57,420 bases of DNA from Herbaspirillum sp. (GTDB lineage: Bacteria; Pseudomonadota; Gammaproteobacteria; Burkholderiales; Burkholderiaceae_D): the NCBI GenBank assembly GCA_028291765.1, contig JAQGNR010000093.1:1-57420 (forward strand), written 5' to 3'. Positions 1-57,420 of this stretch are shown in pieces; the stretch's first letter is position 1, and every line of letters starts with the position of its first letter. A program made the position numbers and the translations under genes. The notes below the pieces were generated by a model, which was given only the letters and a program-made list of their open reading frames with translations, ran no database searches and was not told the DNA's origin.

Positions 1-810
1 TTTTATCGTGGAAAGCGCCATTAAATGCTGTTCGCCTGTTGTATCGACCGTGCCCTCCAAAATACTGTTGAGTTGCTGGCTTTCACGATGGCGTCTGAAG
101 AAGGAGCCTGGGGTATCGAGATTTGCACCATCGGGAATATTTTGGCGCGGATAGTTAATTAATTGCTCGCCATCGCCATGCACCACCATGCCCCATACAT
201 CCGGCGCATACATGACCGATTTAAACATCGCAGTGAAATATTCAGGATCCAGAAAAGCCACCACCAGCCCGCCAAAGCTGCCATCCGGTTTGGGCACCAT
301 TTTTGAGACCGTCATAATCGATTCATTCTGTTGCGATCTGAATGGCGGTGACGTGTACAGCAATGATTTATCAGGGTGATCCCGGCTGGTTAAAAAATAG
401 GCCCGATGACTGAAGGATTGTCCAATTAAATTGGTGCGAGACGCTGCCATGGCAGTGCCCTCTGCATTAAGTATCAGTAACGACCTCACGCCCGGCATTG
501 CCAATGCAAGCACGTTAAGCCGCCGGGACACATCCAACGGCGCGCTTTTATGGTCGGCGGAAGAAGAGAAGTTCTCTTCGATGATGCCGTTCAGGGCATT
601 ATTGGAGGCGATCAGATTAGCGATAATGTCGCTGGCAATAACGTTCGAGAGTATCTGCAAGCGCTCTTGCTCGGCTTGCTCTACCCGATTGACTTCACTG
701 ATGTAAGCAAAGACGAGGATACCCGCAACGACGATGCTTGTTGCTGCGAAGAAAATCCATTCATGCAGTTTTCTGCGGGCTTTTTTTTGCTGAATTATCG
801 TAGATGACAT
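1..810 (-). CDS. Membrane-anchored dCache-type sensor protein (partial, N-terminus only)
   Basis: The gene runs off the left edge; 270 residues are visible. The ATG at 810 has a strong Shine-Dalgarno (AGGAGGG) about 8 nt upstream. After a short basic cytoplasmic N-terminus (QQKKARRKLHEW) there is one membrane segment at about residues 18-36 (FFAATSIVVAGILVFAYI), then at least 230 residues with the look of a periplasmic PDC/dCache sensor: a helix bundle, LLILNAEGTAMAASR, RAYFLTSRD, then a second lobe around GGLVVAFLDPEYF. In this family such N-termini precede a second TM segment and a cytoplasmic output domain (diguanylate cyclase, histidine kinase or methyl-accepting domain). The output domain lies outside the window, so its activity cannot be called. 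Nothing upstream suggests an operon partner. Confidence 0.8.
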   Translation of the reverse strand, partial: MSSTIIQQKKARRKLHEWIFFAATSIVVAGILVFAYISEVNRVEQAEQERLQILSNVIASDIIANLIASNNALNGIIEENFSSSADHKSAPLDVSRRLNVLALAMPGVRSLLILNAEGTAMAASRTNLIGQSFSHRAYFLTSRDHPDKSLLYTSPPFRSQQNESIMTVSKMVPKPDGSFGGLVVAFLDPEYFTAMFKSVMYAPDVWGMVVHGDGEQLINYPRQNIPDGANLDTPGSFFRRHRESQQLNSILEGTVDTTGEQHLMALSTIK

Positions 811-1040
811 TGATCCGCCCTCCTCGTTAATATTTTTTATAGACGGTGACCTACTCCCTGATTTAGTCCGCAATCGGCGACATCGATCTGATCGCAGCGG
901 CGCGATGGGGTTGCTTGATTAAAACTATTTTCTGCCGCTAATCGAACGTATTGACCGCGTGCGCAAACTGTCGGCCGCTGCAGGTGGATTGATGTAAATG
1001 GTTTGAGATAGTTCATTGTTTATTCGATGGCGTCGGTAAG

Positions 1041-2354
1041 TCAGCGAGCCAGCCCGGTCGTCAAGCGCTCGCGGACGCGGATCTCATAAACCGTGCCTTT
1101 GACGTACATGGCCCGGCCGGCCCGCATTCCGACGTAGATGGCGAGGGCGCCAGCCAGAAGAAACAATGCGCCAACGGCGCCGAACCCACCGCTCCAGCCG
1201 TGCAAGACGCCCACCAACAATGGGCCGGTTGCGCCAGCGCCGTATCCGACGCCTTGCACCATGCTCGAAAGTTCTGCTGCAACGTACGCATTCTCAGAGC
1301 GCAAGACGATTAATGTCAACGCAACCGACGTCAATGCCCCTTGACCAATACCCTGGAGGACCGCCCAATACCAGATTGAAGACAGTGGTGCGAAGAGGCA
1401 ACCCATGAAGCCGCCGACGGCCAGAACCACCACGATCACACTCAACCAACGTTGATCCCGAAGTCCGGCAGCAATCATGGGGGCGAAAAGACAGGCAACG
1501 GTCTGCGCCATGACTGACACTGAGACCACGATGCCTGCGAGGTCGGCATGCATGCCGCGATCGCGCAAGATGGGAGCCAGCCAGCCAAAAACGGTGAACG
1601 AAAGCATGGATTGCAACACCATGAAAATGGTGACCTGCCAGGCAAGCGGGCAGCGCCATAAGCCACGCACAATAGGACGCCCCGGATGACTGGCAGGTCT
1701 TTTCGGCGGCACTTGGGGCATCCAACAGACGATCGCGAGGATCACTGGAATGGCCCACACGCCGAGAGCCAGTCCCCACGAGTCGAATAATCGTTCCAGC
1801 GGGATACTGAGGCCGGCAGCCATAGCCGCACCGGCGCACAATGCCATCGTATATAAACCGGCCATCAATCCTGTGCGCTGCGGGAAATCCCTTTTTATCA
1901 GCCCCGGCAGCAACACGTTGATGATCGCGATCGCCGCCCCGGATAGTAGCGTGCCGGCAATGAGTTCTGGCGTTCCACCGAATCCACGTGCAACGGTTCC
2001 CACCGCGAGAGCAGCCATAAAGCCGAGAATAGTACGTTCTGCCCCGAAACGCCGCGCCAATAGTGGGGCGGTAGGCGCGAATAGACCGAGGCATAGCACA
2101 GGTAAGGTCGTAATGGCGCTCGCAGCGGAGGGGGAAAGGCCCTGCGACCGAATCACCTCGGGCAGCAACGCGCCAAGACTCGAAAATAGAGGACGCAGAT
2201 TTAATGCGAGCAGCACCAGGCTAGCGCCAAGGAAGATTTGTGCTCGCCTGCTCCTGCTTGGCGTTGCAGGAAGGGGAATGTTGTCAATTTCGGCGTCGAT
2301 AAATTTCTCATCGCCCAATGTGTCTGAACGGCATTGCTCAGAGGAAAGACTCAT
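1041..2354 (-). CDS. CynX/NimT-family MFS transporter
   Basis: 437 aa with about 12 hydrophobic segments. The N-terminal ALNLRPLFSSLGALLPEV and the following FAPTAPLLARRFGAERTI loop are typical of the CynX/NimT (YeaN) branch of the major facilitator superfamily, whose members move cyanate, 2-nitroimidazole or other small molecules across the inner membrane. The length is usual for the family. The ATG at 2354 overlaps the stop of the GntR regulator upstream (ATGA), so the two are translationally coupled and the transporter is probably controlled by that regulator. The substrate cannot be read from the sequence. Confidence 0.87.
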   Translation of the reverse strand: MSLSSEQCRSDTLGDEKFIDAEIDNIPLPATPSRSRRAQIFLGASLVLLALNLRPLFSSLGALLPEVIRSQGLSPSAASAITTLPVLCLGLFAPTAPLLARRFGAERTILGFMAALAVGTVARGFGGTPELIAGTLLSGAAIAIINVLLPGLIKRDFPQRTGLMAGLYTMALCAGAAMAAGLSIPLERLFDSWGLALGVWAIPVILAIVCWMPQVPPKRPASHPGRPIVRGLWRCPLAWQVTIFMVLQSMLSFTVFGWLAPILRDRGMHADLAGIVVSVSVMAQTVACLFAPMIAAGLRDQRWLSVIVVVLAVGGFMGCLFAPLSSIWYWAVLQGIGQGALTSVALTLIVLRSENAYVAAELSSMVQGVGYGAGATGPLLVGVLHGWSGGFGAVGALFLLAGALAIYVGMRAGRAMYVKGTVYEIRVRERLTTGLAR

Positions 2355-3034
2355 TTACCAGGTGCTCCTGGTAATGCATTAAGAATCGGCATCATGAACC
2401 GGCGGATAGCTTTATCGGCGGTGGACGGTGACCCGGTTGCAATCGCGTCAATAAGCGCTTCATGCGCGGCGCGATCGGGTTCCGGAATGTCTACCTCCAA
2501 GGTCGACGCGATGGTTTCGTTCACGGCGTGTGCCAGAAACTGATATGTCTCCAAAAGCGCTCGGTTATGCGCAGCCTTGACGATGCCTAGATGGAATTGA
2601 TAATCGTCTGCGACAAATCGGTCATTATCCGTCTCGTGACCGAGCCAGTCGCCACGCTTTGCCAATAGCGATCTCAGGCTCTGAATGTCCTCCGGTGTGG
2701 CGCGCGTCGCGGCTAGTCGGGCAGCCTCCACTTCCAGCGCACGTCGGACTTCGAACTGATTGCGCAAACCGGTTCGCCGCATCCTCTTGACATCAGCGGA
2801 TACCTCTTGCGAGGACTTGACGAAGGTTCCCGAGCCTTGTCGTACATCTAGCAGGCCTGCGTCAACCAAACTGCGGACCGCCGCACGCGCGGTTCCCCGG
2901 CTAACGCCGAGTAGTTCTGCAAGTGCAGGCTCGACAGGAATTTTGTCTCCTACTCGCCATGAACCTTTGACGATATAGGACCGCAAAATCGCAGCGCTGG
3001 AATCGACCATGGAAGTACGGGCAGCAATGACCAT
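2351..3034 (-). CDS. GntR-family transcriptional regulator (FadR/FCD type)
   Basis: 227 aa. Residues about 10-75 form a winged helix-turn-helix of GntR type (VGDKIPVEPALAELLGVSRG, then ARAAVRSLVDAGLLDVRQGSGTFV). The rest is an all-helical FCD effector domain with the expected acidic/histidine positions (DDYQFHLGIVKAAHN, EHEALI-like segment AAHEALIDAI). The ATG at 3034 has GGAG 9 nt upstream. Its stop overlaps the start of the MFS gene. A perfect 15-bp palindrome 23 nt upstream of the start is a candidate autoregulatory operator. FCD regulators usually respond to small carboxylates; the ligand here is unknown. Confidence 0.9.
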   Translation of the reverse strand: MVIAARTSMVDSSAAILRSYIVKGSWRVGDKIPVEPALAELLGVSRGTARAAVRSLVDAGLLDVRQGSGTFVKSSQEVSADVKRMRRTGLRNQFEVRRALEVEAARLAATRATPEDIQSLRSLLAKRGDWLGHETDNDRFVADDYQFHLGIVKAAHNRALLETYQFLAHAVNETIASTLEVDIPEPDRAAHEALIDAIATGSPSTADKAIRRFMMPILNALPGAPGK

Positions 3035-3057
3035 TAAAGCTCCGAGGGTGTTTATTG

Positions 3058-3072
3058 ATTAAATCATTTAAT
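3058..3072. promoter_or_regulatory. Palindrome upstream of the GntR gene, candidate operator
   Basis: ATTAAAT-C-ATTTAAT is a perfect inverted repeat just upstream of the GntR regulator start at 3034. GntR/FadR proteins bind short palindromes near their own promoters. The assignment rests on position and symmetry only. Confidence 0.4.
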
Positions 3073-3325
3073 GAATATTAGCGGCTTGGCCAAGCCGTTG
3101 CAAGTACTCAATTGTTTGGTTTGGCTTGTTTGGCGTTGCCGGAGGGCCCATTCCTACTGGGCATCAGGTAGTCCCAGTGCGCCCGCATCGCAGAGGTGCG
3201 AACGACAAAAATACAAGGAATGGAGCAGTCCGATTCGCAACCGTAGAGCCACGGTTACATCGAGATCCCTGATGGAACGCCCTCCCTCATACACGGTCAA
3301 TACAAGACGATCATCCCTTAATTGA
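3073..3325. other. Intergenic region, no recognised gene
   Basis: Open frames exist on both strands (for example minus 3154-3450, with VYEGGRSIRDLDVTVALRLR), but none has a ribosome binding site or a family I recognise. It may hold a decayed fragment and presumably the promoters of the two divergent flanking genes. Confidence 0.4.
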
Positions 3326-4519
3326 ATGGAATCACATCCTTTGACACAAACCGGAAGTGATGCGTTCGCAACAACGCCGGGCGGACAACGAAAGTATGCA
3401 ATGCAAAAGATCAGCGCGACCAAAACACTTTCAGATTTGATAAAAGCCAATCAGGAAATCCTATTGGCATCCTGGCGTATGAAAGTCCGGGAACTGCCGG
3501 CAGCAAAATTGCTGGACAAGCCTACCTTAAACGATCACATACCAGTGTTGCTCCATGAACTTGCTGCTACTTTAGCGCTTGCAGAAGATCAAGAAATTAT
3601 TTCGCAGATTACTGAAGGATCGTCGTCGGATCACGGAGTGCAACGGCTGGAAAACGGATTTGAAGTCAGTGAAGTGGTGGCTGAATATAATATATTGCGT
3701 AATTGTATTCACGAACTGGCTGAAAAAAATAACGTGATACTGCTCGGCACAGCAGTCCAATTGTTGAACAGCACCTTAGATGCCACGATTGCTTCCGCTA
3801 TCAAAGCGTACGTCGTCCAGCAGGCTATCGATAACCAGCGGCGCAGGGAGGAGTACCTTACTTTCATCGCACATGATTTGCGGACGCCGCTAAATGCAAT
3901 CGTTTTATCCTCGCAACTCATTGAAAGAATATTGGCGGACGACAATCCGCCAGTTGACCGGGTAAATCGATCTCTAAAAACCTTGCAGCGCAATGCGGGT
4001 TATCTCACCTCTCAAGTGAATAAAATTTTGGAAGAGAACATTCATCTTGAGACCGAGGCCGGCATTAAGTTAGAACGTCGACGATTCGATCTATGGCCTC
4101 TGGTTGAGTCCTTGGTGTTTGATTTGAATCCTGTAGCGGGCTCTGGCAGCACGACAATCATCAATAATGTTCCTGAAGACTTAGTGGCTTATGCTGATGC
4201 CGCTTTAATGCGTCGGGTATTTCAGAATCTCCTTGCAAACGCTATTAGGCACACGCCAAACGGAGAAATAAGAATCTCGGCTAGTCGTGTCGGCTCTATA
4301 GTTGAATGCGAAGTCGTCGATAATGGGAGTGGCATTTCGGAAGATCGGCTAAGTCAGGTGTTCAACAAGTTTGAGACAGAGGGCGTCAATCGGTCCGATA
4401 CGGGACTAGGACTCACGATCTGTAAAACTTTTGTTGAGGCTCATGGCGGAACAGTTATGGTGAGGAGTCAATTAGGTAAGGGGGCGAGTTTTTACTTTAC
4501 GCTTCCAGATGCCGAATAA
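3326..4519 (+). CDS. Sensor histidine kinase with RsbRD-like N-terminal domain
   Basis: 397 aa, soluble (no TM segment). An N-terminal helical domain (LSDLIKANQEILLASWRMKV to about residue 160) resembles RsbRD_N. It is followed by a HisKA H-box (FIAHDLRTPLNAI, phospho-acceptor His) and an HATPase_c domain with N-box (NLLANAIRHTPNGE), G1 (VDNGSGIS) and G2 (DTGLGLTICKTFVEAHGG). No response regulator lies next to it, so it is an orphan kinase. The start is uncertain: ATG 3326 has no ribosome binding site, while ATG 3401 (weak GAAAG upstream) begins just before the conserved domain. The stop codon coincides exactly with the edge of the duplicated depolymerase fragment at 4519, so its last residues may have been created by that junction. 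Confidence 0.87.
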   Translation: MESHPLTQTGSDAFATTPGGQRKYAMQKISATKTLSDLIKANQEILLASWRMKVRELPAAKLLDKPTLNDHIPVLLHELAATLALAEDQEIISQITEGSSSDHGVQRLENGFEVSEVVAEYNILRNCIHELAEKNNVILLGTAVQLLNSTLDATIASAIKAYVVQQAIDNQRRREEYLTFIAHDLRTPLNAIVLSSQLIERILADDNPPVDRVNRSLKTLQRNAGYLTSQVNKILEENIHLETEAGIKLERRRFDLWPLVESLVFDLNPVAGSGSTTIINNVPEDLVAYADAALMRRVFQNLLANAIRHTPNGEIRISASRVGSIVECEVVDNGSGISEDRLSQVFNKFETEGVNRSDTGLGLTICKTFVEAHGGTVMVRSQLGKGASFYFTLPDAE

Positions 4520-4731
4520 TGCCGGCAATGATGCTCGGCTCGCCCTGCCCGCGCTGTTGATCTAACGCTTTGAACCAGTTCCAGCATTTTGACGCATTGG
4601 CGGATTGCTCTTGCGCCGGATAAACCACGAAGCATTGCTTTTCTTCCGCTACCGTATTCATTTGCGTGCCCGCAGAAAAGTCGTCCGGATTTTGCATGCA
4701 GCCATGCAGCATGACCATCAGCGGCATCGGC
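4519..4731 (-). pseudogene. Duplicated internal fragment of the PHB-depolymerase-family gene
   Basis: These 213 bp match 10272-10484 inside the intact depolymerase gene with 9 mismatches (about 96% identity, counted by eye), same orientation. They encode about 70 residues, from PLMVMLHGCMQNPDDFSAG to GQGEPSIIAGI. No start, active-site serine or C-terminus is present, so it cannot be functional. The two copies flank the two-partner secretion cassette and the 3' part of the depolymerase gene as direct repeats about 5.75 kb apart, which suggests a duplication tied to gain or rearrangement of that cassette. Confidence 0.92.
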
Positions 4732-4922
4732 GGTTTGCAGCACGGCAACTATATAAATAACGACCAGCCAAAAAACTGAAAAGACGGCATCACTGACGTA
4801 TTTGAGGCACAACAACACAAATTCTCCTGTTTCCATCGCCAAATGGTTAAACTCCGCCAACGATCATGCTAATCAGCAATATCGATTAACAATTAAAACA
4901 AACACTGCTTCAGGGGTAATCA

Positions 4923-6539
4923 ATGAGATACCGTTTATTGCCCTTGCTGGTTGGGGCATGGCTGGCCGCAAGTGCTGCCATGACTGCGGTCACGGCTTAT
5001 GCCGCCGATACGAATATCGACAGCAATACCGTCCATTTCGATATCAATCGCTTCGACATCAGCGGCAATACATTGCTGTCTGCGCAATCCATAGACGATC
5101 TGGTAGCGCCTTTTACCGGCAAACATCGTGATTTTTCCGATGTGATGAGCGCGCTGGAAGCACTGGAAAACGCCTATCACGCACGCGGTTATCAACTGGT
5201 GCGCATCGACTTGCCCGAACAGGAACTCGATCAGGGCGTGATCAGGTTGAACGTCGTGCAGATCAAGATCGGCCGCGTAAAGATTGAAGGCAACAAGTAT
5301 TTCAACGACGCCAATATCCGGCGTTCGCTGCCCGATCTGAACGAATGGGAAGTGCCTAATATGACGGACATTTCAAACAGCCTGAAGCTGGCCAATGAAA
5401 ATCCGTCCAAGAAAACCATCATGACCATGCAGACCGGCGCGCAGGACGATGCGGTCGATGCGACACTCGCGATCAGCGACGAATCGGCCTGGACCACCAG
5501 CGCCAATTTCGACAATACCGGCAATCAGCAGACCGGCAGAACGCACGCCGGCGTGGTGCTGCAAAACGCCAATATATTCGGCATGGACGACGTGTTGAGC
5601 CTGCAGTACACCACCACGGTGGAAAAGCCGAGCCAGGTCAGAGTGTATGGCGCCGGCTATCACATGCCGCTGTATTCGCTGGGCGATTCGATGGATTTTT
5701 TCGCCAATTATTCGAGTGTCGATTCGGGCACGCTCACGGTAGGTTCGGTTTCCACGGGCACCCTCGATATCGCCGTGACCGGCAACGGCGCCCTGTACGG
5801 CACGCGCTATAACCACAATCTGCCTACCTGGGGCAGTTATGAATCCAAGCTGATCTACGGCCTCGACTACAAGGCCTATAAGAGCAGCGAGATGATATTT
5901 GGGACCGATTTCGGCAATAGCATTACGGTGCATCCGATCAGCGCCACCTATCTGGGCAGTTATTCTCAGGATAAGCGCTATCTGAGTGGCGCCGTGACGC
6001 TGCTGCATAACATTCCCGGCGGCTCGCGCGGCGGCCAGGCCGATTTCACCGCAGCAAGAGCCGGCGCCGCCGACGATTACAATGCGCTGCGCTTTTCCGC
6101 CAGCGCGATACAAGAGTTGCCGGCCGCATGGCAGGTGCGCGCCATCATTAACGGCCAATACACCGCCGATGCGCTGGTGGCGGGCGAACAGTTCGGCGCG
6201 GGCGGCGCCAGCTCGGTGCGTGGCTTTGAAGAACGTGAAGTATCGAACGATTCGGGCGTTGTCGGAAATCTTGAAGTGTATACGCCGCCTCTTTGCAAAA
6301 ACGCGAACTGGCAATGCAGGATGCTGGCGTTCTACGATACCGCCTATACCAAGCACAACCACGGCCTGCAGGGCGAACCCAATCAGATCTCGATCAGCAG
6401 CATGGGGGTGGGTGTGCGTCTGGCCTATGGCAAAAGCGTCGATTTGCAGATGGATTACGGACACGTGCTGCATGCGGAATCGACCCTTACGCAAACGGGC
6501 GACAACCGTTTGCACGTTCGTCTCGGCTTGAATTTCTGA
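4923..6539 (+). CDS. Two-partner secretion outer-membrane transporter (ShlB/FhaC/HecB family, TpsB)
   Basis: 538 aa with a Sec signal peptide (residues 1-28, cleavage after AYA). Two POTRA-type domains follow (FDISGNTLLSAQSIDDLV, then VVQIKIGRVKIEGNKYFND), then a C-terminal beta-barrel rich in alternating hydrophobic strands ending in the outer-membrane signature LHVRLGLNF. A conserved-looking RGFEERE segment (about residue 430) corresponds to the VRGY/F motif of loop L6 in Omp85/TpsB proteins. It should thread the adjacent TpsA exoprotein through the outer membrane. The tpsA gene starts 7 nt after this stop. The ATG has AGGGG upstream. Confidence 0.93.
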   Translation: MRYRLLPLLVGAWLAASAAMTAVTAYAADTNIDSNTVHFDINRFDISGNTLLSAQSIDDLVAPFTGKHRDFSDVMSALEALENAYHARGYQLVRIDLPEQELDQGVIRLNVVQIKIGRVKIEGNKYFNDANIRRSLPDLNEWEVPNMTDISNSLKLANENPSKKTIMTMQTGAQDDAVDATLAISDESAWTTSANFDNTGNQQTGRTHAGVVLQNANIFGMDDVLSLQYTTTVEKPSQVRVYGAGYHMPLYSLGDSMDFFANYSSVDSGTLTVGSVSTGTLDIAVTGNGALYGTRYNHNLPTWGSYESKLIYGLDYKAYKSSEMIFGTDFGNSITVHPISATYLGSYSQDKRYLSGAVTLLHNIPGGSRGGQADFTAARAGAADDYNALRFSASAIQELPAAWQVRAIINGQYTADALVAGEQFGAGGASSVRGFEEREVSNDSGVVGNLEVYTPPLCKNANWQCRMLAFYDTAYTKHNHGLQGEPNQISISSMGVGVRLAYGKSVDLQMDYGHVLHAESTLTQTGDNRLHVRLGLNF

Positions 6540-6546
6540 GGATGCC

Positions 6547-8667
6547 ATGAAGATCAATTTGCCAACGCCTCAAAAATTATCCGGCACATTCTGGCCGCTG
6601 GCGCTGGCCGCCGCGCTGGTTGCAGCCGGCATCGGCACCGCCTCCGCCAATCCGTATGGCCATCATGTGGTCAGCGGCGATGTGACGTTTTCCAGGCAAG
6701 GCAATGTTTACTCGATCACCAACAGTCCGAACGCGATCATCGACTGGAAAAGTTTTTCGATCCGTCCCGGCGAAACAACCCAATTTATTCAGCAGAGCAG
6801 CAGTAGCGCCGTGCTGAACCGCATTACCGGGCAGAACCCGAGCCAGATTTTCGGCACGCTGACGTCGAACGGCCATGTCTTTCTGATCAATCCCAACGGC
6901 GTGATTTTCGGCGCCGGTTCGCAAGTCAATGTGGCCGGCCTGGTGGCATCGAGCCTGGCGATTACGAATGAGGATTTTCTGGCCGGGAGGAAAAAATTCA
7001 GCGCCGGCAGCGTAGCGGGCAACGTGACCAATAACGGCAATATTACGACCTCATCCGGCGGGCAGGTATTTCTGATCGCGTCGAACGTCGCCAATAATGG
7101 CGTCATCAATTCGCCGCAGGGCGAGGTATTGCTGGCTGCGGGCCACAGCGTGGAATTGGCCGATTCCACAAATCCAAGTTTGCACGTCGTGGTGTCGGCG
7201 CCGACCGACCAGGCCATCAACCTGGGGCAAGTCGTCACGCAGGGCGGCCAGATCGGCATCTACGGCGCGTTGGTGAATCAACGCGGCACGCTCAACGCCA
7301 ACAGCGCTGTCGTCGGCCAAAACGGCAAGATCGTTTTGCGCGCCAGCGGCACGACTTTACTGGAAGCAGGTAGTGTCACGACTGCCACCGGCATCGATAC
7401 CGGCGGCGAGATTCAGGCGCTGGGCCAACAGCTTGGCCTGCTCGGCAATGCTGGCGTCGACGCCAGCGGACAGAACGGCGGCGGCACAGTATTGATCGGC
7501 GGCGATTATCAAGGCAAGAATCCGGCGGTGATGAACGCGCAGCAGGTGTATGTCGACAAGGACGCAAGCATCAGGGCCGATGCGATTGTGCGCGGCGATG
7601 GCGGCAAGGTGATTGTCTGGGGCGAGCAGACCGCGCAAGTGTATGGCTCGATATCGGTGCACGGCGGAGCGCAATCGGGTAATGGCGGTTTTGTGGAAAC
7701 GTCGGCGCACTATCTGGATGTGGCCGGCATTCGCGTGAACGCTACTGCGGCCCATGGCCAGCTCGGCAAATGGCTGCTCGATCCGAGGGATATCATTATT
7801 TCCTCGGCAGATGACCCGTCCGATCTGGCGAACTCGGCTACCTTCGCCGCCAACGCCGATTCCACGTCCTTCATTAATCCCGCGCAATTTATCAATATCG
7901 GCGCAAATGTCACGTTACAGGCAACGCATGACATTACATTCGACAGCGCTGTCACATTCAACACCCCGGGCGTAGGGTTGACGGCGCAGGCGGGCAACAA
8001 TATCAATATCGGCGCATCGATTACAAGCAACGGCGGCGCACTGGTTTTGTCGGCCAACGATAACGGCGGCGGTACAGCCAGCGGCACCGGGCTGGTCAAT
8101 CTGAGCGCCGGCGCCGTGTTGACGGCAGCCAATGGCGGGACCGTCACGATACATGACTCCACGCCTACCGTGCCCGCCGCACCGGCAGCACCAACGCTGC
8201 AATCATGTATCGCCAGCCCTTCCGCTGCAGGCTGCTCGGCCATATTGCCGACAGTCGCGCAATGCAGCGCTAATCCAACGCTGCCGGGCTGTACGGCAAC
8301 ACCGGCGCCTGTCATCGCGGACATTTGCACAATCGCCCCCTCTTCGGCGCTTTGCCAGGTTCTGAGCCCTCCGCGGGCCACCGCGCCTGCGACCCCGGTA
8401 TCGCAGGCGCTCAATAGCACGGTCAACGTGATTAATACAACGATTGGCATCCCGACAACCGTTACTGCAAAGCTTCCCACTACGAAAATCCCGGCAGCGC
8501 CCGCACCAAGCACGACTTCAGACTCATCTTCAGGTTCGGGATCGGGCACAGGATCTGGCACAGGATCGGGCACGGCGGCGACAGCCCCCGACGACGCCAA
8601 AATAGCAACGACAGCAGACTCAACCGGAGCAAAGAATGCACCCGTTCAAAAAATGTACTGTAATTAA
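6547..8667 (+). CDS. Filamentous-haemagglutinin-type exoprotein (TpsA)
   Basis: 706 aa. After a signal peptide (cleavage near TASANP-like SAN), residues about 36-160 form the TPS secretion domain with hallmark motifs (DWKSFSIRPGETTQFIQQ, LNRITGQNPSQIFG, FLINPNGVIFGAGSQVN). A beta-helical Gly/Asn-rich stalk follows. The C-terminal part has three C-x8-C units (CIASPSAAGC, CSANPTLPGC, CTIAPSSALC), a low-complexity Ser/Gly/Thr stretch and a final Cys (KMYCN). It is short for the family, more like a small adhesin or matrix protein than FhaB. Secretion depends on the TpsB upstream; the fecR-domain gene overlaps its 3' end by 32 bp, giving a tight three-gene operon. Confidence 0.92.
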   Translation: MKINLPTPQKLSGTFWPLALAAALVAAGIGTASANPYGHHVVSGDVTFSRQGNVYSITNSPNAIIDWKSFSIRPGETTQFIQQSSSSAVLNRITGQNPSQIFGTLTSNGHVFLINPNGVIFGAGSQVNVAGLVASSLAITNEDFLAGRKKFSAGSVAGNVTNNGNITTSSGGQVFLIASNVANNGVINSPQGEVLLAAGHSVELADSTNPSLHVVVSAPTDQAINLGQVVTQGGQIGIYGALVNQRGTLNANSAVVGQNGKIVLRASGTTLLEAGSVTTATGIDTGGEIQALGQQLGLLGNAGVDASGQNGGGTVLIGGDYQGKNPAVMNAQQVYVDKDASIRADAIVRGDGGKVIVWGEQTAQVYGSISVHGGAQSGNGGFVETSAHYLDVAGIRVNATAAHGQLGKWLLDPRDIIISSADDPSDLANSATFAANADSTSFINPAQFINIGANVTLQATHDITFDSAVTFNTPGVGLTAQAGNNINIGASITSNGGALVLSANDNGGGTASGTGLVNLSAGAVLTAANGGTVTIHDSTPTVPAAPAAPTLQSCIASPSAAGCSAILPTVAQCSANPTLPGCTATPAPVIADICTIAPSSALCQVLSPPRATAPATPVSQALNSTVNVINTTIGIPTTVTAKLPTTKIPAAPAPSTTSDSSSGSGSGTGSGTGSGTAATAPDDAKIATTADSTGAKNAPVQKMYCN

Positions 8668-9496
8668 GCCGCTGCTTTTTTTGGCATTGATGTGGGCCGG
8701 CGCATTTGCTTACGCCGGGCCGCCGATCGGCGCCATTACGCATTTGAGCGGTCCGCTGCTGGCCACAAAAGCGGATGGATCGAGCCGTGTTCTTGCAACG
8801 AACTCCACGGTGGAACAAGGCGATACGCTGACCACCCAAAAGAACGGGTATGCGCAAATCAAGTTCAGCGACGACAGCCTGCTTATTTTGCAGCCGGATA
8901 CGGTACTGACGATCGACCGTTTTTCTTATGAGGCAGATAAACCGGATGCAGACCATATCGCCCTCACCCTGACTCAGGGCGGCGTGCGTTCGACTTCGGG
9001 TTTGATCGGCAAGCGCAGCCAGGATCGCGTTACGCTGACGACGCCAGCCGGGACCGTCAATCTGCAAGGCGCCAGCGCGATTATTCAATATCGCAAGCAA
9101 AGCGCCGTGGCGCAAGCCGCTGCTCTGGCTTATTTGATGGCCAGTACTGCAGGGCTTGATTCATGGCAGATGACAAGCCGCAGCGACGCGGCCACCGCCA
9201 TGGCGATCCGGCCTTTGACTTTGGCACAGGCGGCGCCACCGTCACCGACTGCCGGTAGAGCGCCGGGTTTATATGTGCAGGTGATCGTCGGCCAAATAAA
9301 ATTATCGAATCCCGCCGGCACGACGACCTTCTCAGCCGGGCAATTCGGCTATACGCCGAGTGCTCAGAATCCGCCGGTGGTTTTGCCGAAGAATCCCGGC
9401 ATTGCTTTTACGCCGCCGGTTGCGTTCAACGCTCCTCCGACAACGTCATCTTCCGCACAAAGCAAAACCAATACTGTCGATTGCGTGGTCCGGTAG
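8636..9496 (+). CDS. FecR-domain exported protein
   Basis: 286 aa. Signal peptide at residues 1-28 (KPLLFLALMWAGAFAYA). Residues about 35-150 are a FecR domain (GDTLTTQKNGYAQIKFSDDSLLILQPDTVLTI, then GGVRSTSGLIGK and VTLTTPAGTVNLQG). The remainder is Pro/Ala-rich, ending in VDCVVR. The start codon lies 32 bp inside tpsA in another frame, which implies translational coupling. FecR-domain proteins are repeatedly found beside TPS adhesins in Burkholderiales; they may assist surface assembly, but the role here is an inference. It is not a classical FecR anti-sigma factor, since no TM anchor or sigma-factor gene is present. Confidence 0.88.
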   Translation: MHPFKKCTVIKPLLFLALMWAGAFAYAGPPIGAITHLSGPLLATKADGSSRVLATNSTVEQGDTLTTQKNGYAQIKFSDDSLLILQPDTVLTIDRFSYEADKPDADHIALTLTQGGVRSTSGLIGKRSQDRVTLTTPAGTVNLQGASAIIQYRKQSAVAQAAALAYLMASTAGLDSWQMTSRSDAATAMAIRPLTLAQAAPPSPTAGRAPGLYVQVIVGQIKLSNPAGTTTFSAGQFGYTPSAQNPPVVLPKNPGIAFTPPVAFNAPPTTSSSAQSKTNTVDCVVR

Positions 9497-9613
9497 GGCT
9501 TTTGTGTGCGGGCCGGCGGCAACGAATGGACTGTTACGCTAGAGATACGCTTGTTCCGCTCTGCGCGCTTTACAGATAGCCAGCGAATATCGAGAGCAAC
9601 TTCTTGGTATTGT

Positions 9614-10957
9614 TTAGATGGATTGTCCAGCGTTCGACGAAGATATTGGTCCGTTTTTTCTGCCCATCGATAGTTCATGAGCGGGTTCAGGTGACTGCGT
9701 ATAAAAAAACCGTAGCATTTCCCTGGAGGCGTCAGGCCCGCTGGCGTCGGTATAGCTGCCCCTTGCACTGCCGCCGGCCCAGGCGTGACCTGCGCCATGT
9801 ATCACCCAATGTTCGGCCAAAGCCGGCTGGTCGTCCATATGATGGGAGGTGCGCGTATAAGTGCGCCGTCCTGGCTTCCCGCCATCTTCGACCAGAACAT
9901 GCATCGCAGCGCCCACTTCTCTTTGCGCAAAATTACGCACAAAATCATCGATCAGTTGATTGCCGTTGGCGGAACTGACCGTCGTATCGCTATCGCCATG
10001 GAACACGATAATCGGGATCGCAGCGAGAGCCGACTGCGATGACGATCCATCATTGAAACGGGCACGGTTTGCCGCCACGCCACGCATTGCGCTCATCGCC
10101 GACGGCAGGTCATTGGCTGCGGCATAAGGCAAGCCGGAATGCACGCCGACCGCTTTATACAGATCGGGATAAGTGGTCCCCATGATGACGGCCATCGCAC
10201 CGCCGGCAGACATACCCGCCACATATACCTTGTCGCGATCCAGGCCATATTCAGCGATGACGGCATTCGTGATGCCGGCAATAATGCTCGGCTCGCCCTG
10301 CCCGCGTTGTTGATCTAACGCTTTGAACCAGTTCCAGCATTTTGACGCATTGGCGGATTGCTCTTGCGCCGGATAGACCACAAAACATTGCTTTTCTTCG
10401 GCGACCGTATTCATTTGCGTGCCCGCAGAAAAGTCGTCGGGATTTTGCGTGCAGCCATGCAGCATGACCATCAGCGGCATCGGCTGGCCGACATACGTGC
10501 TTGGAATGTAAACTTTGTACCGGCGGCTGCCGGCCTGGTTTGCATATGACTTGCTTAGAAACTGACCCTTGTCGGGTATTGCATTTTCGTTTTCCTCCTC
10601 TGAAAAAGCATGCGAAGCGGGGGCGCCATAGGTGACACGGGCGGCGGAAGTGCCGGCAGCGTTTAGCCAGGAAGGCATGGCTGGGGTAGCGGGAGCGTCG
10701 GTTATCCCCGGCACGCAAACACCGAGTTGCTTTAACAGCTTGCTGACGAATTCAGGCTGCCCCGCCGGGAATTGCGGCATGCTCATTACCGCGGCGTCTG
10801 GCCGAAATGAAGATGCGGCGTTACTCGTGCGGACATCGGCGAGCGGGCCGTTCTTGAGCGCTTCCTGAATCGCAGCGAGTGCGACGTTTGGGCCTTTGGA
10901 TGCAAGCAATCCCACTGTGGCGGCTATGCGGTCATGCAGGTTTTTAACTTGGGACAT
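9614..10957 (-). CDS. PHB-depolymerase-family esterase (LpqC type)
   Basis: 447 aa. After about 110 residues of non-conserved N-terminus without a clear signal peptide, an alpha/beta-hydrolase domain follows: oxyanion region MPLMVMLHGCTQNPDDF, nucleophile elbow YVAGMSAGGAM (G-x-S-x-G), Asp segment FHGDSDTTVS, and His in HVIHGAGHAW-like WVIHGAGHAWAGG. Such enzymes hydrolyse short-chain polyhydroxyalkanoate or related esters. AAAGGA precedes the ATG at 10957. The RHH regulator gene lies 62 nt upstream on the same strand, so they likely form one transcript. A second, partial copy of codons near the oxyanion region sits at 4519-4731. Confidence 0.9.
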   Translation of the reverse strand: MSQVKNLHDRIAATVGLLASKGPNVALAAIQEALKNGPLADVRTSNAASSFRPDAAVMSMPQFPAGQPEFVSKLLKQLGVCVPGITDAPATPAMPSWLNAAGTSAARVTYGAPASHAFSEEENENAIPDKGQFLSKSYANQAGSRRYKVYIPSTYVGQPMPLMVMLHGCTQNPDDFSAGTQMNTVAEEKQCFVVYPAQEQSANASKCWNWFKALDQQRGQGEPSIIAGITNAVIAEYGLDRDKVYVAGMSAGGAMAVIMGTTYPDLYKAVGVHSGLPYAAANDLPSAMSAMRGVAANRARFNDGSSSQSALAAIPIIVFHGDSDTTVSSANGNQLIDDFVRNFAQREVGAAMHVLVEDGGKPGRRTYTRTSHHMDDQPALAEHWVIHGAGHAWAGGSARGSYTDASGPDASREMLRFFYTQSPEPAHELSMGRKNGPISSSNAGQSI

Positions 10958-11019
10958 GATTTTTCCTTTACATCAATATTGCGATCGGCTTGCGATTGAG
11001 AATTCAGCCAGTAGCGCGG

Positions 11020-11442
11020 TCAATAGCGCGAATGGATGCGGCCTGCCAATGCCGCCTTTACCGCAGCGCTGGCCTGGAAGACGCCCAGTATCGTCACTGA
11101 CTCAATCGTCGCTGCGGCCAACTCTGCGGGAACGTCGGCAGCGATAGCAGCCAGTCCCAGCACCTGAATCTGAAGTCGCTCACCGGCGGCCAAAACGGCC
11201 TCAAGCTCGGCCCGTGAATAACTCTGCAAACCCAGCACCAGGCTTTTGCGCGCCACTGTCTGCTTGACGACATCCGAGTGCACTACCAATTGGTTGCGAA
11301 TGGCGGTACGGATCAGATCCGTTCGATTGGCGTAAAAGCCTTCTTGCACCAATAAGTCGATCTGCCCCAGATCGATCACCCCGAGGTTGATGGTGATTTT
11401 TTCGCTGTCAGCGAATTTGGGTTTGTGCTCCAAAACGGCCAT
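11020..11442 (-). CDS. CopG/ribbon-helix-helix family regulator
   Basis: 140 aa. The N-terminus KITINLGVIDLGQIDLLVQEG followed by YANRTDLIRTAIRNQL is a ribbon-helix-helix DNA-binding fold of CopG/Arc type. A C-terminal Ala/Leu-rich helical part follows that I do not recognise. GAGGAG lies 6 nt before the ATG. It is upstream of and co-directional with the esterase gene and probably regulates this pair. Four half-sites spaced by about one helical turn lie upstream of it (11525-11575) and are the likely operator. Confidence 0.82.
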   Translation of the reverse strand: MAVLEHKPKFADSEKITINLGVIDLGQIDLLVQEGFYANRTDLIRTAIRNQLVVHSDVVKQTVARKSLVLGLQSYSRAELEAVLAAGERLQIQVLGLAAIAADVPAELAAATIESVTILGVFQASAAVKAALAGRIHSRY

Positions 11443-11524
11443 GAGAACTCCTCTGCTTACCTTGCGATAAATATTTACCCGCTACTGGCTTGAGTGCCTG
11501 AATTTCATAGAAAACCTCGTGCAC

Positions 11525-11575
11525 CATCCACTTAACATCCGCACACCATCTATATACCATCCATACAGATGGTAA
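11525..11575. promoter_or_regulatory. Helically phased ACCATC half-sites, candidate RHH operator
   Basis: ACCATC occurs at 11525, 11547 and 11558 and its complement GATGGT at 11570, giving spacings of 22, 11 and 12 nt, i.e. on one face of the helix. The outer pair also makes an inverted repeat (ACCATCT/AGATGGT). RHH dimers bind such arrays. The site lies about 85-130 nt upstream of the RHH gene start at 11442. Confidence 0.5.
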
Positions 11576-11720
11576 AAGCTTAAACCAAATTGTGCGGCAC
11601 AGCAAATCTAATTTGTAAGCAAGCAACGGAGGAGCCCATAAATCACTTTTGGCCCAGTCCTGGCGCGGCCTCCGGGAATGCGGCCCGTGCGCTGGGTGAA
11701 GCGAGGACCGCATAAAACGA
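11576..11720. other. Intergenic DNA without recognised gene
   Basis: A minus-strand frame (11408-11737) crosses this stretch, but it overlaps the RHH start and has no recognisable protein signature. I see only the probable upstream part of the RHH promoter and the terminator that follows. Confidence 0.4.
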
Positions 11721-11756
11721 AAAACCCGCATGAACACTAGGTTTCATGCGGGTTTT
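11721..11756. terminator. Bidirectional intrinsic terminator
   Basis: A 14-bp perfect stem (AAAACCCGCATGAA / TTCATGCGGGTTTT) with an 8-nt loop; the stem ends supply a T-run on either strand. The left half of this sequence recurs at 21823-21846, suggesting a second, broken copy. Confidence 0.8.
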
Positions 11757-11785
11757 GTACTTCACTGGACTTCTTAACACTATTC

Positions 11786-11830
11786 TGGCGGAGAAAGGGG
11801 GATTCGCCCCCTCCCCGGTAGGCTATGAAC
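11786..11830 (-). repeat. 3'-end remnant of tRNA-Ser(GGA), candidate att site
   Basis: Positions 11786-11806 match exactly the first 21 plus-strand bases of the tRNA-Ser at 36114 (encoded CCA end, acceptor strand, part of the T arm). Positions 11814-11830 match its next block (variable-arm side). Between them the T-loop is altered and 3 nt longer, so the copy cannot fold as a tRNA. It is in the same orientation as the intact gene, the arrangement expected for the distal attachment repeat of an island integrated at the tRNA 3' end. A decayed tandem tRNA gene is the alternative. Confidence 0.75.
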
Positions 11831-11905
11831 CCGCAGCGCGGGTAATTCAAGGGGAATGGAGGGTAAGGTCTCGTAGGGCAGTCTCCCGCAGTTCGAGATC
11901 GGCGC

Positions 11906-12238
11906 TCATGGCGTAATTTTCAGCGATGCAATCTTGTCGCCTTCGATCTCGAAGAAGTATCGGAGATTGACAGGGCTGCCGGGAAAGTTGCCGACCAGCC
12001 GGCTGGTCACGATGATCTTTCCATCTATCTCTTCGGAGGAAAACGGTTCGCTCGTATATTGATATTTCGCCGAGGCGTCCGCCTTCCATTGCTTGATGGC
12101 GGCACGGCCTTTGTGAGAGCGATTTTCGTCTGTCACGACAGCATTGTCGCTAAAGCACTGCGCAACGGCCTCGGTGTCGCTTTTATCGGCGTCCGCGGTG
12201 AAATAGGCGGCAATGGGCTTAGGTAAATCGATACGCAT
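11906..12238 (-). CDS. NTF2-like/SnoaL-type small protein
   Basis: 110 aa from ATG 12238, chosen because AGGAG lies 8 nt upstream; a longer frame to 12283 lacks one. The sequence has the cone-shaped NTF2 pattern: helix with PIAAYFTADADKSDTEAVAQCF, then DNAVVTDENRSHKGRAAIKQW, then strands ending FFEIEGDKIASLKI. The superfamily includes ketosteroid isomerases, limonene-epoxide-hydrolase-like enzymes and many proteins of unknown role; the W/Y around residue 50-60 does not settle the substrate. It stands alone between the tRNA remnant and the MlaC-like gene. Confidence 0.82.
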   Translation of the reverse strand: MRIDLPKPIAAYFTADADKSDTEAVAQCFSDNAVVTDENRSHKGRAAIKQWKADASAKYQYTSEPFSSEEIDGKIIVTSRLVGNFPGSPVNLRYFFEIEGDKIASLKITP

Positions 12239-12307
12239 GCGGGTTTCTCCTTTGACAGTTGAGACACAATGTGAAAATAACAAATGTGTCGAACAATCGT
12301 TGATAGG

Positions 12308-13060
12308 TTAGCGTTGTTGCGATTGCGGCGGATTGGCAGCGAGGCGTTTGTTTTTATCGGCGAGCATCCTGATCAGGCCGTCAATGCCTGACTTCTGGAT
12401 CTCCGCCGCAAAACTTTGCCGGTAGACATCTCCCATCCATGCGCCCATCACGTTGACATCGTAGACTTTCCATCCAGCCGGCGTCTTGGTCAGGCGATAG
12501 CCAAAGCGAACCGTTTCGCCGCGCGTGTTCAATACCTTGGCGAAGACTTCGACATCGGTATCCGCCGGATCGGCGCGATATGGTTCGTAGTTGATTTTCT
12601 GGTCGTGAATCTTCGACATGGCGCCGGAATAAGTATGCCTTAACAGCGCGCGGAATTCGGTTTGTAGCTGGGATTTCTGTTCCTGTGTTGCTACTCGCCA
12701 GTAACGTCCGGTTGCCAACGCCGTGGAGCGATCAAAATCCACATTAGGCATGATCTTTTCTTCAATCACCTGCCGGATTTTGCGCGGATCGCCGCGTTGA
12801 ATGGCCTTATCGGATCGCACAATCGCCATCACTTCTTCGCTGATGCGCTGGACCATTTTGTCGGGGGCTTCTTGGGCATTGGCGAGGTTTGCTGCAGTAA
12901 TGATAAAGACTGCCAATAGCGCGGACAGGATTGAAGCAGCACGTGTGCTTGCCGGACGTTCTACCAGCTCTGATGACATATCGAGATGAGGCCGAAACCA
13001 ACTGACGGTGTCCGGCGCTTTGATTTTGTAAGCGGTGTCCCAATGAAGCTGCTTGTCCAT
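12308..13060 (-). CDS. MlaC/Ttg2D-family phospholipid-binding protein fused to a methyltransferase N-terminus
   Basis: 250 aa. Residues 63-250 form a complete MlaC-like periplasmic lipid carrier (VDFDRSTALATGRYWRVAT, then TRGETVRFGYRLTKTPAGWKVYDVNVMGAWM). Residues 44-62 are a signal-peptide core ending ANA. The first about 44 residues (HWDTAYKIKAPDTVSWFRPH) instead match the start of class I SAM methyltransferases of the HWxxxYxxKxPxxVSW type, with that gene's ribosome binding site (GGAG). The gene is thus a chimera; an internal ATG at 12979 would give a more usual exported protein but has no clear ribosome binding site. No mlaDEFB partner genes are nearby. Its 3' third is duplicated at 22630-22883. 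Confidence 0.85.
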   Translation of the reverse strand: MDKQLHWDTAYKIKAPDTVSWFRPHLDMSSELVERPASTRAASILSALLAVFIITAANLANAQEAPDKMVQRISEEVMAIVRSDKAIQRGDPRKIRQVIEEKIMPNVDFDRSTALATGRYWRVATQEQKSQLQTEFRALLRHTYSGAMSKIHDQKINYEPYRADPADTDVEVFAKVLNTRGETVRFGYRLTKTPAGWKVYDVNVMGAWMGDVYRQSFAAEIQKSGIDGLIRMLADKNKRLAANPPQSQQR

Positions 13061-13244
13061 AACGACTCCGAATGGTTAATCGTCGCTCGCGTCGACTATA
13101 TGCTCGGACCGACAATGAGCAGGGGTCTCACGAATATATTTCCTAGCTTTTCTACTCTAACGATGCTTTTTTCGTCCCACTACGTTCACCGCAGAAATTA
13201 TAGTATTCAATTTTGTCCGAGAACGCAAAGGACTCAACCAACGC

Positions 13245-13275
13245 AAAAAGCCGCGCCTCCATGCGGGAACGCGGC
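13245..13275 (-). terminator. Intrinsic terminator of the sigma-54 regulator gene
   Basis: Read on the minus strand: GCCGCG stem, 14-nt loop, CGCGGC, then five T. It starts 28 nt after the regulator's stop at 13303 and closes the long minus-strand cluster. Confidence 0.75.
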
Positions 13276-13302
13276 ATCTTGCGACTAATCGCTAGGAATC
13301 GC

Positions 13303-14457
13303 TCAGAGCAGGGCAGCCTTCTTCAGATAAGTGCGCAGAATATTCCTGCTGATCGCAAGCTGTTTGGCAGTGCGCACCTGGTTTCCCTGATTGCTCTGCC
13401 ATGCCTCGCCGATCAATTGATGCTGCAATTGGTCGAACGAGACGACATCGCCGGATTCCAGCAAAGAGCGCCACGCACGCAGCAACGCGGCATAAGCGGG
13501 TGCGGATGAGATAGTGGCGTTTGCAGCGCCGGCGGGTTTGGCGGGCGGCGACTGTTCCACCCATGCAGGCAGACACAAATCGCTCACCAGAATCTGATGC
13601 TGCCGCGACACCAGCAGCGCGCGATGGATCACATTTTCCAGTTCACGGATATTGCCCGGCCACGGATAGTCGAGAAGCGCCCGCTGGGTTTGCGGCGCCA
13701 GCGTGAATTGCTCCAGACCCAGCCGCTTGACATACATTTTCAGGAAGTGATGCGCCAGCGGCAGAATGTCGCCGGCGCGTTCGCGCAGCGGCCGCAGCGG
13801 CAAGGTGACCACTTGCAGACGGTAGTACAGATCTTCACGGAAACGGCCGGCGCGCACGGCTTCGGCCAAATCGACATTGGTCGCCGCAATCAGGCGCACA
13901 TCGATCCGGACCGGCCGCCGGCCCCCGAGCCTTACCACCTCGCGTTCCTGCAATACTCTCAGCAGCTTGACTTGCATCGGCAGAGGCAGATCGCCGATCT
14001 CATCGAGGAACAGCGTACCGCCGCTGGCAGTTTCGAACCAGCCGGCTTTCGATTGCATCGCCCCGGTAAATGCGCCGCGCTCATAACCGAACAATTCACT
14101 CTCGATCAGGGTTTCCGAAAACGCGCCGCAGTTAACCGCCACGAAGGCTGTATCGCTGCGATGGCTGAGCGCGTGGATATGACGCGCGACCAGCTCTTTG
14201 CCGGTGCCGGTTTCGCCGACGATCAACGCGGTGGCTTCGCTGGGCGCGATACGCTTGATCAAATCCTGCAATTGCAGCGACTGCGGATCGGAAAAAACGA
14301 AAGCCGTGGCGCGCACCAGCAAACTCAACTGTTGCGAGTTGCGAAACGCGATCAGGGTCGACGCGCCTTCATTGGAGGCATCGAGCGGAACCACGCCCGA
14401 ACTACGTAAATGGTCAGTGGATGCGTTGACGGGAAAATCATGCGGTAAAAGGTTCAT
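13303..14457 (-). CDS. Sigma-54-dependent transcriptional activator without receiver domain (SfnR/PspF-like)
   Basis: 384 aa. A short non-conserved N-terminus (about 55 residues) is followed directly by the AAA+ core: Walker A GETGTGKE (81-88), the sigma-54-contacting GAFTGA loop (128-133), Walker [13 protein letters not shown], and arginine-finger region [10 protein letters not shown] Fis-type helix-turn-helix closes the protein ([20 protein letters not shown]). There is no response-regulator receiver, so activity is probably set by its own level or a partner, as for SfnR of dimethylsulfone metabolism. It ends the ABC/flavoprotein cluster (117 nt after permease 2), and two sigma-54 promoters precede those genes, making it their likely activator. 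Confidence 0.9.
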
Positions 14458-14574
14458 GCGACAACTATATCTGCCGGTTCTCCGCGCACGAACGAAGATT
14501 ACAGCATTAGCTTATTTGCTTACGTGCCATTCAATGCCTGAAACGCATAGGCAACCAGCATGCAAACGCGTTTC

Positions 14575-15372
14575 TCATGCTTGCGTGCGCCAACGCAGCA
14601 GGCGGTTCGATACACGCTTGACCAATATATTGAACATGAAGCCGAGCGTGCCGATCAGTACGATGCCGAACAACACAACCTCCATCCTGAAATGCTGCTG
14701 CCCTTCGATCAGCACCGATCCGATGCCCTTCGAAAAGCCGACCAGCGTTTCAACACCGATGGTGGCCAGCCATGCGTAGATAAACGCCAGTTGCAAGCCC
14801 GCCAGAACGGAAGGCAGCGCCGCCGGCAGTATGACCTTGATCAACAGTCTCCAGCGCGACAGGCACATAGCGCGGCCGACTTCCAGATATTGCGACGGCA
14901 CGCTGCGAATACCTTCCTGCGTATTGACCGCCATGGGCTTAAAGGCCGCCATCGCGATAAACAGGACGCGCGTGGTTTCACCGATGCCGAACCAGGCGGT
15001 AAACAGCGGAATCCAGGCAAACATGGCGATCTGCCGGAAAGCATGAAAGCTGGGGCCGATCATGCGCTCGGCCCGGGGCGACAAACCCAGCCAGAGGCCG
15101 AACGCCAAGCCCGCCGCGCTGCCGATCGAACCACCCAGGATATTGCGCCATAAGCTAGACAGCACGCCGTCCTCCACCAGACGCCGCACCACCGGATCGA
15201 GCGGCGCCATGACGACTTTTTCGATCGGCACCAGCAGGCGCCCATCCACCCAGCCGAAATGCGAGGACATCCACCAGACAGCCAGCAACAGTCCCGGTAT
15301 GACCCATCCCAGCCAGGCTGTCGAGGATATTGAGAATGTTGAAGAGGAACGACCGAAACGGCGCGGCGTCAT
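14575..15372 (-). CDS. ABC transporter permease, SsuC/TauC type (second permease)
   Basis: 265 aa, about six TM segments, BPD_transp_1 fold. The coupling-helix EAA motif is visible (EVGRAMCLSRWRLLIKVILPAALPSVLAGLQLA), with the G typical of nitrate/sulfonate/bicarbonate-type importers. The ATG at 15372 overlaps the stop of permease 1 (ATGA), with GGGAGG upstream. With permease 1 it likely forms a heterodimeric channel. It differs enough in sequence from permease 1 not to be a recent duplicate. Confidence 0.9.
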   Translation of the reverse strand: MTPRRFGRSSSTFSISSTAWLGWVIPGLLLAVWWMSSHFGWVDGRLLVPIEKVVMAPLDPVVRRLVEDGVLSSLWRNILGGSIGSAAGLAFGLWLGLSPRAERMIGPSFHAFRQIAMFAWIPLFTAWFGIGETTRVLFIAMAAFKPMAVNTQEGIRSVPSQYLEVGRAMCLSRWRLLIKVILPAALPSVLAGLQLAFIYAWLATIGVETLVGFSKGIGSVLIEGQQHFRMEVVLFGIVLIGTLGFMFNILVKRVSNRLLRWRTQA

Positions 15373-16250
15373 GACGCCTCCCGTTGCGTGGCCGGACGCC
15401 AGCTTCCGAGACGCCGCTCGATATGGCGCAATACCAGATCCATCGCAAGGCCCACCAGCCCGACCACGATCACGCCCGCGAAGACAATGTCCAGTTGAAA
15501 AATCACCCGCCCCCAGGACATCATGTAACCGACGCCTTTGGTCGATGCCAGCAATTCGACGCCTATCAGCGATACCCAGGCGTGGCTCAGCCCCTGCCGC
15601 ACGCCCGAAAACATCGGCGGAAAAATCGCCGGCAGCAGCAGCCTCAGCAACAGTGTGCGGCGGCGCAGGCGCAATACTTTCGCCACCTCCAGATAGTGCG
15701 GCGGAATGCGACGGATGCCCTCAAACGTATTGATCGCCATCGGGACCAATACCGCCATGGCGATGATGACGGCCTTGAGCATCTCGCCGACGCCGAACAC
15801 CAGCATCATCAATGGCAGCCACGCCATGATCGGCACCTGGCAAAAGGCCCGGAACAGCGGACCGATCATCTGCTCCGCCACCCGCGACACCCCCATCGTC
15901 AAGCCCACAGCGATGCCTATTGCACCGCCCAGCAGGAAACCCTGCAACACGCGTGAAAAACTGATCGCTAGATGGCCGCCCAGTTCGCCGCTCAACCACA
16001 GCCGCGCAAAGGTCTGCAGCACCAGCGCCGGCGACGGCAGAATTTCAGAGGCGGCGAGGTTCAAGGAACTGGCGGCCTGCCAGAGCAACAGCAACAGCAG
16101 CGGGAAAGCCGATGCTTCGGCGATCCGCAACCAGTGGATCTTTTGAATTTGGCCGGCCGGCGTTTTACGTGCCGACAACGGCATCGGCAGCGGCATCGAT
16201 TCCGATGCAATCAGGCGCTCAGCCGGAATAGCTTTCAAAACGGACGGCAT
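15369..16250 (-). CDS. ABC transporter permease, SsuC/TauC type (first permease)
   Basis: 293 aa from ATG 16250, selected because AGGGGA lies 7 nt upstream; a longer frame reaches back into the receptor gene and lacks a ribosome site. About six TM helices; EAA motif at YLEVAKVLRLRRRTLLLRLLLPAIFPPMFSGVRQGL. It starts 28 nt after the receptor gene and overlaps permease 2 by 4 nt, so receptor-permease-permease are one transcript. The family imports sulfonates, taurine, nitrate, cyanate or thiamine precursors. Confidence 0.9.
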   Translation of the reverse strand: MPSVLKAIPAERLIASESMPLPMPLSARKTPAGQIQKIHWLRIAEASAFPLLLLLLWQAASSLNLAASEILPSPALVLQTFARLWLSGELGGHLAISFSRVLQGFLLGGAIGIAVGLTMGVSRVAEQMIGPLFRAFCQVPIMAWLPLMMLVFGVGEMLKAVIIAMAVLVPMAINTFEGIRRIPPHYLEVAKVLRLRRRTLLLRLLLPAIFPPMFSGVRQGLSHAWVSLIGVELLASTKGVGYMMSWGRVIFQLDIVFAGVIVVGLVGLAMDLVLRHIERRLGSWRPATQREAS

Positions 16251-16278
16251 CGAGATTCCCCTGTTTTCCCGGTAGCGC

Positions 16279-17514
16279 TTAAACCGATCGTCCGATAGGG
16301 GACGATACGAACGACGCGGAAGGCACGGAAAACCCGGCCGACGCGGCCGACGCGATTTTTTTGCTGTCGCCCCAGAATTGCTGCAAGCCCAGTTCGGCAA
16401 TGACGGATTCGTTGGTGCTGCGATCAATCCAGTGATCGACATCGACCGGATTGCGGATCAGATCGTTTTTCAAGCAGAACGCAATGCCTTCCCGATAACG
16501 GGACAGATAATCGTCGCCGATGACCGGATTGACGCGATCGCGCAGTGCCTGTCCATCGAAGTCCCGCTGCACCATTCGCAATGGCGTGGTCGAATTTTTC
16601 ACTACCCAGTCGAAATAGGCTTCGCGATTTTCCGGCTCCGCAATCCAGTGCGTAGCGCGGATGTACGATTTCAGAACGCGGCGCGTCGCCTCCGGATAGC
16701 GCCCGGCGAACTGCTCCACGGCCACGAACCCGCCGAAGTTGCTGGCGCGCGACCGATCGCCGCGCGCCGAATAGATAATGCGCACAATGCCTTGATCTTC
16801 CAGCGCAAATAGCGACAACCCGCCCAGATAGGCATCGACCTGCCCGGCCGCCAATGCGGCAAGCGCTTCGGCATCGCCCAACTTGACCAGAGTCACGTCT
16901 TTCAGATCGATGTTGTACTGCTTGAGCAGCATGGCGGTGGTCAAATGGTTGATGTGGCCGATGTCGGCGGCCAGCCGGTAGCCTTTGAGGTCGGCCGGCG
17001 ATTTTACCGGCAGCGCGGTGCGCACGGCAAGGTAGCTGTTGACGTAACCGTAAGAGGCGAGAATGCGCGTCTTCAAGCCACGTGCCTTGCCGATAATATT
17101 GGGCAGCGCGCCATAATGGCCGAAATCGATCAGACCGTTGGCAATTGCCTCATTCTGCGCAGGTCCGGCGCCGTCGATCACATTCCATTCAATGCGCGTG
17201 CCGTCTTTTTCGAATTCCTTTTCCAGCAATTTCTGCGATTGCAAAATCCCCATGAAATCGGCTGCCACCGTCGCCCCCCAGGAGCCCATTGCGCCGACCC
17301 GGATGACTTTCGGTATTTCACCCGCCGACGCCAATGCCAAAGCCGATGCTTGGGGCGGCGACGATAGCGGTGGCGCAGCTGCAGCAGCCGTTGCAGCTGC
17401 CTGCTGCCGATCGCAAGCGCTCAGAATCAATGCCGACATCGCCGACACCCCTGTGACCCCTGCCACACCTGTCATCCCCGTCACCGCCGTTTTTAAAAAT
17501 TGCCTTCTTCGCAT
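16279..17514 (-). CDS. ABC substrate-binding protein (SsuA/TauA/ThiY-like) with Tat and lipobox signals
   Basis: 411 aa from ATG 17514 (GGAG 6 nt before it). The N-terminus RRRQFLK is a twin-arginine motif, and the hydrophobic stretch ends in LILSAC, a lipobox, so the mature protein is probably a Tat-exported lipoprotein. The rest is a type-2 periplasmic binding fold (VIRVGAMGSWGATVAADFMG, then DLKGYRLAADIGHINHLTTAMLLKQYN, then AALAAGQVDAYLGGLSL) typical of sulfonate/nitrate-type receptors. Tat export may mean that it binds its ligand or folds in the cytoplasm before export. It starts 27 nt downstream of the ferredoxin stop. Confidence 0.88.
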   Translation of the reverse strand: MRRRQFLKTAVTGMTGVAGVTGVSAMSALILSACDRQQAAATAAAAAPPLSSPPQASALALASAGEIPKVIRVGAMGSWGATVAADFMGILQSQKLLEKEFEKDGTRIEWNVIDGAGPAQNEAIANGLIDFGHYGALPNIIGKARGLKTRILASYGYVNSYLAVRTALPVKSPADLKGYRLAADIGHINHLTTAMLLKQYNIDLKDVTLVKLGDAEALAALAAGQVDAYLGGLSLFALEDQGIVRIIYSARGDRSRASNFGGFVAVEQFAGRYPEATRRVLKSYIRATHWIAEPENREAYFDWVVKNSTTPLRMVQRDFDGQALRDRVNPVIGDDYLSRYREGIAFCLKNDLIRNPVDVDHWIDRSTNESVIAELGLQQFWGDSKKIASAASAGFSVPSASFVSSPIGRSV

Positions 17515-17541
17515 ACAAACTCCACTTTTCAAATAATGATG

Positions 17542-17880
17542 TCAAACACCGCCTGCGGTGCGCAGGCGTATCAGGCGGGTCGGGTCCCGATCGGTACCGG
17601 CGGCTTTGCCGCGCCGCCATCCCATATTCCGGCTATAGCTGCCCATCCGTCCGTCCGCGATCAGTTGCGCCGATTGAACCGATTCATCCTGTTCCGCATA
17701 AGGCGACACATACAGGGCGTCGGTCGGGCAATACAATTCGCACAGGAAACAGGTCTGGCAATCGCTCTTGCGCGCAATGATCGGCGCCTTGTCTTTGACG
17801 ACATCGAAGACATCGCGAGGACATACTTCGACACAAATATTGCATTCGATGCAGCGCTGGCTATCGACAATTTCGATCAT
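17542..17880 (-). CDS. Ferredoxin-type protein with two [4Fe-4S] clusters (AprB-like)
   Basis: 112 aa. Two complete cluster motifs are present: CIECNICVEVCP (C-x2-C-x2-C-x3-CP) near residue 10 and CQTCFLCELYCP near residue 40; then a C-terminal tail of about 60 residues rich in Arg/Gly. The start is ATG 17880, which overlaps the flavoprotein stop (ATGA), with GGAGGG about 11 nt upstream. Gene order and size resemble the beta subunit of APS-reductase-like pairs. It should pass electrons to or from the flavoprotein; the physiological partner is unknown. Confidence 0.9.
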   Translation of the reverse strand: MIEIVDSQRCIECNICVEVCPRDVFDVVKDKAPIIARKSDCQTCFLCELYCPTDALYVSPYAEQDESVQSAQLIADGRMGSYSRNMGWRRGKAAGTDRDPTRLIRLRTAGGV

Positions 17881-19502
17881 GATGCAACGGCCCTCCATTC
17901 GGTTTCATCGGTGCTTGTCACGATATCGTCGGTGCCTCTCAGATGAATACGGTGCGTCTGGGCGAAATCGGTTTGCGTGAAATCGCTGCGGCGATGCAGG
18001 CCGCGACTTTCAGTACGTGCTTGCGCCGCAGCCCAGACCCAGCGCGCGGTGGCTGTCAGCGCTGCGGCTTCCCGCGACCGCAGCAATGCGCGGCCGTCTG
18101 ACTTGCCTTGCCGCTCCGGAGCAAGATGGTCGCGCACATCGTTCCACAATGCATCGAGTCGCTGGCGCGACTGTGTCATCCGATCCGCGGAACGGAAAAA
18201 ATTGATTTCCAGCGGCAGCGATTCGGCCTGAACCACTGGCGTCACCGCTGGCGCAAGCACGCTGTCGGAGGCATATTTGCGAGGCCGCAATCCCGCACCG
18301 CCGAGGCTGACGACATGGCGCGTATGGCTTCTGGCGCCGAGCCTCTTGGCAAACAGCGCGGCTGCGGCGCCGCTCCACGTGCCGGAAGAAATGGCCCACG
18401 ATGCGTTGGGGCTGCCGCCGCCGGACACCGCCCCCGTCACGTTCTCCCGCGTTGCCACATCGCCTGCGACATAGAGTCCCGGCACTGTGGAAGCGCAATC
18501 GTCGGCGATCACATCCAGCCCGCCGACGCCGCGCACCGTGCCTTCGGAACGTAAGGTCACCGGAAAGCGCTGCCGGAAAGGATCGAGCCCGATACGGTCG
18601 AACGCCAGAAAGCAGTTGGGCTGGCCGCGACGCAGCCAATCGCTTTCTTCCGGCGTTGCGCGATCCAGCAACGCATAGACCTGCCGGCCGGCAATCATCG
18701 CGCGCGCAATGCGCGTGGAGCGGTCTTCGTTCGACGGCGGCAATGGCGAGCCGTCTTCCATATAGAAGCTGCCAAACGCAAACGGCAGACCCTTGGTCAC
18801 CGATGAATGCGAGGCCGACAAGCCGTATTGCGCGGAAAATTCCATTCCCGACAATCGCGCGCCCGCTTCGGCGCCCATCAGATAGCCGTCCCCCGTGTTG
18901 CCGTCGGTGCCCAATGCATGCGACAGGAAGGTGCAACCGCCGGTGGCCAGCACCACCGCCCCGGCGGTGATCTGCCAGCGCTCGCCGCCGCGCAGGCAAG
19001 TGCCGGCAGCCCCCGCAACAGCGCCGTCGGCCCACAGCAATTCCAGTGCCGGGTGATAGTCCAGCACCTGCACGCCGGCCGCTTTGACCTGCTTGCGCAT
19101 GTAACGCATATAGTCCGGCCCGCGCAGATTGGCGCGATACAGCGAACCATCTTCATCGAACGGAAAGGGATAACCGCTGGCGGCCAATTCATCCAGACCT
19201 TTGCAGGCCTGTTCCATGACGCGCAGCATCCAGCGCCGGTGCGCCAGACCGCCGGCGCCGGCCAGACGGCGATCCGCTTCGGCGCTGCGCTGCGCATCTT
19301 GCGGCAGATACCATGCGCCGGTATTAGACGGCGCGGTCGCACCCGACGTGCCGCAATATCCCTTATCGGCCAGCACCACGCGCGCGCCCTGCTTTGCCGC
19401 CGCCAGGGCCGCCCAGGTACCGGCGGGACCACCGCCCAGCACCAGCACGTCGGCGGAGCGCTTTTTGTCGATGCGATCCGGGCTATGGGTTTCTATTGCC
19501 AT
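17877..19502 (-). CDS. FAD-dependent oxidoreductase, fumarate reductase/AprA-like flavoprotein
   Basis: 541 aa from ATG 19502 (AGGA 8 nt upstream). The N-terminal dinucleotide fold VLVLGGGPAGTWAALAAAKQG and KGYCGTSGATAPSNTG mark the succinate dehydrogenase/fumarate reductase flavoprotein family. The FAD-domain end motif GLYVAGDVATRENVTGAVSGGG is present. The C-terminal helical domain (SRQRLDALWNDVRDHL, then ALTATARWVWAAAQARTESRGLHRRSDF) is as in AprA/FrdA. Coupled to the ferredoxin gene by a 4-nt overlap. Whether it reduces APS or another sulfur or organic substrate cannot be decided. A near-perfect sigma-54 promoter lies about 73 nt upstream of the start. Confidence 0.88.
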   Translation of the reverse strand: MAIETHSPDRIDKKRSADVLVLGGGPAGTWAALAAAKQGARVVLADKGYCGTSGATAPSNTGAWYLPQDAQRSAEADRRLAGAGGLAHRRWMLRVMEQACKGLDELAASGYPFPFDEDGSLYRANLRGPDYMRYMRKQVKAAGVQVLDYHPALELLWADGAVAGAAGTCLRGGERWQITAGAVVLATGGCTFLSHALGTDGNTGDGYLMGAEAGARLSGMEFSAQYGLSASHSSVTKGLPFAFGSFYMEDGSPLPPSNEDRSTRIARAMIAGRQVYALLDRATPEESDWLRRGQPNCFLAFDRIGLDPFRQRFPVTLRSEGTVRGVGGLDVIADDCASTVPGLYVAGDVATRENVTGAVSGGGSPNASWAISSGTWSGAAAALFAKRLGARSHTRHVVSLGGAGLRPRKYASDSVLAPAVTPVVQAESLPLEINFFRSADRMTQSRQRLDALWNDVRDHLAPERQGKSDGRALLRSREAAALTATARWVWAAAQARTESRGLHRRSDFTQTDFAQTHRIHLRGTDDIVTSTDETEWRAVAS

Positions 19503-19574
19503 AATCGTTCCTGTGTTTGAGCTGCCGAATTTGAGCCGCGGCATTTAAGCGGTGGCGGTAAATGCATCACTGTT

Positions 19575-19590
19575 TGCAGATTGCGTGCCA
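19575..19590 (-). promoter_or_regulatory. Sigma-54 (-24/-12) promoter of the flavoprotein operon
   Basis: On the minus strand TGGCACGCAATCTGCA matches the consensus TGGCACG-N4-TTGCA at every position but one, with the obligatory GG and GC at the correct 10-nt gap. Transcription would start near 19564, giving a leader of about 60 nt before the flavoprotein ATG at 19502. Confidence 0.82.
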
Positions 19591-19714
19591 GGCGTCGATG
19601 ACAAAAAAATGCATTCGGTTGCGGTTCGCGTTGGCGATCCAAGCAATTGATTACATTGATATTTTTTAAATAATCGCGCAGAAAGAAGAATGTTCGACTG
19701 CGCAAGGCAGCGGC

Positions 19715-19777
19715 GAAATCAACATTGGGCTGTTGATTTCGCAGCAGGTTTGAACGCGTGTTGTTGGCGGTCCAACA
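19715..19777. promoter_or_regulatory. Two inverted repeats, candidate activator sites (UAS)
   Basis: GAAATCAAC-8 nt-GTTGATTTC (19715-19740) and TGTTGG-CGGT-CCAACA (19762-19777) are perfect dyads about 125-200 nt upstream of the sigma-54 promoter at 19575-19590, the distance at which sigma-54 activators usually bind. The first could instead help terminate the ATPase transcript, though it has no strong T-run. Confidence 0.45.
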
Positions 19778-19810
19778 GCCTGCCGGAGTTGTTATTGTTG
19801 AACGATTCCA

Positions 19811-20644
19811 TCAATGCCGCAGCTCGCTGAGCACGGTGGTTTTGAGGGCGGCGAAATCCGCATCGCCACGTGCGCGCGGACGTGGCAGATCGACATCGAC
19901 GATGGTGCGGATGCGTCCCGGACGCGGATCCAGGATAACGATGCGATCGCTCAGGAACACGGCTTCTTCCACGTCATGCGTGACCATGACCGTCGTAATC
20001 TTCTCCTGGCGCCAGATCCGCAACAGTTCCTCCTGCAGGTAGGTGCGCGTCAACGCATCGAGCGCGCCCAAGGGCTCGTCCAGCAGCAGTATCTCCGGTC
20101 GCGCCACCAGCCCCCGCGCGATCGCCGCCCGCTGTGCCATGCCGCCCGACAATTGCGCCGGATAGGCTTTTTCAAAGCCGGCAAGGCCCACCAGTGCGAT
20201 ATGTTCTGCCACGGTCCGCAGCTTTTGCGCCGCCGGAACGGCCAGCACATCCAGACCGAGCAAAATGTTTTGTTCAACCGTCAGCCATGGGAAAAGACGC
20301 GGCTCCTGGAATACGATACCGCGTTCCAGCCCAGTGCCGGCAACCGGCGCGCCGTGCAGCAAAACCTTTCCGGCGGTCGGATTTTCCAATCCCGCGATCA
20401 GGCGAAGAATTGTTGATTTTCCGCAGCCGGAGGCGCCGACCAGGCAGACGAACTCGCCGGCCCGAACGTCCAGATCGATGGCACAGAGCACCTCCAGCGG
20501 CGCGCCATCGACGGTAAACGATTTCCCGACCCGCTCCAGCGACAGGATTGGGCCGGACGATAGTTGTGCCGGGCGGCCGACCGATTGCAACCGGGGTACT
20601 GCGGCGCTGCGGGCTTGCGGTGCGCTTATCGTGAATGAAGTCAT
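19811..20644 (-). CDS. ABC transporter ATP-binding protein (SsuB/TauB type)
   Basis: 277 aa. Walker [11 protein letters not shown]-loop [11 protein letters not shown], signature LSGGMAQR, Walker [13 protein letters not shown], and switch His in [10 protein letters not shown] are all intact. The Q-loop and D-loop style ([22 protein letters not shown]) are those of nitrate/sulfonate/taurine-type ATPases. It lies upstream of the flavoprotein-to-permease genes, separated by 308 nt that hold a sigma-54 promoter, so ATPase and channel are transcribed from separate promoters but should act together. No strong ribosome site is seen before the ATG. Confidence 0.92.
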
Positions 20645-20683
20645 GTGGGATGCTCGTTTAAAGTAAAAAGGGCATCTTCATAG

Positions 20684-20699
20684 AGCGAAGATCGTGCCA
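20684..20699 (-). promoter_or_regulatory. Sigma-54 (-24/-12) promoter of the ABC ATPase gene
   Basis: On the minus strand TGGCACGATCTTCGCT matches TGGCACG-N4-TTGCT with one mismatch and correct GG/GC spacing. The predicted start near 20673 leaves a leader of about 30 nt before the ATG at 20644. Confidence 0.75.
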
Positions 20700-21049
20700 A
20701 TCGACAAGCGGCGAATGCGATACGGTTGAGGCCTATTAAGTAGATGATTTTTATCGCTATTTTTTTATTTTCGTTTTTTGTGGGTATTGGGGCGGTGTTG
20801 GATTCGAAGCAATCTGTTCGGTCTGTGCTGGGCGATCAACAATGTAAGAGCGGCGCGGGCGAAGACAAAATCGGAGCAATGGCCTGCCAGCCATTGCATA
20901 GATACAGAGACAGGGCGTCAACAGACACCGGCATTTTTACAACGTCATACCAAGCAGGTCATCGCTTCAGGCATCCGCATGCCAAGCGCCAACGTACGAC
21001 GGTTGGCGCATAGGGTACGACGCCGTTCACGACATTCTCGCTTGTCCAA
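20700..21049. other. Intergenic region between the ABC cluster and the toxin-antitoxin pair
   Basis: No convincing gene: a plus-strand frame at 20744-21013 has no family signature or ribosome site. It probably holds upstream activator sites for the sigma-54 promoter on its left. Confidence 0.4.
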
Positions 21050-21071
21050 ATGGTAACGTATGAGTTACCAT
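21050..21071. promoter_or_regulatory. Palindromic operator of the HI1419/HI1420-like toxin-antitoxin operon
   Basis: ATGGTAAC-GTATGA-GTTACCAT, perfect 8-bp arms, ends 7 nt before the toxin ATG at 21079. This position is usual for HigA-type autorepression. Confidence 0.65.
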
Positions 21072-21078
21072 TCAAACG

Positions 21079-21441
21079 ATGAGTATCCGAATCGAAGAAT
21101 ATCTACAAGAGGATGGGTCAAGCCCATATCAGACATGGTTCAATGGGCTTGACACGCAAGCGGCAGCGAAGGTGGTCACTGCCAAGTTGCGGCTGGAACT
21201 CGGCATCACCTCCAGCGTGAAGTGGTTCGACGGTATCGGCGAGTATGTCATCGATTGGGGGCCAGGCTACCGCGTCTATTTGGCGAAGGATGGGGACCGG
21301 CTGATCGTACTGTTCGGCGGCGGTACAAAGCGCGGCCAGCAACGCGACATCGACCGGGCCAAGGCATTGCACATTGAGTACAAGGCCCGTAAAAAAGCGG
21401 CCGTCGCAGCAACCAAGAAACCCGGCAAACACAAAAGGTAA
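21079..21441 (+). CDS. Type II toxin, RelE/HigB-like (HI1419-like)
   Basis: 120 aa. The core ([73 protein letters not shown]) is that of the HI1419-type addiction-module toxins, predicted ribosome-dependent mRNA endonucleases. A Lys/Ala-rich tail extends past the usual end. The toxin gene precedes the antitoxin gene and they share one nucleotide (TAATG), the usual order for this subfamily. Intact. Confidence 0.9.
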
Positions 21442-21773
21442 TGACAATGGCACTGACTCGTAATTTCAAACATACAGTCGTCGAACGCGTCGGGCGCGAC
21501 CCGGCATTCGCCAAGGCGCTGCTGCACGAAGCGGCCACGCTATTTCTGAATGGCGAGGCGGAAACCGCGCGCCTGATCCTGCGCGATCTGGTCAACGCGA
21601 CGCTCGGGTTCGAGCAACTCGCCGAGGCGACCGACCGGCCCAGCAAGAGCCTGCATCGGATGCTATCGCCCAAAGGCAATCCCAATATGGACAATCTGGC
21701 GGCGATCTTCAGTGCGGTGCGCCGGCAGTTAGGCGTCGGTCTCGAAGTGCATACGGTAGAGGCCCATGCATAG
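21441..21773 (+). CDS. Antitoxin, HI1420-like helix-turn-helix protein
   Basis: 110 aa. The sequence FAKALLHEAATLFLNGEAETARLILRDLVNATLGFEQLAEATDRPSKSLHRMLSPKGNPNMDNLAAIFSAVRRQLGV has the Cro/C1-type HTH and the SLHRMLSPKGNP motif of putative addiction-module antidotes. It should neutralise the adjacent toxin and repress the operon through the palindrome at 21050-21071. Intact, so this is the only complete TA pair of the three loci here. Confidence 0.9.
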   Translation: MTMALTRNFKHTVVERVGRDPAFAKALLHEAATLFLNGEAETARLILRDLVNATLGFEQLAEATDRPSKSLHRMLSPKGNPNMDNLAAIFSAVRRQLGVGLEVHTVEAHA

Positions 21774-21822
21774 GAATGAATGATCCCGCATGTCAATGAA
21801 CGTTAAAAGCCCTGCTAAAACA

Positions 21823-21846
21823 AAAAACCCGCATGAACACTAAGTC
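21823..21846. repeat. Half copy of the terminator found at 11721
   Basis: AACCCGCATGAACACTA and flanking A-run repeat the left arm and loop of the terminator at 11720-11741 almost exactly, but the right arm is missing (CACAATGCC follows). It looks like a breakpoint inside a duplicated terminator. Confidence 0.55.
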
Positions 21847-21906
21847 ACAATGCCGTGGATCATTGACCACCTGAACGGGCGATAAGGCTGGCGAGCACGG
21901 ACGGGC

Positions 21907-21943
21907 AAAAAGCCGCTGCGGGGGACCGCGGCGGCTTTTTTTA
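21907..21943. terminator. Bidirectional terminator
   Basis: AAAAAGCCGC ... GCGGCTTTTTTT, with additional pairing inside the loop (CGG-GGGA-CCG). It closes the TA transcript on the plus strand and the small minus-strand gene ending at 21941. Confidence 0.8.
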
Positions 21944-22240
21944 TTCAGGGACGTTAGTCGTCAAACAGACGCCCAGCATGCGGCAGGCGATCAAACATAA
22001 TGTGTCGTCGTCATACAGCAGTTGCCCGGCAAGGTCGATGCTCCATCCGCCTTGATGATCGAGGGCGATGACAAGTGCTCCCTTCGTTGCGCCCGATTGC
22101 GCCGTGCGCAGCGCCCGTTTTAACTTGACGGTGACGTCGGTGCAATTGGTGTCGAGCGGTTTGTTGATCGTGGGGATAAGGCGTAGAACGCGGGCTTTGC
22201 TTTGAGGGGGAACAGGCGGGGGATGCACCGTTGCGGTCAT
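21941..22240 (-). CDS. Small protein of unknown function (phage-remnant-like)
   Basis: 99 aa, no family recognised. The N-terminus is Pro-rich (PPPVPPQSKARVLRLIP), followed by DVTVKLKRALRTAQ and a mixed alpha/beta part with LVIALDHQGGWSIDLAGQLLYDDD and two Cys-flanked hydrophobic strands (LCLIACRMLGVCL). CGGAG precedes the ATG by 7 nt, and a terminator follows directly, so it is probably expressed. A long-range hairpin element (22287-22366) lies in its leader. The surroundings are scrambled mobile DNA. Confidence 0.6.
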   Translation of the reverse strand: MTATVHPPPVPPQSKARVLRLIPTINKPLDTNCTDVTVKLKRALRTAQSGATKGALVIALDHQGGWSIDLAGQLLYDDDTLCLIACRMLGVCLTTNVPE

Positions 22241-22286
22241 GAAGAACTCCGGTTAGATTTTTTCAAATCCACCTTCGTTGAGAGGG

Positions 22287-22366
22287 TGGCCGGGTATTTG
22301 ATAGCCGCTAGAAAACGGTCTGCAGCTTTTCCCGAAGGTCTTGTATCACTGCACGCTACCCGGCCA
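22287..22366 (-). ncRNA. Candidate structured RNA or leader upstream of the 99-aa gene
   Basis: A perfect 10-bp closing stem (TGGCCGGGTA at 22287-22296 and TACCCGGCCA at 22357-22366) encloses 60 nt with further pairing potential, in the leader of the small minus-strand gene. It recalls leader RNAs of P4-like prophage immunity regions, but that is only a resemblance; no covariance test was possible. Confidence 0.35.
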
Positions 22367-22629
22367 TAAAACTAAGGACGTAAAAAATCCACGGCTGTCG
22401 GGCGGGGGGCCGTTCCTAGGGTGCTATCAACACCGCGGAAAACTTTAACGGAAAGCATTCATTGGATCAACGTTAGATCATGCAATTTTTTAGGCCGCAA
22501 TTGAAATTAAGAAAGTGCCTAATATTAATGGCGAATCTAAATATCTACTTGGGTTTTAGCAGCGTAATCTGCGGTGACAGTGTGGAAGGAATTTGAATAA
22601 TCTGTCCGGATAAGCTGTACAGCGATTTA
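22367..22629. other. Intergenic, AT-rich, no recognised gene
   Basis: No frame with coding character. It separates the phage-like leader from the duplicated mlaC fragment. Confidence 0.4.
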
Positions 22630-22883
22630 AGGTTAGCGTTGTTGTTGTGATTGAGGCGGATTGGCAGCGAGGCGTTTGTTTTTATCGGCCAGCATCTTGA
22701 GCAGGCCGTCAGTGCCTGACTTCTGGATCTCCACCGTAAAAGTTTGCCGGTAGACCTCTCCCATCCATGCGCCCATCACGTTGACATCGTAGACTTTCCA
22801 TCCAGCCGGCGTCTTGGTCAGGCGATAGCCAAAGCGAACCGTTTCGCCGCGCGTGTTCAATACCTTGGCGAAGACTTCGGCAT
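22630..22883 (-). pseudogene. Duplicated 3' fragment of the mlaC-like gene
   Basis: The sequence is a near-copy (one extra GTT, scattered substitutions) of 12305-12555, the 3' third of the chimeric mlaC-like gene. It encodes VFAKVLNTRGETVRFGYRL through to NPPQSQQQR and the stop, but has no start or signal peptide. At its 5' end the similarity stops abruptly near 22883, and the Phd antitoxin leader follows. The stop-proximal flank also matches for a few bases, so the copied segment includes the gene end. Confidence 0.9.
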
Positions 22884-22964
22884 TGCAAGCGAGACATGCG
22901 TCGATCATTGACTTCGAATGAATTAAGGCCCAAATTCAGACCCATTCGTGTAAAGGAGTTCGCC

Positions 22965-23243
22965 ATGCAATCCATCGCCAACATTAAGTCAATTTCCTAT
23001 TTGAAAAGCCATGCGGCGCAAATTTCCGAAGACCTGGAAATGAATGGAAGCCCATTCGTTATCACCCAGAACGGCGAGGCCAGCATGGTGATTGAAAGCA
23101 TCAAACAATTTCAGGAAAAGGAAGAACTCATTGCCGCGCTGAAAATCATTGCCTTGGGAGAAAAAGATCGCCTGCAGGGTAAGGGCCTCACCGTTGATGA
23201 ATCTCGCGCACAACTTCGTGCTGCCCGTCAGCGCCGTAAATAA
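22965..23243 (+). CDS. Phd/YefM-family antitoxin
   Basis: 92 aa from ATG 22965, chosen for the AAAGGAG 8 nt upstream. The N-terminus SISYLKSHAAQISEDLEMNGSPFVITQNGEASMVIESIKQF is the Phd/YefM DNA-binding dimer fold; the C-terminal helix (LTVDESRAQLRAARQRRK) is the usual toxin-neutralising arm. It overlaps by one nucleotide the start of the toxin gene, which is frameshifted, so it may be an orphan antitoxin now. Confidence 0.9.
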   Translation: MQSIANIKSISYLKSHAAQISEDLEMNGSPFVITQNGEASMVIESIKQFQEKEELIAALKIIALGEKDRLQGKGLTVDESRAQLRAARQRRK

Positions 23244-23562
23244 TGGCCGTCATCATTCTGCCCGATGCGCAAGAGGACTTGCTCTCGCTTCAGGAGTATA
23301 TGCTGGATAAACGGGGTGAGATCGAGTGGCTGAAGGCCGAGGACGAGATTTTTGCAAACTGCAACAGATCGATGCCGAGATCCACCCAGGCGCTGCTATA
23401 AAAGAGTTGGCATCGGTTGGCATTTTTGAATATCAGAACATTTTTACATCGCATCACAAGCTGGTTTACCGACGAATTAATGATGACATCTATGTGTATG
23501 TCATTGCGGGGCATCGGCAAGACTTCCCTACTCTTTTGATGAAGCGGTTATTGAAAAAATAA
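23243..23562 (+). pseudogene. ParE/RelE-family toxin, frameshifted
   Basis: Frame 1 from ATG 23243 gives AVIILPDAQEDLLSLQEYM and on to EDEIFAN, then a premature stop at 23398-23400. The rest of the toxin (KLQQIDAEIHPGAAIKELASVG to the ParE-like YVIAGHRQDFPTLLMKRLLKK) is in the -1 frame. Inserting one T in the T5 run at about 23348-23352 restores a continuous protein of about 106 aa. Either a real one-base deletion, a sequencing undercall, or (least likely) programmed frameshifting. Confidence 0.88.
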
Positions 23563-23594
23563 CTCCCAATTTAATACTTATCCCTGAGATTATC

Positions 23595-23648
23595 CCTGGA
23601 ATATTCATCGGATCGTACCTCTTGATCAACACGAGTCAATATTCCAGG
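23595..23648. repeat. 11-bp inverted repeat between convergent TA loci
   Basis: CCTGGAATATT (23595-23605) and AATATTCCAGG (23638-23648) with a 32-nt spacer, between the ends of the frameshifted ParE gene and the convergent HTH antitoxin gene. There is no T-run, so a terminator function is uncertain. Confidence 0.6.
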
Positions 23649-23664
23649 CAATGCAACAGCAGCA

Positions 23665-24114
23665 TTACGCCAGCATGTGGCTCAGCGATTCAAAACCGTT
23701 TTTTTCGATCAATCGAAGCACGATCGCAGCTGGCCCCTTGACAGGGTTGGCGCCATTTTCCCATTTTTTTACGGTCGAAGCGCTTGTCCCCATCTGCTTT
23801 GCAAGAACCGGCTGGCTTACGTGCCATTTTTCACGAATGCGTCTAACTTGATCAGGACTCACAACCGGCAACTCAACGATGCAAGTTTCGTCAAACTTCC
23901 GCATAGTTTGCTTGTCAATTACACCAGCCGCGAGCAACCCCATGGCGGTCTTGTGGATATTTTCAGAGATGGCACTACGCGCGACCTTCGCGACTTTCTT
24001 TACTTCAGCATCAACGGTCCGAACCCTTGCTTTCGGCCTTAGTGTCTGCGCCGCCGTCGTCGCTTTACTTTTTCCCGGCCGAACGGTCGGTTTCGCTAAC
24101 GGTTTATTTTTCAT
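23665..24114 (-). CDS. Helix-turn-helix antitoxin (HigA/NadS-like)
   Basis: 149 aa. A Lys/Arg/Ala-rich N-terminal 45 residues precede a conserved core: RKFDETCIVELPVVSPDQVRRIREKWHVSQPVLAKQMGTSASTVKKWENGANPVKGPAAIVLRLIEKNGFE. The HTH (VSQPVLAKQMGTSASTVKKWENG) and the P-V-K-G-P-A segment are those of XRE antitoxins paired with PF06296-type RelE toxins. It overlaps the end of the toxin gene by 11 nt. Intact, while its toxin is frameshifted. Confidence 0.88.
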   Translation of the reverse strand: MKNKPLAKPTVRPGKSKATTAAQTLRPKARVRTVDAEVKKVAKVARSAISENIHKTAMGLLAAGVIDKQTMRKFDETCIVELPVVSPDQVRRIREKWHVSQPVLAKQMGTSASTVKKWENGANPVKGPAAIVLRLIEKNGFESLSHMLA

Positions 24115-24519
24115 TGCAAATCTCCATCAATTCACGAGCTATCATCAGCTTAGAGATACCTTCATCAGAGAGCGCAGCATAGATTTTCGCCAGCGCCTGA
24201 TAATCGTCTAGTTCAGCATCGGTAATATTGTCCAATTCGTTCTTTTGAAACAAACCCACAAAAATCCAATTATTCGACCCATCCCGACAAAGCACAATTG
24301 CACGATCAAGATTGATGTTGTTGATGCGCTTCTTATACACGCCACCTGGAAGTTTCGTTTTCCCACCAGCGATCAATGCTTGACGGCCTTACATACATCG
24401 GCATCAGAAATGCCCCGCTTCGCCGCAACCTTTGAGGCTTCAGCAGTTTTGAAAATACGCTTTACGGTGGCGACAGGTGCTGAAGCAGAGACAAGTTTGG
24501 AGGGCTTTTTCTTTTGCAT
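24104..24519 (-). pseudogene. RelE-family (PF06296-like) toxin, frameshifted
   Basis: The first part, ATG 24519 to a stop at 24373, encodes VKRIFKTAEASKVAAKRGISD and on to DADVCKAVKH. The second part, in another frame from about 24376 to 24104, encodes LIAGGKTKLPGGVYKKRI and the remaining core (AIVLCRDGSNNWIFVGLFQKN, then LMIARELMEICNEK). One extra T at CATTGATC (24373-24378) would join them as KAVKH-LIAGG, giving the expected about 139-aa toxin. So the gene is broken by a single base. Its antitoxin follows on the same strand. Confidence 0.85.
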
Positions 24520-24710
24520 GCGAAAGTGCAACATTAAATATCATATTTAATGTGTAAGCCAACGAAATATACAAGCCGTTACCGCTGAAAAACAGCAACT
24601 CAGGATTTTCTGCTGAAACGCGCTTGCTACCAATCATCCGCATATTTAACGCGCAACGGACTCCGCGGCGAGGTCCACGACAGTCCATCAATGTATTTCG
24701 GCCTGTTTGC

Positions 24711-25020
24711 CTACAACGGCACGAAATTCGCAACGAGCCAATTGTATGCAGTTTCGATATCTAAACGCAGACTCGCAAATGATTGCTCTAATAAATCCTC
24801 CGGCAAAGCCCAGTCCCATTTTTTTGTGCCAAATTAAAAGAGTGAGACAACAGCTCGACTGCAGTGGGTAGAGGCTGAGAAGCAATCTCTCTAAAATAAT
24901 TAGAGACAAGCGTTGCATCTATATCTTTCCCGTGGATTTCGATGGCTGGGCCAAAAGCGAACGGTGAATATGCATTTCTGCACTTTATATCGAAATATTA
25001 CGGATTTCGCGTGCCGCCAG
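24711..25020 (-). pseudogene. Decayed gene fragment, family not recognised
   Basis: Minus-strand reading gives a coherent peptide from about 25019 (YFDIKCRNAYSPFAFGPA, then EIHGKDIDATLVSNYFREIA and TAVELLSHSFNLAQ). It then shifts frame at the A7 run near 24826-24832 and continues WDWALPEDLLEQSFASLRLD to WLVANFVPL and a stop at 24711. One added A restores the frame. The 5' end is missing: an in-frame stop lies just upstream, close to the left inverted repeat at 25063. Confidence 0.55.
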
Positions 25021-25062
25021 ACCATTTGTTAATTATGATGCATTCAAAATTAATTAATTTCA

Positions 25063-25083
25063 ATCAATAACTAAGAATTATGC
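25063..25083 (+). repeat. Left 21-bp inverted repeat (IR-L), candidate recombination site
   Basis: Perfect inverted match to 29297-29317. It contains the start ATG (25080-25082) of the STAND nuclease gene, preceded by AACTAAGAATT. Read in reverse it has the layout of a tyrosine-recombinase core, GCATAA-TTCTTAG-TTATtgAT, with roughly symmetric arms about a 6-7 nt centre. Confidence 0.85.
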
Positions 25084-28000
25084 GTGTATCTGGCAAGGCA
25101 ACGGAGTCGCCAATTGATCTCTCCCATCTCAGTGGGATCGAGTATCAAAAGCGCGTTTTCGAATGCCTTGTACGTCGAGTATTTGGTGATCCACGCGTGT
25201 TCGATATCGGCAACTACGGCAAAGGTGAGGTCGATTACGTCGTCCGGGAACGTCCCGGAAGCGGAATGCTCGCGACAGACCGCTTCCACTATTTCGAGTG
25301 CAAGAATTATTCGCGATCGTTGGACTTAGACAGCGTGGCAAAAGTCATGGTGGTGGCCGTGTCGGACCAGCCTCTGAGTGTCCATGTCGTTTCCCGTACG
25401 CCGCTTCAACCGCAAATCAGGAAATACGCCTCGCGGCTGTTCAGTTTCGATGGCAGCGCCAACCCGATCTTCCGAAGCGTCGAATTCCGCCATTGGCAAA
25501 CCGGAGCGATCCTCGGCGACGACGAGGGAGAAAGCGAACCCGGTGTCAAGAGCGTCGCCGGGTTGGGCTTCATTGCGCCGGGTTTGAGCGAAGTCCATTG
25601 GTGGTTATCCGAATGTGCGGCATTTTCCGAAGTGGAGATCGCATCTTCCGAGTCGGCGCGGCAACCGCTGAATGTCCAGCTCGGAGCCCTGTTGACGCTC
25701 ACGATGGAGTCTGCGGATGCCGGCTCGGCTGAAATATCCCTCGATGGGTTACCCAATGAAAGTTGGCGATATGTGACACCACTGGACGGTTCCGAGAAGG
25801 GGCACTATCTCATCGATACGGCCTATCTCGCCACCGGCGAAGACTATCGCATCTCCCTCAAGATGATGCATCAGACAACTGATCACCGTATTCCGCTGGT
25901 ACATCTGCGCGCCAGCGGCGCAGCAAGTTTTTTGCCGGAACTGCGTACGGAGGAAATCGCCGATCTAATCGCTAGGATGGGATTTTCCGGCGACACTCGC
26001 CTAATTCTAGTCGAGGGAGAAGCTGGCGTTGGTAAAACCCATTTGATCGAAAAGGTCGCCGAGGAGCTACGCGCAAAGGCCAGCTTTGACATTCTCCGTT
26101 TCACCGTCCCGGAAGAGCCGGACGATGAGCTCATGGCATCTGTCATCCGTAATTGCCTGGCACCCGCCATTGAAAAAAGCGCTTTCGGCGACCTAGTAAG
26201 TAAGATCGAATCGGCACTGCTTCGACAGGAAAGCGGCGGGAGCCTGAAGATGGATTTCCGCTTGTTAGTTCGTGCGGCGAGCCGCATGGGACCCAGAGTG
26301 ATCGTCTTACGAGATTGTCACCAGGTGACGCCAAAGCTTGCCGATGAAATATGGATGCTGATTTCGGTTCTGGATGACTCAAGCTGGGGCGGCATCCGTC
26401 TGGTGCTAGAGTACCGCCAGCCCGATGCCCACGCCAATTCCGCATTGCAGGGCTTGCTTCGCAAGATCCGTTTGAACATTCGTAAGGTTCTGCTTGAGAG
26501 GCAGATCACGCCGCTTGGCCGTGAGGCGTTCTACCGCTTCTCCAAACTCTTGTTCGCCCATATCACGGACGAGCTCATCGCTTGCCTGTTCAACAGGACG
26601 GGAGGAGTCCCGCTATTTCTGGACAGCTATCTGCTCCGTCTCCAGAACCTGGGCTTGATTAGGCGCGGCGAAAAGGCTCCGCTCTTCGAGATTAGCGAAC
26701 CTGCTCGTATTCTCGCGGACAGTCTGCCCGAGGGACGGCAGATCATTCTCGAAGAGCGTGTCAGAACAGGCCTAGCCCAAGCATTTCCCGAAGACTGGAA
26801 GCAATGGGCTATCGTATTGGGCTTGATCGCAACGGCCGACAATACCTACGGACAATCCTTGATACTCGACGCACTTGGCATGTCTGAGCGCGAATCGCAT
26901 GTATTTCAGGCAATGCTGAAGGAGACCGGCATCGGATCCGCGCTGCCCGACGGACAGATCGTATTTCGCCATGACTTGCTGCGCGAAGCGGTTGCTGCTG
27001 TCGCTACTGCCGTAGAGGAATTCGCATCTCGTGCCCGGCAAGTGGCCGATGATCTTCTCGCCCACAAGTTGCCGTCGGATGAAGTCAAGGTACGGGCCAT
27101 CAGGGTGAAGATATTTGCCTTGCTGAATGACGACGTGTCTTGCGAGCTGGAACTGCGTAATGCCCTCAAGGCGGCACAAGAAGTGCACGACTACGGACGG
27201 ATAGTCTCATTCCTGAACCATCTCTTGCCGCTGTTGAAGGATCGCCCAAACGTCCATGAGCGCTTGGTCTTAATGAAGGAATTGGCTTGGGCCAACTGGG
27301 TGTCGGATTCGCTATTGGTGGCGCGCGAACGCTATATCCAATTGGCGACTGAGGCTGAACGCAATGCGGAGGGCGATTTTTCCTTTAGCGAAGCAATTGC
27401 CACCGACGCGTATCGGCGTGCCATCGGCCTGGATCTGGAACTGATGGAGCCATATGTGTTCTTGGAGAATGTCATTTCCGTCTTGGGAAGGCGCCAAGAC
27501 CATGTGACATTCAATTCCATCCTCAATCGCCTGGTGTTGTTCTGTGCCAGATTCGGACTCCCCGAGGACGGATATCGATTCGCTCGCTTGGCATTCGACT
27601 ATATCGGCGACGGCAAGCGCGAGAACGAAGGCAGCGTTCTTTGTTCGGAATTGGGCATGCTGCACGCTTCCTCGTCGCCTGAGACGGCGTTAGACTTATT
27701 CAGGCGGGCACACGCCATGGCACATGGAAAGCCGGAGCAAAATGGGACGATGTTGGCGATTCATGTAAATGAATGTTTGTATCATGGCAAGGCATTGGAT
27801 ATCGCGCATTTCGACACGCTGTGGGCCGAATGCTCGGAACACCGGCTAACAGAGCCATTGGCACGTGCCAGCCTCCTCAGGGGGACATTGCTGTTGCGCG
27901 AAAGTAACCTGAAGAGCGCAACGCACTGGATCGAACGCACGGCGACTATGGTGCAGCTTTATCACATGAAGCAATTCGAATTAGCGATCCTCAATGACCA

Positions 28001-28379
28001 GGTCTTGCATGCTTTGCTCTCGGGCGATACAACAACCGCGACGAATATCTTTGGCAAATTGGTGCTTGAGTTCGAACGCGTGGAAGCGCAGACTTCCCGC
28101 GCTAGGACGCTCGTGGAAAAAACATTTGAAGCTGCCGAAAAGGCAGCGTCCACCTTGCTTGCCGAGCCGTCCGCGATCGAACGCCCAGCCGAGCCACCGG
28201 CACATTGCAATCCCGCCGCGGAAATGCGCCAGAACATCGTGGCGTTCGCCTCGTTACTTGGACTGGATGAGATCGCGCAGACCTATACGGCCGCATTGCA
28301 GGCATGGCCTTGTCCCGAAGTGAGCGAGCATCGCCATGTGGAAGTCCGCGGCGTCAAACTAATATTGGGCGCCTATTGA
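25080..28379 (+). CDS. Mrr-like nuclease/STAND ATPase with TPR-like C-terminus (Avs-like defence candidate)
   Basis: 1099 aa in three parts. Residues about 15-130 are a restriction-endonuclease-like domain: YQKRVFECLVRRVFGD, then GKGEVDYVV and FHYFECKNYS, the D...E-x-K catalytic pattern (D52, E73, K75). Residues about 285-640 are a STAND-type P-loop NTPase: Walker A GEAGVGKT (313-320), Walker B VIVLRDCHQV near 408, then winged-helix-like DGQIVFRHDLLREAV. From about 650 on, helical TPR-like repeats. N-terminal nuclease plus STAND plus repeat sensor is the plan of Avs antiphage proteins. The ATG lies inside the left inverted repeat. No promoter-proximal gene precedes it on the plus strand. Its 3' end overlaps the convergent GT9-like gene by 21 bp. 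Confidence 0.85.
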   Translation: MRVSGKATESPIDLSHLSGIEYQKRVFECLVRRVFGDPRVFDIGNYGKGEVDYVVRERPGSGMLATDRFHYFECKNYSRSLDLDSVAKVMVVAVSDQPLSVHVVSRTPLQPQIRKYASRLFSFDGSANPIFRSVEFRHWQTGAILGDDEGESEPGVKSVAGLGFIAPGLSEVHWWLSECAAFSEVEIASSESARQPLNVQLGALLTLTMESADAGSAEISLDGLPNESWRYVTPLDGSEKGHYLIDTAYLATGEDYRISLKMMHQTTDHRIPLVHLRASGAASFLPELRTEEIADLIARMGFSGDTRLILVEGEAGVGKTHLIEKVAEELRAKASFDILRFTVPEEPDDELMASVIRNCLAPAIEKSAFGDLVSKIESALLRQESGGSLKMDFRLLVRAASRMGPRVIVLRDCHQVTPKLADEIWMLISVLDDSSWGGIRLVLEYRQPDAHANSALQGLLRKIRLNIRKVLLERQITPLGREAFYRFSKLLFAHITDELIACLFNRTGGVPLFLDSYLLRLQNLGLIRRGEKAPLFEISEPARILADSLPEGRQIILEERVRTGLAQAFPEDWKQWAIVLGLIATADNTYGQSLILDALGMSERESHVFQAMLKETGIGSALPDGQIVFRHDLLREAVAAVATAVEEFASRARQVADDLLAHKLPSDEVKVRAIRVKIFALLNDDVSCELELRNALKAAQEVHDYGRIVSFLNHLLPLLKDRPNVHERLVLMKELAWANWVSDSLLVARERYIQLATEAERNAEGDFSFSEAIATDAYRRAIGLDLELMEPYVFLENVISVLGRRQDHVTFNSILNRLVLFCARFGLPEDGYRFARLAFDYIGDGKRENEGSVLCSELGMLHASSSPETALDLFRRAHAMAHGKPEQNGTMLAIHVNECLYHGKALDIAHFDTLWAECSEHRLTEPLARASLLRGTLLLRESNLKSATHWIERTATMVQLYHMKQFELAILNDQVLHALLSGDTTTATNIFGKLVLEFERVEAQTSRARTLVEKTFEAAEKAASTLLAEPSAIERPAEPPAHCNPAAEMRQNIVAFASLLGLDEIAQTYTAALQAWPCPEVSEHRHVEVRGVKLILGAY

Positions 28380-29300
28380 GCGGGTCACATCGCTGACCCA
28401 GTTGATGGCAATTCGACGAATTTCTCCCTGGGATTCACCTAGCAACATCAGATTCTTATTCTGAGGATAGCTCCAGCGCGCAAATGCTGCCGGGCCCATG
28501 CCGGGCTCGGTGTCGATTTCCGATTTGCGTATTGGATCCCACATCACCATGGCCGGCTTACCAAATGCTGTGGCGACGTGCGCCACACTACTATCGAAAC
28601 CCAAAAACATATCCGAGGCCCATACGAGCGCCATCATCTGGCGTAGTGTCGTGCGAAACCTCTTGGTGGAGAAACCTTTATCTTCTTTGCCATGCATTCC
28701 GACTTCGACAACGCTTATCCCCGCAGGAAGTGCTGAGAGCAAGTGATGCCATTCATCCTCGTACCAAGGATGCTCAACCTTGGGTGAACTAGTTCCGTAG
28801 GGATGTAAGCAAAGGACTGGTCGCGGCAATCCAGAGAGTTTCAGCAAGGCTTCTCGGCATTCCTCTTCCGACAGAAAAAGGCTGGGTCGGATCAACCGTG
28901 GAACGACACCGTATTCAGCGCAGATGTTGGAAATGATGTGACCAAAGTGGCAATGCCGTTCATGTGATGCATTGACCAGCGCCATGCTCTCAGGCGACAT
29001 ATCCGCTAAATCGAAGATTTTTCCGACGAACGGATTGCCCCTCCATATCGGAAACGGCTCCTCATCCTCCAGCGTCCCGACCCCATCGGTCGGTTGAATC
29101 GGGCCAGTCAACAGATTGATCGGCCTGCCGTAGCGCATGGCGACTTCTTCAACTAAGCGGGTATACATCAATACGTCGCCGATTCCCGTGACATTGGGGA
29201 TTGCCAGATCAGACTTGAACTTATGACAGATTAATTGGAATGGATTTCTGGCTATAAGAGCTGTTCCTGCGGGGATTTCCGACTCCTGCTGAATAAGCAT
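28359..29300 (-). CDS. Glycosyltransferase family 9-like protein (heptosyltransferase-like)
   Basis: 313 aa. The C-terminal half has GT9 character: LCLHPYGTSSPKVEHPWYEDEWHHLLSAL, then LVWASDMFLGFDSSVAHVATAFGKPAMVMWDP, comparable to the D-S-G-x-x-H-x-A...GKP motif of ADP-heptose:LPS heptosyltransferases. The N-terminus (IPNVTGIGDVLMYTRLVEEV) fits the first Rossmann half. No signal peptide or TM. Activity as a sugar transferase is an inference; the substrate is unknown. Its ATG lies within the right inverted repeat, 22 nt after the recombinase stop on the same strand, so it is read as the distal gene of the recombinase transcript in the present orientation. Confidence 0.78.
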   Translation of the reverse strand: MLIQQESEIPAGTALIARNPFQLICHKFKSDLAIPNVTGIGDVLMYTRLVEEVAMRYGRPINLLTGPIQPTDGVGTLEDEEPFPIWRGNPFVGKIFDLADMSPESMALVNASHERHCHFGHIISNICAEYGVVPRLIRPSLFLSEEECREALLKLSGLPRPVLCLHPYGTSSPKVEHPWYEDEWHHLLSALPAGISVVEVGMHGKEDKGFSTKRFRTTLRQMMALVWASDMFLGFDSSVAHVATAFGKPAMVMWDPIRKSEIDTEPGMGPAAFARWSYPQNKNLMLLGESQGEIRRIAINWVSDVTRSIGAQY

Positions 29301-29317
29301 AATTCTTAGTTATTGAT
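29297..29317 (-). repeat. Right 21-bp inverted repeat (IR-R), candidate recombination site
   Basis: Perfect inverted copy of 25063-25083, holding the ATG (29300-29298) of the GT9-like gene in the identical context AACTAAGAATT-ATG-C. It lies 5 nt beyond the recombinase stop codon (29323-29325). Outside the 21 bp the flanks differ and no target-site duplication is seen. Confidence 0.85.
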
Positions 29318-29322
29318 GCATC

Positions 29323-30279
29323 TCAAGCAGCTTCCAACCGCTTTCTTATATTTACCTGAGAAATTCTGTCTCTTAGAGCATGATCAGCCACATGTGTATA
29401 TATTTCAGTAGTGGTAATGCTTGCGTGCCCAAGGAGCTTTTGAACGAAACGTATATCGACTCCTGCTTCTAAGAGTTGCGTCGCTGCTGTGTGGCGCAAC
29501 ATGTGTGGTGTTATCCGGCGACTCAATTGAGCATTCTGGGCAAAAACACGAACGATCCGCCGTATATATTGATCTGTTGCCGGACGTCCCAGCCCATTCA
29601 CCAATAACGCATCAGATATCTCGCGGCCGAATTTCGTCATAGCGCCTTGTCGGTATGCGTTAACTCTTGCCGATGTCACTTTATCTGGGAATACAACCTT
29701 CCTTTCTCTATTACCTTTACCGAGAATATGAATTTGTCTCAATCCATGGTCAATATCCTGAATGCGAACCTTAACCAGCTCTCCTACCCTTATTCCAGTA
29801 AGCGTCAGAATTTCGATGACAAGTCGTGCAGTAAGTTGATCCCAATTCCTACGAGCCCATGTGGCCGCAGCATCCATCGAAAGGCCTAAGAGCATACTTT
29901 CTGGATTCAAAGCTACCAGCGTCCTTATCTCGCTCGTCTGCAAATTTCGCGGAAGTCTTTTAGGAAGCTTGATGCTTAAGTGGATACGTTCCAGAAAATT
30001 AGACCTAATAAGTTTTCGTTGAAATAGCCAGCGAACAAAAACTTTAATGCAGGCGACGCGCCGCTTCACAGACGATGCTTTTAGATCCGGATCGCAGCGC
30101 CAAATGTGAATGGCACTCTCAATCCATGCTTCAGAAAAATTGGCCAATTGTTTTTTTGGCGCGACCTGTATCTTAAATTTCTCTAAATCCCCACGGTACG
30201 CGCTAATAGTATGTGGGCTTAGTTTCTTCTCGATTTCACAATGCTCCAAGAAAAGTACGCAAGCTTCAGATAAATCCAT
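29323..30279 (-). CDS. XerC/D-like tyrosine recombinase
   Basis: 318 aa, the usual size of simple Xer-type recombinases. An N-terminal SAM-like core-binding domain (FLEHCEIEKKLSPHTISAYRGDLEKF) precedes the catalytic domain with all active residues: R in LTGIRVGELVKV, K in GKGNRERKVVF, H-x-x-R in ITPHMLRHTAA, H in LLGHASITTTEIY and nucleophile Y in EIYTHV. GGGAGG lies 7 nt before the ATG. The right inverted repeat sits directly after the stop and the gene reads toward it, so inversion of the 25063-29317 segment is the predicted reaction. It is 5.8 kb from the tRNA and not tRNA-adjacent as island integrases usually are. Confidence 0.93.
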   Translation of the reverse strand: MDLSEACVLFLEHCEIEKKLSPHTISAYRGDLEKFKIQVAPKKQLANFSEAWIESAIHIWRCDPDLKASSVKRRVACIKVFVRWLFQRKLIRSNFLERIHLSIKLPKRLPRNLQTSEIRTLVALNPESMLLGLSMDAAATWARRNWDQLTARLVIEILTLTGIRVGELVKVRIQDIDHGLRQIHILGKGNRERKVVFPDKVTSARVNAYRQGAMTKFGREISDALLVNGLGRPATDQYIRRIVRVFAQNAQLSRRITPHMLRHTAATQLLEAGVDIRFVQKLLGHASITTTEIYTHVADHALRDRISQVNIRKRLEAA

Positions 30280-30283
30280 AAAT

Positions 30284-30301
30284 CCTCCCTAAAAATGGAG
30301 G
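30284..30301 (-). promoter_or_regulatory. Hairpin covering the ribosome binding site of the recombinase
   Basis: On the minus strand CCTCC pairs with GGAGG across an 8-nt loop; the GGAGG is the Shine-Dalgarno 7 nt before the ATG at 30279. Such a 5-bp hairpin could limit translation of the recombinase, but it is short. Confidence 0.4.
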
Positions 30302-30877
30302 GGTAATGGTATTCCTCATGAGCTAACTAGGGCTATTGAGCGGACTTCTCCCAGCAGCACGAACTTCATGGCAGAGGGTGCCAATGGATATCTTGGCGTA
30401 TCTGGAATAAGTGTAAATAAACAGATCGCCGGGTGAAAAAAAATTACCGATGCGGTCCATGTCAAAGGAAAACTAGCTATGTGGTTTGACTGCGTGCGCG
30501 ATCACAAAGTACTCGAGGCAGCGTTCTTGGATGTCTGAAAAGAAATTGCTGATGGTACTGAGACAGTGACTGGCGTGGCGTTCCAGCCGAGTAATGAGTA
30601 GCGCCCGGCGCTCAGTATTGAGTCGCCAGGCGATCCGCTAGGTGGTTTTCTTGCTAACTAAATGACCATGACCTATTTCTTACCGCGACTGTTTCGTACA
30701 ATTCTGATCCTCCAGTTGCCAATCAAAGTAGCTGCAAGCGCTCTGTATTTATCCGAGTCTGTCTCAGTTAGACAGTCTGGCCGAGATATCACATTGTCAC
30801 GCACGGTTTCCAACTCAGCGATCGAAAAAATTCCCGCACTATTTGGGATGCCTGTTCTACGGAATGTAGGAGAAAAT
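30302..30877. other. Decayed region with fragments of a plus-strand gene
   Basis: Plus-strand peptides with coding look but stops and frame changes: AEGANGYLGVSGISVNKQIAG ends at a stop near 30436-30441, then after an A-run ITDAVHVKGKLAMWFDCVRD to LEAAFLDV ending near 30538. Then nothing clear; a frame at 30662-30916 has no family signature. I cannot name the parent gene. Probably a relic of mobile DNA. Confidence 0.4.
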
Positions 30878-31204
30878 TTAGGCTTTAGGTCTGACTTTCT
30901 CCATCAGTCTGTCTAAAGTAGCGAGAGGTGTTCTCAAGGTGAGATCTTGTGCATTCCCAACAAAAAACAATTCGAAAGCACGGACGCGACCAAAAGCCAT
31001 AACGATCTTTATAAATACATCAAATGAATCGCAATACCCTAGCTCGAAACGCTTGTATGTCCTTAGGGGTATCCCGCATTGTTCTGCAAATCTCGTTTGA
31101 CTAAGCCCAATTTGCACACGCTCAAAACGGATGCGATCACTCACTTGCCTCCGGAATTGCTGAGATGAAACACCCTCAACTAAATTAAATGTAGGCAACG
31201 ACAT
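30878..31204 (-). CDS. XRE-family helix-turn-helix regulator
   Basis: 108 aa from ATG 31204 (two upstream GTG codons are alternatives). FRRQVSDRIRFERVQIGLSQTRFAEQCGIPLRTYKRFELG is a Cro/C1-type HTH; the rest is helical (FDVFIKIVMAFGRVRAFELFFV). Phage- and defence-associated regulators of this size often repress neighbours. It faces away from the plus-strand defence genes and may control them through the 300-nt divergent region to its right. Codon use is AT-rich like the island. Confidence 0.82.
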   Translation of the reverse strand: MSLPTFNLVEGVSSQQFRRQVSDRIRFERVQIGLSQTRFAEQCGIPLRTYKRFELGYCDSFDVFIKIVMAFGRVRAFELFFVGNAQDLTLRTPLATLDRLMEKVRPKA

Positions 31205-31503
31205 GTTCACCACACAAAAGTGCCAACTTTGGCACCAATCTGTAATTATTGCAACAGATGGTCATTTTTTGTAGGACTACTTTCTGAGTAGACCACTACA
31301 ATTAGTCATCGAACTGCTTCAGATACAGCCTAATAGTGTTTGGATGTAGAAAAGCCCGGGCAATACTGCACCCGGGCCGAAGTCCCTTGCAAGGCAAGTG
31401 GAAAGTAGACGTGATGATGCGTTAAACGCAAAAGCGCGTCAATAAAAATAGCTACAAGTGAGACATTCGATGTTGCGGTTTATGCTCATCTATAGGAGGT
31501 CAA
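31205..31503. other. Divergent regulatory region with a GC-rich hairpin
   Basis: It holds promoters for the XRE gene and the plus-strand small gene. At 31354-31377 GCCCGGG-10 nt-CCCGGGC followed (minus strand) by TTTTC resembles an intrinsic terminator, but no minus-strand gene to its right would need one, so its role is unclear. Confidence 0.5.
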
Positions 31504-31686
31504 ATGAGCGGTCTTAAACCAGGCCAGAACACTGGCAAAAACGGCGGTATTTTTCAGGAAATTGGTCCCAAAGGCGGCAAACAAGATAATTTTGCTGCAA
31601 TACCGGACAATCGTCCTGCACCTCCAACATCTAAGCCTAATAGCACATGGGGGCCTGTAAAAAGGACACCTGACAGTAAACGCTAA
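31504..31686 (+). CDS. YjzC-like small protein
   Basis: 60 aa with a strong AGGAGG 7 nt before the ATG. LKPGQNTGKNGGIFQEIGPKGG, then RPAPPTSKPNSTWGPVKRT fits the YjzC-like pattern (P-G-x(3)-P/G-x-x-G-x-Y/F-x-E-x-G-x-x-G, later W-x-x-V/K). The function of the family is unknown. A terminator follows directly and separates it from the DUF4917 gene. Confidence 0.78.
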   Translation: MSGLKPGQNTGKNGGIFQEIGPKGGKQDNFAAIPDNRPAPPTSKPNSTWGPVKRTPDSKR

Positions 31687-31703
31687 TAGCTCGTAGTTAT
31701 AGA

Positions 31704-31728
31704 CCCTGCTCCCAAAGCGGGGTTTTTT
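31704..31728 (+). terminator. Intrinsic terminator after the YjzC-like gene
   Basis: CCCTGCT-CCCAA-AGCGGGG (one G-T pair) followed by six T. It ends 18 nt before the next ATG, so the DUF4917 gene must rely on read-through or a promoter overlapping this hairpin. Confidence 0.7.
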
Positions 31729-31745
31729 AATTTATGGATTGAAAT

Positions 31746-32786
31746 ATGAGATATGAAACGTTTGATCAAGTGATGGCATCCCTACATAAGAAAAAACGGC
31801 AAGCCAATCTCTTATTGGGGAACGGATTTAGCATGGCATACGACCCAGAGATATTTTCCTACAATGCGCTGTACGACTTTATTTCAAGTTTGAATGATGA
31901 AGTCATGGTCAAAATTATGTCTTCAATGAAAACCAAAAACTTCGAACTAATGATGAGCCAGTTAGAGACGTTTTCGGCGTTACTTAAAGCATTCGATGCC
32001 GAAATAGCTTTGCAAGATGCAATATTGGGGGCGAACAAAAAACTGAAGAAAAGCCTTTTAGATGCCATAGAGGCACTTCATCCAGAGCATGTCTTTAAGA
32101 TAAGCGAAGCAAGCGCAGCCGCATGCGCTAAATTTTTAACTCGTTTTCTGGATGCTAACGGACAAATTTATACTACAAATTATGATTTGCTTTTGTACTG
32201 GGTTTTAATGCGACAGGACATTAAAACTGTCGATGGCTTTGGCAGAGAATTGCTTAATCCAATTGAAGCTGGACAGGGTGAGCAAGAAGAATGGTCCGAT
32301 TTGATATGGGGGATAAATAAAAGCAAACAGAACATTTTCCATCTGCACGGATCGCTTCCGCTTTTCGATACCGGCACTCAAATTATAAAAGAGCAATATA
32401 ACGAAAATGGATATTTACTGGAAAACATAAGCGCCCGTCTTAATGCAGATGAATATCCAATTTTTGTCACCGCAGGGAATGGAGATGACAAGCTTTCTCA
32501 AATCAAACACAACCCCTATCTGTCTGATTGTTACGATAATCTCAGCATGGTTGACGGCTCAGTGATAACGTTCGGCTTCGGTTTTGGCGAATACGACGAC
32601 CATATCATTGCCGCACTCAATAAGGCCGCGAAGTTCGGGACCAAGACGCCTCCCAAATTATGGAGTATTTATATCGGAACTTACTCAGACCAAGATGTTG
32701 ACTACATCGAAAGCATTACCCATAAATTCCACTGTAAAGTGAATACTTTCGATGCCAAAACGGTAAACCTATGGGAAAAGAGATGA
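31746..32786 (+). CDS. DUF4917/SIR2-like protein (defence candidate)
   Basis: 346 aa. The N-terminus ANLLLGNGFSMAYDPEIFSYNALYDF carries the GNGFS nucleotide-binding loop of SIR2-like folds. Further motifs in order are GQIYTTNYDLLLYW, NIFHLHGSLPLF, and near the C-terminus SVITFGFGFGEYDDHIIAALNKA, matching the DUF4917 layout. SIR2-like domains in antiphage systems hydrolyse NAD+; whether this one does is untested. AT-rich compared with the core genome, flanked by other defence-type genes. Confidence 0.85.
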   Translation: MRYETFDQVMASLHKKKRQANLLLGNGFSMAYDPEIFSYNALYDFISSLNDEVMVKIMSSMKTKNFELMMSQLETFSALLKAFDAEIALQDAILGANKKLKKSLLDAIEALHPEHVFKISEASAAACAKFLTRFLDANGQIYTTNYDLLLYWVLMRQDIKTVDGFGRELLNPIEAGQGEQEEWSDLIWGINKSKQNIFHLHGSLPLFDTGTQIIKEQYNENGYLLENISARLNADEYPIFVTAGNGDDKLSQIKHNPYLSDCYDNLSMVDGSVITFGFGFGEYDDHIIAALNKAAKFGTKTPPKLWSIYIGTYSDQDVDYIESITHKFHCKVNTFDAKTVNLWEKR

Positions 32787-32798
32787 CAATAAATTCCG

Positions 32799-32906
32799 AT
32801 GCAAAAAACCAGAACGCTGACATTGAAATGTTTTTTTAACGTCTATGCAGACTGGATTCACGGCGACGATGACGATCGCAAGATGGCAAAATCGAAAAGT
32901 CCTTGA
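32799..32906 (+). CDS. Possible 35-aa ORF after the DUF4917 gene
   Basis: ATG 32799 to TGA 32904-32906: QKTRTLTLKCFFNVYADWIH, then GDDDDRKMAKSKSP. The acidic D-run and the close spacing (12 nt) to the DUF4917 stop make it worth noting, but it has no good ribosome site and no recognised family. Confidence 0.2.
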   Translation: MQKTRTLTLKCFFNVYADWIHGDDDDRKMAKSKSP

Positions 32907-33271
32907 AGCAAATTATCCCTGGATAATCCCCAAAAAAAAGCCCGAAGCGCTTTCCTAAGAATAGCTGTAAGCCTTTCAAATAAAAGGATCATATTATTCA
33001 AAAATAAATAATGCCCCATGCCCTCAAAAAATTTCCTCGCCAGCTTTATATGTGTAGAGGAAGGTCTCGTACTTTCCTGAAAACAAAAATCCACTAATCA
33101 ATACTTAACTCTATTCTGAATTTCCACAAATTCAGATATAAAGGCGCATCGGAAAAAACTCTTAAAAATAAGTGTGCTTTGCAATTGACTGACCTATCAC
33201 CAGCGTCGAATAATGCCTAGGAGTTCCACGGCGATCACTCCAATCGCCTGCCTGATCAAAAACTGGATTCG
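32907..33271. other. AT-rich intergenic region
   Basis: No convincing gene; a minus-strand frame (32858-33094) starts at GTG without a ribosome site. It probably contains the promoter of the KAP gene. Confidence 0.4.
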
Positions 33272-33327
33272 ATATAGGAAGCGCAGGCTAGTACTCGCCG
33301 ATGAGATGCTGTCCTCGCTTCCTATAT
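33272..33327. repeat. 12-bp inverted repeat upstream of the KAP NTPase gene
   Basis: ATATAGGAAGCG (33272-33283) and CGCTTCCTATAT (33316-33327), perfect arms, 32-nt spacer, ending 39 nt before the ATG at 33367. Candidate operator or leader hairpin for the KAP/2TM operon. Confidence 0.65.
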
Positions 33328-33366
33328 AACTCAAATGATTTCAATCGGTATCCAAAAGGGAAAAAA

Positions 33367-35091
33367 ATGTCTCGTGAAATTGTAAGTCAAGTTATTCGTA
33401 AATTCCTTAGTTCACATAATCCCGAAGTACTGGCGATCACGGGCGATTGGGGTGTTGGAAAAACATATGCAATTCGCGATATCGTCAATAAGTTTGAAGG
33501 AGAAAGCGCATTAAAAAAATATTCTTATGTTTCTTTATTTGGCCTTCATTCCATAGTCCAACTTCGTTCCGCTATTTTTTTAAGATCGGAGGTATTCCCA
33601 TATGTTAAGTGGGAAAAGTGTCGTTTGAAACGTTACTGGAATAGCATAAAAGGATGGATCTTCAATGAAAAAATTCGCTCCAGCTATAGCCATGCGAAGG
33701 AACTAATCCCCTACGGAGGGAAACACGTTGTCGCCGCCATGGAGGTAGTTGCAGGGTCTTTTGTTAAGAATACGATAGTTTGTTTTGATGATCTAGAACG
33801 TCTGGGTAGTGGAATAAAAATTGAAGATTTCTTGGGACTTGTTTCTGAGTTAAAAGAACAACTCAACTGCAAGATAATTATCATACTCAATGAAAAACAA
33901 CTCGAATCTAATGAATCAAAATTTACGAAATATAGCGAAAAAATCATTGATCAAAAATTGTCATTTTCTATCACTGCCTCTGACGCTATATCGCTTGGGC
34001 TTCCCGAAAAAATACCTCTTCGAGAACTCGTGGTCCAAAATATAATTAATTTAGACATAACCAATATTCGGGTTATTCAAAAAATATCCAAAGCGTTATC
34101 GATCATCTATCCACTTATTGATACGCATACAGCAGGAGTGAAAAAACGGGCCGCAAGTATCATTCCTATTTTCGCAGCGGTGCTATACGAATCTGCTCGT
34201 GGCTTCCCCTCGCTAAATGAAGCTTTAGCTTACAACGTTTATAGCAATCTAAGAAAGAAGACGGTGGATAGAACAACCGAACAAACCCAAAAATCTGACT
34301 TGGATTGGACTGCCATGTTTGAACTGTGCAACTTCAAGCATGCCGATGAATTTGATCGTGCAATTCTTTTGTTAATGCAAAATGGTTTTTCTGACGGTTC
34401 GCTACTTGTTAAATATGCGAATGAGCGCGACGCCCTTCACAACCGCGATGCGTTGGCGGAAATATATACGGAATCATGGAATCTATTTCATGACAGGTTT
34501 GACGTAACGAGCGAACAGTTAGCAGATAGTTTTTTGGTATCAGTGAAACAAGCTGCAATTACAATTGCTCCTTTGAACATCAATAGCGCGGTCGTATTAA
34601 TAAGAAGCTTAGGACTCGAAGAAAAAGCGGACGAAATTATTGAGACTTATATAAAGTTACATCAGGATACTCCATCGATATTTGATCCAAAAAATTGGTT
34701 TTCTCATGATGACATTACCGATCCTGGCATGCGCAAACGTTTTTCTGAATGTCTCACTGCTTCCAGTAATGAATTAACCCTACAACAAGCAGCGGATATG
34801 ATTATCGCGAATGACCATTGGGATGACGCGATTGCTCGGGCACTATCTATTGCGTCGCCCGATGGCATAGTTGAACTTCTTATGAACAACCAAGGAAGCA
34901 ATTTATCTCGATTAATCCAAGGTATTCAAAATCCACCAGTCCCTTTGGAAGTTCGAGCGGTAATCCAACCATTGATTACCGAAGCACTTGAGAAAATAGG
35001 CAGATCATCCCCATTAAACGCAATACAAGTGAATCGCTATGGCGTGGATGTAAAGGCAGCCTCAGCGACATTTTCGAAGCAAATGCCATAA
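33367..35091 (+). CDS. KAP-family P-loop NTPase
   Basis: 574 aa from ATG 33367 (AAGGG 6 nt before it; a longer frame from 33301 lacks one). VLAITGDWGVGKTYAI (Walker A at 26-33) and IVCFDDLERLGSGI (Walker B, about residue 141) are the KAP signatures; IIIILNEKQLESNESKF is the sensor strand. No strong TM insertion is visible, unlike many KAP proteins. The C-terminal half is helical and unrecognised (repeat-like). KAP NTPases are common in phage-defence gene neighbourhoods. The 70-nt gap to the following 2-TM gene suggests an operon. AT-rich. Confidence 0.88.
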   Translation: MSREIVSQVIRKFLSSHNPEVLAITGDWGVGKTYAIRDIVNKFEGESALKKYSYVSLFGLHSIVQLRSAIFLRSEVFPYVKWEKCRLKRYWNSIKGWIFNEKIRSSYSHAKELIPYGGKHVVAAMEVVAGSFVKNTIVCFDDLERLGSGIKIEDFLGLVSELKEQLNCKIIIILNEKQLESNESKFTKYSEKIIDQKLSFSITASDAISLGLPEKIPLRELVVQNIINLDITNIRVIQKISKALSIIYPLIDTHTAGVKKRAASIIPIFAAVLYESARGFPSLNEALAYNVYSNLRKKTVDRTTEQTQKSDLDWTAMFELCNFKHADEFDRAILLLMQNGFSDGSLLVKYANERDALHNRDALAEIYTESWNLFHDRFDVTSEQLADSFLVSVKQAAITIAPLNINSAVVLIRSLGLEEKADEIIETYIKLHQDTPSIFDPKNWFSHDDITDPGMRKRFSECLTASSNELTLQQAADMIIANDHWDDAIARALSIASPDGIVELLMNNQGSNLSRLIQGIQNPPVPLEVRAVIQPLITEALEKIGRSSPLNAIQVNRYGVDVKAASATFSKQMP

Positions 35092-35161
35092 CCCCCTTCA
35101 TAAATTCGATACTCAATAAATTATATTCAACCTTGCCTTAATAACAAAAAGAGGGAAAACA

Positions 35162-35794
35162 ATGGCAAAAGAAAAATTCAATGTTCCGCTCGCGGTTAAA
35201 TTAATTTTTTCTATACTCGCAATTACGGTGTTTTCTTTTGCGTTCTGCGCGATGACAAATAAAATCACCGTGGCCGAATTGCCCTCTTGGTTACAGGCTC
35301 TTTGGGGTCTTATAGCAATTCTTGCAATCCTTGGTATGGGTATATATCAAGTTGATTCGGCCAAAGAACAAGCTGAGGCCACCGACCAAATTTTGGTCAG
35401 GCGTCGTTACGCTGCGCTACGAGCAATTCTTGATGATGCTCATGACCAATGCGAAAGTCTGCGGCCTGAATTTCATGACCATGATGAAGCTTTTGGAATT
35501 TTCTCGTTTGTTTTAAATTTTGATGAGCGTGCCTTTAATGGTGTTCTAGAGACAATTGAACGTGTGCCACTTCACGAATTAGATAATTATCAAATCGTAA
35601 AATCATTATCTGGCATTCGGAATCTACTCATTAACATAACCTCCATAATTTCATTCGCATCGGATCAAGCCAGAAGCAAAATTGGCGAAGAGGGCGGCAC
35701 GCCTGATTACGCCATAAAAGATCGGGGCCGGATTCTTATAGATGAAGTGAATTCGTTATATAAAGCAGCTATTACCGAAATCAGTTCAACCTAA
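35162..35794 (+). CDS. Two-TM membrane protein, partner of the KAP NTPase
   Basis: 210 aa, GAGGG 7 nt upstream. Two TM segments (residues about 10-30, LAVKLIFSILAITVFSFAF, and 40-60, WLQALWGLIAILAILGMGIY) followed by a cytoplasmic helical domain starting with coiled-coil-like DSAKEQAEATDQILVRRRYAALRAILDDAHDQ. No family recognised; it resembles phage/defence-associated membrane proteins with a short two-TM anchor. It likely acts as membrane anchor or effector for the adjacent KAP NTPase. Confidence 0.72.
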   Translation: MAKEKFNVPLAVKLIFSILAITVFSFAFCAMTNKITVAELPSWLQALWGLIAILAILGMGIYQVDSAKEQAEATDQILVRRRYAALRAILDDAHDQCESLRPEFHDHDEAFGIFSFVLNFDERAFNGVLETIERVPLHELDNYQIVKSLSGIRNLLINITSIISFASDQARSKIGEEGGTPDYAIKDRGRILIDEVNSLYKAAITEISST

Positions 35795-36044
35795 ACAACG
35801 CTAGTCCGTACCTCATGTACAAGTCTTCACATGTTTTTTTCAAACCCTCTAATTTCTAATTGCACAAAACTGGCATCGCTGAACTACATTCTCGCGGATC
35901 CGTCCCCCGCGTATGAGGACACGCGCTCCACACCATAGGCATACAACCAGCAAGTGCGATCAGCATCCAACTCTGGCCGGGTAGTGATGCCTTTGCCCCG
36001 ATAAAACATGGCTGTCAATTGGCAAACTTCGGCGCAATAGACGT
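35795..36044. other. Intergenic, right end of the accessory block
   Basis: No gene seen. It lies between the last defence-type gene and the tRNA-Ser terminator. Confidence 0.4.
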
Positions 36045-36079
36045 AAAAAAGCCCCTAAGTCGTTGATTACTTAGAGGCT
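36045..36079 (-). terminator. Terminator of tRNA-Ser
   Basis: Minus-strand stem AGCCTCTAAGT / ACTTAGGGGCT (one mismatch), 8-nt loop, then six T, 35 nt after the tRNA 3' end. Confidence 0.8.
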
Positions 36080-36113
36080 CTTAGGCAAACTTTATTAAAA
36101 TTTGCAGTGTACT

Positions 36114-36204
36114 TGGCGGAGAAAGGGGGATTCGAACCCCCGGTAGGCTATGAACCTACACACGCTTTCCAGGCGTGCGACTTAAACCACTCATCCATCT
36201 CTCC
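36114..36204 (-). tRNA. tRNA-Ser(GGA)
   Basis: 91 nt with encoded CCA. Acceptor GGAGAGA pairs TTTCTCC (one G-U), anticodon stem CACGC/GCGTG with loop CTGGAAA gives anticodon GGA (reads UCC/UCU), a long class II variable arm, T arm GGGGGTTCGAATCCCCC. Its 3' end faces the accessory block, and a partial copy of this end lies at 11786-11830. Confidence 0.96.
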
Positions 36205-36306
36205 TGAATTTCTGCTTCGTTTTCACGAAGCCGCTGATTATAGCAATAAATCAGCCAAAAAGAGACCGTTTTTCGCTGCTTTCACCCCGTCAATAGCCTG
36301 CAACGG

Positions 36307-38289
36307 CTACTGCGCTTCTTTCAGCTGCTCCAAAATAGCCGGATTTTCCAGCGTCGAAACGTCCTGCGTGATTTCCTCGCCCTTGGCCAGAATACGCAAC
36401 AAGCGGCGCATGATCTTGCCCGAACGCGTCTTCGGCAGGTTGTCGCCAAAACGAATTTCCTTCGGCTTGGCAATCGGCCCGATTTCCTTGGCTACCCAAT
36501 CACGCAGTTCCTTGGCGATCTGTTTGGCTTCTTCCCCCACCGGCCGCGGACGCTTCAATACAACAAAGGCGCAAATCGATTCGCCGGTAGTTTCATCCGG
36601 CTTGCCCACCACCGCAGCCTCCGCCACCATCGCGTGCGCCACCAATGCCGATTCGATCTCCATGGTGCCCATCCGATGGCCCGAGACATTCAGCACATCG
36701 TCGATGCGCCCGGTAATGGTGAAGTAACCAGTGTCCTTATTGCGGATCGCACCGTCGCCGGCCAGATAGATATTCCCGCCAAGCTCTGCAGGAAAATAAC
36801 TTTTCTTGAACCGCGCCGGATCGTTCCAGATGGTGCGGATCATCGAAGGCCAGGGACGTTTGATGACCAGGATACCGCCCTCCCCGTCCGGCAAATCCGT
36901 GCCGGTTTCATCGACGATCGCCGCCATGATGCCAGGCAGCGGCAAGGTGCATGAGCCAGGCACCAGCGGCGTGGCCCCCGGCAATGGCGTAATCACGTGA
37001 CCGCCGGTTTCGGTTTGCCAGAATGTATCGACGATCGGGCAGTTTTCACGGCCGATGTTTTTGTAATACCACATCCAGGCTTCAGGATTGATCGGCTCGC
37101 CAACTGTGCCCAGCAGCCGCAGCGACGATAGGTCGTAGCGATCGGGATGGATTTTTTCATCGGCATCGGCAGCCTTGATCAGTGAGCGGATCGCCGTCGG
37201 CGCGGTGTAGAAAATGGTCGCCTTGTGACGCTGCACCATTTCCCAGAAACGGCCGGCGTTCGGGTAGGTCGGCACGCCTTCAAAGATGATTTGCGTCGCG
37301 CCCACCGCCAGCGGGCCGTAGGCGATATAGGTGTGGCCGGTGATCCAGCCGATGTCGGCCGTGCTCCAGTAGATGTCGTCCGGCTTGATGTCGAAACTCC
37401 ATTTCATCGTCAATGCCGCCCACAGCAAAAATCCCCCCGAGCTATGCTGCACGCCCTTCGGTGTGCCGGTGGAGCCGGATGTGTAGAGGATAAACAGCGG
37501 ATGTTCGGCATCGACCCATTCCGGCGCGCAATCGTCCGATTGATTGGCAACCAGATCGTGCAGCCAGAGGTCGCGCCCTTCCGTCCAGGGAATATCGGCG
37601 CCGCTGCGACGGTAGACAATGACGTTTTTGATGATGTCGCAGCCACCCAGGGCCAGCGCTTCGTCGACGATCGCTTTTAACGGCAGTTGCTTGCCGCCGC
37701 GCACTTGTTGATCCGCCGTCAGCACCGCAACAGCGCCGGCATCGATGATTCGTTCCTGCAGCGATTTTGCCGAAAAGCCGCCAAAGACGACCGAATGTGT
37801 CGCGCCGATGCGCGCGCATGCCTGCATCGCTACCACGCCTTCCACTGACATCGGCATGTAGATGACGACGCGGTCGCCTTTTTTGATGCCCAGCGATTTC
37901 AGGCCATTGGCGAATTTGCAGACTTTCTGGTGCAGCGCACGATAGGTAATCGGGGCCACTTTGCCGTCGTCGGACTCGAAGATAATCGCGGTTTTATCGG
38001 CGTTGCCGTTGGTCAGATTGATGTCTAGGCAGTTATACGAGACGTTGAGCTTGCCGTCTTCAAACCATTTGTAGAACGGGGCGTCGGTTTCATTGAGTGT
38101 TTTAGTAAAGGGCTGATGCCAGTGCAGCGTTTCACGCGCCAGACGCGCCCAGAAACCTTCATAGTCGCGCGCCGCTTCGTCGCATAAGGCCCGATAAGCC
38201 GGCATGCCTGAAATATTGGCTTGCTTTACGAATGCAGGCGTCGGTTCGAATACCCGGTTTTCCTGCGTGAATGTTTCAATATTAGCCAA
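36307..38289 (-). CDS. acs: Acetyl-CoA synthetase
   Basis: 660 aa, the usual length. AMP-forming ligase motifs: [22 protein letters not shown], then [16 protein letters not shown], and the C-terminal catalytic lysine region [15 protein letters not shown] (the Lys acetylated by Pat-type enzymes). It activates acetate to acetyl-CoA via acetyl-AMP. The start appears to be TTG at 38289 (GGGAGA 7 nt upstream, MANIETF...). It follows the tRNA region and is convergent with nothing; a terminator at 38466-38494 lies upstream on the same strand. Confidence 0.96.
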
Positions 38290-38465
38290 AATTGTCTCCC
38301 AACATTAATTCACAAAACATAGGTTGTTACGCTTACTCAGGCCTTACATAGGAGGCGCCAAGCTATCCGGCTGGCAACTTCTTAGCCTCCTGCAGTCCGG
38401 TATAAGAGCGGCCACTGCTGGCATAGCTTGTACATTTTATCAACATCCGGCTATTTTTCCGACGC

Positions 38466-38494
38466 AAAAAATGAATGCCGGCATGAAGCCGGCA
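38466..38494 (-). terminator. Intrinsic terminator after the first Bug receptor gene
   Basis: Minus strand: TGCCGGC-TTCAT-GCCGGCA then TTCATTTTTTG. It sits 39 nt after the stop at 38533 and separates this cluster from acs. Confidence 0.65.
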
Positions 38495-38532
38495 AATGAC
38501 ATCGCCAAGACCGAGGATGACAAACGCTCTGT

Positions 38533-39537
38533 TCAGTCGGTCTGGATGCCTGCGCTTTGCGCCACTTTTTTCCAGCGCGCGATCTCGTCGCTGACCAGAT
38601 GGGCGAATTCAGCCGGCTGCATGCTCATTGGTTCAGCGCCATCGCGTAAAAAGGCCTCACGCATTTCAGGCAATTGGACAATCCTGTTGATTTCAGCATT
38701 CAGTTTGGCCACCAGCGGCGCCGGCAAGCCAGGCGGCCCAAGCACGCCCCACCAAAGTTCGACCTCATAGCCGGGAATGCCGTTTTTTGCCAGCGGCGCA
38801 ATATCCGGCGCGACAGCCGACGGGCTCAGGCTGGCGATGCCCACCGCGCGTAGTTGGCCGGATCTGATCTGCGGCAACAGCGATGGCGCGCTGGCGATCA
38901 CCACTTGGACGTGTCCGCCCATCAGGTCGGTGACCGCCGGGGCGATGCCCTTATAAGGTACATGGGTCATTTTAATGTGCGCCACATCGTCCAGAATTTC
39001 GGAAGCGAAGTGATTGATGCTGCCGATCCCCGATGTGCCGTAATTCAGCTGGCCTGGATGCGCTTTGGCATAGCTGATGAATTCGGCCCCCGTATGGACC
39101 GGCAAGCTGTCCGAGACAGCCAGAATCAGCGGCCCTTTTGCCAATGTTGCAACCGGCGTCAAATCTCTGCTGCGATCAAAGGCAGCACTGGCATGAATGG
39201 CGGCGTTAGTCGTGAATGAGGAGGATACGACCAGCAGTGTGTAACCGTCGGCGGCCGAGCGGGCCACGTAGTTGCTGGCAATGACCGCGCTGGCGCCAGG
39301 CCGGTCTTCCACGATCACCGGCTGGCCGAGGCTGGTAGTGAGCTGTCGCCCGAGCAGACGCGCAAAAACATCGTTGGAGCCTCCCGGCGCGGCAGGCACC
39401 ACCAGCGTGATCGGCTTGGAGGGATACTTATCTTCGGCCCTGGCGGGCAATGCAAGCATGCCGATAAGAACCGCGGCCGCAGTCAAAGCGCGGCTGGTTT
39501 GCAGGAAAAGGGAGGGCTGTCGAGCGGTCGAAAACAT
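38533..39537 (-). CDS. Tripartite tricarboxylate transporter receptor (Bug/TctC family), copy 1
   Basis: 334 aa. Signal peptide (residues 1-34, ending LPARA), then the Bug fold: KYPSKPITLVVPAAPGGSNDVFARLLG, IVEDRPGASAVIASNYVARSAADGYTLL, and LNYGTSGIGSINHFASEIL. It binds an unidentified carboxylate in the periplasm. No TctA/TctB membrane genes are in the window, as is common for the expanded Bug families of Burkholderiales. Co-directional with the next three genes; GGAG 7 nt before the ATG. Confidence 0.92.
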   Translation of the reverse strand: MFSTARQPSLFLQTSRALTAAAVLIGMLALPARAEDKYPSKPITLVVPAAPGGSNDVFARLLGRQLTTSLGQPVIVEDRPGASAVIASNYVARSAADGYTLLVVSSSFTTNAAIHASAAFDRSRDLTPVATLAKGPLILAVSDSLPVHTGAEFISYAKAHPGQLNYGTSGIGSINHFASEILDDVAHIKMTHVPYKGIAPAVTDLMGGHVQVVIASAPSLLPQIRSGQLRAVGIASLSPSAVAPDIAPLAKNGIPGYEVELWWGVLGPPGLPAPLVAKLNAEINRIVQLPEMREAFLRDGAEPMSMQPAEFAHLVSDEIARWKKVAQSAGIQTD

Positions 39538-39608
39538 GATCGGTCTCCTTCGTTTTTATTATGAGAACATCGAGTGTAACAAGCTGATCGACTGCGGCGC
39601 GCTTCGCC

Positions 39609-40589
39609 CTATTTCAAAGTGATTCCAGCATCGTGAATCAGGCCGCCCCATTTCGCTTGTTCGGATTTCAGATAAAGCGCGAAGTCCTTTGGCGAGCCGC
39701 CGAGCGCATCGCTGCCTTCGGCGGTCATTTTTTCCAACATGTCCGGCCTTTTCAGGATTTGATTAACTTGCTGGTTGATTTGCACCACCACCGCAGAGGG
39801 CATATGGGCCGGCCCCACCAAGCCGGACCAGGTGACAGCTTCAAAGCCGGGGAAACCGGATTCGGCCAGCGTCGGCACCGATGGCAATGCATTCAGGCGC
39901 TTGGCCGAGGTCACCGCCAACGCGCGCAGTTTGCCGCTTCCGACCAGCGCCATAACCGACTGCGTGTTGCCGAAATAGAGATCGAACTGGCCGCCGATCA
40001 GATCGACTAGCGCCGGGCTGGCGCCTTTGTAGGGAATATTCAGCAGTTTCACGTTGGCCCGGCGGGCCAGCATCTCGCCGGCCAGATGACCGACAGTACC
40101 GTTACCTGCCAGACCGATCTTCAATCCATCCTTGGTTTCCTTTGCACCCTTCAGCAAATCGGCCACGCTCTTATAGGGTGAACTACTCGCCACCACCAGT
40201 ACCATCGGTTGCTGCGCAACGAGCACGATGGGCACGAAGTCTTTGGATGGATCAAACGGCATTTCGGGGTAGAGCGATGGATTAATCGTCAGATTGGTGG
40301 CTTGTCCCATGCCGATCGTGTAACCATCGGCGGCCGCCTTGGCGACCAAGTCGAGACCGATGTTACCGCCCGCACCAGGATGATTTTCCACCACAAAGGC
40401 TTTGCCGTTTTCCTTGCCCAATTGGGCTCCGATCATGCGGCTCAGCATATCGGTGCCGCCGCCGGGCGGAAAAGGCACAATCAGACGCACCGGTTTGTCC
40501 GGCCATTTTTCCTGTGCGATGGCGCTGTCGGCGAAGGTGGCGGCCAGCATTAGGCTGCCGAGAAAGGTGATGTATTGGCGTCGATCCAT
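39609..40589 (-). CDS. Tripartite tricarboxylate transporter receptor (Bug/TctC family), copy 2
   Basis: 326 aa, signal peptide ending SAIAQE, Bug motifs PVRLIVPFPPGGGTDMLSRMIG, VENHPGAGGNIGLDLVAKAAADGYTIG, and KIGLAGNGTVGHLAGEML. It is clearly homologous to but diverged from copy 1, so the two probably bind different ligands. It lies 68 nt after the aldolase gene and in the same direction, suggesting that the ligand is a substrate of the pathway encoded upstream. Confidence 0.92.
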   Translation of the reverse strand: MDRRQYITFLGSLMLAATFADSAIAQEKWPDKPVRLIVPFPPGGGTDMLSRMIGAQLGKENGKAFVVENHPGAGGNIGLDLVAKAAADGYTIGMGQATNLTINPSLYPEMPFDPSKDFVPIVLVAQQPMVLVVASSSPYKSVADLLKGAKETKDGLKIGLAGNGTVGHLAGEMLARRANVKLLNIPYKGASPALVDLIGGQFDLYFGNTQSVMALVGSGKLRALAVTSAKRLNALPSVPTLAESGFPGFEAVTWSGLVGPAHMPSAVVVQINQQVNQILKRPDMLEKMTAEGSDALGGSPKDFALYLKSEQAKWGGLIHDAGITLK

Positions 40590-40657
40590 TTTTTATCTTT
40601 TTAGTTTGAATAGAAATACATTGGAATATTGAACAGCAATCTATAGCAGACACCCGA

Positions 40658-41356
40658 TCAAAGCGGCACCCCCTTGTTACGCAGAATACTATCGAATCGC
40701 TCGGGATCGGAAGAGCCTTCGCGGTTCGATGCGCGGATCGCATTCTCTCTTTTAATATGTGCCTGCACGACCGGCAGAAGCGCCTCGACTTCTGACGCCT
40801 CGATCGCAATCACGCCATCGGCATCGCCGAGAATCAAGTCGCCGGGCAAAACCACCAGTCCGGCGCAGGAAATCGGCACATTGATGGCGCCCGGACCTTC
40901 CTTGCTGGGACCGCGGTGGGTATGGCCGCGTGCAAATACCGGCAACTCGCCTTCGGCCCATTCCACCAGATCGCGCACCGCACCGTCGATGACCAATCCG
41001 CCCAATTGACGGGCCAGCGCGGTGGTGCGCATCAAGCCGCCCATTAAAGCCTGCGTCACGTCGCCGCCGCCGTCAATCACCAGGATATCGCCCGGTTGCG
41101 CCATGGTCAGGGCTTTGTGAATCATCAGGTTGTCGCCCGGGCGCACCCTCACCGTGACGGCCGGACCGCACATCGTCATTGCGAGCATGCCGTGGTAAAT
41201 GCGCAAACCGGTTGCGCCGATGCTGCGTCCCATGCAGTCGCCGGCGACCGCCACCGGCACCTTGCGAAATGCCTCGATCAGGCCGCTGGACAAGCGTTCT
41301 ACGCGTGGGTTGATCCGAAAGCCGGGTGGCCATATTTCCGTGGTATTGACGCTCAT
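40658..41356 (-). CDS. RraA-like/4-hydroxy-4-methyl-2-oxoglutarate aldolase-family protein
   Basis: 232 aa. AGDCMGRSIGATG, GDILVIDGGGDVTQALMGG, and the active-site signature GLVIDGAVRDLVEW (G-x-x-x-D-G-x-x-R-D) mark the RraA/HMG-aldolase family, with metal-binding Asp and substrate Arg present. HMG/CHA aldolases split branched hydroxy-oxo acids to pyruvate. Its neighbours (D-2-hydroxyacid dehydrogenase, carboxylate receptors) favour an aldolase over an RNase E regulator. The ATG overlaps the dehydrogenase stop (ATGA) with AAAGGA upstream. Confidence 0.85.
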   Translation of the reverse strand: MSVNTTEIWPPGFRINPRVERLSSGLIEAFRKVPVAVAGDCMGRSIGATGLRIYHGMLAMTMCGPAVTVRVRPGDNLMIHKALTMAQPGDILVIDGGGDVTQALMGGLMRTTALARQLGGLVIDGAVRDLVEWAEGELPVFARGHTHRGPSKEGPGAINVPISCAGLVVLPGDLILGDADGVIAIEASEVEALLPVVQAHIKRENAIRASNREGSSDPERFDSILRNKGVPL

Positions 41357-42351
41357 ATGATCCTTTCAGTAATGTGGGAAGGGGCAAGAACCTGTGGATT
41401 CACGCAAGCAGCAGCGTCCATCGTTTCACCGCGCAGGAAGTTCAGAATATTGCGGGCGGCGCCATCGGCCATCGCCGCCAGTGCGGCCGGCGTCGAGCCG
41501 CCGATATGCGGCGTGAGCACGGTATTGGATAAGCGCAGCAATGCACTGTCCGCAGGCAGCGGCTCGGTCTCCATCGTGTCGAGACCGGCTGCGAAAAGAT
41601 GGCCGGCTTGCAACGCGTCGATCAATGCCTGCTCATCGATGCATTCACCGCGCGCCGTGTTGATGACAATGGCGCCTTTCGGCAGCAGCGCAAGCTGCAC
41701 CGCGCCAATCATGCCGCGCGACTGCGCCGTCAGCGGCACATGCAAGCTCAACACGTCGCTTTGGGCCAGCAATGTATCGAGCGAAGCAACGAAGGCAACC
41801 TGCGAGACCGGCCGGCAGTCCGGTCGCACATTATCGAATGCCAATACCCGCATACCCAAGGCCATGCACACAGCGGCCACGCGCTGGGCGACCTGGCCAA
41901 AACCGACCAGACCGATCGTACGGCCCTGCATTTGCAAGCCATTCTGAACACGCGACCATCTGCCGTCGCGCAATTGGTTATCCATCCAGGTGATTCTGCG
42001 GGCGGCGGCAAACATCAACCCCAATGTCAGCTCAGCCACCGATTGCGCATTCGCGCCAGGCGTGACATACACCGGAATGCCGCGCGCACTCGCCGCATCC
42101 ACATCGATATTGTTGACGCCCACGCCGTGCTTGGAAATGACCTTCAGGCTCGGACACGCTGCGATTGCCTTGCCGGAAAGCGTTACGGTCCGGGAAATAA
42201 CCGCATCGATCGGCACCGACGCCATCAGATGCTCCAACGCCTCGGCATCCCCGGCGTCTTGTAAAAACAGTACCCGGCATTGCGACTCTTCGAGACGCTT
42301 CATGCCTGCCGGCGCCAAATCTGGCGCCGTGACGAGAACGGTATAAGACAT
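41353..42351 (-). CDS. D-isomer-specific 2-hydroxyacid dehydrogenase
   Basis: 332 aa. The NAD(P) domain has TIGLVGFGQVAQRVAAV (G-x-G-x-x-G); the substrate-site segment is KVISKHGVGVNNID; catalytic Arg lies in INTARGECIDEQAL-flanking sequence and the His in LTPHIGGSTPAALAAM (with the E in LDTMETEPLP). It should interconvert a 2-oxoacid and its D-2-hydroxyacid; phosphoglycerate or hydroxypyruvate are usual substrates of close relatives, but specificity is open. Coupled with the RraA-like gene. Confidence 0.9.
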   Translation of the reverse strand: MSYTVLVTAPDLAPAGMKRLEESQCRVLFLQDAGDAEALEHLMASVPIDAVISRTVTLSGKAIAACPSLKVISKHGVGVNNIDVDAASARGIPVYVTPGANAQSVAELTLGLMFAAARRITWMDNQLRDGRWSRVQNGLQMQGRTIGLVGFGQVAQRVAAVCMALGMRVLAFDNVRPDCRPVSQVAFVASLDTLLAQSDVLSLHVPLTAQSRGMIGAVQLALLPKGAIVINTARGECIDEQALIDALQAGHLFAAGLDTMETEPLPADSALLRLSNTVLTPHIGGSTPAALAAMADGAARNILNFLRGETMDAAACVNPQVLAPSHITERII

Positions 42352-42493
42352 ACGCTGAAGCCCTGCGTCATTAATCGTGGGCCATTATCCAAAAATTACA
42401 TGCATAAGGTCTATTCTCTAAATTTCATCGATATATAAACGGCAGGAATGTAATTGGGCGCGATTTTCAGCTGCAAAGCGGTCGGCGGCAGAG

Positions 42494-43399
42494 CTATTCG
42501 GACTGGAACAATTCCTCGCCGCGCGATTTCAATATATTCAGGATGGTCAGCGCGGCCGGCGACAGATAGCCGGAGCGCCGATGGCTGACGCCGAATTCGC
42601 GCCGCATGGTGGTGGCCGGGAGCGCGACCTCGCGCAACAATGCGCCGACTTTGCCCTCGCCCAGATTCTTGCGCGAAATGAAACTCAGCAAGTTGGTGCG
42701 AGCAATCAGACGCGGCATCAGGGAAATTGAATTCGATTCGATTTGCGCCCTGGGAGCCGGAAGTTTCTTTTGCTCGAATACCTGATCCAGCCATACGCGC
42801 GTGGCAACCGAACACGCAGGCAATACCCAGCCGTAGCCGCACAGGTCTTTCAAGACGATTTTAGATAAGTTGAACAATGGATGCTGCAGGCTGGCTGCGA
42901 CCACAACATCGTCGTCGATGATCTTGTCAAACTCGAACTGTGCGTCGACCCCGGAGTCGGGGCCGATCACCAGATCCAGACGGCCTTCCCTGAGCGAAGT
43001 TCGAAGCACATCGTTCATGCCGATGGCGATCTCCATGGTCACGCTTGGCGCGTCCTGCATCAGCACACTGGTCATCTGCGGCAGCAGGAATTCAGCCGTG
43101 GTAGCGGACGACCCTATGCGGACATGGCCTGCCACGCCCTTTGCAAAATCGCTTACCTCGTGCGTGATCTCTTCCAGGCTCCGGCGCAGGAAGCGGGCCC
43201 GCTTCAACAGCACTTCGCCGACCGGCGTCAGCGTCAATTTACGACCCGAGCGTTCGAATAACGCGATGCCGAGGTCGGCCTCAATGCGCTGTATGCACTT
43301 GGTCAGCGCAGGTTGGCTCCTGAATACCTTTTCGGCGGCTCGCCCCAGATGTCCCGTCTCCGCAATTATTTCGAAAAATCGCAAATCCCTGAGATCCAT
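42494..43399 (-). CDS. LysR-family transcriptional regulator
   Basis: 301 aa. N-terminal winged HTH (MDLRDLRFFEIIAETGHLGR, AAEKVFRSQPALTKCIQRIEADLG, LFERSGRKLTLTPVG) and a C-terminal periplasmic-binding-like effector domain (GHVRIGSSATTAEFLLPQM). It is upstream of and in the same direction as the dehydrogenase/aldolase/receptor genes and is their probable regulator; divergent orientation would be more usual. Confidence 0.92.
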   Translation of the reverse strand: MDLRDLRFFEIIAETGHLGRAAEKVFRSQPALTKCIQRIEADLGIALFERSGRKLTLTPVGEVLLKRARFLRRSLEEITHEVSDFAKGVAGHVRIGSSATTAEFLLPQMTSVLMQDAPSVTMEIAIGMNDVLRTSLREGRLDLVIGPDSGVDAQFEFDKIIDDDVVVAASLQHPLFNLSKIVLKDLCGYGWVLPACSVATRVWLDQVFEQKKLPAPRAQIESNSISLMPRLIARTNLLSFISRKNLGEGKVGALLREVALPATTMRREFGVSHRRSGYLSPAALTILNILKSRGEELFQSE

Positions 43400-43509
43400 T
43401 GGTAGCTTTCTTTTGTCAAACCGAAAAAATCATAACATGGCGTAACCAGCCGGAATAATGTATCGCCGCCCGACGCTGAACAGGGACGCGCAAACGAGAA
43501 GCGCCCATA

Positions 43510-43546
43510 AAAAATCCCGGAGAGGCTTGCGCGCTCCGGGATTTTT
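43510..43546. terminator. Terminator downstream of the pyruvate dehydrogenase operon
   Basis: Perfect 13-bp stem AAAATCCCGGAG / CTCCGGGATTTT with 11-nt loop; T-runs on both strands. It starts 21 nt after the lpdA stop. Confidence 0.85.
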
Positions 43547-43566
43547 GATTACGTCGACTACGTAGA

Positions 43567-45366
43567 TTATTTCTTCTGCGGTATGTACAGATCGGTGATG
43601 ATGCCCAAACCCATCTCCGCCGCAAACATCGATGTTTCAGATAGCGTCGGATGCGCATGCACGGTCAACGCCAGGTCTTCCAGATCCGCACCCATTTCCA
43701 GCGCCAGCACTGTTTCGGCCAGCAGTTCGCCGGCATTCACGCCGACAATGCCGGCGCCCAGAATGCGTTTTGTTTTCGGATCGAACAGTAGCTTGGTCAG
43801 GCCGTCGTCGCGGCCCATTGCCAATGCGCGGCCGCTGGCGGCCCACGGGAAGCTGGCTTTTTCGAAAGGAATGCCTTTGGCTTTGGCTTCGGTTTCGGTC
43901 AGGCCCATCCACGCAATTTCCGGATCGGTATAAGCCACCGATGGAATGGTCAATGCGTCGAACGCGACTTTGTGGCCGGCGATGACTTCGGCCGCCACTT
44001 TGGCTTCATTGGTGGCTTTATGCGCCAGCATCGGATCGCCGCAGACGTCGCCGATCGCGTAGATATGCGCGACGTTGGTGCGTTGTTGTTTGTCAGCCGG
44101 GATAAAGCCGCGTTCGTTGACCACCACGCCGGCCTTTTCAGCGCCGATGTCCTTGCCGTTCGGACGGCGGCCGACTGCGACTAACACCATGTCGTACAGC
44201 TGCGGTTCTTTCGGCGCACCACCGTTGCCGTCGACACCTTCGAATGTGGCGCGCAAGCCTTCTTTCAAGGCTTCCAGCTTGGTGACTTTGGTCTTCAGAT
44301 AGATTGCTTCGTAACGCTTTTCGATGCGCTTTTGCAGAGGCTTGACGACATCGCGATCGGCTGACGGTATCAAGCCATCGGCAAATTCGACCACCGTGAC
44401 TTTGGTGCCCAATGCGTCATAGACGCACGCCATTTCCAGCCCGATGATGCCGCCGCCGATGACCAGCATGGTTTTCGGGATCTGGCGCAATTCCAGCGCG
44501 CCGGTCGAATCGATCAGACGTGGATCTTCGTAAGGGAAACCAGGAATTTTCGCCACCGAGGAACCGGCTGCGATGATGGCGTTTTTAAACGCAACGACTT
44601 TGCTGCCTTCGGCAGTTTCCACCGTTATGGTATTGGCGGAACTGAATGTGCCATTACCGGTGACGACTTGTACTTTGCGCGCTTTGGCCAGACCGCCCAG
44701 ACCGCCGGTCAGCTTGCCGATGATGCTTTCTTTCCAGCCGCGCAATTTATCGATATCGATTTTTGGCTTGGATAAGGTCACGCCGAAATGCGCCATCTCT
44801 TCGGCTTCGGTGATGACCTTGGCGGCATGCAGCAATGCTTTGGATGGAATACAACCGACGTTCAGACAAACGCCGCCCAGTGCAGCGTAGCGTTCGATCA
44901 TGACCACTTTCTGGCCCAGATCGGCAGCGCGGAAAGCCGCGGTATAACCGCCGGGACCGGCGCCGAGCACCACCGTATCGCATTCGATATCGGCCTTGCC
45001 GGAAAAGCTGGCGGCGGCAGGCGCTTGCAGCGGCGCGGAAGCGGCCGGTGCGGGTGCAGGTGCAGGTGCAGCAGCCTTTGGCGCGGCGGCGGCAGGAGCC
45101 GGAGCAGCAGCAGGAGCGGCAGCAGCGCTGTCCGCCTCAAGCACCATAATCAGCGATCCTTCTTTAACCTTATCGCCTACCTTGACCTTGAGGTCTTTGA
45201 TGACGCCGGCATGGCTGGATGGGATTTCCATACTGGCCTTGTCGGATTCGACGGTCAGCAACGATTGATCTACCTTGACCGTATCGCCGGCCTTGACCAG
45301 CAATTCGATCACTTCGACTTCGGCAAAGTCGCCGATGTCCGGCACTAGCACTTCAATTTGGCTCAT
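43567..45366 (-). CDS. lpdA: Dihydrolipoamide dehydrogenase (E3) with N-terminal lipoyl domain
   Basis: 599 aa. Residues 1-75 are a lipoyl domain (lipoyl-lysine in VESDKASMEIPSS), linked by an Ala/Pro-rich hinge to a full E3: FAD fold TVVLGAGPGGYTAAFRAADLG, redox disulfide GGVCLNVGCIPSKAL, NAD fold MLVIGGGIIGLEMA, C-terminal catalytic HAHPTLSE. The lipoyl-E3 fusion is typical of betaproteobacterial pyruvate dehydrogenase. It is the last gene of aceE-aceF-lpdA; GGAG 7 nt before the ATG. Confidence 0.97.
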   Translation of the reverse strand: MSQIEVLVPDIGDFAEVEVIELLVKAGDTVKVDQSLLTVESDKASMEIPSSHAGVIKDLKVKVGDKVKEGSLIMVLEADSAAAAPAAAPAPAAAAPKAAAPAPAPAPAASAPLQAPAAASFSGKADIECDTVVLGAGPGGYTAAFRAADLGQKVVMIERYAALGGVCLNVGCIPSKALLHAAKVITEAEEMAHFGVTLSKPKIDIDKLRGWKESIIGKLTGGLGGLAKARKVQVVTGNGTFSSANTITVETAEGSKVVAFKNAIIAAGSSVAKIPGFPYEDPRLIDSTGALELRQIPKTMLVIGGGIIGLEMACVYDALGTKVTVVEFADGLIPSADRDVVKPLQKRIEKRYEAIYLKTKVTKLEALKEGLRATFEGVDGNGGAPKEPQLYDMVLVAVGRRPNGKDIGAEKAGVVVNERGFIPADKQQRTNVAHIYAIGDVCGDPMLAHKATNEAKVAAEVIAGHKVAFDALTIPSVAYTDPEIAWMGLTETEAKAKGIPFEKASFPWAASGRALAMGRDDGLTKLLFDPKTKRILGAGIVGVNAGELLAETVLALEMGADLEDLALTVHAHPTLSETSMFAAEMGLGIITDLYIPQKK

Positions 45367-45395
45367 TGTGTCTCCGGGGATTGGATTGATGGCGA

Positions 45396-47054
45396 CTACA
45401 GCAAAGTCTTGCGCAGGTCAGCCAGCACTTCACTCATATAGGTGGAGAAACGCGCACCCATGGCACCGTCGATGACGCGATGGTCATACGACAGCGACAG
45501 CGGCAATATCAGACGCGGCACGAATTGCTCGCCGTCCCAGACCGGCTTGAACGCCGTCTTGGACAAGCCGAGAATGGCGACTTCCGGCGCATTGATGATG
45601 GGCGTGAACAAGGTGCCGCCAATGCCCCCCAGCGACGAAATGGTGAAGGACGCGCCTTGCATATCGGTCGGTTTCAGCTTGCCTTCGCGCGCCTGCAAGG
45701 ACAAGTCGGCCATGTCCTGTGCGATCTGGCTGATGGTTTTTTTGTCGGCATCCTTGACCACCGGCACCACCAGACCATTCGGCGTGTCGGCTGCAAAGCC
45801 GATGTGATAGTACCGTTTCAGGATCAGGTTTTCGCCGCTGGCGTCCAGCGAAGAATTGAAGGTGGGATATTTTTTCAGGGCTGCCACGCAAGCCTTGATC
45901 ACAAACGCCAGCATGGTCAGCTTGACGCTCGATTTGGCTTTGGCCAGCGCATCATTGGAAGTCTTGCGGAATTCTTCCAGCTCGGTTACGTCGGCTTCGT
46001 CGTATTGCGTGACATGCGGGATCATCACCCAGTTGCGATGCAGATTCGGCCCACTGAGTTTCTTGATGCGCGACAGCGGCTCCAATTCGGTGACGCCGAA
46101 TTTGGAGAAATCCAGCGATGGCCACGGCAAGAGAGTCAGACCGTTGCCGCCGCCGGCAGCGGCTTTCGATGCGTTGCCGGCATTGCCTGCCAGCGCGGCC
46201 TTCACATAGCCTTGCACGTCTTCATGCAGGATACGGCCCTTGGGGCCGCTACCGCCGACGCGCGTCAGATCGACGCCCAGTTCGCGCGCAAACTTGCGCA
46301 CCGATGGCGATGCGTGTGCGCCGCTGCCGGAAACGACGGGCGCAGGTGCAGAAGTAGTTGGAGCAGCGGCAGCAGCAGGCGCAGGTGCGGCCGGTGCCGG
46401 TGCAGTAGGCGCAGCGGCAGCCGGTGCGCTTGCGGCGGGAGCGGCTGCGGGCGCCGAGCCGGCAACCGCATCCAACACAACGATCTGTGTCCCTTTGGCG
46501 ACTTTATCGCCGACCTTGACTTTGATTTCCTTGATCACGCCGGCATGGCTGGATGGAATTTCCATGCTGGCCTTGTCGGATTCGACGGTCAGCAAGGATT
46601 GATCTACCTTGACCGTATCGCCCGCTTTGACCATGATTTCGATGACTTCGACTTCATCGAAATCGCCGATATCGGGCACGCTGACAACCTGGCTACCGCC
46701 GGCTGCCGGCGCTGCGGCCGGAGCAGCAGCGGGAGCCGGAGCAGCAGCGGGAGCCGGTGCTGCGGCAACTGCGGCTGCCGGAGCTGCCGCCGCCGGAGCA
46801 GGCGCAGCAGCAGCGCCATCGGCCTCCACCACCACAATCACTGAACCTTCTTTAACCTTGTCGCCGACCTTGATCTTGATTTCCTTGATCACACCGGCCT
46901 GGCTGGAAGGGATTTCCATGCTGGCCTTATCGGATTCAACCGTCAGCAAGGATTGATCCACTTTGATGGTATCGCCGACCTTGACCATCAATTCAATTAC
47001 TTCGACTTCCGCGAAATCGCCGATATCCGGTACTTTCACTTCGATTTGACTCAT
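45396..47054 (-). CDS. aceF: Pyruvate dehydrogenase E2, dihydrolipoamide acetyltransferase
   Basis: 552 aa. Two lipoyl domains (residues about 1-75 and 120-195, each with ESDKASMEIPSS), long Ala/Pro hinges, a peripheral-subunit-binding domain (SPSVRKFARELGVDLTRVGG), and the catalytic acetyltransferase core ending in DHRVIDGAMGARF, where His is the active-site base. The two lipoyl copies are nearly identical in their central DNA, so recombination between them, or with lpdA, is possible. Forms the core of the complex with AceE and LpdA; 29 nt upstream of lpdA. Confidence 0.97.
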   Translation of the reverse strand: MSQIEVKVPDIGDFAEVEVIELMVKVGDTIKVDQSLLTVESDKASMEIPSSQAGVIKEIKIKVGDKVKEGSVIVVVEADGAAAAPAPAAAAPAAAVAAAPAPAAAPAPAAAPAAAPAAGGSQVVSVPDIGDFDEVEVIEIMVKAGDTVKVDQSLLTVESDKASMEIPSSHAGVIKEIKVKVGDKVAKGTQIVVLDAVAGSAPAAAPAASAPAAAAPTAPAPAAPAPAAAAAPTTSAPAPVVSGSGAHASPSVRKFARELGVDLTRVGGSGPKGRILHEDVQGYVKAALAGNAGNASKAAAGGGNGLTLLPWPSLDFSKFGVTELEPLSRIKKLSGPNLHRNWVMIPHVTQYDEADVTELEEFRKTSNDALAKAKSSVKLTMLAFVIKACVAALKKYPTFNSSLDASGENLILKRYYHIGFAADTPNGLVVPVVKDADKKTISQIAQDMADLSLQAREGKLKPTDMQGASFTISSLGGIGGTLFTPIINAPEVAILGLSKTAFKPVWDGEQFVPRLILPLSLSYDHRVIDGAMGARFSTYMSEVLADLRKTLL

Positions 47055-47097
47055 GTCTTACGCTCCGTTAATCGGTGTTGTTGTGCGTGCGTTTTAT

Positions 47098-49794
47098 TTA
47101 AAGCGTGACTGGATTCGGCTTTTCCGGATTGATACCGTATTTGGCAATCGCCTGTGCCACCACCGAGCTCTTGATCGCGCCTTCTTCGGCCAGCGATTTG
47201 AGTGCGGCAATCGTCACATAGTAACGGTCGACTTCAAAGAATTCGCGCAGCTTTTCGCGGCTATCGGAACGGCCGAAACCATCGGTGCCGAGTACCTTGT
47301 ATGTGCGGCCCTTCGGCACAAACGCGCGGACCTGTTCGGCAAAGGTACGCATGTAATCGGTGGCGACGATGATCGGGCCGCTGGATTTTTCCAGGCACTC
47401 CGTGAAGTAAGGGACGCGTTGCTTGTCGGCCGGATGCAGCATGTTCCAACGTTCGACATCCTGGCCGTCGCGCGCCAGCAACGTCAGCGAAGGCGCCGAC
47501 CAGACATCGGCATCCACGCCCCAGTCGTCGCGCAGCAGATCGACCGCAGCGATGGCTTCGCGCAAGATCGTGCCGGAACCCATGAGCTGCACTTTCAGCT
47601 TGGCTTTCTTGGCGCCTTCCTGCAACAGATAGATGCCTTTCAGGATGCCTGCTTCCTGGCCCGGCTTCAAACCAGGCTGGCCGTAGTTCTCGTTCATCAG
47701 AGTGATGTAATAGAACACGTCTTCCTGATTGGTCACCATGCGGCGCAAGCCGTCATGCATGATCACCGCAACTTCATGCGCAAAGGTCGGATCGTAAGGC
47801 ACGCAATTCGGAATCGACGATGCCATCACATGGCTATGGCCGTCTTCGTGCTGCAGGCCTTCGCCGTTCAGTGTGGTGCGTCCGGCGGTGCCGCCCAGCA
47901 GGAAGCCGCGCGCGCGCATGTCGCCGGCCAGCCAGGCCAGATCGCCGATGCGTTGCAGACCGAACATCGAATAGAAGGTATAGAACGGAATCATTACGCG
48001 ATTGTTGGTCGAGTACGATGTGGCCGCCGCAATCCATGAACTCATGCCGCCGGCTTCGTTGATGCCTTCCTGCAGAATCTGGCCGTCCTTGGCTTCGCGG
48101 TAATACATCACCTGATCTTTATCGACCGGTTCGTACAATTGGCCGACCTGGCTGAAAATACCGATCTGGCGGAACAAGCCTTCCATACCGAAGGTACGGG
48201 ATTCATCGACCAGAATCGGCACCACGCGTTCGCCCAGGCTTTTGTCTTTCAACAACGCCGTCAGCACGCGCACATACGCGGAGGTGGTGGAAATTTCGCG
48301 ACCTTCGGCGGTCGGCTCCAGCATCGCCTTGAATGTTTCCAGCGGCGGGACGATCAATTCTTCATCTGCCTTTTGCCGGCGCTGCGGCAGGAAACCGCCC
48401 AGCGCTTTGCGGCGCTCGTGCAGGTATTGCATTTCAGGGGTGTCATTGGAAGGCTTGAAGAACGGGATCGACGGCAAATCCTGATCCGAGATCGGCAACT
48501 GGAAACGATCGCGCATGGCGCGGATTGCCTCGTCATCGAGTTTCTTGGTGTTGTGTGCGGTATTGCGCGCTTCGCCCGCTTTGCCGAAACCGTAACCCTT
48601 GATGCTCTTGACCAGCAGCACAGTCGGTTGGCCCTTATGTTCTTGCGCCACTTTGAATGCAGCGTAAATCTTGTGTGGATCGTGACCGCCGCGGGTCAGA
48701 TGCCAGATGTCGTCGTCCGACATATTGCTGACCATTTCCAGCAATTTCGGATGCTTGCCGAAGAAATGCTGACGCACGAATGCGCCATCCTTGGCTTTGT
48801 AATTCTGGTATTCGCCATCGACCGTTTCCATCATGACTTTTTGCATGATGCCGTCTTTGTCGCGCGCCAGCAATTCGTCCCAACCGCTGCCCCAGATCAC
48901 TTTGACGACATTCCAGCCGGCGCCGCGGAAATCCGATTCCAGTTCCTGAATGATCTTGCCGTTGCCGCGCACCGGACCGTCCAGACGCTGCAAATTACAA
49001 TTGACGATCATCACCAGGTTATCGAGCTTCTCGCGCGCGGCCATGCCGATTGCGCCCATCGATTCCGGCTCATCCATTTCACCGTCGCCGCAGAATACCC
49101 AGACCTTGCGGTTGGCGGTATCGGCGATCTTGCGTGCGTGCAGGTATTTAAGGAAGCGCGCCTGATAAATAGCGGTCAACGGTCCCAAGCCCATGGACAC
49201 CGTCGGGAATTGCCAGAAATCCGGCATCAGTTTGGGATGCGGGTAAGAAGAGAGGCCATGGCCGTCGACTTCGCGGCGGAAATTGAGCAACTGTTCTTCG
49301 CTGAAGCGGCCTTCGAGGAAGGCGCGGGCATAAACGCCCGGAGAGGAATGGCCTTGTATATAGAGCAGGTCGCCGCCGTGATCGGCGGTGGGCGCGTGCC
49401 AGAAATGATTGAAACCGATGCCGAGCATATTGGCCAGCGATGCAAAGCTGGATAAGTGACCACCCAGGCTGCTATCGGCGCGGTTGGCCTTGACCACCAT
49501 CGCCATCGCATTCCAGCGCATCCAGGAACGCAAACGCTCTTCGATTTCAAGATCGCCAGGGCAATGTGCACCGAGATGGGCAGGAATGGTATTAACGTAG
49601 GCAGTATTGCTTGAAAATGGAACGTCAGCACCACGGCGGCGCGCCAGATCCATCATGCGCTCCATTAAGTAGTGCGCACGATCCGGACCTTCTTTTTCAA
49701 TCACGGATTCGAGCGAGTCTAACCACTCTTGTGTTTCCATCACATCGGGATCGTTCGCGGCTTGCGCAATGATTTGGTCGAGTTGGGCTGACAT
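47098..49794 (-). CDS. aceE: Pyruvate dehydrogenase E1 component, homodimeric
   Basis: 898 aa from ATG 49794, chosen for GGAGA 6 nt upstream; a longer frame to 49845 lacks support. The thiamine diphosphate motif is WVFCGDGEMDEPES...VNCNLQRLDGPV (GDG-x-NN type), and LLVKSIKGYGFGKAGEARNTAHNTKK contains the active-site loop histidines. It decarboxylates pyruvate and acetylates the lipoyl groups of AceF. First gene of the operon, with 43 nt to aceF. Confidence 0.97.
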   Translation of the reverse strand: MSAQLDQIIAQAANDPDVMETQEWLDSLESVIEKEGPDRAHYLMERMMDLARRRGADVPFSSNTAYVNTIPAHLGAHCPGDLEIEERLRSWMRWNAMAMVVKANRADSSLGGHLSSFASLANMLGIGFNHFWHAPTADHGGDLLYIQGHSSPGVYARAFLEGRFSEEQLLNFRREVDGHGLSSYPHPKLMPDFWQFPTVSMGLGPLTAIYQARFLKYLHARKIADTANRKVWVFCGDGEMDEPESMGAIGMAAREKLDNLVMIVNCNLQRLDGPVRGNGKIIQELESDFRGAGWNVVKVIWGSGWDELLARDKDGIMQKVMMETVDGEYQNYKAKDGAFVRQHFFGKHPKLLEMVSNMSDDDIWHLTRGGHDPHKIYAAFKVAQEHKGQPTVLLVKSIKGYGFGKAGEARNTAHNTKKLDDEAIRAMRDRFQLPISDQDLPSIPFFKPSNDTPEMQYLHERRKALGGFLPQRRQKADEELIVPPLETFKAMLEPTAEGREISTTSAYVRVLTALLKDKSLGERVVPILVDESRTFGMEGLFRQIGIFSQVGQLYEPVDKDQVMYYREAKDGQILQEGINEAGGMSSWIAAATSYSTNNRVMIPFYTFYSMFGLQRIGDLAWLAGDMRARGFLLGGTAGRTTLNGEGLQHEDGHSHVMASSIPNCVPYDPTFAHEVAVIMHDGLRRMVTNQEDVFYYITLMNENYGQPGLKPGQEAGILKGIYLLQEGAKKAKLKVQLMGSGTILREAIAAVDLLRDDWGVDADVWSAPSLTLLARDGQDVERWNMLHPADKQRVPYFTECLEKSSGPIIVATDYMRTFAEQVRAFVPKGRTYKVLGTDGFGRSDSREKLREFFEVDRYYVTIAALKSLAEEGAIKSSVVAQAIAKYGINPEKPNPVTL

Positions 49795-50219
49795 TTTCTG
49801 TCTCCTATTAAAATAATTTGACCCGACAAATGTGCCGAATCCCATGCTTTTCGTTCAATGTACGTTCTTTTACCGTGAGGTCGAGGCGATTCTAGCAGTT
49901 GTTTTTTATATTTTCAAATGGCGATATTCGATTTCATAATACGAAATTATGCTGCGAAGCGACATATTTTACGCAATTTTTACCATATCTTAGTGTTATC
50001 TTCAAAATAACATACGAGATTTTTAATGGTCGCTTTTGGTGCGACGCCGCATTAAATGCGGGCAAGAACCCATTCATGAGGCTTAATAACCATTTAACAA
50101 CAAAATTATATTTGAGCGGCCCACCAAAGAGCAACAATGTCCAGTACGGACATCGTTTTCTGTGGCGTGGCTTTTGGCGGAACTATGGATGGGAAAAAAA
50201 AGGGATGCGTCTGATGCGC
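49795..50219. other. Promoter region of the aceE operon; otherwise empty
   Basis: 425 nt, AT-rich toward the middle. A plus-strand frame (49899-50321) has no ribosome site or family and overlaps the gshA end, so I discard it. It must contain the aceE promoter and the gshA 3' flank; no clear terminator is seen. Confidence 0.4.
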
Positions 50220-51815
50220 TTAAACGCTGAAATTACCCAGTGTGCTGGCGCGATAAGCAGCAACGAAGGTATCGAAATCGCCAGTCTGGCTGGCTTCGAT
50301 CTGCCGCTGTTGCTCAATTGAAGTGACGGCCATGGCATTGAATTCCGCCTGTTCGGCGCGATCCGGTTTACGCGCTTTGAAATAAGCTGCATCGGCGCTG
50401 CTGCGCGCGAGTGCAAAATCGTGGAAGGAGCCGCCGCCGGCGCGGATTTCCGCCAGCACGCGGGCCGATGGCGTCAACGCGGCATCATGCAATTTGGCGC
50501 GCTGTACTTGCAGCGCTTCGGCATGCACGCTGCTGCCCATTTCAGCATCGAGCAGCGCGGCAATCGGCAGCATCCGATCCAGCAATTCGATACCCCATTG
50601 CTGCAGACCGACGCGCTGGCCGGCGCGCTGCAATTGCAGCCCCGGCATGCGGCCCTGTCTCACCACCGTACTGAAATTGGCTGTATTTTCCGCGCCTTCA
50701 AAGTCCGAGGTCAGCGGGCTCTCTTCCAGCGCCAGCAGATGCAGAAATACATCCAGGAAGCGCGCCGTCTGCAAGCTGATGCCCAGCGGATCGAAGGGAT
50801 CGATATCCATGCAGCGCACTTCCACATACTGCACGCCGCGCGCCGACAAAGCCTGAATCGGCCGCTCGCCACTGTTGATGACGCGCTTGGGACGGATCGC
50901 AGAGTAATACTCGTTTTCGATCTGCAAGATATTGGTGTTGATCTGAATCCACTCGCCGTCACGCTGGGTTCCCATCGCCACATACGGCGGATAAGGTTCG
51001 CTGACGGCGCGCGCCAGACTATCGATATAACTTTGCAGATCGTTATAGTGCGGCGTCAGGCCGGCCTGGGCGCTGTTGTGATAACCGACATCGCCCATTC
51101 GCAGACTGGTGGCGTAGGGCAGATAAAACGTATCGTCGCTCAGTTTTTCCATCTGCGCGTTGCGGCCGCGCAGAAAATTGCTCGCCAGCGCCGGCGATGC
51201 GCCGAACAGATACATCAACAACCAGCTATAGCGGCGGAAATTACGCACCAAGGCAATGTAGCTTTCCGACTGATACTGGCGATCGTTGAGCTTGCTGTCG
51301 GCCGGCCCCTCGCTGTGATGCAGCAGCTTCCACACTTCTTCATTGAGCGAAAAATTGTAATGAATGCCTGCAATGCACTGCATGGTTTTGCCGTAGCGCA
51401 GCGCCAGCCCGCGCCGGTAAACATGTTTCAGCATTCCGATATGGGAAGTCCCGAAATAAGCGATCGGAATCTCGGCATCAGCCGGCAAGTGGCAAGGCAT
51501 CGATTGGTTCCACAACAACTCATCGCCCAAGTTGCTGTAGGCAAAACGATGAATCTGATCCAGCCGCGCCAAGGCGTCGGCCACATCGTTTTCTGCCGGT
51601 GAGATAAATTCCAGCAGCGATTCAGAATAATCCGTCGTGATTTGTTGGTGCGTCAAGGCCGCGCCGAGGGCTACCGGATGCGGCGTGGTTGCCAGATCGC
51701 CGAATTGATCCACGCGCAATGTTTCCCGCTCGATACCCCGCAGACCCCGGCTCAACAGCGGGCGATGTTGGGTATCGGCAAGCAACGTCAGGCGGCGGTT
51801 CAGTAAATCGGTCAT
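50220..51815 (-). CDS. gshA: Glutamate-cysteine ligase
   Basis: 531 aa from ATG 51815 (AAGGAAG 6 nt before it; the frame continues upstream to 51995 without a ribosome site and would overlap folD). [43 protein letters not shown], and [12 protein letters not shown] are features of the proteobacterial type 1 family. First step of glutathione synthesis, ATP-dependent, cytoplasmic. Divergent from folD with 150 nt between the starts. Confidence 0.95.
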
Positions 51816-51965
51816 GCAACTTCCTTGTAAATTAGTTCGGCGAGAATACCCGAATTTTAAAAAGCGCGTCGCCATCCGGGAAAACACGCGCAGCCTCCGC
51901 GCTACCCCCTCGCAGCCTTTATAATTCACACTCTTTAGCCATTCGCGTTTCAACGCCGCACCCCC

Positions 51966-52811
51966 ATGACCGCTCAAATCATCGATGGAAACCAATTATC
52001 AAAAAAACTGCGCGCCGACGTTGCAAAACGCGCCGCAGCACTGAGCGCGGCCGGCAAACAGCCGGGCCTGGCCGTGGTCCTGGTCGGCGAAGATCCGGCC
52101 AGCCAGGTGTATGTACGCAATAAAGTCAAAGCCTGCGGCGACGCCGGCGTGCATTCCGTTTTTGAGAAGTACGATGCCGACATCACCGAGGCCGCGCTGC
52201 TGCAGCGTATCGATGCATTGAACCGCGATCCGGCCATCCATGGCATTCTGGTGCAAATGCCGCTGCCCAAGCATATTAATCCGGCCAAGGTGATCGAATC
52301 GATCGCCACCCATAAAGATGTCGATGGCTATTCGACCCTCAGCGCAGGCGAGCTGATGACGGGATTGCCGGGCTTTCGCCCCTGCACGCCGTATGGCTGC
52401 ATCAAGATGATCGAAAGCACCGGTTTCGACCTGCGCGGCAAACACGCGGTCGTCATCGGCCGCAGCAATACGGTCGGCAAACCGATGGCGCTACTGCTAT
52501 TGCAAGCTAACGCAACTGTCACAATATGCCATAGCAGTACCCCAGACCTTGCCTATCACACGCGTCAGGCCGACGTCGTGATCGCCGCTGTAGGCCGCGC
52601 CCATACCGTCACCGCCGATATGGTGAAGCCCGGCGCCATGGTGATCGATGTCGGCATCAATCGCGACGCGGCCGGCAAATTGTGCGGCGACGTCGATTTC
52701 GCCGCCGTCGAGCAGATTGCCGGTTATATTTCACCGGTGCCGGGCGGTGTGGGGCCGATGACCATTACCATGTTGCTGATGAACACCATCGAAGCAGCGG
52801 AAAGAGCCTGA
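51966..52811 (+). CDS. folD: Bifunctional methylenetetrahydrofolate dehydrogenase/cyclohydrolase
   Basis: 281 aa, full length. Motifs [20 protein letters not shown] (catalytic Tyr and Lys), [40 protein letters not shown] (NADP site), and [15 protein letters not shown]. It makes 10-formyl-THF from 5,10-methylene-THF in two steps. One base separates it from the oligopeptidase gene, so they are co-transcribed. Confidence 0.97.
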
Positions 52812-52812
52812 T

Positions 52813-54945
52813 ATGAGCACCCAGCCGAGCACACAACCGAGCACACCAAATTCACAAGCCATCGCCAATCCGCTGCTGGACTTCTCAGGATTGGCGCATT
52901 TCGACACGATCCGCCCGGAACACGTCAAACCCGCGATCGATACCTTGCTGACGCAAGCGCGTGCGGTGGTGAGCGCGCTGGAAGCGCCGATGGCTGAAGT
53001 AACCTGGGAAAATTTTGTCGAACCGCTGGAAAACGCTTCTGAAGAACTGGGCCGCGCCTGGGGCATCGTCGGCCATCTGAACGCGGTGGTCGATACGCCG
53101 GAACTACGCGCCGCCTACAACGAAGCAGAACCAAAGCTGGTCGAATTCTGGACCGCCGTGGGGCAAAATCTTGCGCTGTTCGATAAATACCGCGCCCTCA
53201 AGGCCGGACCGCACTATGCATCCCTGTCGGCCGAGCGCAAGAAAGTGATTGAAAACGCGCTGCGCGACTTCCGCCTGGGCGGCGCCGAATTGCCTGAAGA
53301 ACAGAAGCAGCGCTTTGCCGAAATCCAGGAAGAACATGCCGCGCTGACGACGCGCTTCTCCGAAAACGTGCTGGACGCGACCAACGATTACGCGCTGTTC
53401 ATCGAAAATGAAGCCGAATTGGCCGGCCTGCCGGATGATGCCAAACAAGCCGCGCGCGCCGCCGCCGTGGCCGCCGGCAAAACCGGTTTCAAATTCACGC
53501 TGCATTTCCCCTCTTTTTTCCCGCTCCTGCAATATGCCGATAACCGTGCGCTGCGTGCCCGCGTGTATCGCGCCAACGTAACCAAGGCATCGCTACTGGG
53601 CGACGATTTCAGCAAGCGCATCGAATGGGACAATACCGCCAATATCGACAACATCCTGCGCCTGCGCCGCGAAGAAGCGCTGCTGCTGGGATTCGACAAT
53701 TACGCACAATTGTCGCTGGTGCCGAAAATGGCGCAAAGCCCGCAGCAAGTCATTGCGTTTCTGGAGGATCTCGGCCATCGCGCCCGCCCCTTCGCCGAAA
53801 ACGATCTGGCCGAATTGCGCGCCTTTGCCGCCCAGCATCTGGGCCTGGATCAACTGGAAGCCTGGGATCTGCCCTACGCATCGGAAAAACTGCGCGAGCA
53901 GCGCTACGCCTTCTCCGAACAAGAGGTCAAACAATATTTCCCGGAACCAAAGGTCGTCGGCGGCCTGTTCCATTTGGCGCAGCAGCTCTTCGACGTGCGG
54001 ATCACGCCGGACACCGCACCGGCCTGGCATCCCGATGTGCGCTTTTACAAAATCGAAAAAGCCGTGCCCGACGCGCCCGGCGGCACTCAATTGATCGCGC
54101 AGTTCTATCTCGATCTGTATGCACGTCCCGGCAAACAAGGCGGCGCGTGGATGGATTCAGCCCGTTCGCGCCGTCTTGTCGCCGCCGGCGTCCAGACCCC
54201 GATCGCCTATCTGACCTGCAATTTCACCGCCCCTGCGACTGTCGACGGTGTGGTGCAGCCGGCGCAGTTGACGCATGACGAGGTGATTACGCTGTTCCAC
54301 GAATTCGGTCACGGCCTGCATCACATGCTGACCCGTGTCGGCGAAGTCGGCGTGTCCGGCATCGCCGGTGTCGAATGGGATGCGGTGGAGCTGCCATCGC
54401 AATTCATGGAAAATTTTTGCTGGGAATGGGACGTGCTGCAACACATGACGGCCCATGCCGAAACCGGCGCCGCACTGCCGCGCGCCTTGTTCGACAAAAT
54501 GATCGCCGCCAAAAATTTCCAGTCCGGCATGCAAATGCTGCGGCAAGTCGAGATGTCGCTGTTCGACATGCGCCTGCATGAAAATGACGAGGCCCGTGGA
54601 GGCAGCAGCGATGTACAGCAAGTACTCGATCAAGTGCGCGCCGAATTTTCGGTGATGCAGCCGCCGGCGTTCAACCGCTATCAGAATGCATTCGGCCATA
54701 TTTTTGCAGGCGGTTATGCCGCCGGTTACTACAGCTATAAATGGGCGGAAGTATTGTCGGCCGATGCTTACAGTGCGTTTGAAGAAAATGCGGGGAATGT
54801 GGTGTCGATTGAGACCGGACGCAAATTCCGCGATGAGATTCTGGCCGTCGGCGGTTCGCGTTCCGCACTGGAATCGTTCAAGGCCTTCCGTGGCCGCGAA
54901 CCCAGCATCGACGCCCTGCTGCGCCATAGCGGCATGGCCGCATAA
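52813..54945 (+). CDS. prlC: Oligopeptidase A (M3 metallopeptidase)
   Basis: 710 aa. The zinc motif HEFGHGLHHML at about residue 496 (H-E-x-x-H plus the downstream Glu in the VEWDAVELPSQFMENF helix) identifies the M3A family, thimet-oligopeptidase-like. FARPGKQGGAWMD-like segment LYARPGKQGGAWMDSARSRR is also typical. Cytoplasmic peptidase that degrades signal peptides and short oligopeptides. Directly follows folD; holC starts 14 nt downstream. Confidence 0.95.
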   Translation: MSTQPSTQPSTPNSQAIANPLLDFSGLAHFDTIRPEHVKPAIDTLLTQARAVVSALEAPMAEVTWENFVEPLENASEELGRAWGIVGHLNAVVDTPELRAAYNEAEPKLVEFWTAVGQNLALFDKYRALKAGPHYASLSAERKKVIENALRDFRLGGAELPEEQKQRFAEIQEEHAALTTRFSENVLDATNDYALFIENEAELAGLPDDAKQAARAAAVAAGKTGFKFTLHFPSFFPLLQYADNRALRARVYRANVTKASLLGDDFSKRIEWDNTANIDNILRLRREEALLLGFDNYAQLSLVPKMAQSPQQVIAFLEDLGHRARPFAENDLAELRAFAAQHLGLDQLEAWDLPYASEKLREQRYAFSEQEVKQYFPEPKVVGGLFHLAQQLFDVRITPDTAPAWHPDVRFYKIEKAVPDAPGGTQLIAQFYLDLYARPGKQGGAWMDSARSRRLVAAGVQTPIAYLTCNFTAPATVDGVVQPAQLTHDEVITLFHEFGHGLHHMLTRVGEVGVSGIAGVEWDAVELPSQFMENFCWEWDVLQHMTAHAETGAALPRALFDKMIAAKNFQSGMQMLRQVEMSLFDMRLHENDEARGGSSDVQQVLDQVRAEFSVMQPPAFNRYQNAFGHIFAGGYAAGYYSYKWAEVLSADAYSAFEENAGNVVSIETGRKFRDEILAVGGSRSALESFKAFRGREPSIDALLRHSGMAA

Positions 54946-54959
54946 TTGCGGAGGCCGTC

Positions 54960-55385
54960 ATGACCCGCATCGACTTCCACAGCAATGTCGCCGACCGCCT
55001 GGCTTACACTTGCCGCCTGGTGCGCAAGGCGCGGGCGGCGCAATGCCGCATCGTGTTATTGAGCCGCGATGCGCAGCAGCAAGCCGCGCTCGACGAGGCG
55101 CTGTGGACCTTTTCCGCGACCGATTTTCTGCCGCACGTCGCGGCTTCCCATCCGCATGCGGCCGACACCCCGGTCATTCTGATTACCGGCGATCAGGCCG
55201 AACTGCCGCATCATCATGTGCTGATTAACCTATCGGGCCAAACCCCGGCGCATTTTGCCCGCTTCGAGCGCATGTTTGAAATCATCTCGGCGCAAGAAGA
55301 AGACAAGATCGCAGGCCGCGACCGCTATCGCTATTACAAGGATCGCGGTTATCCACTGACCCATTTTGTGGCCCAGGCAGTATGA
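54960..55385 (+). CDS. holC: DNA polymerase III subunit chi
   Basis: 141 aa. RIDFHSNVADRLAYTCRLVRKA, then LWTFSATDFLPHVAASHP, VILITGDQAELPHHHVLINL and the C-terminal FEIISAQEEDKIAGRDRYRYYKDRGYPLTHF are diagnostic of HolC, which links the clamp loader to SSB. Overlaps the next gene by 4 nt (ATGA). GCGGAGG precedes the ATG. Confidence 0.95.
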   Translation: MTRIDFHSNVADRLAYTCRLVRKARAAQCRIVLLSRDAQQQAALDEALWTFSATDFLPHVAASHPHAADTPVILITGDQAELPHHHVLINLSGQTPAHFARFERMFEIISAQEEDKIAGRDRYRYYKDRGYPLTHFVAQAV

Positions 55386-55840
55386 GTCAATTCCCAACCC
55401 AGCCCCCATCCGATCGCAGTATTCCCTTGCTGACTGAGGTGCTGGCGCCAGCACCTGCATTACCCGCAGAAGCAGCGCCGGTTCCACAATTCGATCAATT
55501 CGATCAACCCAATCAATTCGCTCAATTCGATCAAATCGCGCCGACGCCCGCCAGGACGCCATGGCCGGTTGCGGCTGCACCGGCGGCAGCGCCCGAAGCA
55601 CAATGGCAACAACTTGCCCAGGACATCCAGGAACAGGTACTGCAGCAGTTGCTGGGGCAGGTCAACAGCTTGCTGAAGCAGCAAATTGCCGAACAAATGG
55701 CAACCGTCTTCGAGCACGTCACGCAACAGCTCACCGCGCAAATCCAGGTCAATCTTGAGCAAGCCCTACAGCAGAGCGTGCTGCTGGCCGTCGAGCAGGA
55801 AATCGAAAAAACCAGAATGACGAAAAATAAAGAGTTTTAA
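55382..55840 (+). CDS. DUF2486-like protein downstream of holC
   Basis: 152 aa. The N-terminus SIPLLTEVLAPAPAL resembles the (I)PVLTDV-type opening of DUF2486 proteins next to holC in Burkholderiales. A low-complexity Phe/Asp/Gln/Asn stretch with four FDQ or similar units follows (QFDQFDQPNQFAQFDQI), then a helical coiled-coil C-terminus (VNSLLKQQIAEQMATVFEHV, then LEQALQQSVLLAVEQEI). Function unknown; its position suggests a link with the replisome, but that is inference. Confidence 0.72.
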   Translation: MSQFPTQPPSDRSIPLLTEVLAPAPALPAEAAPVPQFDQFDQPNQFAQFDQIAPTPARTPWPVAAAPAAAPEAQWQQLAQDIQEQVLQQLLGQVNSLLKQQIAEQMATVFEHVTQQLTAQIQVNLEQALQQSVLLAVEQEIEKTRMTKNKEF

Positions 55841-55945
55841 GATATTTTCTTTGTTTTATAAAACAAATAATCAATGCTTTGTTTATAAACAAAAAATATC
55901 GACAGCATTATGCAAAGCAAAATTTTCTATATTTTTCTACAATGT

Positions 55946-55996
55946 GGGTCTATTAACCACTAAATTTGCACGGCGAATTTAGTGGTTAATAGACCC
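55946..55996. repeat. Perfect 21-bp inverted repeat upstream of dadA
   Basis: Arms 55946-55966 and 55976-55996 (GGGTCTATTAACCAC.../...GTGGTTAATAGACCC) with a 9-nt loop. No T-run follows. It ends 25 nt before the dadA ATG, so it may be a regulator site or an RNA hairpin in the dadA leader, or a terminator-like end of the holC transcript. Confidence 0.75.
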
Positions 55997-56021
55997 TAAT
56001 GCATTCGTAACGGAGATTGTG

Positions 56022-57332
56022 ATGAAAGTAATCGTACTGGGTGCAGGCATTATCGGCACGAGTTCGGCCTGGTTCCTCAATAAGCAAGGCCATGATGTCA
56101 CTGTGCTGGAGCGTCAGCCCGGCGCTGCGCAGGAAACCAGTTTTGCCAATGGCGGCCAGATTTCTGTTTCCCATGCAGAACCCTGGTCCAACCCTGCCGC
56201 GCCGCTGAAAATCCTGAAATGGCTGGGCAAGGAAGATGCGCCGCTGCTGTATCGTTTCCGTCCCGAATTACTGCAATGGAAATGGGCGCTGAGCTTTTTG
56301 CGCGAATGCACCGCAGCCCGTAACAATGAAAATATCCGTCAGATCGTCGCCATTTGCGAATACAGCCGCCTGACCTTGCAGGCGCTGCGCGCAGAAACCG
56401 AGATCCCCTACGACTGCCTGACCAAAGGCATTCTGCATTTCTACACCGATGAACGGGAATTCCAGTCCTCGCTGCCGGCGGCGCGGCTGATGACCGAACT
56501 CGGTTGCGAACGCAAGTCGGTCGACGCCGATGAAGTGGTGCGGATCGAACCGGCGCTGGCGAGCATCCGCGACAAAATCGTCGGCGGCGACTTTACGCCA
56601 ACCGATGAATCCGGCGATGTTTATAAGCTCACCACCGGTCTGGCCGCGCGTGCTGCCGCAGCCGGCGTCGATTTCCGCTTTAATACCACCATCACCCGCT
56701 TGATCACCGAAGGCGCCGGCGCCTCGGCACGCATTACCGGCGTTGAAATCATCAATGCCGAGGGCCGCCATCAAGTCTTGCATGCCGATGCCTTTGTGGT
56801 CGCGATGGGCAGCTTTTCAGTGCAATTGCTGAAACCGCTGGGCGTCAATCTGCTGATTTATCCCGGCAAGGGCTATTCCGGGACTTACAAGGTGCTCGAC
56901 CCGGCGCGCGCGCCGACGGTCTCACTGACCGATGATGGTTACAAACTGGTGGTCTCGCGCCTGGGCGACCGGCTGCGCGTAGCCGGCACCTGCGAGCTCA
57001 ACGGCTATACCCGCGAACTGAATACGACCCGCTGCGAAGCGATTACGCGCCGTACCCGCGAATTGTTCCCCGATGCCTGCGATTACGACAATCCGGTGTA
57101 TTGGGCCGGTCTGCGTCCGCTGACGCCGTCCAATGTGCCTTATATCGGCAAAACCAAATACAGCAATCTGTTTCTCAATACCGGCCACGGTACGCTGGGA
57201 TGGACCATGGGCGCCGGCTCGGGCCGCGCGATCGCGGAGATCGTTTCGGGCCGTCAGCCTGAGGTTAATTTCAATTTCACCGGTATGCCGCGGCGCGATC
57301 CGTCGGGTAGTCTGACGCGGCAACTGGCTTAA
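56022..57332 (+). CDS. dadA: D-amino acid dehydrogenase, small subunit
   Basis: 436 aa from ATG 56022 (GGAG 7 nt upstream; a GTG codon just before is possible). VIVLGAGIIGTSSAWFLNKQGHDV is the N-terminal FAD fold; FANGGQISVSHAEPW is the DadA-specific motif; the C-terminal GHGTLGWTMGAGSGRAIAE is the second FAD-contacting segment. It oxidises D-alanine and other D-amino acids to 2-oxoacids, passing electrons to the quinone pool at the inner membrane. A 21-bp inverted repeat precedes it. Confidence 0.95.
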   Translation: MKVIVLGAGIIGTSSAWFLNKQGHDVTVLERQPGAAQETSFANGGQISVSHAEPWSNPAAPLKILKWLGKEDAPLLYRFRPELLQWKWALSFLRECTAARNNENIRQIVAICEYSRLTLQALRAETEIPYDCLTKGILHFYTDEREFQSSLPAARLMTELGCERKSVDADEVVRIEPALASIRDKIVGGDFTPTDESGDVYKLTTGLAARAAAAGVDFRFNTTITRLITEGAGASARITGVEIINAEGRHQVLHADAFVVAMGSFSVQLLKPLGVNLLIYPGKGYSGTYKVLDPARAPTVSLTDDGYKLVVSRLGDRLRVAGTCELNGYTRELNTTRCEAITRRTRELFPDACDYDNPVYWAGLRPLTPSNVPYIGKTKYSNLFLNTGHGTLGWTMGAGSGRAIAEIVSGRQPEVNFNFTGMPRRDPSGSLTRQLA

Positions 57333-57420
57333 TCCGCCTGCTGCGCTCAGGACTGTCGGAAAGGCCGGGGCTGTGAGGCGTGATGTTGTGCGCAGTGAAG
57401 TAGAGGGGGAGGCGGCCGCA

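What the first reader, a model, noticed from the sequence alone, without database searches (positions are those of the whole stretch)
25063..30279. Possible DNA-inversion switch choosing between an Avs-like nuclease and a GT9-like gene beside a tyrosine recombinase
Seen: perfect 21-bp inverted repeats at 25063-25083 and 29297-29317 bound a 4.25-kb segment. The segment is filled by two convergent genes whose ends overlap by 21 bp. Each repeat contains the ATG of the gene it borders, in identical upstream context (AACTAAGAATT-ATG-C). A complete tyrosine recombinase gene ends 5 nt outside the right repeat and reads toward it. Known: tyrosine recombinases invert DNA between inverted sites with short symmetric arms and a 6-8 nt centre, as in phase-variable switches; the repeat has that form (GCATAA-TTCTTAG-TTATtgAT). 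Inference: inversion would exchange which gene, starting at the same ATG, lies directly behind the recombinase transcript, giving an either/or expression of a defence nuclease and a glycosyltransferase. I know of no described system of this design.
Basis: partly seen in the sequence, partly recalled or inferred. Interest (0 to 1): 0.93.

Follow-up and report, generated by a model that had tools for sequence, protein, structure and literature searches.

The report
Recombinase-driven flip switch between two genes
Beside a recombinase gene, two unrelated genes face each other between two mirror-image copies of a short DNA site; the same layout, with different gene pairs, recurs in bacteria of three phyla, and the recombinase likely flips the pair so that only one gene at a time would be read, which would make it a reusable either/or switch.

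Summary
It is no one-off. Of 31 recombinases of this group examined (window included), 22 have the same site at their stop codon and 18 of these show the whole design (Pseudomonadota, Acidobacteriota, Saccharibacteria). The 7-nt centre of the site is identical within each of 19 loci but differs between loci, as strand exchange requires. Homologous gene pairs occur in both orientations in different genomes. Two assemblies hold the inverted junction too (99-nt and 41-nt shared ends). Homologues of the window's two genes often sit on contigs of segment size (22 of 51; 20 of 99), recombinase homologues rarely (1 of the best 120). Pairs are exchanged between recombinases. The site centre usually carries a ribosome-binding-like stretch before the start codon. 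Recombinase activity, exclusive expression and an anti-phage role of the STAND protein are inferred; the window's own inverted isomer was not seen. Ten literature searches returned no description. Verdict: a real DNA-inversion family, a new variant of a known kind.

The parts
29323..30279 (-). tyrosine recombinase gene (318 aa), reads toward the proximal site
   Evidence: PF00589 E 1.4e-37, PF02899 1.9e-12; XerC model 211 bits against a cut-off of 335; catalytic residues invariant in A1
29297..29317 (-). proximal exchange site (21-bp inverted repeat), 5 nt behind the recombinase stop; 7-nt centre at 29303-29309
25063..25083 (+). distal exchange site, inverted copy; 7-nt centre at 25071-25077, ATG at 25080-25082
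28359..29300 (-). proximal gene in this isomer: GT9 (heptosyltransferase)-like protein, 313 aa, start codon inside the site
   Evidence: PF01075 25.5 bits against cut-off 22, matching residues 216-253 only; 99 homologues
25080..28379 (+). distal gene in this isomer: 1099-aa STAND NTPase with N-terminal nuclease-like domain and C-terminal TPR-like array, start codon inside the site
   Evidence: PF13191/PF13401; invariant E73-C-K75, nearly invariant D52 and invariant GxAGxGKT at 313-320 in a 38-row alignment; model pLDDT 83; Foldseek matches STAND-TPR 6mfv, Avs3 8dgc, Apaf-1 3sfz, Avs5 9jap
28359..28379 (.). 21-bp tail-to-tail overlap of the two convergent genes
   Evidence: 3' ends overlap in 13 of 19 loci and lie within 30 nt in the other six
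25063..29317 (.). the segment that would invert (4255 bp, sites included)
   Evidence: the STAND homologue P0003 sits on a contig of exactly 4255 bases

Best explanation
The window holds one member of a family of two-gene segments bounded by inverted copies of a short site next to a tyrosine recombinase gene, and the recombinase likely inverts the segment so that either of two convergent genes would be placed, with its start codon, directly behind the recombinase gene. Shown: the architecture in this locus and 17 others with an intact adjoining recombinase; identity of the 7-nt centre within each locus; both orientations of homologous pairs in different genomes; both junctions in single assemblies of two genomes. 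Inferred: (1) the neighbouring recombinase does the exchange; (2) strand exchange in the 7-nt centre rebuilds the same leader in front of whichever gene is proximal, because the centre usually contains a Shine-Dalgarno-like stretch (AAGAA, AGGA, GAGGA), the start codon mostly follows at once, and the recombinase stop codon lies inside the site in seven loci; (3) only the proximal gene is translated well, riding on the recombinase transcript, while the tail-to-tail ends leave little room for terminators, so the far gene is read only antisense; (4) in this window the choice is between a nuclease-STAND protein, likely a defence sensor, and a glycosyltransferase, likely a surface modifier. In the isomer sequenced here the glycosyltransferase is in the read position.
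For: Architecture: site within -9 to +48 nt of the recombinase stop, then two gene units tail to tail, then the inverted site, in 18 loci. The 7-nt centre is identical in 18 of 18 loci read by the script against 34 of 306 comparisons between loci, 0 of 100,000 permutations as good; the window adds a 19th. Opposite orientation of homologous pairs (phmmer within a set of 40 cargo proteins): L018 against L204, both genes along nearly their whole length (E 4.5e-67 and 1.8e-81); L018 against L184, more weakly (1.4e-18 and 5.9e-5); L013b against L019 (1.7e-20 and 2.3e-30). Both junctions in one assembly: in G980, contigs C49 (recombinase side) and C86 (a flank with no recombinase in the 4.5 kb read) end in the same 99 nt of site plus gene start; in G786, contig C430 begins with 41 nt identical to the recombinase tail plus site, joined to the distal gene. 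Contig ends at the site: 5 of 23 loci within 120 nt of the recombinase stop, 0.13 expected. Contigs of segment size (4,000-4,450 bases): STAND homologues 22 of 51, GT9 homologues 20 of 99, recombinase homologues 1 of the best 120. In Undibacterium sp. TJN25, whose records are not labelled MAG, STAND and GT9 are each listed on a contig of 4252 bases and the recombinase on one of 3083.
Against: No inverted isomer was seen for the window's own locus: only two copies of the site in its genome, on one unbroken contig. 9 of the 31 recombinases do not show the site in the expected place and sense: L188, L189, L190, L049 and the L023 recombinase have none there (L190 has one upstream of its recombinase), L016 has at most half a site, L183 and L193 have one in the opposite sense without a partner, and the L011 contig ends just before it. 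Contig breaks at recombinases also occur outside the family: 2 of 28 non-members against 0.21 expected. Segment-size contigs could partly reflect one pair sitting in several strains or loci, and I could not read those contigs. No promoter-like site was found before the recombinase and the upstream region is not conserved, so the co-transcript is unproven. Two loci deviate: in L186 the site lies 48 nt behind the recombinase, and L010's distal frame does not start at the site.
Confidence: 0.84

Rival explanations
1. Cassette capture rather than switching: the recombinase acquires and exchanges two-gene cassettes at its site, as integrons or p-dif modules do, and orientation is an accident of capture.
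For: Cargo and recombinase are decoupled. The window and L009 recombinases are sisters (99/98; 70% identical) yet carry unrelated pairs, while L009 shares its pair with L012 (68% and 72% identical by BLAST; recombinases 58%). In L013 two tandem recombinases, 98.6% identical over the part compared, carry unrelated pairs and different site centres.
Against: In the 19 loci with both sites it is always a convergent arrangement between two inverted sites, never an array of cassettes in one direction; both junctions in one assembly; capture alone does not readily explain segment-size contigs.
Confidence: 0.12
2. Frozen relic: the pair was once invertible or mobile, but the recombinase no longer acts and the genes are expressed independently.
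For: The window's own locus shows one orientation only; some relatives lack a site (L188, L189) or have a broken adjoining recombinase (L023).
Against: The recombinase is intact with invariant catalytic residues, both sites are identical over 21 bp, and close homologues of both cargo genes sit on segment-size contigs, P0003 (89% identical) at exactly 4255 bases.
Confidence: 0.06
3. Termini of a small mobile element: the inverted sites are its ends, and the recombinase moves the segment between genomes; the two genes are ordinary cargo.
For: The region upstream of the recombinase is not conserved among the window and its four nearest relatives.
Against: The recombinase lies outside the repeats; recombination between inverted sites inverts and does not excise (established for site-specific recombinases); the start codons mostly sit in or just behind the sites.
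Confidence: 0.04

Closest known systems
Gene-swapping invertible segments of phages (Mu G segment/Gin, P1 C segment/Cin; recalled; Gin, Cin and the P1 C segment are named in passages of PMC12529663)
   Same: An inverting segment whose two halves hold alternative genes read in opposite senses, with the recombinase gene beside it
   Different: Serine recombinases and alternative versions of the same tail-fibre genes; here a tyrosine recombinase and two unrelated complete genes that change from locus to locus
Moraxella pilin inversion (Piv; tfpQ/tfpI; recalled; one search was read as a listing only)
   Same: Either of two genes is joined to a fixed expression start by inversion
   Different: Two homologous pilin genes and a DEDD-type recombinase (recalled); here unrelated proteins and a site that can include the start codon
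Tyrosine-recombinase phase switches: uropathogenic E. coli (PMC6083910), RecV and CwpV switches of C. difficile (PMC2784873, PMC5386303), hsdS inversions and PsrA of pneumococcus (PMC4948785, PMC7096588); abstract openings seen in listings only
   Same: Tyrosine recombinase and inverted repeats
   Different: They flip promoters or regulatory stretches, or shuffle parts of one gene (partly recalled); here whole different proteins change places behind the recombinase
PinQ/e14 P-segment inversion against phage T2 (PMC12529663; passages read)
   Same: DNA inversion tied to phage resistance
   Different: A serine recombinase that inverts a segment in another cryptic prophage; [quoted passage not shown]
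Avs (STAND) anti-phage proteins
   Same: Predicted N-terminal nuclease-like domain, STAND NTPase, TPR-like C-terminus; Foldseek ranks Avs3 second and Avs5 fourth
   Different: No PADLOC match; TM-scores 0.10-0.17; phage recognition untested
p-dif modules and integrons (recalled)
   Same: Portable genes between recombination sites of a Xer-like recombinase
   Different: Dedicated recombinase next to the site, a 7-nt rather than 6-nt centre, one convergent pair per site pair, scores below the integron-integrase and XerC/XerD cut-offs

Membership tests
site-specific DNA-inversion switch | two identical sites in inverted orientation | tested here: met
site-specific DNA-inversion switch | cognate recombinase encoded nearby | tested here: met
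   intact tyrosine recombinase 5 nt away; its activity on the site was not tested
site-specific DNA-inversion switch | both orientations exist | tested here: met
   in relatives; not seen for the window's own locus
site-specific DNA-inversion switch | inversion changes expression | not testable with these tools
   needs RNA and protein data
XerC/XerD chromosome-resolution recombinase | score above the NCBIfam equivalog cut-off | tested here: not met
   211 of 335 and 195 of 330 bits
integron integrase | score above the NCBIfam cut-off | tested here: not met
   111 of 265 bits
Avs anti-phage STAND | match to a PADLOC-DB family | tested here: not met
   no family at E 1e-3
Avs anti-phage STAND | STAND-plus-TPR fold like Avs | tested here: inconclusive
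   Foldseek E 2.3e-8 to Avs3 and 6.5e-6 to Avs5, but TM-scores of 0.10-0.17, so only parts superpose
Avs anti-phage STAND | recognition of a phage protein and effector activation | not testable with these tools
   needs experiment
glycosyltransferase family 9 | Pfam gathering score | tested here: met
   25.5 of 22 bits, over 38 residues only

The most novel reading that the evidence does not exclude
A portable genetic toggle: a Xer-like recombinase chassis whose exchange site is at once crossover point, ribosome-binding site and start of the next gene, loaded with interchangeable two-gene cartridges (STAND immune sensor or membrane protein against glycosyltransferase, ATP-grasp ligase, methyltransferase, CDP-alcohol transferase or oxidoreductase), so that each cell commits to one protein or its partner, and cartridges circulate between recombinases across phyla.
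Probability: 0.6. Interest if true: 0.93.

Novelty: new variant of a known kind. Interest (0 to 1): 0.86.

Why it matters
Known inversion switches turn one gene on or off or swap versions of one protein. Here the same hardware would alternate two unrelated complete proteins and is reloaded with new pairs from genome to genome. The pairs themselves would then tell which functions bacteria keep apart: often an immune-type sensor or membrane protein on one side, a surface, lipid or peptide-modifying enzyme on the other. It would show a recombinase beside defence genes doing a regulatory job, and give a compact, self-contained two-state part for synthetic biology. It is testable at once by PCR on cultured carriers.

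Tried and rejected
Chance repeat: rejected. Ordinary XerC/XerD or integron integrase: scores below the cut-offs. Phage integrase with an att site: among the 80 viral relatives kept of 290 none carries the strict site, and a gapped site-plus-recombinase pattern in viral contigs found nothing. Other copies of the site in the genome: none. A conserved promoter before the recombinase: none found. The STAND gene outside the switch in the same order: none of the other 299 genomes carries the gene at all at E 1e-60, so that test was empty. Contig-end enrichment as sole proof: weakened by its control (2 of 28), so I rest the case on shared junctions and site identity. Folding the N-terminal domain alone was not done, so its nuclease assignment rests on the motif, on the strand/helix order of the model and on the Mrr_cat match of the L010 counterpart; residues outside 280-552 and 646-1092 were barely tested by the structure comparison. 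The ten literature searches listed no description of this design; two of them returned nothing at all, listings were cut at 8-15 papers, I read passages of one paper only, and most subscription papers and all preprints are outside that library.

Rows dropped before a count: the window's own protein in the STAND list; of the 40 loci the 28 that score as other recombinases, 14 of which were scored with viral ones and all of which serve as the control; 79 of 80 viral loci (only L049 passes the profile). A first tree held one row read in the wrong frame (L013b); it was corrected and only that tree is used. In one search the window itself was not matched by the script and was added. In one search distances beyond need were entered as a large number, the control uses distances from the match end (partial matches included), and L011 is counted as a member although its contig ends just before a site could be seen.
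Full report
WHAT IS THERE. A 318-aa tyrosine recombinase (29323-30279, minus strand) stops 5 nt before a 21-bp repeat; an exact inverted copy lies at 25063-25083; the 4,255 bp including both repeats are filled by a GT9-like gene and a 1,099-aa STAND gene that run toward each other and overlap by 21 bp. The whole genome holds just these two copies even with three mismatches allowed.

IT IS A FAMILY. A scan with the recombinase, a search of the family with the protein and searches with a 13-row profile gave relatives in a small share of genomes: 6 of 294 in the family, 3 of 350 in the class, 3 of 300 in the order, 6 of 297 in the phylum of L013, 8 of 240 in the class of L017, 1 of 172 in the phylum of L018; these tallies include the centre genomes and the sets may overlap. 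The profile sets them apart from the other tyrosine recombinases tried: rows of the profile 1e-109 or better, or 1e-79 to 1e-111 for five of them when left out; then L049 (1e-100) and L016 (1e-86); the next is at 1e-63. I took E 1e-72 as the limit; L186 (1.9e-73) is close to it. I examined 31 recombinases in all (the tree rows, window included). In 22 a site of the form GATAA-CTNNGNA-TTATC, with a few deviating letters, sits at -9 to +48 nt from the recombinase stop. In 18 of these the contig continues through the full design. In four (L164, L185, L191, L203) the contig ends in the site or 1-82 nt behind it. Of the other nine, L011 ends just before the spot, L183 and L193 have a reversed-sense site without a partner, L016 has at most half a site, and L023, L049, L188, L189 and L190 have none there. 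In L023 a pair of sites and genes lies further on, behind a recombinase remnant that another gene separates from the site; with it 19 loci have both sites. They come from Pseudomonadota (Oxalobacteraceae, Rhodanobacteraceae, Hyphomonadaceae, Devosiaceae and others), Acidobacteriota and Saccharibacteria.

THE SITE. In the 18 loci that the script could read (L023 included, window not), the 7-nt centre is the same in both sites of a locus in 18 of 18 cases, against 34 of 306 comparisons between loci (11 different centres); none of 100,000 shuffles did as well. The window makes it 19 of 19. Outside the 17-nt sites the two copies agree for only 0-5 nt outward and 0-8 nt inward, except L184, discussed below. 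Identical centres in inverted sites are what tyrosine recombinases need for exchange (established knowledge), so the sites have been kept alike by use or by selection. The recombinase's stop codon lies in the site in seven loci (offset -5 or -9). The centre usually carries a Shine-Dalgarno-like stretch and the start codon mostly follows in or just behind the right arm (reading it as a ribosome-binding site is mine; CTAGTAA in L162 is a poor one).

THE PAIRS. Each segment holds a tail-to-tail pair; ends overlap in 13 of 19 loci (up to 81 nt) and lie 1-30 nt apart in the other six. One side carries two genes in a row in L184 and L186. Pairs (names by Pfam, by homology, or by eye for 'membrane'): GT9 / STAND (window); GT2 / Mrr-STAND (L010); ATP-grasp / STAND-type protein (L009, L012, L018, L162, L184, L187, L204). 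In that last group the ATP-grasp proteins of six loci are homologous to one another, the L187 one has a sub-cut-off Pfam match only; the STAND-type partners of L018, L184 and L204 match one another and those of L009 and L012 match each other, but not across, and the L162 and L187 partners match none (L162 has a TPR match, L187 no Pfam match). Further: an unnamed 369-aa protein / STAND (L013, first module); methyltransferase and TauD / CHAT-STAND-WD40 (L186); CDP-alcohol phosphatidyltransferase / membrane protein (L013 second module, L019); FAD oxidoreductase / membrane protein (L014, L023); methyltransferase / unnamed (L017, L192) or GNAT-like by eye (L015); GT4 / small protein (L163). Of ten cargo proteins scanned against PADLOC six had no match, three a weak one (E 4.9e-4 to 7.8e-5) and L186 a CHAT and a repeat match. 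So 'defence' is a lead, not a result.

BOTH ORIENTATIONS. L018 has ATP-grasp next to the recombinase and STAND far; L204 has the reverse, with both genes homologous along nearly their whole length. L184 also has the reverse order, with weaker similarity on the STAND side. L013's second module and L019 show the same reversal for a different pair. Other homologous pairs (L009/L012, L014/L023, L017/L192) have the same order. Among the eleven loci with a STAND-type protein it is distal in seven and proximal in four.

BOTH JUNCTIONS IN ONE ASSEMBLY. In G980 the gene start behind the site is joined to the recombinase in contig C49 and to another flank in contig C86; the two contigs end in an identical 99-nt run, no recombinase is seen in the last 4.5 kb of C86, and the profile finds one recombinase in that genome. 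In G786 the contig that reads recombinase, STAND, ATP-grasp, methyltransferase starts with 41 nt identical to the recombinase's tail plus the site, now in front of the methyltransferase, which is the inverted junction. Exact shared ends of this kind are how an assembler cuts a sequence present in two arrangements (general knowledge). Two further contigs end in the site itself (L185, L203), and in G434 both flanking contigs stop 36 nt past their sites, without a shared gene start. Overall 5 of 23 loci have a contig end within 120 nt of the recombinase stop against 0.13 expected; the control of 28 other recombinases gave 2 against 0.21, so breaks alone are only moderate evidence.

CONTIGS OF SEGMENT SIZE. 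If both isomers are present, assembly should release the segment as its own contig, from one site to the other. Among 51 homologues of the window's STAND protein 22 have a longest contig of 4,000-4,450 bases, none lies between 3,000 and 4,000 or between 4,500 and 6,000, and 29 are longer (one of 6,099, 28 of at least 8,000); the homologue P0003 sits on exactly 4,255 bases, the length of the window's segment. For the GT9 partner it is 20 of 99, and seven lengths in that range occur in both lists; for the recombinase, which lies outside the segment, 1 of the best 120 of 7,140. Undibacterium sp. TJN25 has STAND and GT9 each listed on a contig of 4,252 bases, presumably the same one, and the recombinase on one of 3,083. 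A pair that sits in several loci or strains could also cause this; the exact size and the recombinase control favour inversion. I could not read these contigs.

CARTRIDGES. The recombinase tree joins the window with L009 (99/98) and puts L012 outside, yet L009 shares its pair with L012 (68% and 72% identical by BLAST; recombinases 58%) and not with the window. In L013 two tandem recombinases, 98.6% identical over the part compared, carry unrelated pairs and differing centres. Pairs are thus exchanged between recombinases, by a route not known.

THE WINDOW'S STAND PROTEIN. An alignment of 38 keeps E73-C-K75 invariant and D52 nearly so, a PD-(D/E)XK-like set (motif recalled), and the P-loop; the AlphaFold model (pLDDT 83, pTM 0.66) finds a STAND-TPR protein, Avs3, Apaf-1 and Avs5 as its four best Foldseek matches, with low TM-scores. 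The second look is led by eukaryotic TPR proteins for the C-terminal part and by Orc/RFC/TnsC-type ATPases for residues 280-552. A sequence search of solved structures gave only weak FtsY matches.

HOW IT LIKELY WORKS. The recombinase binds both sites and exchanges strands in the identical 7-nt centres; the segment turns over; the same leader now precedes the other gene. Only the gene behind the recombinase would be translated well. In this isomer the glycosyltransferase would be on and the STAND protein off. No promoter-like site was seen before the recombinase or reading into the far site, so the transcript is inference.

NOVELTY. Inversion switches and gene-swapping segments are long known; a chassis that toggles two unrelated whole genes with the start region in the exchange site and takes new pairs is, as far as ten literature searches reach, undescribed. 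I rate it a new variant of a known kind.

Noticed in passing
window 31746-35794: Beside the switch: a DUF4917/SIR2-like protein matching PADLOC candidate PDC-S21 (E 5.9e-106), a KAP-type NTPase matching PDC-S49 (1.2e-27), and an unmatched 210-aa protein, near a tRNA-Ser (36114-36204); looks like a defence island.
   Followed up: partly
window 22896-24376: Toxin-antitoxin-like genes left of the switch: Phd/YefM antitoxin, RelE-type toxin and HTH partner.
   Followed up: no
L013 7842-15807: Two complete switch modules in tandem with nearly identical recombinases, unrelated gene pairs and different site centres.
   Followed up: partly
L183 8980-8996; L193 1005-1022: A single site behind the recombinase in the opposite sense (one base longer in L193), with no partner found: perhaps emptied or ancestral loci.
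   Followed up: no
L190 1869-1885: A site-like sequence upstream of the recombinase, at the start of a divergent ATPase/hydrolase-like gene; none found downstream.
   Followed up: no
L023 9255-13262: Switch whose adjoining recombinase is a remnant (126 residues, 95% identical to the intact upstream copy), with another FAD-type gene between remnant and site.
   Followed up: partly
L010 13376-13430: The ATG directly behind the distal site is out of frame with the long STAND frame, which starts further in (ATG at 13376): a frameshift or a leader peptide.
   Followed up: no
L038, L040: Two recombinases outside the family also lie within 150 nt of a contig end; other inverting systems may hide there.
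   Followed up: no
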